Virus record (IMG/VR): IMGVR_UViG_3300022752_000290
Span: 1 to 29,290 of that record
DNA length: 29,290 nucleotides
Strand: one strand, 5' to 3'
Origin: a virus
The number at the start of each line of letters is the position of its first letter. Within the stretch, counting starts at the first letter, position 1. The translations under genes and the position numbers were made by a program. Positions 1-29,290 of the stretch are shown one piece after another. Below the pieces are notes generated by a model, which had not been told where the DNA came from, made no database searches, and saw only the letters and a program-made list of their open reading frames with translations.

Positions 1-136
1 ACAAGATAAACGCTAAGAAACAAGCCACGGCGAACAGGCCCTTGACGATCTGTAGGTTCTGATGCCGCCGCCAGTTTTTTTCAAAGACGAGTTCAGATTC
101 CCTGAGCTTCTGTTTTAAGTCTGATTGAATAGTCAT
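1..136 (-). CDS. Small membrane protein, C-terminus outside the window
   Basis: Only the first 45 codons are visible; the frame stays open to the left edge. The start ATG follows an AGGA ribosome site about 7 bases upstream. The product starts MTIQSDLKQKLRESELVFEK, a charged and probably helical stretch with WRR, then turns hydrophobic (VKGLFAVACFLAFIL), which looks like the beginning of a membrane segment. This is the order expected of a small single-pass protein with its N-terminus in the cytoplasm. It is the last gene seen in the leftward operon and is preceded by a gene-free stretch of about 95 bases holding phased direct repeats, so it may have its own control. I do not recognise a family. 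Confidence 0.6.
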   Translation of the reverse strand, partial: MTIQSDLKQKLRESELVFEKNWRRHQNLQIVKGLFAVACFLAFIL

Positions 137-150
137 ACGTTTTCCTTAAG

Positions 151-235
151 TTTGTCGTGTTTGATATGTGCTAGCGCGCGGGTTTTTGCGATTTGTCGCG
201 TTTGGTATGCGTTAATTTGCATATTGTCGCGTTAC
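151..235. repeat. Three phased iteron-like direct repeats
   Basis: Two 20-base copies (151-170 and 192-211) match at 17 of 20 positions, with core TTTGTCGYGTTTGRTATGYG. A shorter third copy, TTGTCGCGTT, starts at 224. The TTGTCG cores start at 152, 193 and 224, so spacings are 41 and 31 bases, close to whole helical turns (about 4 and 3). The array fills the space upstream of the leftward membrane-protein gene. Phased direct repeats of this kind usually bind an activator, repressor or replication initiator. Which applies here is unknown. Confidence 0.55.
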
Positions 236-426
236 ACCATCTCCCCGTAGTAAGAAAGGATTTGTTTATACGCACCCTTCAATGCGCCGACATGCTGCTT
301 CTCGATCTCGGGTTCTATCGAAAAAACGGGAATAGTCTCCGTCTCCAGCAGATCAAGATCGTTTCTTAATCTTTCAAGAAATATTTCATCTACGGTATCG
401 TTGTCAATTTCAACAGTCAGTTTCAT
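232..426 (-). CDS. Conserved small phage protein, unknown function (64 aa)
   Basis: The start is the ATG two bases beyond the stop of the upstream gene (TAACATG). A longer in-frame reading from a TTG would run 120 bases into that gene and is unlikely. The product is acidic and starts MKLTVEIDNDTVDEI. A predicted beta strand and helices follow, and it ends LSYYGEMV. From memory, small acidic proteins of this type ending in a YY-G motif often sit beside the MKVYIS-type gene found just upstream here, so the pair probably travels together. There is no enzymatic motif and the function is unknown. Confidence 0.7.
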   Translation of the reverse strand: MKLTVEIDNDTVDEIFLERLRNDLDLLETETIPVFSIEPEIEKQHVGALKGAYKQILSYYGEMV

Positions 427-427
427 G

Positions 428-964
428 TTAGTCCCATAGTGCTTCGTAATATTTACCAAATAGTCTGAAGCCGTTCTTGGCTCTGACTGCATTAGCTTCC
501 CATATATCAATGTCGTCAAGATTTGTATCTTTGAGCTTGTATTCAAACGCCCAAATCATTTCATTCATCACCCAGTCCCAACGCTTAAAGTGGTTTGCAT
601 CGGCGTCCCAAATGTCCTTTTTGGGCGGAGCAGATGTAGACTTAAGCTCTTCAGGAACGTCTTCATCGTAAACAATAGGAGCGCCATGCTTTACTTTGTT
701 TAGCTGCTTGAGCATAGGTAGGATGATGTGGGCTATGGTAGTGTCCATGTTCCATACATCCCACTTGTCTATCTTGACGTAAACAATTCTTGGATGAATT
801 AGATTCAAAAGATTCTTTACACCCTCACACAATGGGCTTAATCTGTCAGCCCACTTGTCTATCTTTGGCTCGTCGTAATCTATTTCCCTCCAGAAGAAAA
901 CTTTCTCTAGGATCGTGTACGGCGAGACCCAGTGGTTTCGTTGTTTACTTATGTAGACTTTCAT
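428..964 (-). CDS. Conserved phage protein of the MKVYIS...FGKYYxxLWD type
   Basis: This 178-residue protein has landmarks I recognise from unrelated environmental phages: an N-terminal MKVYISKxxxHWVSPYTILEK, a central WDVWNMDTTIAHIILPMLKQL, an acidic DEDVPEELKSTSAPP segment, RWDWVMNEMIWAFE, and a C-terminal NGFRLFGKYYEALWD. It is rich in Trp and Asp and has no signal peptide, membrane segment or known catalytic motif. Its function is unknown. The wide conservation suggests a core accessory role during infection. It lies between a 33-aa membrane ORF and the 64-aa gene, all co-directional and almost without gaps, so they are probably one transcript. Confidence 0.85.
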   Translation of the reverse strand: MKVYISKQRNHWVSPYTILEKVFFWREIDYDEPKIDKWADRLSPLCEGVKNLLNLIHPRIVYVKIDKWDVWNMDTTIAHIILPMLKQLNKVKHGAPIVYDEDVPEELKSTSAPPKKDIWDADANHFKRWDWVMNEMIWAFEYKLKDTNLDDIDIWEANAVRAKNGFRLFGKYYEALWD

Positions 965-968
965 TTGT

Positions 969-1070
969 TTAAAAGGTAAATTGAGCTAACCTGCCTAGCA
1001 GGTAAATAGTGCCGATAGTGATGAGAGGCCCCAGAAACATGATCAGATAGCACATCAAAAGTATCTTCAT
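969..1070 (-). CDS. Very small single-pass membrane protein (33 aa)
   Basis: This short ORF has a good ribosome site (GAGG, 5 bases before the ATG). It reads MKILLMCYLIMFLGPLITIG and ends in RLAQFTF. Almost the whole length is one hydrophobic helix ending in a short polar tail with one Arg, so it should insert in the inner membrane. Its stop lies 4 bases before the next start, which supports co-translation. The length alone would allow a chance ORF, but the ribosome site, tight spacing and clean hydrophobic composition favour a real gene. Function unknown. Confidence 0.6.
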   Translation of the reverse strand: MKILLMCYLIMFLGPLITIGTIYLLGRLAQFTF

Positions 1071-1088
1071 AAAAACCTCAAAAAATGT

Positions 1089-1148
1089 CCCGATGGGGAT
1101 AAAAACATGTTTATTTGCTCAAACTCGTTAACAAATGACCCGATGGGG
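1089..1148. repeat. Pair of CCCGATGGGG direct repeats in a short intergenic space
   Basis: CCCGATGGGG occurs at 1089-1098 and at 1139-1148, in the context AAATG-N-CCCGATGGGG-N-T both times, so the match extends to about 16 bases. The 50-base offset is near five helical turns. Each copy is a weak palindrome (CCC...GGG). They flank an AT-rich spacer between two leftward genes. They could be a paired protein-binding site or small hairpins; nothing proves a role. Confidence 0.4.
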
Positions 1149-1152
1149 TTAG

Positions 1153-1332
1153 TTATTCCATACCTTCTTCAAAATCAAACCATTCATAGATCTCGTGCAT
1201 GATTGCATCCCTTAAAACAAACTTAATTTGATCGTCTGTCGGCTCATCCGTATGCTTGTAAGCGCGGGCCAAGCCATAAGTAATGCCGTTCTCAATGCAC
1301 ATCTCAATTACCGCTTGCTCTTTAGGCCTCAT
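1153..1332 (-). CDS. Small acidic protein, unknown function (59 aa)
   Basis: I take the ATG that follows GGAGGGAAAG as the start. The frame could begin four codons earlier at a TTG, but that codon lies just before the ribosome site. The product starts MRPKEQAVIEMCIENGITYG and ends in the acidic WFDFEEGME. It looks like a compact, mainly helical protein with no motif I can assign. The first bases overlap the end of the zinc-finger ORF upstream by 11 bases, so the two are probably translationally coupled. Confidence 0.7.
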   Translation of the reverse strand: MRPKEQAVIEMCIENGITYGLARAYKHTDEPTDDQIKFVLRDAIMHEIYEWFDFEEGME

Positions 1333-1492
1333 CTTTCCCTCCAATACGTTCTTTCTCTAGCCGCTGCACCTCTACGATGGCGTCTTTTTGTTTAGCCATG
1401 CTCTCCAGGAAGCATTCTTTGTGTGCGTACCTCCCGAGGAAGGCCGACTCTTCATCACGATCCACAGGTTTGTTACAGAGGAAGCAGTTCAT
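1322..1492 (-). CDS. Small treble-clef-like zinc protein (56 aa)
   Basis: The ORF starts with an ATG preceded by AGGA. The product begins MNCFLCNKPVDRDEESAF, continues RYAHKECFLESM and ends with a charged helix rich in Lys and Glu. C3 and C6 (CxxC) with H24 and C27 (HxxC) make a four-ligand zinc site of the kind seen in small treble-clef or LIM-type knuckles; the remainder could form a helix or coiled coil for partner binding. Small phage proteins like this often act by binding host proteins or nucleic acid, but that is inference. A promoter and an operator-like dyad lie directly upstream, so this gene probably begins a transcript. Confidence 0.75.
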   Translation of the reverse strand: MNCFLCNKPVDRDEESAFLGRYAHKECFLESMAKQKDAIVEVQRLEKERIGGKDEA

Positions 1493-1493
1493 G

Positions 1494-1510
1494 TTTAATT
1501 CCTAGTTAAG
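1494..1510. promoter_or_regulatory. Operator-like dyad (TTTAA-N7-TTAAG) at a gene start
   Basis: The sequence TTTAA-TTCCTAG-TTAAG has the same geometry as the dyads in the three repeated modules to its right and in the divergent control region, with one outer-base mismatch. It covers the expected transcription start and ribosome site of the leftward zinc-protein gene, 3 to 13 bases downstream of the -10 hexamer proposed here. A protein bound there could block transcription or early elongation. Confidence 0.5.
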
Positions 1511-1512
1511 CA

Positions 1513-1541
1513 ATTAGAACATCTTTATTTGACTTCTTCAA
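1513..1541 (-). promoter_or_regulatory. Probable sigma70-type promoter for the zinc-protein gene
   Basis: On the minus strand, TTGAAG (-35, 4 of 6 to consensus) is followed after exactly 17 bases by TCTAAT (-10, 5 of 6). It lies at the end of the preceding leftward gene and about 20 bases before the next start codon. This is the best consensus-like promoter I see in the small-gene region. No transcription data support it. Confidence 0.5.
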
Positions 1542-1725
1542 CCGTGATGACGTAATTTTTTCCTTGAGCATCTGTGACCTCAATGGTCTTCTTAGAGCTG
1601 ACCATGCGCCCTTCTGCGTCTACGTCAAACTTGATGGAGCCAACCAGCTTGATAAGACCCTCCTGGTCATGCTCCAGCAGAGCTTTTTTGGTTAAGTGGC
1701 TGATGTAGTCACAATATGCAAACAT
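1525..1725 (-). CDS. Small protein, unknown function (66 aa)
   Basis: The start is an ATG preceded by a strong GGAGAAAGC ribosome site. In-frame readings further upstream overlap the next gene without a ribosome site. The product starts MFAYCDYISHLTKKALLEHD, a helical segment, then predicts a beta-rich second half (IKFDVDAEGRM, KKTIEVTDAQGKNYVITVEEVK) of alternating strands. This resembles small phage proteins with a helical N-terminus and a beta hairpin, but I cannot name a family. It follows the 100-aa gene after 10 bases and is probably co-transcribed with it. Confidence 0.75.
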   Translation of the reverse strand: MFAYCDYISHLTKKALLEHDQEGLIKLVGSIKFDVDAEGRMVSSKKTIEVTDAQGKNYVITVEEVK

Positions 1726-1735
1726 GCTTTCTCCT

Positions 1736-2038
1736 TTAGGCTTTTGGTGATACACGAATAGAAGCACCTTTAGTGGTGTACTTCGCAATTTGTTCTGGGG
1801 TAGCACCCAGCTCTGCTAACAGAGCTTTGTAGTCTACGGTAGTTGTGTTGACCAAGCTTACGGTCACACCGTACTGCTCGCCGCGGTGATTGCCTTCGCC
1901 CAGCTCATTAGCAATTTGATCTTTCAGCTCTTTGCACTTGGCGGTGAGGTCTTTGACTTGGCGGTCTAACACGGCCAAAGTGTCGATGGGGTTTGCCAGG
2001 CTGAGGGCAAGGGATTCGGCGGTAGTAATTGCGTTCAT
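1736..2038 (-). CDS. Coiled-coil phage protein, unknown function (100 aa)
   Basis: The product starts MNAITTAESLALSLANPID. A helical segment with heptad character follows (LDRQVKDLTAKCKELKDQIANEL), then a beta-like region (GVTVSLVNTTTVDYKALLAE) and a basic end, RVSPKA. The order of helix, then a YG-V-TVS-x-V strand, then a KALL helix is seen in many small phage proteins annotated as hypothetical. It is the first gene after the first copy of the repeated intergenic module, so it probably has its own promoter. The ribosome site is weak (GAAAGACAGAT before the ATG), unlike that of its neighbours. Confidence 0.8.
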   Translation of the reverse strand: MNAITTAESLALSLANPIDTLAVLDRQVKDLTAKCKELKDQIANELGEGNHRGEQYGVTVSLVNTTTVDYKALLAELGATPEQIAKYTTKGASIRVSPKA

Positions 2039-2045
2039 ATCTGTC

Positions 2046-2153
2046 TTTCTTCGTTACCTGCACATCGCAGTGATATGGAGTTTAACTCAAAGTTAAAGAA
2101 ATACAAGGACTTTTGCAGGAATTTGCAAAATATTTTTATAAGTACTTACCCTA
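2046..2153 (-). promoter_or_regulatory. Repeated promoter-operator module, copy 1
   Basis: Read leftward, the module starts in the last codons of the 271-aa gene (AGGGTAAGTACTTA). It continues with AAAAATATTTTGCAAA, a -35 TTGTAT and, after 16 bases, a -10 TAAACT. The dyad TTTAA-N7-TTAAA (2081-2097) fills the spacer and -10. In the leader, CTGC and GCAG arms (2058-2061 and 2067-2070) can form a hairpin ahead of GGTAACGA and the start codon. It is strongly similar to copies near 2968-3054 and 3660-3775. Confidence 0.7.
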
Positions 2154-2961
2154 ATGCCACCTCAACCACCTTGGGGCGCTGGATGACGGTCTGCTTCACG
2201 CCGTTGTACACGGTATGCTCTTTGACGCTGGCTTTGATGGTGCGGGTGTCGCCCTTGTTTCCAATGTCGGTCTTGCCCTTGTAGGTGATTGCGTTGCCTT
2301 GCTCATCGCTGGCAATAGTGATGTAGTTGTCGCCATAAAACTCGGACTTGAGCACAATCACGCGCTCAACTGTGATGGTGAGAGTGACCTTATCTCCGAC
2401 TGCACCAAGGTGCTGGCTGTTGGCGCGAGCAGCCTCAAGGCGGTCAATCACCGCAAAGCAGGACTCGACAGCCTCTACTTGGCGAGCGGTTAAGTTGCCC
2501 CAACTGGCCAAGTTGTAAGCCATGCTACGCAGGAACTCATTAGTGCCCTCATAAGCCGTCAAACGGGTCACCAAGGCGCTGTTGGCATCGCGCCACGCTA
2601 AGCCCGCCAAGATGCGTTCTGTTTGGCGCTGTGCGCGTTCTGCCTCAATTTGAGCCTTGCGAGCTTCGCGGCGTTTTTGTGCGCCAGCTTGGCGACGTGC
2701 GCGTATGTGGTCGGCGCGAACCTTTTCAAAGCCATCGATACCCCAACCAGTCTTGGCAACGCAATCACAGCCTACCTTGAACTGACGGGCGCCAGCGACG
2801 CTACCCTTGATCCAGAACTCCCAGCGAATGCCAGTACCGCAATAGTCGCAGCAGCCGCCAGCCTTGCTGGTGCCGTCAGGCAACGTAAAGACGTTCTCGC
2901 TGACGTGTGTGCATGAAAAGGGGGCTTTGCCAAGTCCTGCTTTTTCAAAAGGGTGTGTCAT
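2146..2961 (-). CDS. Zinc-finger phage protein of unknown function (271 aa)
   Basis: The N-terminal part holds four cysteines typical of a zinc ribbon: CCDYCGTG around residues 37-41 and GCDC at 64-66. A long helical, very basic and Gln-rich segment follows (about 84-120, many Arg, Lys and Ala), then a helical middle and a beta-rich C-terminal third (KVTLTITVERV, DNYITIASDEQGNAITY) that could be an OB-like fold. I infer nucleic-acid binding; no catalytic motif is visible. Similar Zn-ribbon proteins occur in other phages as hypothetical proteins. The gene is the only one transcribed directly from module copy 2, and its last codons form the start of copy 1. Confidence 0.8.
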   Translation of the reverse strand: MTHPFEKAGLGKAPFSCTHVSENVFTLPDGTSKAGGCCDYCGTGIRWEFWIKGSVAGARQFKVGCDCVAKTGWGIDGFEKVRADHIRARRQAGAQKRREARKAQIEAERAQRQTERILAGLAWRDANSALVTRLTAYEGTNEFLRSMAYNLASWGNLTARQVEAVESCFAVIDRLEAARANSQHLGAVGDKVTLTITVERVIVLKSEFYGDNYITIASDEQGNAITYKGKTDIGNKGDTRTIKASVKEHTVYNGVKQTVIQRPKVVEVALG

Positions 2962-2967
2962 GTTTTG

Positions 2968-3054
2968 CTTTCTATCGTTCCTGCAACATCGCAGTGGTTG
3001 TATCTTAACTTAAAATTAAAGGATTACAAGACTTTTTTCTAGGTATTTTCCCTA
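2968..3054 (-). promoter_or_regulatory. Repeated promoter-operator module, copy 2
   Basis: This is a shorter version of the module. It begins in the last codons of the 49-aa gene (AGGGAAAATACCTAG) and lacks the TTTTGCAAA stretch of the other copies. It keeps -35 TTGTAA, a 16-base spacer, -10 TAAGAT, a slightly decayed dyad (CTTAA-N7-TTAAA, 3004-3020) and the leader hairpin with CTGC and GCAG arms (2981-2984, 2991-2994). The 271-aa gene starts directly after it. Confidence 0.65.
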
Positions 3055-3188
3055 GGTTCTTCCCAACGGCTACCTTCCCAAGTCTCTGGGTCACGGTCAT
3101 AACAAGCTGCCTCATAAGCCTCTTGCCTTGTAAGGTGGTACTTGATCTCTAAGAATTCTTGGCGTGCAATCAATTCATCGTAAGTCAT
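3039..3188 (-). CDS. Small acidic protein, unknown function (49 aa)
   Basis: The start is the ATG 6 bases after a strong GGAGG (AAGGAGGTTTGAGATG). Earlier in-frame codons overlap the preceding gene and lack a ribosome site. The product begins MTYDELIARQEFLEIKYHLT and ends EEPRENT; it is mostly charged and helical. The ribosome site overlaps the end of the upstream gene, so translation is probably coupled. Its last four codons (RENT) match the end of the Ref-like gene (RVNT) because both lie in copies of the same repeated module. No family recognised. Confidence 0.7.
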   Translation of the reverse strand: MTYDELIARQEFLEIKYHLTRQEAYEAACYDRDPETWEGSRWEEPRENT

Positions 3189-3189
3189 C

Positions 3190-3435
3190 TCAAACCTCCT
3201 TACTAATCCATAATTTTGATCCAACTTTCTCGGCCCAGAATTGGTCGGGGTATAGTGCCCAATCATTGCCAACTTCGTCAGTTGGCTTTGTTACGTTCAT
3301 ACAAAAGTAGTTACCGCCCGCAGTAAAAATCTGTTTTTTTGTGCGGGTTGATTGGTACTGGTACTCATTTTTAAAGTGTTGGTTTGACTCATACTCTAAT
3401 CCAAGAGTTGCTGCAATTGCTTCAAGGCGGGTCAT
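3190..3435 (-). CDS. Small phage protein, unknown function (81 aa)
   Basis: The ATG after AAGGAGGTTTGAG is the start. The product begins MTRLEAIAATLGLEYESNQH, a helix, followed by a probable beta-rich domain with aromatic residues (FTAGGNYFCMNVTKPTDE) and ends SKLWISKEV. It could be a small single-domain binding protein; no motif is known to me. The final codons, AAG GAG GTT TGA, are also the ribosome site of the next gene. The preceding 72-aa gene ends the same way, in KEV. Confidence 0.75.
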   Translation of the reverse strand: MTRLEAIAATLGLEYESNQHFKNEYQYQSTRTKKQIFTAGGNYFCMNVTKPTDEVGNDWALYPDQFWAEKVGSKLWISKEV

Positions 3436-3436
3436 C

Positions 3437-3655
3437 TCAAACCTCCTTGGTGATGAGGTACTCGTGGGCATAGTCCAAAGACTCCACGGCAGCAATGATG
3501 TGGTCTTGGTGCTTCATTGGGCTACGTGTGAGCTTTGCAGTCAACGCTGCGATGATTGCGGCTGCGGCGTGCTCAGTAATCTGAGTGTCGTCCATTGCGT
3601 TGATGGCGCGTAGTGCGTTTGCTGCCACCATGTATCCGTGTTCCATATCGTCCAT
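3437..3655 (-). CDS. Small helical protein, unknown function (72 aa)
   Basis: I choose the ATG preceded by CAAGGAAGCAAG. Another ATG 30 bases upstream lies inside the conserved leader of module copy 3, in the hairpin loop, and lacks a ribosome site. The product starts MDDMEHGYMVAANALRAINA. It is Ala-rich and helical throughout (HAAAAIIAALTAKLTR) and ends in YLITKEV. It has no membrane character and no known motif. It is the first gene expressed from module copy 3, followed by the 81- and 49-aa genes. Confidence 0.75.
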   Translation of the reverse strand: MDDMEHGYMVAANALRAINAMDDTQITEHAAAAIIAALTAKLTRSPMKHQDHIIAAVESLDYAHEYLITKEV

Positions 3656-3659
3656 CTTG

Positions 3660-3775
3660 CTTCCTTGTATCGTTACCTGCGACATTGCAGTGATTGGAAG
3701 TTTAACCGAAAGTTAAAGGAATGCAAGGACTTTTTGTAGATTTTGCAAAAATATTTTTCTAGGTGTTTACCCTAG
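3660..3775 (-). promoter_or_regulatory. Repeated promoter-operator module, copy 3
   Basis: Read leftward, the module begins in the last codons of the Ref-like gene (AGGGTAAACACCTAG), then AAAAATATTTTTGCAAAA, -35 TTGCAT, a 16-base spacer and -10 TAAACT. The dyad TTTAA-CCGAAAG-TTAAA (3701-3717) is exact in both arms. The leader hairpin has CTGC and GCAG arms (3677-3680, 3687-3690). The 72-aa gene starts just after. Copies 1 and 3 are the closest pair, alignable with few gaps over about 110 bases. Confidence 0.7.
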
Positions 3776-4049
3776 CTAGTGTCCAGTCAAGCAATTCCTG
3801 CTGGGTGATGCCGTAGTGCTTCTCGAATCCCTTAGTCCCTAAGCCGTGGATGCCTGTGTTTCCCCTGTGGTGCTCAACGCAGAAGGGCATGACGGTGAGA
3901 TAGTCTCCCTTGCCCCAGCCCCCAGTTCTAAGGTGGTGTAGTTCTACTTCAGCGGGATCGTGGTCGCCATACAAGTGATGACACAAGCAGCATCCAAGTT
4001 GCGCCACCTTGCTCATATGTTCTTTTTCAGCTTGTTTTTTTGAGGCCAT
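3759..4049 (-). CDS. Ref-like RecA-dependent HNH nuclease (96 aa)
   Basis: This resembles the nuclease domain of phage P1 Ref, a RecA-dependent HNH endonuclease, and its small phage relatives. Visible landmarks are a metal knuckle (C20, C23), an HH pair at 38-39 in VELHHLRTGGWGKGDY, then C57 with HH at 60-61 (PFCVEHHRGN), and the family signature GIHGLGTKGFEKHYG. It probably nicks or cuts DNA during recombination, alongside RusA and the exonuclease of this phage. The first 12 codons are AT-rich (about 33 percent GC) and the rest is not (about 53 percent over the next 12), so the N-terminus seems to have come with the adjacent homing endonuclease. M12 is a possible alternative start. Confidence 0.8.
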   Translation of the reverse strand: MASKKQAEKEHMSKVAQLGCCLCHHLYGDHDPAEVELHHLRTGGWGKGDYLTVMPFCVEHHRGNTGIHGLGTKGFEKHYGITQQELLDWTLARVNT

Positions 4050-4569
4050 TTGTAACGCAACTCCAAGTAGCTTGTGATTTTATTTTTTTTACTGTAGACA
4101 ATGGTGTATTAAATACTTGACTAGTTATACGATTACTTTTGGGGTAAAGATATATTTGAATTACTTGATCTGTAGTCAATTTAATATTGTTTGCTTTTGG
4201 CCCTTCTTGATATGTACCATGTTTTTTTTTATCTTGATGATTTGCTTTTCTAGTATCCCATCTTAAATTTGTCAAAACATTATTTGTTCTAACTCCATCA
4301 CTGTGACATGCCTCCATTTTTGGCGGGGGATCTCCGCAAAAAGCTCGCAGCACCAAACGATGCACATGCTCTTGCTTTCTTTTTTTTGCTCCAGTTGTTA
4401 AATTTACAACCTCATAACCAGTACTAGCAATAATTTTTTTTAGGTTAATTCCACCTTTTAATGCAATACCTAAACTCGTTTTAACAGGTCTTTTTAGCGA
4501 ACGGACATTGCCAAAGTTTGAAACTTCGTAAAAAGATTCATAGCCAACGCAGCTTTTCCAAATTTCCAT
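4027..4569 (-). CDS. NUMOD4/HNH homing endonuclease
   Basis: The 180-residue product has an N-terminal NUMOD4-type DNA-binding motif (MEIWKSCVGYESFYEVSNFG, then NVRSLKR). An HNH nuclease core runs from about 68 to 111 (HVHRLVLRAF, ACHSDGVRTNNVLTNLRW, ANHQDKK). The C-terminus (about 127-175) looks like an HTH-type targeting domain. Such enzymes cut a specific site and spread their own gene by repair. The gene is clearly AT-rich against its neighbours, as expected for a newcomer. Its end overlaps the Ref-like gene by 23 bases, and its upstream region carries a leftover of a Ref-like N-terminus. A good AAGGAG site precedes the ATG. Confidence 0.9.
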   Translation of the reverse strand: MEIWKSCVGYESFYEVSNFGNVRSLKRPVKTSLGIALKGGINLKKIIASTGYEVVNLTTGAKKRKQEHVHRLVLRAFCGDPPPKMEACHSDGVRTNNVLTNLRWDTRKANHQDKKKHGTYQEGPKANNIKLTTDQVIQIYLYPKSNRITSQVFNTPLSTVKKIKSQATWSCVTNGLKKTS

Positions 4570-4648
4570 TACACCATCTCCTTATATGATGTAATTGTAT
4601 CACTGATTTGGCCACAGCATTCATGTGCTGCTTCTCTGCCTTGTTCAC
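4538..4648 (-). pseudogene. Truncated N-terminus of a Ref-like nuclease
   Basis: Starting at a GTG that overlaps the stop of the previous gene (ATGTGA), this frame reads VNKAEKQHMNAVAK. It then loses similarity (SVIQLHH) and ends after 36 codons inside the homing endonuclease gene. The first 14 residues match the start of the intact Ref-like protein downstream (KKQAEKEHMSKVAQ) at most positions by identity or conservative change. DNA identity is low, so this is not a recent duplication. It looks like the original 5' end of the ref-type gene, cut off when the homing endonuclease arrived. Confidence 0.6.
4594..4602 (-). promoter_or_regulatory. Possible extended -10 promoter of the homing endonuclease
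   Basis: On the minus strand TGATACAAT matches an extended -10 element (TGn plus TACAAT) about 25 bases before the endonuclease start codon. No good -35 is visible, which fits the extended -10 type. The second homing endonuclease also has TACAAT (9602-9607) upstream of its AAGGAG. Confidence 0.3.
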
Positions 4649-4974
4649 ATCAATGACCTATCTTGCGCTCGATTGGATGCTTCTAGTGAGCGCCACACTT
4701 CTATTCTTGCTTGTGCAGCAATCAGCATCCACCTTTCTTGCTCACATGCCCTTGTAGCCTCTTGTAAGTGCTCTAGGTGCGTTTTGTAGCGTGGGTGGGC
4801 ATATGCCTCCCTCTCTTGGGATACTGCGCTTGTAAAGCCGTTTTGCTCGGCTTCTTGCATAAGCTCTGCTTTGACAGTCTTACGCATCTCTTCCATGTAA
4901 ACAAGATCAGCTTTAGCTTGAGCGTAGATCTTGCTGTGGGTGATCAGGTAGTCAACGGCGTCTTGAATGTTCAT
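4645..4974 (-). CDS. Conserved phage coiled-coil protein (109 aa)
   Basis: The product is nearly all helical: MNIQDAVDYLITHSKIYAQAKAD, EEMRKTVKAELM, then QEREAYAHPRYKTHLEHLQEA and LIAAQARIEVWRSLEASNRA. The combination QEREAYAxPxY...AAQARIEVWRSxEASNRA is familiar from many phage hypothetical proteins encoded with replication or recombination genes. It has no catalytic or membrane features, and its role is unknown; a protein-protein or DNA-associated role is inference. The start overlaps the stop of the upstream gene as ATGA, and its own stop overlaps the GTG of the ref remnant, which shows the original gene order before the insertion. Confidence 0.85.
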   Translation of the reverse strand: MNIQDAVDYLITHSKIYAQAKADLVYMEEMRKTVKAELMQEAEQNGFTSAVSQEREAYAHPRYKTHLEHLQEATRACEQERWMLIAAQARIEVWRSLEASNRAQDRSLM

Positions 4975-5348
4975 GTTCTGTAGATGTAATCGTCATTAAC
5001 TCGGCTGGGCCATTTGAGGTAGTCATTAGCCCCTGTTCGATGCACCTTGGTTTTAAGCTCTGCACCATCATAAGTTCCAGTTCCTCTTACAACACTGACA
5101 GACTTCAATGGGATCTTGATAGGCCCAAGGTACTCTAGCCTCTCTTCACCTTGTTCAGTAAGTTGGATAAGCCCATCTTTTATTTCAGCCATCCCATCAG
5201 AGATTAGTGGCTCTATCACAAACTCTTTAAATCTAGCTGTAGAGCTGTTGCTGATGGCTTTACGAAGCTCATTAAGGTCGTGCGGGTGTCGGGCAAGCCT
5301 GACCAACGCGTGATGGATCGTAGACCCTCGGTTGTACTTTGACTTCAT
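4971..5348 (-). CDS. Winged-helix phage protein (125 aa)
   Basis: Residues about 8-75 fit a winged helix-turn-helix: TIHHALVRLARHPHDLNELRKA, a recognition-helix candidate (TARFKEFVIEPLISDG), and a wing (MAEIKDGLIQLTEQGEERLEYLG). The C-terminal third is polar, rich in Thr and Tyr, and ends DDYIYRT. Such small wHTH proteins in phage replication operons bind DNA as regulators or replication accessories; I cannot tell which. The start overlaps the RusA stop (ATGA), so it is translated together with the recombination genes. Confidence 0.75.
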   Translation of the reverse strand: MKSKYNRGSTIHHALVRLARHPHDLNELRKAISNSSTARFKEFVIEPLISDGMAEIKDGLIQLTEQGEERLEYLGPIKIPLKSVSVVRGTGTYDGAELKTKVHRTGANDYLKWPSRVNDDYIYRT

Positions 5349-5773
5349 TCAAGTTCCTCTCTAACCAATATGTCTACCCCAGTAATTGCAGAGTAGATTT
5401 TTTTAACAGAAATAAATATGACCTGCACATCATCTTTGTAGACAATCCCATTCATGGCGTCGAGATGGCTCTTAGCTATGTTGTCTATGTCAGGCTTCTT
5501 TGTAGGCTTTTCTTTGCCCGACAGACAGTCCTTAGTCCGTTGTTTGGAGTAAGACTTGGGCACAGAGAACCGAACGTAAAGAAACACGCTCAGAGGCGTT
5601 TCTAGAGGCTCTGACTCCCCCATAGCTCTAGTGGCAGCGTCTTTGATTTGCTGCTCATAGGACTTGGTTTTGGCGTCGGTGTAGGTCTGCACAAAGTTTT
5701 TGGTACGGCGGAATCTAGGTCTGCCCTTTCCCTTTGGCTCGCCCTCTACCGTGAAGCATACTTGCATTGTCAT
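5345..5773 (-). CDS. rusA: RusA-family Holliday junction resolvase
   Basis: RusA resolves Holliday junctions by paired nicks; phage relatives process recombination intermediates before packaging. The 142-residue size fits the family. Visible motifs are the N-terminal GEPKGKGRPRF and the catalytic block KPDIDNIAKSHLDAMNGIVYKDD. D95 and D97, K101 and D114/D115 correspond to E. coli D70, D72, K76 and D91, spaced as expected. All key acidic residues are present, so the enzyme should be active. The start overlaps the preceding stop as ATGA; M3 is a possible alternative. It lies directly downstream of the ATPase and an 85-aa protein in one transcript. Confidence 0.92.
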   Translation of the reverse strand: MTMQVCFTVEGEPKGKGRPRFRRTKNFVQTYTDAKTKSYEQQIKDAATRAMGESEPLETPLSVFLYVRFSVPKSYSKQRTKDCLSGKEKPTKKPDIDNIAKSHLDAMNGIVYKDDVQVIFISVKKIYSAITGVDILVREELE

Positions 5774-6027
5774 CTGAATTTATTCATTCTGTTGCGAAGA
5801 TCTTGGATTGCCTTCTCCCCGCGGGTTTTACGAATCTTCTCGGACATATCGTCCCACCACTCTTTTGCGCCCCCAAAGCCTCTTTCATCTTTCTTTTTCT
5901 TAAAGCGCTGTATCCACTCTCTAGCTTCGCAGTCTCTCATATGCTCAATAGTTTCAGGGCTGATTGTGACATTTGATGGTGCGAGTCTTTCTGTGGGTAC
6001 AGCTTTTTCTCTTTTCTGGGATTTCAT
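5770..6027 (-). CDS. Small basic helical protein, unknown function (85 aa)
   Basis: This 85-residue protein is strongly basic, with many Lys and Arg. It starts MKSQKREKAVPTERLAPSN, then has a Glu/Arg-rich helix (ECEARE-like: HMRDCEAREWIQRFKKKK), a GFGGAKEWWDDM segment, and ends RKTRGEKAIQDLRNRMNKFR. The C-terminal RGxxAxxxLRxRM pattern recurs in small proteins encoded beside phage replicative helicases. It may bind DNA or the helicase, but that is inference from charge and position. It overlaps both neighbours as ATGA, so it is translated between the ATPase and RusA. Confidence 0.75.
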   Translation of the reverse strand: MKSQKREKAVPTERLAPSNVTISPETIEHMRDCEAREWIQRFKKKKDERGFGGAKEWWDDMSEKIRKTRGEKAIQDLRNRMNKFR

Positions 6028-7004
6028 GAAGGTAAGTGGGGATAGTTCACAAAAAACTGCGCCTCAGAGCCGTATTCGGCAACAAATTGCCCAGCATCTT
6101 TATGTCTCCATAAGCTTACGATAGGCTCACCGTCTGCTACACCCTCGTAGTTCCTCTGCTTTCTGCACAGCAAGTAGCAGTCAGGCTCAGTCTGTCGGGT
6201 GCTCATAATGCCTTTGGCTCGGTAATCATCTTCCTTAGCCTTATTCCGCCAAACCATAAATAGGTTGTCCACTTGGTCGGTGATGGAGCCACTACCCTTG
6301 GTGTCGTGCTTATCCGGCATGTCAGTCTCTTTGGCGGGCTTTTTAAGATGATGCACAAGGTGGACGTGGATGTTGCAGTCTTTAGCCAATGCACAAAGTT
6401 GGTCAACAAATGCTTTCTGTCCGTTGTAGTCATCTTCATTCTTGACACATTTCATAAGAGAGTCAATAAACACATGAGTTATTTTAAGCTCTTGAGCGCA
6501 ATATTTAACCATGCCTAGAACGGTTTCGGGGCGGGCGGTTCCTGTTTGATCGTACAGCCACATTCTTTTCTTAGTCCAATTGCCAAAATCATCATAAAGC
6601 TCTTCTAAAGCTTTGATGCCTTCTTCAGTCTGATATTCAGGAGCATTGGGGTTTGTCCCCGAAAACATCCGAATCAGCCTCTGTGTGGTCACCAAGGGCT
6701 TCATCTCAAACGATGCTATGCAGACACGCTCTCCTTGCCCCAAGAGGGATAGAGCAATCTGGCTGGTCACATCAGTCTTGCCGTGGCCATTCTGCCCAGC
6801 CCAAACCGTTACCTCAGACGGGCGGAAGTCAAAGCTCTCATTTGTCTTTGGCCAAGGCAAAAAGGTTTTAGGCTCCGATAGCTTCTGTCGCAATCTAGCC
6901 TTAGCATCATCCACAAAATCTGCTGCTGGCTTGACTTTTGTTTGAACTTCTGTCTCTTGTAAATAGGCTTCAAAGTCAATGCTGTCATCTAAAAATTCAG
7001 GCAC
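6024..7004 (-). CDS. RecA/DnaB-type replicative helicase-like ATPase
   Basis: The 326-residue protein has a Walker A motif GQNGHGKTD (about 70-78), a Walker B-like THVFID ending in D181, a HH sensor (LVHHLKK, 218-219) and the DnaB/Twinkle-like KGSGSITDQVDNLFMVWRNK (about 236-255). The helicase core is therefore present without a primase domain. It probably unwinds DNA at the phage fork or at recombination intermediates, with SSB-like and exonuclease partners encoded rightward. The start is a GTG with GGAGAG upstream; it overlaps the previous gene by 8 bases. The N-terminal 45 residues are acidic and helical, perhaps for loading or oligomerisation. Confidence 0.88.
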   Translation of the reverse strand: MPEFLDDSIDFEAYLQETEVQTKVKPAADFVDDAKARLRQKLSEPKTFLPWPKTNESFDFRPSEVTVWAGQNGHGKTDVTSQIALSLLGQGERVCIASFEMKPLVTTQRLIRMFSGTNPNAPEYQTEEGIKALEELYDDFGNWTKKRMWLYDQTGTARPETVLGMVKYCAQELKITHVFIDSLMKCVKNEDDYNGQKAFVDQLCALAKDCNIHVHLVHHLKKPAKETDMPDKHDTKGSGSITDQVDNLFMVWRNKAKEDDYRAKGIMSTRQTEPDCYLLCRKQRNYEGVADGEPIVSLWRHKDAGQFVAEYGSEAQFFVNYPHLPS

Positions 7005-7311
7005 TATATCTCTCCATCCATCCAGTTTGTTTCCAAGAAGGTTTGGTTGGGTCTACAACAGAAGCAACCACTAACTTGGGCTTGTTATCCACAGCCTTTT
7101 GGTATAAGGCTTTGACTCGTTTTTCATCTGTGCCAGTAATGCTGACATTCAGCCCAATCAAAAATCTCAAGTCGAGGCTTGCAATAGAGTCATTGTGAAC
7201 ACAAACGTCAAACCATTCTTTGGGAAGCTCGCATGGAAAGTCATTTAGGAATACAATCTCAGGGATCATGCGCCGCTTGCGTAGGGCTATGATTTTGTCG
7301 TGACCTCTCAT
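6997..7311 (-). CDS. Conserved phage protein beside the helicase (104 aa)
   Basis: The product starts MRGHDKIIALRKRRMIPEIV, then FLNDFPCELPKEWFDV, and has a conserved-looking core, SIASLDLRFLIGLNVSITG, with a beta-alpha pattern. The signature MRGxxxIIxxR...FxNDxPC...LDLRFLIGLxVxI is familiar to me from phage genomes, where it lies next to helicase or DUF1376 genes. No catalytic residues stand out; C27 and the acidic residues are candidates only. It overlaps the DUF1376 gene (ATGA) and the helicase gene, so the three are co-translated. A replication accessory role is likely by context. Confidence 0.8.
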   Translation of the reverse strand: MRGHDKIIALRKRRMIPEIVFLNDFPCELPKEWFDVCVHNDSIASLDLRFLIGLNVSITGTDEKRVKALYQKAVDNKPKLVVASVVDPTKPSWKQTGWMERYSA

Positions 7312-7970
7312 ATGGCCCCCGCAATAATGCCAGTAGAAGTCTTGGGGTAGCGGTCTGTAGTCTGCTTTTCAGCAGCAAATTGGTTGGCTTTACGCATCCA
7401 GTTGCGCCACGTCCCAACCCAGTCACTCTTAGCCGCGGTAAATTCGTAATCGCGGAACACCTTGGTTTGCTCGGCATAGTCAACCAATGGGCATTCGGTC
7501 TTCACCCAAGTCTTCATGTCGTCAGTAACCTCAAAGTCTTTGGGGCACTTCTTGGCTGGCCTCTTTGCGAAAGATGGTTCTTGTTTCTTGGTTATTGTTT
7601 CTTGTTTTATGTTTGGTTGAACGTCCGTTGCAACGACCGTTGAACGCTTGCTCAACCGACGTTCAGCGGATGCTTTACCCGCCTTAGACGCCTGTTGAAT
7701 TTTTGCCCTGTAATCCTCAATGACTAGGTCTGCTCGCTTATTTACCCAGCCATCTTCTGTAAGCTTGAAAAACTCTTCTAAGACGGTCTGGACTTCAGTT
7801 TCATGCTCTCGCATTCCTATCTGACGTGCAACGTGCGCTACACCGCTGTTCAACGGACGTTCGTGAAGGTAATAAAGATCTAACAAGCGCCTGTAGGCAA
7901 TGTCTTCAAGCAAAGACAAATGAGTGGTATGGGACTTATAGTCCCCAATGTTGAATTGGAAATAGTGCAT
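7308..7970 (-). CDS. DUF1376 (YdaU-like) phage replication protein
   Basis: The first 85 residues carry the DUF1376 signature: MHYFQFNIGDYKSHTTHLSL, then LEDIAYRRLLDLYYLHERPL, then a helical region ending WVNKRADLVIEDYRAK. The family is found in phage and prophage replication modules, often in the place of a replication initiator. The middle is a low-complexity basic linker (KAGKASAERRLSKRS). The C-terminal part (KTWVKTECPLVDYAEQTKVF, WVGTWRNWMRKANQF) is the usual helical tail. It is the first gene after the small HTH regulator. A possible hairpin upstream could cover its ribosome site region. Confidence 0.85.
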   Translation of the reverse strand: MHYFQFNIGDYKSHTTHLSLLEDIAYRRLLDLYYLHERPLNSGVAHVARQIGMREHETEVQTVLEEFFKLTEDGWVNKRADLVIEDYRAKIQQASKAGKASAERRLSKRSTVVATDVQPNIKQETITKKQEPSFAKRPAKKCPKDFEVTDDMKTWVKTECPLVDYAEQTKVFRDYEFTAAKSDWVGTWRNWMRKANQFAAEKQTTDRYPKTSTGIIAGAI

Positions 7971-7984
7971 AAATCATCCTCGCA

Positions 7985-8020
7985 AACCTCCTGAAAGAAA
8001 CTAACGGCAGGGGGGAGGTT
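7985..8020 (-). promoter_or_regulatory. Possible ribosome-site hairpin before the DUF1376 gene
   Basis: On the minus strand AACCTCC (8014-8020) can pair with GGAGGTT (7985-7991) across a 22-base loop. The right arm is an anti-SD-binding sequence lying 15 bases before the start codon; a second, weaker AGGA lies closer. The hairpin could tune translation of the replication protein. It is the only structure I can see in the 103-base gap between the DUF1376 and regulator genes. Confidence 0.3.
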
Positions 8021-8073
8021 CCCTTTTCACTAGGCTCATGACTTCCTAGCTAGCCGCGTTTCAAAACATCATA

Positions 8074-8274
8074 TCACGAAAATAAATCAGGCCGCAAATC
8101 TGCCTTGGTGACCAATCCTTGGGTAGCCTCTTCTATTGCCAAAGCCAGCTTAGGGGACGCCTTACGCTTGCCGTTGATCAAAAGGCTAAACCATGTCAAG
8201 GATATGCCCAAGTAAATGGCCATTTCGCTTTTTGCGCCTCGTGGCTCTTCTTTAAAGTAGTCTGTCAGTGTCAT
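8074..8274 (-). CDS. YdaS/Cro-like HTH regulator
   Basis: The 66-residue protein is a Cro/YdaS-type single HTH domain: MTLTDYFKEEPRGAKSEM, IYLGISLTWFSLLINGKRK as the turn and recognition helix, SPKLALAIEEATQGLVT, and the typical end DLRPDLFS. I chose the ATG preceded by AGGGA; an upstream in-frame ATG lacks a ribosome site. Its place, divergent from the rightward replication genes, is classic for a lambda-like switch. The likely -35 TTGTTT and -10 CATACT (17-base spacer) overlap the dyad TTTTA-GT-TAAAA, which would allow autoregulation. Whether it acts as Cro or as the main repressor is open. Confidence 0.85.
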   Translation of the reverse strand: MTLTDYFKEEPRGAKSEMAIYLGISLTWFSLLINGKRKASPKLALAIEEATQGLVTKADLRPDLFS

Positions 8275-8345
8275 AGTTGTCCCTTTCAGATCGGCAGTAT
8301 GACACAAACTTTTAGTTAAAACAACCCCAAGTTTTACTCAAGTAT

Positions 8346-8362
8346 TTTAACCGTTGATTAAA
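8346..8362. promoter_or_regulatory. Operator dyad TTTAA-N7-TTAAA in the rightward promoter
   Basis: TTTAA-CCGTTGA-TTAAA has perfect arms and the same 7-base spacer as the dyads of the leftward modules at 2081, 3004 and 3701 and of the site at 1494. It overlaps the only promoter-like element for the rightward genes, so a bound regulator would repress them. The HTH gene beside it is the likely source of the binding protein. Confidence 0.55.
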
Positions 8363-8381
8363 TTGTGGTGTAATGCATGCA

Positions 8382-8400
8382 CGCCGATACGGCGGTTTTT
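8382..8400 (+). terminator. Short GC hairpin with T tract in the rightward leader
   Basis: CGCCG-ATA-CGGCG forms a perfect 5-bp stem with a triloop, followed by GTTTTT. It ends immediately before the AGGAG ribosome site of the first rightward gene. It could be an attenuator that stops early transcripts unless antitermination occurs, or a hairpin that protects the 5' end of the mRNA. The stem is short, so termination would be partial. Confidence 0.45.
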
Positions 8401-8412
8401 AGGAGTGACGTG

Positions 8413-8646
8413 ATGGACAAAGACGTGCGTAAGGTAATCCCTTACACAACCCCCAAGGGCATCCAAATTGGATCCCGCTACACCCCCCCGCAGCACCGCA
8501 TAACGCCTGAAGAGGAAACTATTCAGTTGGCTATGTTAGGTGTTAGAAGACCTATGAACCCTTTAGCGCAAGTCGTCTTACAGATGGTCGCCATTTGTTT
8601 TGGTGCGTTCTTGCTTATCCAACTCATTAAATGGTTAGGAATTTAA
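8413..8646 (+). CDS. Small membrane protein, first rightward gene (77 aa)
   Basis: The ATG is preceded by AGGAGTGACGTG, with an in-frame upstream ATG that would run through the leader hairpin and is unlikely. The soluble N-terminal part (MDKDVRKVIPYTTPKGIQIG, basic and Pro-rich) is followed by one membrane helix from about residue 52 (VVLQMVAICFGAFLLIQLIKWLGI). The topology is probably N-terminus inside. A host-takeover or superinfection role is possible but not shown. It heads the operon for the SSB-like and exonuclease genes. Confidence 0.75.
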   Translation: MDKDVRKVIPYTTPKGIQIGSRYTPPQHRITPEEETIQLAMLGVRRPMNPLAQVVLQMVAICFGAFLLIQLIKWLGI

Positions 8647-8787
8647 ATGGACATCAAACCAATGACTGACGAAAAGATTGCCGAACTTGCCCAAGAGCTG
8701 GCTCATGGCGAAAAGTTTGCTGACGACGAGATTGAGGGCCTGATTCACTTCATACGCCTTTACGAAGACGCACAGGGGATTGTATGA
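8647..8787 (+). CDS. Small acidic ORF (46 aa)
   Basis: The ATG is the next codon after the preceding stop (TAAATGG), and the stop overlaps the next ATG (ATGA). These junctions strongly support expression. The product, starting MDIKPMTDEKIAELAQELAH, is acidic and helical with a central GEKFADDEIEGLIHFI and end DAQGIV. The sequence has the feel of a small UBA- or HTH-like three-helix unit but carries no definite motif. Function unknown. Confidence 0.7.
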   Translation: MDIKPMTDEKIAELAQELAHGEKFADDEIEGLIHFIRLYEDAQGIV

Positions 8788-8948
8788 ACCAAGAATACTA
8801 TGAATGGCTGGAAGACCCTGTAGCCCAGCAGGAGTACCGCAAGTTTTTACTTGAAGATGAAATGAAAAGGAGTCAATTACCCGACCCATTTACAACCGAT
8901 CCACAGGATTTCTTAACAGCTTTAAACAGGACTACATATGATCATTGA
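8784..8948 (+). CDS. Small acidic ORF (54 aa)
   Basis: It starts at an ATG overlapping the preceding stop and ends 11 bases inside the SSB-like gene, the usual coupling in this operon. The product starts MNQEYYEWLEDPVAQQEYRK, continues FLLEDEMKRSQLPDPF and ends NRTTYDH. It is rich in Glu, Tyr and Asp and probably helical at the N-terminus. I do not recognise it. Its 3' end supplies the upstream context (AACAGGACTACAT) for the next start codon. Confidence 0.65.
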   Translation: MNQEYYEWLEDPVAQQEYRKFLLEDEMKRSQLPDPFTTDPQDFLTALNRTTYDH

Positions 8949-9576
8949 AAACAAACCTAAATCTTCTTTTTCCCCAGTTCCCTCTGGACTTCACTTAGCA
9001 CGCTGCTACCGCATCATTGACTTAGGTACGAAAAAGAGCGAATTTGAGGGGAACGTCAAGTTTCTCCGCAAGCTCAAAGTTTGCTGGGAAGTCTTTGGCG
9101 AGGACGACAACGGAAACCCCCTTTGCACAGCCTCTGGTGAGCCTTTAGTCATCACCAAGGACTACACCATGTCTTGGGCCGATAAAGCCACCCTACGCAT
9201 TGATTTGCAGTCTTGGAGGGGCAAACCCTTTACTGTAGAGGAACAGCGCCGATTTGACCTTAAAACCGTGCTGGACAAGTGGTGCATGTTGAATGTTGCA
9301 CACAAAGCCAAAAAGACAGGTGATGGCGTATATGCCAACATTGTGGCCATTACCCCTGTTCCTAATGCGGTTAAGTCTGCGGGGCTTCCTGATGGCCATA
9401 ACCCAGCCCAAATGTTCCAGATCAGCGATCCTGACATGGCGATGTTTGACACATTCTCAGACTTCTTGAAGAAACAAATCAGCGAGTCTCCAGAGTGGAA
9501 AGCCCAAAACAAGAAGTCAAGCAGCGGGTTTGATGATATGCCCAACGATCTTGACGAAGAAGATTTGCCATTCTGA
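8938..9576 (+). CDS. SSB-like phage replication protein, NGO0469 family
   Basis: The 212-residue protein matches the family named after NGO0469, taken to be phage ssDNA-binding or replication-initiation proteins. It has SGLHLARCYRIIDLGT near the N-terminus, an OB-like beta core (RKLKVCWEVF, EPLVITKDYTMSW) and ATLRIDLQSWRGKPFTVEEQ in the middle. A flexible C-terminal linker ends in an acidic tail, DMPNDLDEEDLPF. An acidic tail ending in PF is the hallmark of SSB C-terminal peptides that recruit partner proteins, here perhaps the exonuclease or helicase. It precedes the exonuclease gene, with a homing endonuclease inserted between. Confidence 0.85.
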   Translation: MIIENKPKSSFSPVPSGLHLARCYRIIDLGTKKSEFEGNVKFLRKLKVCWEVFGEDDNGNPLCTASGEPLVITKDYTMSWADKATLRIDLQSWRGKPFTVEEQRRFDLKTVLDKWCMLNVAHKAKKTGDGVYANIVAITPVPNAVKSAGLPDGHNPAQMFQISDPDMAMFDTFSDFLKKQISESPEWKAQNKKSSSGFDDMPNDLDEEDLPF

Positions 9577-9635
9577 GGTGAAATAATACCAATGTTACGT
9601 ATACAATAGAGTCTTGTTTAACCAAGGAGAAATCC

Positions 9636-10112
9636 ATGACACAGCAAGATTTTATTGACAGATTTGAATACCGAGATGGCAAATTGTTTTACAAAAATAG
9701 GGAAGGACACATGGCCCAAGGTTCTGAGGTTGGAACAGTAGACAAAGATGGATATTTGAAAACTTTGATTAAACGCAAACCATATCGTTTACATAGAATT
9801 ATTTTCATGATGCATCACGGCTATCTTCCAAAACTTCTTGATCATATTGATGGCAATCCAGCCAACAATAAAATTGAAAATTTAAGACCTGTGACAATTT
9901 CTCAAAACAATTTAAATCGAGGGAAGCACAAAAGCAACACGTCTGGATACAAAGGCGTTACATGGGTAGCAACACAAAATCGCTATTCATCAAGGATTTC
10001 AATAGACAAAAAGCGTTTTTTTCTAGGTTATTTTGATGACCCAAAGGAAGCGCACAAGGCATATTGCGAAGCCGCTCAAAAATATGAACCTCAATATGTG
10101 AGAACACAATGA
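9636..10112 (+). CDS. HNH/AP2 homing endonuclease
   Basis: The 158-residue product has an HNH domain (about 50-95: YRLHRIIFMMHHG, LLDHIDGNPANNKIENLR, SQNNLNR) followed by an AP2-type DNA-binding domain (about 101-145: SGYKGVTWVATQNRYSS, then RFFLGYFDDPKEAHKAY). This is a common freestanding phage homing endonuclease layout. It is AT-rich compared with both neighbours and lies between the SSB-like and exonuclease genes. Its stop overlaps the exonuclease start as ATGA. A strong AAGGAG precedes its ATG, and TACAAT at 9602-9607 may be its own -10 element. Confidence 0.9.
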   Translation: MTQQDFIDRFEYRDGKLFYKNREGHMAQGSEVGTVDKDGYLKTLIKRKPYRLHRIIFMMHHGYLPKLLDHIDGNPANNKIENLRPVTISQNNLNRGKHKSNTSGYKGVTWVATQNRYSSRISIDKKRFFLGYFDDPKEAHKAYCEAAQKYEPQYVRTQ

Positions 10113-10876
10113 CCACTATGATTGTAAGAGCTTCAGAACAAAATCATTGGTATGCAATGGATGGAAGTCCAATGTATACCGTGAAATCGAAAGATGGAAG
10201 CGATAGAGCTACAACGCTGCGTGACGCTCGCAAGCTCAACTTGCTACCCTCGGTGACCACCATCATCAAATGTGCGGCTAGCCCAGGCCTAGAGGCTTGG
10301 AAGCTCAATCAGATGTTGCTGGCGGCTTTGACCTTGCCCAAGATTGATGGCGAGCCTGAAGAAAGCTTTGTTCAAAGGATTGTCAAAGATTCTAAAGAAC
10401 ACGCCAAACAGGCCGCGGAGCGTGGTAGCGAGATCCATGCGGCCATTGAGACCTTCTATGAGGGCATCATGCTGGCCAACATGGCTGAATACCAAGTGGG
10501 CGTAGCGCAGAGCATAGAAGAGACCTTTGGCCGCTTAGACTTTAAGCCGGAGAAGTCTTTTGCCAGCAAGTATGGCTTTGGGGGCAAGGTAGATCTACAC
10601 GCTGACAACGTGGTGATTGACCTTAAGACCAAAGAGTTTACAGATCCTAAAGATGTTAAGGGGTTTGATGAGCACCGTATGCAACTGGCGGCATATCGTG
10701 TTGGGTTAGGAATGCCCAACGCACGTTGCGCCAACGTGTTTGCATCGGTAACGGAGCCTGGTCTTTGCGTGGTCTATGAGTGGTCTCAAGAAGAACTCAA
10801 TCAAGGCTGGCAAATGTTTAAGGGTTTATTGGACTATTGGTACGCTAAAAATCAACTTGGAAAGGAAATATTATGA
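10109..10876 (+). CDS. PD-(D/E)XK exonuclease of phage recombination
   Basis: The 255-residue protein has the helix motif RGSEIHAAIETFYEG (106-120), the catalytic block GFGGKVDLHADNVVIDLKTK, giving D162, D171 and K173 (D...DxK), and the following QLAAYRVGLG (about 191-200). This is the Cas4/lambda-exonuclease-like fold in which phages produce 3' single-stranded ends for recombination. With the SSB-like protein, RusA and the Ref-like nuclease it forms a recombination set. The N-terminus (MIVRASEQNHWYAMDGSP, then YTVKSKDGSDRATTLRDARK) fits other phage homologues, so the homing endonuclease did not disrupt the start. Confidence 0.85.
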   Translation: MTTMIVRASEQNHWYAMDGSPMYTVKSKDGSDRATTLRDARKLNLLPSVTTIIKCAASPGLEAWKLNQMLLAALTLPKIDGEPEESFVQRIVKDSKEHAKQAAERGSEIHAAIETFYEGIMLANMAEYQVGVAQSIEETFGRLDFKPEKSFASKYGFGGKVDLHADNVVIDLKTKEFTDPKDVKGFDEHRMQLAAYRVGLGMPNARCANVFASVTEPGLCVVYEWSQEELNQGWQMFKGLLDYWYAKNQLGKEIL

Positions 10877-11142
10877 AATTCAAACTTGAAGTGTCTGCGG
10901 AAGACTTTAAAAAAATCATCTCTGCTCTGCAAGAGCTTCCTTACAGGGAGTGCAGCGATCTGATGGAAGATATTGTTGCCCAAGGATTGGCTCAAAAAGA
11001 AGAATACGAAACCTTCCAAAAGGACGTAGACCTCTTTATAGAGAACTGGGGCAAGACAGAAGAGGAAGAGCTGGAGTTTGACTTCATTGAAGAAATTAAG
11101 AAGCCCTCTAAATCCTCTAAAAACAAAAGGAGCAGCCGATGA
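10873..11142 (+). CDS. Acidic helical protein with basic tail (89 aa)
   Basis: The gene overlaps both neighbours as ATGA and has an AAGGAAATATT ribosome site. The product starts MKFKLEVSAEDFKKIISALQ, is helical and strongly acidic in its middle (WGKTEEEELEFDFIEEIKK), and ends in a basic, Ser-rich tail (KSSKNKRSSR). No family recognised. The charge pattern would suit a scaffold or a DNA mimic with a tail, but nothing supports a specific function. It lies in the replication and recombination operon. Confidence 0.75.
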   Translation: MKFKLEVSAEDFKKIISALQELPYRECSDLMEDIVAQGLAQKEEYETFQKDVDLFIENWGKTEEEELEFDFIEEIKKPSKSSKNKRSSR

Positions 11143-11375
11143 AAAACCCTTGGTTGACAGAAGATGACATCAAGCAGATCTTTTTTCAGACTAACAATGA
11201 GAATCCAAAGGGCTTCTATTCAGGCGATTTGGACATCATGGAGTTTGCTGACAAGGTCATCTTGGTGGCTTCACACCGTATCGCACAGACTGAACGAGCT
11301 ATGTGTGTTCGTTTTGTTAACACCCTAAACACAAACGTGGCTAGGGCGCTAGAAGAATACAGGGAGAATCTGTGA
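11139..11375 (+). CDS. Small protein, unknown function (78 aa)
   Basis: Start and stop overlap the neighbours (ATGA, then GTGA). The ribosome site AGGAGCAGCCG precedes the ATG. The product starts MKNPWLTEDDIKQIFFQTNN and continues GFYSGDLDIMEFADKVILVA with helices rich in charged residues, ending EEYRENL. Proteins with this WLTxxDI...FA..V/I..A pattern are common as phage hypotheticals; I cannot give a function. Probably soluble and cytoplasmic. Confidence 0.75.
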   Translation: MKNPWLTEDDIKQIFFQTNNENPKGFYSGDLDIMEFADKVILVASHRIAQTERAMCVRFVNTLNTNVARALEEYRENL

Positions 11376-11554
11376 AGATTTCATGGCACGATGACAACAT
11401 GTTTGACTACTCGTCAATCCTTATAAAAATTGAGCGCCTAGAACATGACATACATCAAGCATTGCTGATTAAACGTCATGCTGAAGCATCAAGATTGGTT
11501 GAGGATCTGATCAAGCAGTCCATTGTCTTAAAGCAGTGGATTGATTACCAGTAA
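11372..11554 (+). CDS. Small helical protein, GTG start (60 aa)
   Basis: The GTG overlaps the preceding stop (GTGA), preceded by AGGGAGAATCT. The product starts MKISWHDDNMFDYSSILIKI and is mostly helix with a heptad-like pattern of hydrophobics (ERLEHDIHQALLIKRHAEAS), ending LKQWIDYQ. It is probably a small coiled-coil or helical-bundle protein. It is the last rightward gene; the poly-A of the terminator begins at its stop codon. Confidence 0.7.
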   Translation: MKISWHDDNMFDYSSILIKIERLEHDIHQALLIKRHAEASRLVEDLIKQSIVLKQWIDYQ

Positions 11555-11579
11555 AAAAAAGCCCCCAGAGATGGGGGCT
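11553..11579 (-). terminator. Rho-independent terminator of the late transcript
   Basis: On the minus strand AGCCCCC-ATCTCT-GGGGGCT has a perfect 7-bp stem with a 6-base loop, followed by eight T residues. It lies right after the end of the last late gene, where leftward transcription would otherwise run into the convergent replication genes. From the other direction the same hairpin is followed by AATTCC, so it would terminate rightward transcripts poorly. Confidence 0.85.
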
Positions 11580-11617
11580 AATTCCTTGAAGTGGCAACTG
11601 CAAGGTTTGTGAGGTAA

Positions 11618-12766
11618 TTATGGCATAGGATTGCCCATAGGATCTACATTAGTTTGCATTCTTTTTACTTGCTCGGGGGTTGCTCCCCTCATGCCTTCTA
11701 AAACAGACAATGCTGCGGGTGAAGCAGTTGCAAGTAATCCGCCAAGGATTTGAGTTGGAATTGTTGGGATCATCTGCAATCCACCACCCAAAGCTCCAGC
11801 ACCAGCAATACTAGCGCCAAGCTTATCGCCAGCCTTGTATCTCTCCATAGCTTCCATGCCACCAGCGGCAGCAGAAGCTCCTCCAAGTGCTCCAGAGAGC
11901 ATAGGATTTCTAGCCATAAATCCACCAACCCCTTGAAGTCCAGATGCTAATTTTTGACCCATGGTTGGCTCAATAATAGGTGGCTTGGCAACTTTAAACT
12001 CAGGCTTATAAACAGTTCCGGTGGCAGGATTACGGATGTTTGCGCCCTTGCGAGTTCCTTGTTCAGCCTCATGAGCTTGAGCAAAAGTTTTTGCGCCACG
12101 ATCCTCATAGCCCATAGCACCCGCCCACTTCTGTACGGCGCTTTTTGGGGCTGCCTCTACGGGAGCTGGGCCGCCACCAAAAATGGCCCGCTTTGCAGAG
12201 ACTCCTGCTCCAGTTGATGCTCCAATACCAGCTCCAGCAAGCATAGCTTTTTCTTTTCTAAAGTCTGCTTCTGATGCTGGCGTAATGGTTTGTTGTGTTT
12301 CGCTTACGGGGGCTTCTTCAGGCACTTTCGATGGGGTTGGCTCAAATCCACCTAGTGCTTGTATGTTGTTTACATAACCAAGGGTTGACTCAGGTGGAGA
12401 TTTTGCTTTACCTGAAAAGAAAGGATGATCTGGCCCCGCGTTATAAGCTACAGCAGCAAGGATAGGATCATTGTTGTATCTATCCATGTTCTGTTTGAGG
12501 TACTTGAGACCCGCCTCAAGATTTTTGTCAGCATCTCTCAAATCTTCTTCTTTGTAGCCCATCAATTTTCCTGTAGCGGGCATAACTTGCATGATGCCAA
12601 TTTCTCCAGCGCTACCAGTTTTGTTTTGTCTTAAACCGCTTTCAACGTAAGAGAGCGTTAAAGCTAGGCGCGGATCAACCCCAAGCTCTTGAGCTTTGGT
12701 AATGACTTTATCAGCGTTTTGTAGTTGCTCTTTATCGAGCTTATCTAAAAAAGAAAGATTTGCCAT
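11618..12766 (-). CDS. Virion lytic transglycosylase / ejection protein (382 aa)
   Basis: The N-terminal 150 residues are a goose-lysozyme/SLT-type lytic transglycosylase: LALTLSYVESGLRQNKTG with catalytic Glu42, then GEIGIMQVMPATGKLMG and AYNAGP (107-112). The C-terminal part is Ala/Gly-rich with long hydrophobic stretches (FMARNPMLSGALGGASAAAGG-like, GASIAGAGALGGGLQMIP), suggesting membrane insertion. Such fusions occur in ejection proteins of short-tailed phages (T7 gp16 type), which open the peptidoglycan during DNA entry. Its place at the end of the late genes, after two other candidate ejection proteins, fits that role. ATG preceded by AAGGTG. Confidence 0.82.
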   Translation of the reverse strand: MANLSFLDKLDKEQLQNADKVITKAQELGVDPRLALTLSYVESGLRQNKTGSAGEIGIMQVMPATGKLMGYKEEDLRDADKNLEAGLKYLKQNMDRYNNDPILAAVAYNAGPDHPFFSGKAKSPPESTLGYVNNIQALGGFEPTPSKVPEEAPVSETQQTITPASEADFRKEKAMLAGAGIGASTGAGVSAKRAIFGGGPAPVEAAPKSAVQKWAGAMGYEDRGAKTFAQAHEAEQGTRKGANIRNPATGTVYKPEFKVAKPPIIEPTMGQKLASGLQGVGGFMARNPMLSGALGGASAAAGGMEAMERYKAGDKLGASIAGAGALGGGLQMIPTIPTQILGGLLATASPAALSVLEGMRGATPEQVKRMQTNVDPMGNPMP

Positions 12767-12775
12767 GATTGCACC

Positions 12776-14260
12776 TTATTTGATACCAAGACGCTCTTTC
12801 AACATGCTTGGCGTTATCGGGCCAGTGCTGGGCGCTGCGCCCTTGGGTACGCCTGTTGGGTAAGCAATATTCATTTGCTTTTCTCTGTAGCTATCAAACA
12901 TTCTTTGAAATTCTTTAGTGTCTTCAAACTCATCGTAAGTCAACTTTGATTTACGCAATGCACTAGAAAGACTTGATTCAAAGTTTGATTTCTCTTTCAA
13001 GAATTTCAGCTTTTGATTAAATGTTCTTAAAGTGTCATCCAAATTAGGCCCCATGGCATTGACCATCTGTTGCTCAAAGTTAGAGACAGATGTACCAGAA
13101 CCTAAACCTTTGCGTTGCTCAAATTGTGTTATTGCAAGCAATTGACCAACCTCAGAAGCCCTGTCAATAATTCTTTGATCAACACCAGATTCTGTCAAGA
13201 TTTGTTTAATTGCAGGGACTCCAACGCTAAAGTTTCCAACTCGCAAGCTTTCATTAAGCAAATTACCAATTCCAGACAATACATCACCACGCTTTAAAAC
13301 ACCCATAACCTGATCCATGCCAGGCTCTTTAAGTAACTTTTCCGTTCTGTCATAAATTGGCAATAAAGCTTTGGCTGATTTTCCAGAGGCCAAAACCTCA
13401 TCAGTACGACTTTGTTCGGACTTTGCGCCTTCTCTTGCAAGAGTTTTATTTCTTTCTTCTTGTATGTCTTGTTGTCTTTTTAACTCCGCTGGAGTTTGTG
13501 CGATTTTTGTTCCCTTAACTAGCTCTGCTGTTGCTTGTGGCGCTTCTTGAGTTGGTTCAGGAAGAGATGTAGTGTTTCTCTTAACAACATCCCAATAGGT
13601 TTTTGCATCACCTTTGGTTCGCGCTTGGTCAAACTCTATGGCATCGGCTTCCGACATTGGAACAGTCATGGCTTGGCGACCAGCTTTTGGATCGCCCGGC
13701 ACAAATCTTTCCACAGTAGTTTTTCCACCAAAAGGTGTATATTCTTTAGCTAGTTTATTAGCAAATCCACCAGGTTGCACAGATACAGAATCCAACATCA
13801 ACTTGTATTCAGTTTCCAAAGCCTCACCAAGCTCTTTATTTCTATATTTAATAGCGGCAATTTTTGCTGGACTCATGGGTTGACCACGAACATTTAAGGT
13901 CGGACCAGATTCTTGGTTATCTTGAACCCTGCTATCAAGCATTTCCAAGCCTTTTTGCTTCATTGCTTGCTCCCTTTGAGCTTGAGCAAGTTGCAGACGC
14001 ATTTGGGCAAGATCCATCTGCTCTTTTTCTTGTTGAGCTTGTACTCCGCGAACAGACTTGGCAGCTTGCCCCAAACTCTCACCAAAAGACCCAGTAGCGG
14101 TAGGCGTCAACATGCCTTCAGCAATCGCCAAAAGGTTGGGGTTGTAGCCTCTATTCTGACGAGAATCAAGCGTAGACATAAGCCTCTGAAGAGCCATGTC
14201 GTAGCTCTCATCCTCAACGCCGGGCTTTAATGCTGCGGTTGGTAATGCGTTTGTTGCCAT
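12776..14260 (-). CDS. Probable ejection / internal virion protein (494 aa)
   Basis: The protein is mainly helical. An N-terminal segment (MATNALPTAALKPGVEDESY) is followed by long coiled-coil-like regions (QAQQEKEQMDLAQMRLQLAQ and a 265-300 block), an ordered C-terminal domain (PIYDRTEKLLKEPGMDQVMG and later EFQRMFDSYREK) and a Pro/Thr-rich end. I do not recognise a sequence family. Length, composition and position (second of three large genes at the end of the late operon, before the transglycosylase) match ejectosome proteins. ATG with AGGAAATAAATATT upstream; the leader is AT-rich and the ribosome site weak. Confidence 0.7.
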   Translation of the reverse strand: MATNALPTAALKPGVEDESYDMALQRLMSTLDSRQNRGYNPNLLAIAEGMLTPTATGSFGESLGQAAKSVRGVQAQQEKEQMDLAQMRLQLAQAQREQAMKQKGLEMLDSRVQDNQESGPTLNVRGQPMSPAKIAAIKYRNKELGEALETEYKLMLDSVSVQPGGFANKLAKEYTPFGGKTTVERFVPGDPKAGRQAMTVPMSEADAIEFDQARTKGDAKTYWDVVKRNTTSLPEPTQEAPQATAELVKGTKIAQTPAELKRQQDIQEERNKTLAREGAKSEQSRTDEVLASGKSAKALLPIYDRTEKLLKEPGMDQVMGVLKRGDVLSGIGNLLNESLRVGNFSVGVPAIKQILTESGVDQRIIDRASEVGQLLAITQFEQRKGLGSGTSVSNFEQQMVNAMGPNLDDTLRTFNQKLKFLKEKSNFESSLSSALRKSKLTYDEFEDTKEFQRMFDSYREKQMNIAYPTGVPKGAAPSTGPITPSMLKERLGIK

Positions 14261-14288
14261 AATATTTATTTCCTAATATTAATTATTT

Positions 14289-15407
14289 TTATTCTAATGG
14301 TATATCTATTGGATCTTCACTATATCCTGGGTTTTGTGTCATTGGCTGACCATCTGACCCATATAAATTTCCATCTTGTCCTTGAAATATTCCGGGGCTA
14401 ATTTCTGTAGTTCCATATAAAGGACTTGTTGGATCTTGAGTGTTAACAGGTGTAGATGAGGCAGGATTTGATGAACCAAAATTCTTGCTAAAAATATCCC
14501 AGTATTTTTGCAAAGCATTTGGTGTAGTTTTGGTTTCGTATTTTTGCGTAGCTGGGTTCCAAACTTGAGTTGTTGTTTCCCCTAATCCGCTCGCAACCAA
14601 AGAACCCAAACCAGTAATTTGGCTCAATGGAGATAGCCCATAAGCTCCAGGCAACGGGCCTTTATAAGTCTCAGTAGTAGATGATGGCACGTTATAGCCT
14701 TTCATCAGATTAGCCACATTAGTAGCTTGTGTCAGGGGAGCATTGATCTTGGCTTGCTCAAAGGCTTGTTGTTCTGCGCCGCCCTTAGTCATAGCACCAG
14801 CACCAGCCAGTCCTAATGCTTGCTGTTGTCCAGCAAGATTGCCTTGGATTTGTGCGGCTTGGTTCTGCAATTGACCTTCATTGATGGCGGCTTGCAGGGC
14901 TTGAGAATATCCTTGTTGCAAAGCACCAGTTTGAGCACCAAGCAGGTTAGATTGCCAGTCGGCAGCAGTTTGTCCTAAAGCGTTTGCATAGCGTTGGCTA
15001 CCCAGTCCACCACTGCCAACAAAACCAGCCTTCAGTTGAGGCATCAGGTTACGTTGGATGTTCTGCTGTTGCAGACGTTCCATCTCATTCACCACGCCTG
15101 TGGTGTAAGGATTCATTAAGGATTGAATTTTCTCAGGGGTTAGACCTTGAGCAACGCCTGAAACGGTCTGTTCTGCCGCGGTAAGGCCTGGCTGATATGC
15201 TGTAGCGGCACCAGGGATGGCTGCATAGCCTTGCTGTTGCAAAGCCGTCATGGGGGCTACAAGCTCTCCAACAGGACGATTAAGCGCAGCAGTACCCGCA
15301 CCAGCCAAACCACTCAAATAGTCGGTGTAATATTGGGGGGCGGTAGTGCCAGTTGTTCTTGTGGTGTTAACGTCTGGGGCAACTGTGCCTTGAAAAATGT
15401 CAGCCAT
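14289..15407 (-). CDS. Probable ejection / internal virion protein (372 aa)
   Basis: It opens MADIFQGTVAPDVNTTRTTG, then has a long Ala/Gln/Gly-rich helical region with the recognisable stretch LMNPYTTGVVNEMERLQQQN, QRNLMPQLKAGFVGSGG and ANALGQTAADWQSNLLGAQ. Proteins with the MNPYT..VV..E..RL...N.....P.L...F..SG.GS motif occur in environmental phages beside tail and ejection genes. The C-terminal third is Ser/Thr/Pro-rich and probably disordered. I infer an internal virion or DNA-ejection protein (gp14-like or P22 gp7-like). Strong AAGGAGC ribosome site. Confidence 0.7.
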   Translation of the reverse strand: MADIFQGTVAPDVNTTRTTGTTAPQYYTDYLSGLAGAGTAALNRPVGELVAPMTALQQQGYAAIPGAATAYQPGLTAAEQTVSGVAQGLTPEKIQSLMNPYTTGVVNEMERLQQQNIQRNLMPQLKAGFVGSGGLGSQRYANALGQTAADWQSNLLGAQTGALQQGYSQALQAAINEGQLQNQAAQIQGNLAGQQQALGLAGAGAMTKGGAEQQAFEQAKINAPLTQATNVANLMKGYNVPSSTTETYKGPLPGAYGLSPLSQITGLGSLVASGLGETTTQVWNPATQKYETKTTPNALQKYWDIFSKNFGSSNPASSTPVNTQDPTSPLYGTTEISPGIFQGQDGNLYGSDGQPMTQNPGYSEDPIDIPLE

Positions 15408-15416
15408 ATTAGCTCC

Positions 15417-16043
15417 TTACATAAATTTATTGGACTTAGCCAAGTTGTCAACCCATGGAATTACTTGTAAGTTTTGAGGAACATGTAATCCAGAGACCGT
15501 TTTTCCCTGAAGCGGAACAATGTGGTCAACATGCCAAGCAAATCCAAACATCTTCTTCCTTAAAGCGGCAAGCTCATACGCTTGCTCCATCATCCATTTG
15601 TCGTCTTCAGAAAGCCAGTGCGGAGTTCTTTGCATTTTAGCCGCTCTTCTCTTTGCAAGCAATGCCGCATTGTTATGCGGATTTTTCTTTTTCCAATCAC
15701 TTTTTAAAGAATTTTGGGCTTTTACTTTTTCTGGATTAGCTAGTCTCCACTCCGCAGAACGTATCTTTGTAATTGGTTTTTCTTTTTCAGAATTTTCTGC
15801 ATATTTCAATCTTCTTTTCTCACGAAGAGATTCTGCATTTTTAAAATAATACTCTTGTTTTCTTTCAATTATTTTTGCAGCATTCAATGCATAGTTTTTT
15901 CTATCATTTTCTTTTCTGCACTCTGTACAGGCTCCGGTGTCTGTAATGCGAGGCGCAACATGACCACGACCACACGGTTTGTCGGTCTGATATGTTTTGT
16001 GACCAGCCAATTTGGCTATATGTCTTGCGCCTTTAGCACTCAT
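15417..16043 (-). CDS. HNH homing endonuclease with zinc knuckle
   Basis: The 208-residue product has an N-terminal zinc knuckle (C24, H28, C39, C42: KPCGRGHVAPR...ACTECRKEN). A Lys/Arg/Glu-rich middle (about 50-140) carries repeated RxAExxxLxxPE-like segments. The C-terminal HNH core reads HVDHIVPLQGKTVSGLHVPQ, then NLQVIPWVDNLAKSNKF (D173, H174, H187, N191, N200). This is a freestanding phage homing endonuclease. It sits among late virion genes and overlaps the preceding gene stop as ATGA, so it borrows translation from that gene. It is more AT-rich than its neighbours. Confidence 0.88.
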   Translation of the reverse strand: MSAKGARHIAKLAGHKTYQTDKPCGRGHVAPRITDTGACTECRKENDRKNYALNAAKIIERKQEYYFKNAESLREKRRLKYAENSEKEKPITKIRSAEWRLANPEKVKAQNSLKSDWKKKNPHNNAALLAKRRAAKMQRTPHWLSEDDKWMMEQAYELAALRKKMFGFAWHVDHIVPLQGKTVSGLHVPQNLQVIPWVDNLAKSNKFM

Positions 16044-17791
16044 TTTTTATCCATCTTTTTCTTAGCATCAGCCAAGTATTGCAGGGGACTTTTTGACTTT
16101 GGGGGTATTGAGTTAATTGACCCCGATCTTTTGTGAGCGCGAATTTCTTGTCTAAACTTGTCAAGCAACTTTGATCCAGCTTTTGTAGAGCCATTCCCAA
16201 GAGCGGCAACAATTTCACTGTCCAGGACGTATTCTCCGTCGGCAAGCATTGCAGGAATATCGTCGCTCTGTCCGTCACCAGGCCCCGCAACATGCGCTCC
16301 ATGTCTGAAATCGCCACGCATCTTGCCGCCATAATTCATCATTGGGACTGATAGACCGCCCTCCGCGTACTTTTGGACTGATCCACCTTTAGCCATTAGG
16401 GGCGTAATAAGGCCACCCTCTTTAGCGGTTATACCCAATATATCATCAATAGATTGGTTTTGTCCATAACTGTAATAATCTGGCATAACATTACCTTGTG
16501 AGACTTGTACAGTATCTTGAGGCTGTACTGGATTTTGTTGTAGTGGCGCTGTATCCGAAGCAACCATTTTTTGATATGTTGATAACGGATTTACAAAACC
16601 TTGCTTGTTTGCTGTTGAGGTTAAGTATTGAGGTGATAACGGAGATAAAGTTGTTCCACCAGATGTTGTCTGCTGAGGTTGTTGTATTATTTGTGTAGAT
16701 GGCAAAGAAGTTTGCCCAAGACCATTTGCGTATTGAACGGCACTTGATAAAGGTATTCCTTTTTTTACCAAATCATTGGCTATTTGTTTTTTAACACTGT
16801 TAAGCTTTTTATAAATTTCATCCGTTTGATCTGTGCTTATTGGAGGTTGCGCTCCTTCTGCATCAATCCCTGTAGGGGTATCTGCTGGTGGTAAGTTTTC
16901 AGGAGGTGTCCACTCTTCTGGAGGTTCAGGCAAATCGGTTGTTGGGGCTGTAGATACAGCCTCTTCAGGGAGTGTGTAAAGACCATTATCCGATTGAACA
17001 AAAGGCCCCGTGTCTACCGTTTCAACAGGAGTAGATGGCGCAGGAGTTGACTCAACTGGAGCAGTTATTGGCTCTGCTGGTGGAGGGGCTTCCACCGACG
17101 TCACAGTTTGATCTGGAAATGGTGGAGCTGACTCTAGAGGTTGTAGTGGTGGTGGGGCAGATGGTAAAGACTCAATACCTGATGGTGGAGCAGGTATATA
17201 TTCGTAAAAAGGATCGACAGTTGGAGGCGAGGCAGGGGAAGGCGTTGTCGGTAAAGACTCAATACCCGATGGTGGAGTACTAGATGTTTCACCACCCGAC
17301 ATTCCTGAAACTTCGGATGAAACTTGGTTTGCCACTTCAGCGGTTACACCCGCCAAAATCATATTTCGAGCAACTATTTCAGGCGGTGCTCCAGCATTTG
17401 CGGAAACAAGTCCAACCGCTACAGAAGGGGCGACACCATTTGCTATCAAAACAGCGGCAGCGGCTGTAGAGAGGATTGGGCTTTTGGCTACTGTTGTACC
17501 AACATCATGGATTACGTCAGATACGCCCTGTCCTACATTAGCCAATGTGTTAGATACACCTTCACCAACATTTGCCACAATGTCTGAAACGCCCTGACCA
17601 ATATTGGCTACAGTTTGAGATGCCCCATTAACAACATTAGAAACTGTGTCAATAGTTGTTCCAAGGGGGTTGCCTATAAACTCACTTACAAAACCTCCAC
17701 CGCCACCGCCCTGAGGCTTGATGCGTCTATCCCCGTAGTGCTTAAACGCTTCTAGTGGTAAATCGGGAAAATCAAAACGATGGTATCTCAT
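16040..17791 (-). CDS. Large Pro-rich virion protein with hendecad repeats (583 aa)
   Basis: Regions in order: a short N-terminal domain (MRYHRFDFPDLPLEAFKHYG); a Gly run (about 28-33); five 11-residue repeats at about 50-104 with pattern VANxGxGVSxx; a hydrophobic Ala-rich stretch (LSTAAAAVLIANGVAP); a Pro/Thr/Ser-rich linker (about 165-330, with PPSGIESLP twice); a Gln-rich spacer; and a C-terminal domain with GGLITPLMAKGG, HVAGPGDGQSDDIPAMLADG and EYVLDSEIVAALGNG. That last motif is frequent in phage structural proteins. I infer a virion component. The C-terminus overlaps the third homing endonuclease gene. Function not otherwise known. Confidence 0.72.
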   Translation of the reverse strand: MRYHRFDFPDLPLEAFKHYGDRRIKPQGGGGGGFVSEFIGNPLGTTIDTVSNVVNGASQTVANIGQGVSDIVANVGEGVSNTLANVGQGVSDVIHDVGTTVAKSPILSTAAAAVLIANGVAPSVAVGLVSANAGAPPEIVARNMILAGVTAEVANQVSSEVSGMSGGETSSTPPSGIESLPTTPSPASPPTVDPFYEYIPAPPSGIESLPSAPPPLQPLESAPPFPDQTVTSVEAPPPAEPITAPVESTPAPSTPVETVDTGPFVQSDNGLYTLPEEAVSTAPTTDLPEPPEEWTPPENLPPADTPTGIDAEGAQPPISTDQTDEIYKKLNSVKKQIANDLVKKGIPLSSAVQYANGLGQTSLPSTQIIQQPQQTTSGGTTLSPLSPQYLTSTANKQGFVNPLSTYQKMVASDTAPLQQNPVQPQDTVQVSQGNVMPDYYSYGQNQSIDDILGITAKEGGLITPLMAKGGSVQKYAEGGLSVPMMNYGGKMRGDFRHGAHVAGPGDGQSDDIPAMLADGEYVLDSEIVAALGNGSTKAGSKLLDKFRQEIRAHKRSGSINSIPPKSKSPLQYLADAKKKMDKK

Positions 17792-18150
17792 ACTTCTGCC
17801 ATCCAGTTATAACCCTCAAGATCGGGTTGTTGTATGTCTGCGCCAGCCCTTTGGATTAGCTGCAATATTTCTTGGTTGTCGGCATTACCATAAACTCGTT
17901 TAATGCCAGCTTTCTTTAGCCCATTCCAAAATACTTTGATGTAACGTGAAATCGCAATAGGAGAATCTTCTGTAAAGAAATGAAGCTCACCAATATCTTC
18001 AGATAACAAGCGCACAAACAATACAGAATTTCCTGCATTAAACAGCTTGCCTTGATTATTCTGTATCAGTTGAGCAATAGCACCCAATACCCTTTGTGGG
18101 TCTATACCTCTTTGATTGGCGTCTGCCGTAATAATTTCTGATGGTGTCAT
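17788..18150 (-). CDS. Small late protein, possibly acetyltransferase-like (120 aa)
   Basis: The product starts MTPSEIITADANQRGIDPQR and has a regular alpha-beta alternation: LFVRLLSEDIGELHFFTED, then IKVFWNGLKKAGIKRVYGNA, then IQRAGADIQQPDLEGYNWM. This order resembles a small GNAT fold, and GNAT-like proteins do lie near tail genes of some phages, but the acetyl-CoA loop is not evident. I rate the family as uncertain. It overlaps the Pro-rich gene as ATGA and has GAGGTATTGAG upstream. It may be a virion or assembly protein. Confidence 0.6.
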   Translation of the reverse strand: MTPSEIITADANQRGIDPQRVLGAIAQLIQNNQGKLFNAGNSVLFVRLLSEDIGELHFFTEDSPIAISRYIKVFWNGLKKAGIKRVYGNADNQEILQLIQRAGADIQQPDLEGYNWMAEV

Positions 18151-18159
18151 CTCAATACC

Positions 18160-18414
18160 TCAAATTGCTGGGTTGACGGCATTTACAAGGGCTTCTGCCC
18201 ATGCTTGCCAATCACTGTAACCATCTGTTGATGGAATGGCTTCATTCACAAAAACATCAATAGCTCTTATCCCATTACCCCAAATCTTCCAATCTGTTTG
18301 AGGATTAGGAATTTCTAATTGTTGTGGAGCATACAACTCACACATCAGACTAGCCCAAGAATCAAAAGAGTGATACCTTGGGTCATAAACAAGTGCTGGG
18401 CCTCTAGTATCCAC
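18160..18414 (-). CDS. Conserved late protein of short-tailed phages (84 aa)
   Basis: The start is a GTG with GGAG upstream, overlapping the nozzle gene by 11 bases. The product (MDTRGPALVYDPRYHSFDSW, ASLMCELYAPQQLEIPNP, DWKIWGNGIRAIDVFVNEAI, then the end DWQAWAEALVNAVNPAI) is Trp-rich with a conserved ALVYDPRYHSFDSWASLMCELY block that I recognise from podovirus late operons next to nozzle and ejection genes. A role in tail or head completion is inferred from position only. Confidence 0.75.
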   Translation of the reverse strand: MDTRGPALVYDPRYHSFDSWASLMCELYAPQQLEIPNPQTDWKIWGNGIRAIDVFVNEAIPSTDGYSDWQAWAEALVNAVNPAI

Positions 18415-20605
18415 GAACGTCTCCTATATCTGCATTTAAGAGCACACGTCCTAATTGATAATCTCCACCAGCCTCATTAGATACAAACTTCAATCTCAGC
18501 TCTCGCCTTTGCTCTTTCATGTCAATTTTATTGGTGTTTGCATCAAATACAAAGGGTATAGATTGAGCATCATCCGATTGTGCGTAGGGACGGCCTGTAA
18601 TGTAAAGTGTCATGTTGCCATTTAATACGAAGTCAGGCTCTACTCGCTCTAATCTAATCCACTTGTTCATGCCTGTCATGGCGGGTTCTGAAGGGCCTCC
18701 AGAGACCCATCCTAGATCATTAGTCTCAAAGTAGCTTTCAATGGCATTGACGTTCTGCCCGTTGATAGCGTCTGTTCCAATCTCATGCTGAAGGATTTCA
18801 ATTCTGTTCTCTGGCGTAGAGAATGTAAGGGGTACTGTGGCCGTTGCAGTAGCCGCGGCAGACATCTGAATGCCTTGTGCATACAAAGCTGTAACAGGAA
18901 CAGAAAATCCAGCACCAGTCCCGCCTAGCTCAGTATTGGATGCGCTTAAAACATCTCCTACTTGGTAACCAGCTCCCCTAGATGTTACGGTAACGGCTGT
19001 TACAGCGCCCCCAGAAACGGTTACGGTAGCCTTTGCGCCGCTTCCGATGCCACCAGTAAGGGTGACATCAGTGTAGGTGCCATCAACGTAACCTGTGCCT
19101 CCAGTAATCGTTCCTAGTGTTTTGATGCTGCTGGTCTTTATGGCGGTAACGTAAGTGTTTGCAGGAACGCCTGAACCAAAAATAATCAGCCCCAAAACGA
19201 CTTGGGTGTTGTACGTGTCTAGATACAAAAATTGGTTTCCATTCACCGTGTTAAATGAAGCAGTAAAGACGGTGGCAGATGGAGAGGTTTGCCAATTAGC
19301 TTGCACGGGATAGTGAAACACTTGAGAGAAATAACCAGCAGAGCGTCTAGCACCCAAAGCCTCACCAGCGTCGTACCAAGTATTCTCACGAGTGTTGTAG
19401 ACAATCGCATCAGTACACTCAGTAGCATCACCTTTAGGATAAAACCACCATACCTCGCCAAATCTTGGGACTTTACTTGCCCAAACCTTTTGCCTTTGAG
19501 AATAGTTTAAATTGTCAAAGAAGTAGTTCTGGTTCATGTTGTTAGGAATTTCCTTAACAACACCGTTGTACATCAAGAAACGGTCTACTCCGCACCAATA
19601 ATAAACACCATCGTATTCAATAGCAGATTGGCTAGACAGAATAGAAGACTGCGAGCTGATGATGTCATAGCGCCAGTATTGTGGGGGACTTCCTGCTCCA
19701 CCAATGTAAGACACACGCACTAGGCTATCAAGGCTCCAAAACAGCCCAGAAGGCGCGTTTGAGCCGCCCCTGACGGGTAACCCTTGGACAATCTTTCCTG
19801 TGGCTACGTTGACCGCATTAGCGTCCGCAGAGACCCAATCTTGGGCATTTCCAGCAGAGCAGTTCTGAATCAGGCCATTATTGCCATAAACAAAGACGTA
19901 AGGATGAAGCGATACCACGCCACCAGACACGCTAATGTTATTGTTAAAAGTTGCAACAATGACTCCCGCGGGAACGGAGTTAGATAAAGTTACATTAGTG
20001 GTAGAAACGGAAACTACAGTAGTGTTGGCTGGAATGCCAGTTCCTGTAACGGTTTGACCCGCGCCAATCAAAGGATTGGAGGCTGCAATTGTGACCACGG
20101 CAGTTCCGGTGGCCGTGATGGTGTCTGTAAATGTGCCAATTTGTGACATGGTTGTGCCATTGATGTCACCAATTAAGATGGGCGTATTAAAGTCGTTGTC
20201 AACTGAGGCGAGGTTTTGCCCTGGGTGCGCCAGCAATGATTGCACTCCAGCACCAGCAACATCATAGAAGCCATCAAACTGCCAAAGGTTTAGGTTGGAA
20301 GCGGTAAAATTTGACAGCGTAAAGTTGTTAATTCCAGCCCCAATGCCGTTATCATCAATAGTAAGCACTTGCAAACCATTGTTATAACCACTGAAGATGT
20401 AATTGAATGCGTTCTGAGCATTAACCCAAATACCTCTTGATGGGCCTGTTAGTTGATCAGAGATGACACGATACCCGCCCATTTTTCTAGGGCGTCCACG
20501 CTGAAACCTTACCCAGCGACCATCATTGTAAAATTGCTTATCAAAAATGGTTCCATCCCGTTGGATGCCGGGCTTGGTGTCAAGAGCAAATACCTTTTGC
20601 GTCAT
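18404..20605 (-). CDS. Tail nozzle / stabilisation protein (P22 gp10-like), with inserted domains
   Basis: The N-terminal 145 residues (KQFYNDGRWVRFQRGRPRKM, GIWVNAQNAFNYIFSG) and the region around 285-430 and 595-733 (FWSLDSLVRVSYIGG, YYWCGVDRFLMYNGVVKE, ECTDAIVYNTRENTWYDAG) fit the beta-propeller type tail nozzle or plug proteins of short-tailed phages (P22 gp10, T7 gp12 functions). Within it are two beta modules that look foreign: about 165-222 (GTGIPANTT) and about 444-590 (GSGVPANT), the latter interrupted by a further module at about 499-575 (GGTGY...GAGYQVGD...GGTGAGF). The 733-residue length, longer than usual, is explained by these insertions. Confidence 0.8.
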   Translation of the reverse strand: MTQKVFALDTKPGIQRDGTIFDKQFYNDGRWVRFQRGRPRKMGGYRVISDQLTGPSRGIWVNAQNAFNYIFSGYNNGLQVLTIDDNGIGAGINNFTLSNFTASNLNLWQFDGFYDVAGAGVQSLLAHPGQNLASVDNDFNTPILIGDINGTTMSQIGTFTDTITATGTAVVTIAASNPLIGAGQTVTGTGIPANTTVVSVSTTNVTLSNSVPAGVIVATFNNNISVSGGVVSLHPYVFVYGNNGLIQNCSAGNAQDWVSADANAVNVATGKIVQGLPVRGGSNAPSGLFWSLDSLVRVSYIGGAGSPPQYWRYDIISSQSSILSSQSAIEYDGVYYWCGVDRFLMYNGVVKEIPNNMNQNYFFDNLNYSQRQKVWASKVPRFGEVWWFYPKGDATECTDAIVYNTRENTWYDAGEALGARRSAGYFSQVFHYPVQANWQTSPSATVFTASFNTVNGNQFLYLDTYNTQVVLGLIIFGSGVPANTYVTAIKTSSIKTLGTITGGTGYVDGTYTDVTLTGGIGSGAKATVTVSGGAVTAVTVTSRGAGYQVGDVLSASNTELGGTGAGFSVPVTALYAQGIQMSAAATATATVPLTFSTPENRIEILQHEIGTDAINGQNVNAIESYFETNDLGWVSGGPSEPAMTGMNKWIRLERVEPDFVLNGNMTLYITGRPYAQSDDAQSIPFVFDANTNKIDMKEQRRELRLKFVSNEAGGDYQLGRVLLNADIGDVRGY

Positions 20606-21843
20606 TAAAACACTCCACCCGAAATTCCGCCCGTAAAGGTTCCTGTGCCGTTTATGGTTAAACCAGAGGATGACAGTGTAAATAAATTAACGCCAAGGAT
20701 GGCCATCGCTAGTTCAGCAGTTGCGGAACGATAAATACCTGTAGAAGACTCTGCTGCAAAATTTAAAGCTGGTGCGCCTACCGAGCCAGAAACCAAAGAA
20801 ACGGTGGTGGCTCCAGCAGCAATCGTAGATGCGTTTAATAAGTTTACAGAGTCACACAGCAAAATTACCTGTTGACCCGCGGGAACGGTTGCTGTGCCAC
20901 CTCCAGCCCCTGTGGTAAAGGTAATGGTGTACCCCGCACCAGTTCCGTTGGTTTGGTTGGTAACGTAGTAAACCTGAACGGTTTGGGGGACTGTAACGGT
21001 TACATTGCCGCTTAGAGTACCAGTATATTTTTGTACTACATTTGCGGCTTCAGCGGAAGTTAAAGAATAACTGCCAGATGTAACAGCTTTGGTAAGCTGC
21101 GTAAAATTAAACTGAGTACTGCGTCCAAGACCAACGGTGTAGAAAGCCACACCAGAACAGCAGATAAAGCAGGAATCAGAAGGCTGTAAAGAAATAGAAG
21201 CTGCACCATTGATCAGGTTTCCTCCAGAGGGGGCCACGGTCAAAGTGCCAGTCCCGCTATTACGCAGCATCATAAACCAATCATTACCTAACGTAACGGC
21301 TGATGTAAGAGTCAAAGTTCCTGCGCCGTTGTCCCACACGTAGTAAGAGGCTCTGTCAGAAGCAATAGCGGTATAGGCAGAAGAGAATGTAGTGACGTTA
21401 TGAGCTGCATTTAGGGTGTTATTGATAGCTTTTAAGCCATATCCAGCCAATGCTGCGGCATCTACGTTAGAAGATCCAACACCAAAGGCAATGTTGCCCC
21501 ATGTTCCTGCTATGGTGGCGTTTGTGGTGATGTAGATGTAACGTGAAGCACTAGGGGCTACGCTTGCAATAGAATTGCCAGCAGCATCTTTAACTGTAAA
21601 AGTGTTAGCACCGATGTTTCGGATCAGGGCATCTTGACCTACAGAGGCTTGATTAGCGGGGGGCATAGACAAAGACAAGCCAGCAGTAGAGGCTGTAACG
21701 TCCATAATCCGAGCAGCAACATTGTCTGTAACGCCACCGTTAATAGGCCAAAACAGTTGGGTGTCGGCAGAAAGCGCAACAGAACGATAGGATACGTCCG
21801 TAGGCTGGATGACGTTTCCAGTAAAGGGCGAAATAAAGCTCAT
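20605..21843 (-). CDS. Beta-rich structural protein next to the nozzle (412 aa)
   Basis: It starts MSFISPFTGNVIQPTDVSYR and contains VALSADTQLFWPINGG, MPPANQASVGQDALIRNIGA, then SRYIYITTNATIAGTWGNIA. These segments form a conserved N-terminal region known from environmental podovirus late operons between the adaptor and nozzle genes. The remainder is Ser/Thr/Gly-rich beta sheet (VTVTVPQTVQVYYVTNQTNG and others), like tail spike or fibre stems, and ends in STGIYRSATAELAMAILG and INGTGTFTGG. It may be a fibre or decoration protein. Start and stop overlap the neighbours (TAATG, ATGA). Confidence 0.7.
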   Translation of the reverse strand: MSFISPFTGNVIQPTDVSYRSVALSADTQLFWPINGGVTDNVAARIMDVTASTAGLSLSMPPANQASVGQDALIRNIGANTFTVKDAAGNSIASVAPSASRYIYITTNATIAGTWGNIAFGVGSSNVDAAALAGYGLKAINNTLNAAHNVTTFSSAYTAIASDRASYYVWDNGAGTLTLTSAVTLGNDWFMMLRNSGTGTLTVAPSGGNLINGAASISLQPSDSCFICCSGVAFYTVGLGRSTQFNFTQLTKAVTSGSYSLTSAEAANVVQKYTGTLSGNVTVTVPQTVQVYYVTNQTNGTGAGYTITFTTGAGGGTATVPAGQQVILLCDSVNLLNASTIAAGATTVSLVSGSVGAPALNFAAESSTGIYRSATAELAMAILGVNLFTLSSSGLTINGTGTFTGGISGGVF

Positions 21844-22469
21844 ATATCCCTCGCAATCGCTTGACGATCCCCAATTCGGGCAACGTCTTCAGTTTTTAGT
21901 ACATTCATGATTTGTTCATATTGAGCTTGCCACATAGGAATGCGCTCATCATTCTTTAGGAACGGCATGGCTTGCAGGAGTGATCCATAAAGCAAAGCTT
22001 GGGGGGCGTATTCCGTGAACCAGTTGCTCTGATTGGTTGCGTCTAAAGGCTGGACACGCTCGTAATACAGCACCTCATAAGCGTAATCATCATTCGGTGT
22101 AGGCGCAATCATCCAATGGGTGTAGTCGTAATCACAATAGAAGAAAGGCACGTCTTGTTGAGAAGGATCTGGCCAATATTCTCTTAGGTATTCATACTTT
22201 CTCAAGAATATGGGTTGGCGCACACCATTAACAGTCACGTTCATGGATACGGTTTTTCTCCATCGAGCTGGCTTATCTATGATGTTTTCGCCTTGAACCA
22301 TGTTGCTTGTGGCAACAGTTAGGTTTCCAAGAAACTTTAAGTCCGCAGCCATGACTTGTTCCGCCAACATGATAAATGTGGGGATCTTGTCAAGAGTCGC
22401 TTGGTCAGTACGCTCCAAATATGATTGGATGTTCTCTACCAGCGACGAATACGTCATTACGGAGGCCAT
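21840..22469 (-). CDS. Head-tail adaptor (SU10-type / gp11-like)
   Basis: The 209-residue protein has the pattern of short-tailed phage adaptors: YSSLVENIQSYLERTDQATLDKIPTFIMLAEQVMAADL, a helical N-terminus, then a beta domain with PARWRKTVSMNVTVNGVRQP, and RVQPLDATNQSNWFTEYAPQ, ALLYGSLLQAMPFLKNDERI, MWQAQYEQIM at the end. The order of helices, IPxFIxLAE and LLYGSLxxAxPF is the one I know from phage SU10-type adaptors. It would form the ring below the portal. Its place just upstream of the nozzle gene fits. Start codon overlaps the preceding stop (TAATG). Confidence 0.82.
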   Translation of the reverse strand: MASVMTYSSLVENIQSYLERTDQATLDKIPTFIMLAEQVMAADLKFLGNLTVATSNMVQGENIIDKPARWRKTVSMNVTVNGVRQPIFLRKYEYLREYWPDPSQQDVPFFYCDYDYTHWMIAPTPNDDYAYEVLYYERVQPLDATNQSNWFTEYAPQALLYGSLLQAMPFLKNDERIPMWQAQYEQIMNVLKTEDVARIGDRQAIARDI

Positions 22470-22636
22470 TACCAGTTACCTTTCTTTGCTCCAGCCATGT
22501 TGGCCACCAAAGATGGGTACTTAGTACCCGTGCGCTTTGCGAAAGCCTTTGCGGCTTTGATCTGGTTAGGGCTTAACTCTTTTGGCTTGCCAAGACTTTT
22601 AGGGCGGGTTTTTTCCCACACGGGTTTTGTTGACAT
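22469..22636 (-). CDS. Small basic phage protein (55 aa)
   Basis: The ATG with GGGAGGTTTAAA upstream is the start; an in-frame ATG 27 bases earlier lacks a ribosome site. The product starts MSTKPVWEKTRPKSLGKPKE, has the conserved block LSPNQIKAAKAFAKRTGTKYPSLVANMAG (here described in parts: LSPNQ, AKAFAKRTG, YPSLVANMAGAKK) and is strongly basic. This family (LTPAQ...AK..GRxYPNLVDNM) is widespread in podovirus late operons. Function unknown; a capsid, scaffold or DNA-binding role is possible. Confidence 0.75.
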   Translation of the reverse strand: MSTKPVWEKTRPKSLGKPKELSPNQIKAAKAFAKRTGTKYPSLVANMAGAKKGNW

Positions 22637-22669
22637 TTTAAACCTCCCATTCAAAATTGACAATGTTTA

Positions 22670-23110
22670 TTACATAAGAGCACATTCAGCTTGGCGTCTT
22701 TTTAACAGACCAGGTAATACTTTACCCCCGCCTTTAGTCCAAAGCATCAATTGCTCTTTAGCACCATCCCAGTCTTGGGCGTTAATTTTCCGCTTTAAGG
22801 TGCTGGTTTGGAGTCTGCCTACACCCAAGTTGTAACAAAAATCCACAATCGCATTGCATTTGCGCTCATCTGTGGCAAGTATGGGGCAGTTTCTAAGTAC
22901 GCCAGGCAAGTAAGTGTGCTGTAGCTCACCCATTAACAGAGCATTAGCGGCTTCTTGGCTTATTGATGGATCGTTTAGAGTAACTTTCTTGCCATCAGCA
23001 TAGTAAGTCGACCCATACCCAATTGTGGGGATTCCAGCAGGACAGAGATAGGGCTTCGCTTTGAAGCCCTCAAATCGCCTACAAAGCTCTGCGGCGATCT
23101 CTAGGTTCAT
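22670..23110 (-). CDS. Endolysin, T4-lysozyme-like muramidase (GH24)
   Basis: The 146-residue protein has the GH24 signature at the N-terminus: CRRFEGFKAKPYLCPAGIP then TIGYGS. Glu14 is the catalytic acid and Thr29 is conserved; the middle position that is Asp in T4 lysozyme is Cys23 here, as in several lambdoid and P21-type lysozymes. The C-terminal block DERKCNAIVDFCYNLGVGRL and LPGLLKRRQAECALM is also typical. There is no signal peptide, so a holin or other export route is needed. The TAATG start overlaps the upstream gene, with GAGGTTTG as ribosome site. Confidence 0.92.
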   Translation of the reverse strand: MNLEIAAELCRRFEGFKAKPYLCPAGIPTIGYGSTYYADGKKVTLNDPSISQEAANALLMGELQHTYLPGVLRNCPILATDERKCNAIVDFCYNLGVGRLQTSTLKRKINAQDWDGAKEQLMLWTKGGGKVLPGLLKRRQAECALM

Positions 23111-23604
23111 TACAAACCTCGTTTAGCCAATGTGCGGTCAAGTATCCAGTAGTTAACTACACCAGAAAGCAAGGCCATGTCGTCTACAGTCCATGCGCTT
23201 TTCAATAATTCGGGGATGGGCTGACCATTAGCATAGCTTAAAGCTAGCGTAGAGGTCTTAAACACTCCGTATAGCAACAGGAGGTAGTAAGTCATTACAG
23301 GGCGCACAGAAGCGGATAGAGAGGCTACCCAGCCCCCTGCTGATTTGACCATTTCGGTTTGTTGGGTGATAGCAGCATTGAAGGCATCCATCACTCCTGA
23401 ATCTACGGTGGCTTCTCTTTGTGCGCCAATCTCGGCTAACTTTTGTGAGCCTCTGACCTTTTCTAGTTCGCATTGTTTGTCGAACATAGCTAATTCATGT
23501 TCGCGCTCGTTCTTCTTGTCCAAAAACTTAAATGTTTCGGGCACTAAACGAAAAATGCCCCCAAGAAGGGAGCCTACAATACCGCCACCTAGAAAATCCA
23601 TCAT
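23110..23604 (-). CDS. Probable holin-like lysis protein, two C-terminal helices (164 aa)
   Basis: The protein starts MMDFLGGGIVGSLLGGIFRL, a Gly-rich amphipathic or membrane segment, followed by a basic helical region (LDKKNEREHELAMFDKQCEL, then KVRGSQKLAEIGAQREATVD). The C-terminal half has two hydrophobic helices (VRPVMTYYLLLLYGVFKTST and ALLSGVVNYWILD). Such proteins (GTA_holin_3TM-like) lie next to endolysin genes in many phages, and I call it a probable holin. It overlaps both neighbours by translational coupling. Exact membrane topology is not certain from sequence. Confidence 0.75.
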   Translation of the reverse strand: MMDFLGGGIVGSLLGGIFRLVPETFKFLDKKNEREHELAMFDKQCELEKVRGSQKLAEIGAQREATVDSGVMDAFNAAITQQTEMVKSAGGWVASLSASVRPVMTYYLLLLYGVFKTSTLALSYANGQPIPELLKSAWTVDDMALLSGVVNYWILDRTLAKRGL

Positions 23605-23834
23605 TTGTCCTGCTTCAGTTCAAGCTTGTCCATGATCTTGCCGAACATCTCTTTGATGTCGCGCATATCTTCGCGGTAGTCATCGCGTTGGACGTAGACT
23701 TTAGGAATCTCTTCACGCAGCTTTGCAAGGTCAGACTTTAAGTCTTTCACAGCCGCCCAAAGCTCACGAGCAAACCATCCGCAAACTGCCATGCAGGTTC
23801 CGAGACCGATGTTAATGAGTAGTTGGGCGTCCAT
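23601..23834 (-). CDS. Membrane-anchored coiled-coil lysis-cluster protein (77 aa)
   Basis: One N-terminal membrane helix (INIGLGTCMAVCGWFARELW) is followed by a long charged helix (AVKDLKSDLAKLREEIPKVY, then DDYREDMRDIKEMFGKIMDK). This layout matches small XhlA-like or inner-membrane spanin-type proteins found beside holins in many phages. The matching outer-membrane lipoprotein was not found in any frame nearby. It probably sits in the inner membrane with the coiled coil on one side. The start of the holin-like gene overlaps its stop (ATGA). Confidence 0.75.
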   Translation of the reverse strand: MDAQLLINIGLGTCMAVCGWFARELWAAVKDLKSDLAKLREEIPKVYVQRDDYREDMRDIKEMFGKIMDKLELKQDK

Positions 23835-23838
23835 GTTT

Positions 23839-24072
23839 TTACCAAGTTACAGGTTGATTTGTAATCTTACGCAGACCAAGATTGATCGCTGTAAGAGCTA
23901 AGGCTTGCAGTTCAGGGCCAACGATAAATCCAAACTTCATCTGAAGTCCCAATCCCGCCGCGCACAGTACGTTCACCCAGAAAGTCTTAGACAAGTAAAA
24001 CTTCTTACCTGTCATTTGGCTTACCAGAACCTCTGAGGTCGCAGCAGATATGGCAGTATTGATATCGCTCAT
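23839..24072 (-). CDS. Small membrane protein of the lysis cluster (77 aa)
   Basis: A soluble N-terminal part (MSDINTAISAATSEVLVSQM) is followed by a conserved block GKKFYLSKTFWVNVLCAAGL and by hydrophobic segments (LQMKFGFIVGPELQALALTA), ending in LRKITNQPVTW. The YLSKTFWVNV...P..QALALTAIN pattern is common in small membrane proteins of phage lysis clusters, often labelled holin or hypothetical. I infer a holin or accessory. Its overlap with the 92-aa gene and short distance to the next gene support co-translation. Confidence 0.72.
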   Translation of the reverse strand: MSDINTAISAATSEVLVSQMTGKKFYLSKTFWVNVLCAAGLGLQMKFGFIVGPELQALALTAINLGLRKITNQPVTW

Positions 24073-24347
24073 TTGATATGGCCTTCAAAAAAGATGTCGC
24101 AGTACCACACAGCTATTCTTGCAATCATCCCTCTCCAGTCACCATTGTGCTTAAGTCTTGCCAGCCGATCAGAGAATGTGTATTCACCCTCTTGCGGAAA
24201 GTCCCAAGTCAACAATGCCAACTCCGTATAGTTCGCTATTACATCAATCAATAGAGTGACTAAAGTAATTGGAAGGACTACACGCCATAACCCACCGCGC
24301 TCATATTGAACAGCGATGGGGTACAGGAGAAGGAGTAGTAGACTCAT
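24069..24347 (-). CDS. Phage membrane protein, conserved type (92 aa)
   Basis: The product has an N-terminal hydrophobic stretch (MSLLLLLLYPIAVQYERGG) and a second (VVLPITLVTLLIDVIANYT), then the conserved block LTWDFPQEGEYTFSDRLARL and an amphipathic C-terminal region (DWRGMIARIAVWYCDIFFEG). The NYTxLALLTWDFPxxGEYTFSxRLxRL motif is widespread among phages in lysis-associated positions; the function is not known. Two membrane helices predicted. Overlaps neighbours as ATGA on both sides. Confidence 0.78.
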   Translation of the reverse strand: MSLLLLLLYPIAVQYERGGLWRVVLPITLVTLLIDVIANYTELALLTWDFPQEGEYTFSDRLARLKHNGDWRGMIARIAVWYCDIFFEGHIK

Positions 24348-24694
24348 TTAACTGTTATTTCAACCCAAGCAGTTGATGCTTCATCCCAGTTGTAAAGTTT
24401 TCCATCTTGAGGCATAGCTACAGGTGCATTCCACAAGCATGTGTCTTCATTCAAGAGCCAAGAAGCAAAGGGCTGCGGAGGAATGAAAGCATCGCGTGTG
24501 GCATCGTATGTGTAGCCGATACCTGCGTAGTTCTTACGCAATGGACGACCCTCAGGATGCTCACCACCTAGAGTGTTGTAAGATGTTTGGATCCAGTTAG
24601 CGGGATCGCCCAAAGCACCAGTTGCAATGAAGTCTTCTTCAGCAACAATAACTTGTGTGACGATACCGTTTTCAATTTTGGCAAAATGACTCAT
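24344..24694 (-). CDS. Small virion-associated protein of fibre regions (116 aa)
   Basis: It begins MSHFAKIENGIVTQVIVAEE and has the conserved blocks GALGDPANWIQTSYNTLGG, then LRKNYAGIGYTYDATRDAFI, then PPQPFASWLLNEDTCLWNAP. This family is common next to tail-fibre genes in cyanophages and other environmental phages. The mixed beta content and aromatic residues suggest a small folded accessory of the fibre or baseplate. Good ribosome site (AGGAGAAAAT). Whether it is part of the virion is inferred. Confidence 0.78.
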   Translation of the reverse strand: MSHFAKIENGIVTQVIVAEEDFIATGALGDPANWIQTSYNTLGGEHPEGRPLRKNYAGIGYTYDATRDAFIPPQPFASWLLNEDTCLWNAPVAMPQDGKLYNWDEASTAWVEITVK

Positions 24695-24702
24695 ATTTTC
24701 TC

Positions 24703-26328
24703 CTATGGGTTAGATTGAGCATTGGCGTTTTTAAGCACTGCACCAGTTGTGGTAATACTATAGCTATTTGAACCAGATGCATTGTATGAGGATGATGAAG
24801 AACGAACTTTAAATCCATTAGCCAATTTATCTGCATTCGTTCCAAGAGTTACCGCATTACCGTTAATGGTCATAGAGGTTGGCACACCATTGAGATACAC
24901 AAATGGGCCATCTGTACTAGCATTACCTGTAAATGTTCCACTTGTTGTTACAGTCCCAGTTGGCAGGTTATATGTGTTGAGCGCCACAAAGCCACTTGGG
25001 GGTGTGTAGGCAAATGGTCTTTGACCGAAGTTGTAAGAATCACCATTGGATGTTTCTGCATTAGAAGATGCTGGAGCAAATTTACCAGCTACTTGAGTTA
25101 TGGAAGAAAATGCAATTCCTTGGGTTGTCCCATTTTTGTAAAAGGCAATAGTTCCATTATCGGAATCCCAAGCTACACCAATTACATCGCCATTTGTGTA
25201 GGTTGCTCCGTAAGCACCTTGATTACCATTGTTGTATTTATTACCATCTGAACGATAAGCATAATCACCTCTAGAACCAGTACCAATTTCTGAACCTGTG
25301 GCTGGTAATTGAGGATTATTTAATATATTTGCAACACCAATAACTTCATTGTTTCCACTACTTCCAGAATTATTACAAGCAGTTACTTCCCAATACCATT
25401 TGCCAGTTGTAGGTAAAGTAAAAGATGCGGCAACGCTACCATGAGAAGCCAAAGAACCACGCAAATAATTTAAATTGCCTTGTGATATTGTTCCTGCCGG
25501 AATTGGAAGTGTAGGATTTAAAACGCAATAGTTAGCCGCAGTAGAACTTGTCAGCGTAGGCACATCCGTCATGCTGTCGTAAGTCGCACCAGCAGTCAGC
25601 GAAATGTTATTGCACGTCCAGTTGTTACCGTTCGGGCTGAAGTCATAGCCTAGAGTAGTCGTAGATGTGTTGTTGGTAAACGGCAAGTAGAAGCCGTTAG
25701 TACCATACGAACCACCGTAACGTACAGGTGACCATGAGCCGTAAGCATTGAACGAGCCAAAGCTAGATGGTGTGAGGGCTTGACCGTCAATGAAGTTGAC
25801 TTCGGTTAGGTAGCCATCAAAGTAAGTGGCAACACCGTCTTCAGATGCTATGTAATGAGGCGTAACTGCATTTACGGCAGTATTCAAACCAGATGATGGA
25901 TTGTTAATTGTTGAGTATGTTTGCTCAACATTATTGATATACAACCTAAATCTATTATTTGCTGTGGCGTTGTTAGTATCAGCAACAAGAACAATATGAT
26001 ACCAAGCCGCAGGGTCACGAAAAACAGCGTTTGTCTTACGGAAAACAGTAATTTGTGAAAACAGGTTTAGAGTGTCATCAGAGTTGTAGAAAAAACTTAA
26101 TTTATTTGTATCTACTCCACTATTGTCAATTACTGACTGGAAAAGATATTGTTGCGCTCCAAGTTTTCCACGCTTAACCCAACCACTCCAAGTCCATGTT
26201 TGACGATTACCAGCAGTTGCAGGTGTCCTATTCAAATAAGCACTAGCACTAGAACGGAAACGCAGACTGTTTGTTAAATTGTAGCCACTGCTACCGCCAC
26301 TTAAAGCATTACCTTGTATGATCGACAT
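24703..26328 (-). CDS. Tail fibre with LamG-like and SPRY domains (541 aa)
   Basis: Residues about 20-200 form a laminin-G/concanavalin-like lectin domain (SLRFRSSASAYLNRTPATAG, WTWSGWVKRGKLGAQQYLF, RLYINNVEQTYS, DGYLTEVNFIDG). Residues about 308-450 form a SPRY-type domain (GKWYWEVTACNN, GDVIGVAWDSDNGTIAFYKNG, then FAPASSNAETSNGDSYNFGQ). The C-terminal part is Ser/Thr-rich. Both domains are typical of carbohydrate or surface binding, so this is a likely receptor-binding fibre or adhesin. It follows the 317-aa fibre gene and precedes the small virion-associated protein. Confidence 0.8.
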   Translation of the reverse strand: MSIIQGNALSGGSSGYNLTNSLRFRSSASAYLNRTPATAGNRQTWTWSGWVKRGKLGAQQYLFQSVIDNSGVDTNKLSFFYNSDDTLNLFSQITVFRKTNAVFRDPAAWYHIVLVADTNNATANNRFRLYINNVEQTYSTINNPSSGLNTAVNAVTPHYIASEDGVATYFDGYLTEVNFIDGQALTPSSFGSFNAYGSWSPVRYGGSYGTNGFYLPFTNNTSTTTLGYDFSPNGNNWTCNNISLTAGATYDSMTDVPTLTSSTAANYCVLNPTLPIPAGTISQGNLNYLRGSLASHGSVAASFTLPTTGKWYWEVTACNNSGSSGNNEVIGVANILNNPQLPATGSEIGTGSRGDYAYRSDGNKYNNGNQGAYGATYTNGDVIGVAWDSDNGTIAFYKNGTTQGIAFSSITQVAGKFAPASSNAETSNGDSYNFGQRPFAYTPPSGFVALNTYNLPTGTVTTSGTFTGNASTDGPFVYLNGVPTSMTINGNAVTLGTNADKLANGFKVRSSSSSYNASGSNSYSITTTGAVLKNANAQSNP

Positions 26329-26360
26329 TTTTATTCCTTTGATGAAGACTTAACTTAGTA

Positions 26361-26377
26361 GGGGGTGATTAGCCCCC
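26361..26377 (-). terminator. GC hairpin between two fibre genes
   Basis: GGGGG-TGATTAG-CCCCC can form a 5-bp GC stem with a 7-base loop in the 56-base gap between fibre genes. On the minus strand it is followed by TACTAAG, without a T tract, so it is a weak terminator candidate. It could lower expression of downstream late genes or protect the mRNA. Confidence 0.35.
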
Positions 26378-26384
26378 ACCCTTA

Positions 26385-27338
26385 TTAAGACAAGGCTGCG
26401 GTGGCAGACAAGTAAACGTTAGTACCGTCTGGGCTGTAGTAAGACATCCAGTATGAACCAGTTGAGCTTAGTGCGGTCAATACGCCAGAAGCCACCTTAA
26501 CAGCAGATGCTTTGGCAATAGCGTAGTTAGAGCCGTTCACCAAAACAATGTTGCCAGACTGACCAGCAGTGATGTTAGTGAAAGTCAATGTTACGCCGCC
26601 TGTAGGTGTGCATAAGAAGTTGTTGGTCAACGACATATCAAACGAACCAGCATTTGCTGTGGTAACAGTGCCGCGCTGTGGGCCTGTAAATGTTTCCGCC
26701 GCAGTCAATACAGCGATGTTTGCACCAGCCAAAGTTGTAGCGCCTGTACCGCCGTTGGCAATAGGAAGAGTTCCAGTAACGCCAGTAGACAAAGGCAAGC
26801 CAGTAGCGTTTGTCAAAGTCACAGAGGTAGGTGTACCCAGCAAAGGAGTTACCAATGTCGGGCTAGTTGCCAATACGTTATTGCCTGTACCAGTGTTTGT
26901 TACGCTCACTACGTTTTTGCTTGCATCCAAAGCCAAAGCGGTAGAAGCAGTCAAGCCAGACAGAGTGGCTGTACCAGAAGCACTCAGAGTAGTAAACGCA
27001 CCAGTATTAGGAGTAGTAGCACCTACAGTACCGTTCAATGGGCCAGCCAAACCAGCAGCAGTCAGGGTAGTACCGTTAAATGTCAGGTTGGCAGAACCAG
27101 CCAATGCGCCGGAACTGTTGAACTGCACTTGAGTATTAGAACCACCGATAGAGCCTGTAGCTTTAGAAGCAATGGTCTGAACGGTGCCACCGTTGTCTTT
27201 GTAGAATAATTTCCCATCTGCGGCGTTGATAGCCAACTCCACTCCGCCCGTATCATTGGCAAGGTTGGATGCTGATGGTACTGTAGAAGCTGTATTGCTT
27301 CCGTAGAGCTTTATGGGTGTAGAACCTGTAGCGGCCAT
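26385..27338 (-). CDS. Tail fibre or fibre-stem protein (317 aa)
   Basis: It starts [20 protein letters not shown], then [20 protein letters not shown], the usual N-terminal pattern of phage fibre proteins. Then come repeated beta-helix-like Ser/Thr/Gly units ([56 protein letters not shown]) and a C-terminal domain ([20 protein letters not shown], then [19 protein letters not shown]). Similar proteins act as side-tail fibres. There is no obvious receptor-binding lectin, so the host contact may be in its neighbours. Ribosome site GGAGTATTAAAC. Confidence 0.78.
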
Positions 27339-27350
27339 GTTTAATACTCC

Positions 27351-29290
27351 TTAGAATGTTCCACCAGCAACGGCAGTAACTCCGTACCCTGATAGTGTAG
27401 TGGGTTTATTTGTCAAATCTGCAAATGAACCAGAAAAAAGTGTAGGCTTACCAGTCAGATCGCCGTAATCCCCAGAAGTTGCAACTGTAGCCAAACTGGG
27501 CTTGCCAGACAAGTCAGAGTAAACACCAGAGAACAATGTAGGCTTGTTCTTCAAGTCGTTGTAAGAGCCGCTTGTCGCCACGGTAGACAGGCTAGAAGTA
27601 TCTGCTTTACCAGAGATAGCTGTTCCCACATAAGATTCAGTAGCAAGCGGAACCTCTTGGGTCGTAGGGCCAGCAACCCACTTACCTGCGGACTCTTTCC
27701 AGATCAGACGCTGACGGGCCAAGTCACCACGATCCACGTCCAAACCAGCCACGTCCAAGCTAACGCCAGAACCAGCCTCACCCTTGTTTACGGTGATGAT
27801 GTTGTCTTTAACCACCAGAACGGTAGAGTTAACGGTAGTAGGAGTACCTGCTACAGTAAAGTTACCTGAAACGGTCAAGTTGCCCGAAACGGTTTGGTCG
27901 CCCACGGTAGCCACGGTAGGGGCGGTCATAGTGATTTGTGTGGCAGAACTCAAGCGAGTCAAGCCGCCTGTACCAGTAGACTGAACCACTACGTCAGCGT
28001 TAGATCCGCTAGAACCGATGGTTGTAGAAGCTACAGAGTCAAGCACCAAAGTACCAGAACCTGTGGTAGCGATACGCATACCTTGGTTCACGTCAGCAGT
28101 GAAGTTAATGGTGTTAGAAGAAGCGCCCAGAACTGGAACTCCGTCCACGTACAGAGTGTTTGCATCAATGTGCATTTCTTCTGTATAGATGGCGTTGAAC
28201 TTCTTGGTTGGAGAACCGATGTTGGAAACACCAGTCACAGCAGGAAGGATGTCGCCAGTCAGCGAAGCTACGTTAGCAGGAGCAAAACCCAGAGCGGTCT
28301 GGATGGAGCTAGAAGTTACCGATGCGTCAGAACCTGCGGGGCCTGTGGCACCCGTATCGCCTTTATCACCCTTCAGACCCTGAATACCTTGAGGGCCTTG
28401 TGCTCCTGTGGCACCTTGTGGGCCAGTAGCGCCTGTATCACCCTTGTCCCCCTTGGGGCCTTGGATACCCTGTGGCCCTTGTGCGCCAGTAGCTCCTGCG
28501 GGGCCAGTAGCGCCAGTATCGCCTTTGTCACCTTTTTCACCTTGTGGGCCTTGTGCGCCTGTGTCGCCTTTAACGCCTTGGATACCCTGTGGGCCTGTAG
28601 CTCCGGTAGCACCTGTGGCTCCGGTATCACCCTTAACACCTTGGATACCTTGTGGGCCTTGGGCACCAGTATCACCTTTAGCACCGTTAGGGCCAGCAGG
28701 GCCTTGAGCACCAGTGGCTCCGGTATCGCCTTTATCTCCCTTGTCGCCCTTCAACTGAGCGATGACACCAGCGGGGAGCGTGGTGACGTTAGACAGGTCT
28801 TTATTAGCTTTATTGGAAACAGTCGTTGTCAATGCGGAAACAGCCGTCTCGTCGTTAGCCAACTGAGCAGCAATCTCTTCCAAAGTATTCAGAGCATCGG
28901 GAGCAGCACCCACCACGGCTTGAATAGAAGCATCAATCTGGCTTTGAATGCTGGCAGAAGTCAAAACTGCCGAGCCGTTTACGTACACATTAGAAGTGTC
29001 GATGTGGACATTGCCCACGTCAATCACGGTAGCTTTAACTTCAGGGACATCCACAGAGTCAGGAGCCACCACCATCACTGTTCCGCGAACAGCTTCGGTA
29101 AATGTCAGGCGGAAAGAGTTGTTGTTGATGTCTTCTTTGCCAACAGAAACGATGTTGCCGTTCTGGTCTTTAACTTGAATCCAGACGTTGGTAGTACCAA
29201 GGTTGTGCTCCACAACCCAAGTGGTCGAGTCCAGACCTTGAGAGTGGATGTAAGACAGAGTCTTATGCGAGAAAGGATACCAAGTCTCCA
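27351..29290 (-). CDS. Collagen-like tail fibre, N-terminus outside the window
   Basis: The frame remains open to the right edge (residues [18 protein letters not shown] are visible there), so the start lies outside. A GTG inside the window would give a shorter product and lies mid-domain ([20 protein letters not shown]), so I reject it as start. Counting from that GTG: a beta domain to about 85, a helical region ([20 protein letters not shown]), then about 46 Gly-X-Y triplets (156-294), then a beta-rich stem and repeated DLxxKPTLFSG units ([20 protein letters not shown]) at the C-terminus. Trimeric fibre with collagen-like shaft is likely. Confidence 0.85.
28332..28748 (-). repeat. Collagen-like Gly-X-Y repeat DNA
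   Basis: About 417 bases encode consecutive Gly-X-Y triplets with recurring units [20 protein letters not shown] and GPAGATG. The DNA is internally repetitive (units of about 27-45 bases recur several times on this strand), so it is prone to slippage or recombination. Such tracts in phage fibres often vary in length between related phages. Confidence 0.8.

Follow-up and report, generated by a model that had tools for sequence, protein, structure and literature searches.

The leftward genes of a freshwater phage contig are punctuated three times by the same intergenic arrangement, which raises the question of what these repeats do and why they recur within one gene block. In the window, by which we mean the whole stretch of 29,290 bases of this viral contig that was analysed, the leftward genes span positions 8307 to 1 and encode a Cro/YdaS-like protein, a primosomal protein, a DnaB-like helicase, RusA, an HNH endonuclease and a Ref-like RecA-dependent nuclease, while a rightward gene block starts near 8377. 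The repeats, named modules A (3677-3774), B (2981-3054) and C (2058-2153) in order of transcription, all lie on the minus strand in the distal portion of the leftward block. Module A is directly followed by a gene without assigned function (3437-3655, minus strand; ATG at 3653-3655). Modules B and C enclose a cassette gene of 271 amino acids, also without assigned function (2146-2961, minus strand), and the gene directly after module C (1736-2038, minus strand; 100 amino acids) shows a weak match to the C-terminal part of the RecE-like phrog_434. The initial annotation had read the modules as re-initiation promoters under one regulator that may also act as homology linkers, and the sequence comparisons reported here support this reading. 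The best overall explanation, which we consider likely, is that the modules are promoters controlled by the phage's own Cro-like repressor and double as joints for gene exchange.

Named phages gave only weak DNA matches to the window, the complete genome MW202545 still being informative as a relative. Distant relatives of the 271-aa protein (about 30%) occur in large Aeromonas phages and, for its C-terminal half, in many other phages too; none was found in a one-genome-per-species set of 84,980 bacteria and archaea. Elsewhere in the window, the start region CATCTCAAACCTCCTT (plus strand) is repeated at 3184-3208 and 3432-3448, where it corresponds to the ribosome-binding sites of two genes; two relatives (L089 and L090) do not have the gene between these repeats, and their junction lies at that repeat. 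A short intergenic stretch (1062-1151) holds a pair of 40-nt direct repeats that are 73% alike and both contain CCCGATGGGG, and a tail-fibre-like protein (27351-29213) contains collagen-like Gly-X-Y repeats (28333-28730).

Read on the minus strand, a module consists of an upstream box TAGG-N7-CCTA, a UP-like A-tract, a -35 hexamer, a 16-bp spacer containing an operator dyad, a -10 hexamer, a hairpin and a start codon. Module A comprises the box TAGGGTAAACACCTA (3760-3774), the stretch AAAAATATTTTTGCAAA (3742-3758), the -35 TTGCAT (3721-3726) and the -10 TAAACT (3699-3704), the operator TTTAACTTTCGGTTAAA (3701-3717) and the leader hairpin CTGCAATGTCGCAG (3677-3690). In module B, the box TAGGGAAAATACCTA (3040-3054) is followed by an A-tract (3030-3038), the -35 TTGTAA (3024-3029), the -10 TAAGAT (3002-3007), the operator TTTAATTTTAAGTTAAG (3004-3020) and the hairpin CTGCGATGTTGCAG (2981-2994). 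Module C has a box ending in CTTA instead of CCTA, TAGGGTAAGTACTTA (2139-2153), a UP-like stretch (2121-2137), the -35 TTGTAT (2101-2106), the -10 TAAACT (2079-2084), the operator TTTAACTTTGAGTTAAA (2081-2097) and the hairpin CTGCGATGTGCAG (2058-2070).

All the parts listed by the initial annotation were recovered on this strand, with a 16-nt spacer in the three copies and CTGC..GCAG hairpins with loops of 5-6. The description of the copies as near-identical is too strong: modules A and C agree at 60 of 76 positions (42 of 76 at the best unrelated place in the window), and module B is shorter and more divergent. For the dyad, two copies show a perfect TTTAA-N7-TTAAA, and the middle one reads TTTAA-N7-TTAAG. 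What had been taken for the last codons of the upstream gene is instead a quasi-palindromic, frame-independent DNA box: as its overlap with the upstream stop codons falls at different positions, coding conservation does not account for it. The dyad pattern TTTAACTTTNNGTTAAACT, allowing up to three mismatches, matches the window 3 times for 0.24 expected, and TTTAA-N7-TTAAA, allowing up to one, 8 times for 2.5 expected; none of 100 shuffles reached either count.

To describe the module family, 160 loci were gathered by two protein searches of viral contigs, and 163 sequences were searched with a profile seeded from a regular expression and the three window copies and then iterated (cut-off E<0.01). 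Of these sequences, 108 contain the module, with 270 copies in all; not all copies are independent, since some loci overlap on one contig. The ATG of a same-strand ORF lies within 45 nt downstream of 260 of these copies (25% for random placement), and a same-strand stop precedes 255 (38% for random placement). Orientation is always sense, and no locus bears copies on both strands. Removal of duplicates left 194 modules, which stand ahead of 36 gene families. Eighteen records of 29-58 kb carry 2-4 modules each, which share the strand of the Cro-like gene and are confined to its downstream side, at distances of about 3-14 kb; the one exception is a marginal match at a repressor's own promoter. 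The dyad and the hairpin, on whose conservation in related phages the initial annotation had staked its reading, are both kept in the relatives. The idea that the modules and the Ref-like nuclease gene move together was rejected: most of the 55 module-less loci were recruited by that nuclease. Within the sequence stretches covered, none of the loci L091-L133 has a Cro-like gene.

The conserved parts describe a sigma-70 promoter with a UP element, namely a -35, a spacer of 16-18 nt, a -10 and an A/T-rich UP stretch. Nearly all modules have TACACT, TATACT, TAAACT, TACAAT or TAAGAT as -10 hexamer, the TTG is most often located 28 nt before the end of the -10 (spacer of 16), and an A-tract lies just upstream in 169 of the 194 modules. 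The 17-bp UP consensus AAAWWTWTTTTNNNAAA, as given by PMC2412878, is found in 16 modules and in 0 after shuffling; module A fits it without mismatch, at a position about one turn further upstream than standard. A generic sigma-70 scan of the window did not list the three module promoters, because their hexamers are weak against the consensus. The relatives have clearer -35/-10 pairs (TTGACA..TATACT/TACAAT), which, with the A-tracts and the single sense orientation before ATGs, argue for re-initiation promoters, and we infer that the modules are active as such.

A candidate regulator is encoded in the same block by the Cro/YdaS-like gene (8074-8271, minus strand; ATG start MTLTDYF, a longer ORF reaching 8307). 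Its product, a protein of 66 amino acids, matches PF15943 (YdaS) with 41.0 bits, for a curated cut-off of 30, as well as phrog_35 and the solved Cro proteins 8co2/8c7k (PDB, E about 5e-7); in Rac, YdaS is considered homologous to Cro (PMC5917428). The region separating this gene from the divergent block holds two operator-like dyads. A near-copy of the operator (8304-8320, minus strand) is located at the repressor's own promoter (8296-8324, minus strand; -35 TTGTTT at 8319-8324, -10 CATACT at 8296-8301), and the perfect dyad TTTAACCGTTGATTAAA (8346-8362) at the divergent rightward promoter (8346-8394, plus strand; possible -10 TGTAAT at 8369-8374). Both are candidate repressor sites.

The recognition helix of the repressor was compared with the operator half-site in 95 modules from 38 distinct genomes, and the two were concordant in 93 modules. 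The KQWMAA helix is found with GTGAA in 16 of 17 modules, KTWxSL with GTTTAA/GTGTAA in 56 of 57, LTWxSL with YTTTAA in 15 of 15 and RTWLAL with YTGTAA in 6 of 6. Across the classes, one position of the dyad shows compensatory changes, with G-C, T-A and C-G pairs; part of the right arm, however, is constrained by the promoter, since the operator overlaps the -10. MW202545 and L028 have operators of a fifth class, TCTAA-N7-TTAGA, and both carry a related site at the Cro-like gene. The rule has two exceptions among the modules. The clear one, in the KQWMAA class, is the L057 module at 7928 (also in L056 and L058), which has CTTCAAG and not the GTGAAA of its genome and is possibly a recently acquired cassette not yet matched to the repressor. 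That the helix of a linked Cro/YdaS-like protein predicts the half-site speaks for co-regulation by one protein, as had been proposed.

It is unlikely, in our estimation, that the operators belong to another regulator, from the host or the phage, and that the helix match only reflects the shared ancestry of one genome block. Modules and repressor do share one block, separated by a few kb, and the helix classes are clades; each operator class being one repressor clade, independent specificity switches are few. Nevertheless, the cassette gene between the modules does not follow the operator class: on the repressor tree (38 rows) the class changes 3 times, the minimum, which none of 200 shuffles equalled, whereas on the tree of the 271-aa gene, built from a different set of 21 rows, it changes 7 times, as in random data (47 of 200 shuffles as low). 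The differing residues align to the helix-turn-helix region of Cro 8co2/8c7k. Moreover, the class half-site recurs in the repressor's upstream region, GTGAAA in 7/7 of its own class versus 4/31 of the others and GTTTAA in 21/23 versus 0/15. Control by the phage's own repressor is the reading that we retain, with genes being shuffled between repressor types and the operators keeping their match.

Neither S24-type CI repressors (PF00717) nor tyrosine integrases (PF00589) were detected in the 18 records, the complete genome MW202545 included; among integrases, this search covered the tyrosine type. A temperate life style with a Cro-CI switch was rejected on these grounds, and the phages with modules are probably virulent.

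In contrast to the operator, the upstream box does not follow the repressor, since it is common to different operator classes and its two main variants occur together in 15 of 76 loci. At least 149 of the 194 modules have the form TAGGGWAARYMCCTA or a close one; in 2.0 Mb, the 8-mer TAGGGWAA was counted 197 times in forward and 30 times in reverse orientation. The distances from the box to the end of the -10 cluster at 53, 63-68 and 75-76 nt, which suggests helical phasing; the result is strong against a uniform null and comes mainly from the single 63-68 nt cluster. Searched against genomes, the strict box pattern gave two matches only, the level of chance.

The leader hairpin starts 8-9 nt after the -10 in the window modules, and its 5' arm begins 7-9 nt after the -10 in 173 of the 189 hairpin-bearing modules; it is therefore located at or within a few nucleotides of the expected +1. 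Its arms change together, the complementary variants being CTGC/GCAG, CTGAC/GTCAG, TCGAC/GTCGA, CGCC/GGCG, CGGTC/GACCG, CCAAC/GTTGG and CTACC/GGTAG. The reverse complement of nucleotides 8-11 is found in the same leader in 152 of 194 modules, compared to 27% in leaders with another arm. The rightward promoter has a hairpin with different arms at the same 8-nt distance (CGCCG-ATA-CGGCG, 8382-8394, plus strand). No Rfam family matched the window above its gathering score. In E. coli, it is established that a 5'-terminal stem-loop can stabilise mRNA (Emory 1992 and Bouvet 1992, both in the reference list of PMC3997798). The stem-loops of ompA and papA likewise lie within a few nucleotides of the expected transcript start; here the hairpin is repeated at every module of a phage operon, and by analogy its putative role would be to protect the mRNA 5' end, which we consider probable.

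Strong conservation of the hairpin, co-varying arms and a position directly before start codons would also be expected of leader elements that act only after transcription, in the translation or processing of one long mRNA, the likeness to -35 and -10 being incidental. We judge this quite unlikely, as some 70 nt upstream of the hairpin, covering A-tracts, -35, dyad and -10, are conserved too, and the dyad both matches the repressor class and recurs at the repressor's own promoters.

Very unlikely, too, is that the modules are composite terminator-promoters of the PeSL type which chiefly serve to stop upstream transcripts and start new ones. Upstream of the 271-aa gene in four loci (L029, L037, L053 and L081), the -35 does lie in the loop of a terminator-like hairpin (GGGGGTTGACGCCCCCTTTG, GGGGGTTGACGCCCCCTTTGTTTAA); terminator and promoter are fused there, which brings these elements closer to PeSLs in design than the modules of the window. 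In the window, by contrast, the stem-loop is downstream of the promoter and has no T-run, for which reason the hairpin was rejected as a terminator, and a scan for terminator-like sites detected none on the minus strand at any of modules A, B and C.

The proposal that the modules serve as homology linkers was assessed by comparing gene content between relatives, as the initial annotation had advised, and in seven of them (L084, L085, L086, L087, L089, L090 and L134) the junction falls at the modules. These relatives lack precisely the 271-aa gene that modules B and C enclose in the window: their homology to the window extends across module B and picks up again at module C, and the single module present is chimeric, B-like upstream and C-like towards the start codon, with the switch in the leader. 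Both modules and the gene are present in L041. The difference may reflect either loss by the relatives or gain by the window. The cassette genes shuffled between repressor types also speak for homology linkers. When near-identical cassettes of unlike operator type are compared, the operator ranks among the segments with the lowest similarity, as between L030 and L073 (CDS 96%, leader 87% and operator 60% alike). Separately, L087 (8378-8688) and L134 (about 278-588) have about 310 extra bases right after the module A leader and before the next gene, which is a second kind of cassette insertion, without its own module. Although modules A and C agree at 79% of the 76 nt compared and the chimeric modules reveal recombination between copies, it is highly improbable that the repeats are merely recent duplications homogenised by recombination, relics of gene insertion with no selected regulatory role, as their parts are kept in divergent relatives despite differing flanks and downstream genes (36 gene families), hairpin and dyad arms change together, and the sense orientation has no exception.

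With the modules read as repressor-controlled promoters, each copy would make up an expression cassette complete in itself, in a phage that is probably virulent. The next gene or genes would be driven by a sigma-70-type promoter with upstream box and A-tracts, and the dyad between -35 and -10, reaching into the -10, would serve as operator for the solitary Cro/YdaS-like repressor, whose gene belongs to the same leftward block and lies about 4.3 kb upstream. Transcripts would start at or next to the hairpin that probably shields their 5' ends. Early in infection all modules would fire; the accumulating repressor would then silence them jointly with its own promoter and the divergent one. The repetition of the module would allow homologous recombination between copies to add or remove one gene along with one module, and cassettes would carry the operator type of the resident repressor.

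Several known systems share part of this design. The promoter-early stem-loops (PeSLs) of T4-like phages (Arbiol 2010; Comeau 2014; PMC4503421) are likewise repeated intergenic cassettes of a promoter and a stem-loop in a gene-shuffling region, proposed to mediate gene gain and loss. The absent 271-aa gene and the chimeric module of the seven relatives mark such a gain or loss junction; however, the PeSLs of T4-like myoviruses are promoter-terminator composites, whereas here a leader hairpin without T-run follows the -10 and a repressor operator lies inside the promoter. The ESAS of cluster K mycobacteriophages (PMC3203893, PMC11373665) also combine several intergenic sigma-A-like promoters with an inverted repeat near start codons, whose consensus varies between subclusters. 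Their imperfect inverted repeat has 17-bp arms, its partner is not identified, and a 13-bp SAS at the start codon stands alongside; the dyads here have short arms of 5-7 bp that overlap the -10 and a likely repressor partner, the leader hairpin takes the place of the SAS, and no module-wide 13-bp start motif was seen across the modules. Stoperators of cluster A mycobacteriophages (PMC6550527) are many one-orientation sites for one phage repressor, and their consensus diverges with it, as in the concordance and the few tree changes reported above. Most of them, however, are outside promoters and block elongation, while all sites here are between -35 and -10, with 2-4 per genome. Finally, the YdaS/Cro early regulators of lambdoid phages (PF15943; PMC5917428) are small HTH proteins acting at divergent early promoters with operators, but in our 18 records no S24-type CI partner or tyrosine integrase accompanies the repressor, and operators are also found at internal promoters several kb away. 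The modules work like PeSLs and ESAS and share repressor-site co-divergence with stoperators, one defining feature of each being absent.

More tentatively, a widespread group of freshwater phages may organise its distal early region as interchangeable cassettes, each with a Cro-repressed promoter, a 5'-end hairpin and a recombination joint. Gene exchange would then be filtered by repressor specificity, because operators must match the resident Cro; breaks in the leader, downstream of the operator, would keep an incoming gene under local control, and some factor would bind the TAGG-N7-CCTA box at roughly helical-turn distances. The 38 repressor-operator pairings and the fifth operator class constitute a natural data set for the joint change in specificity of a repressor and its scattered operators. 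A regulator, operators and promoters can also be proposed for uncultivated freshwater phages otherwise without experimental annotation, together with a mechanism, open to testing, by which the early regions of phages other than the T4-like ones may exchange genes as modules.
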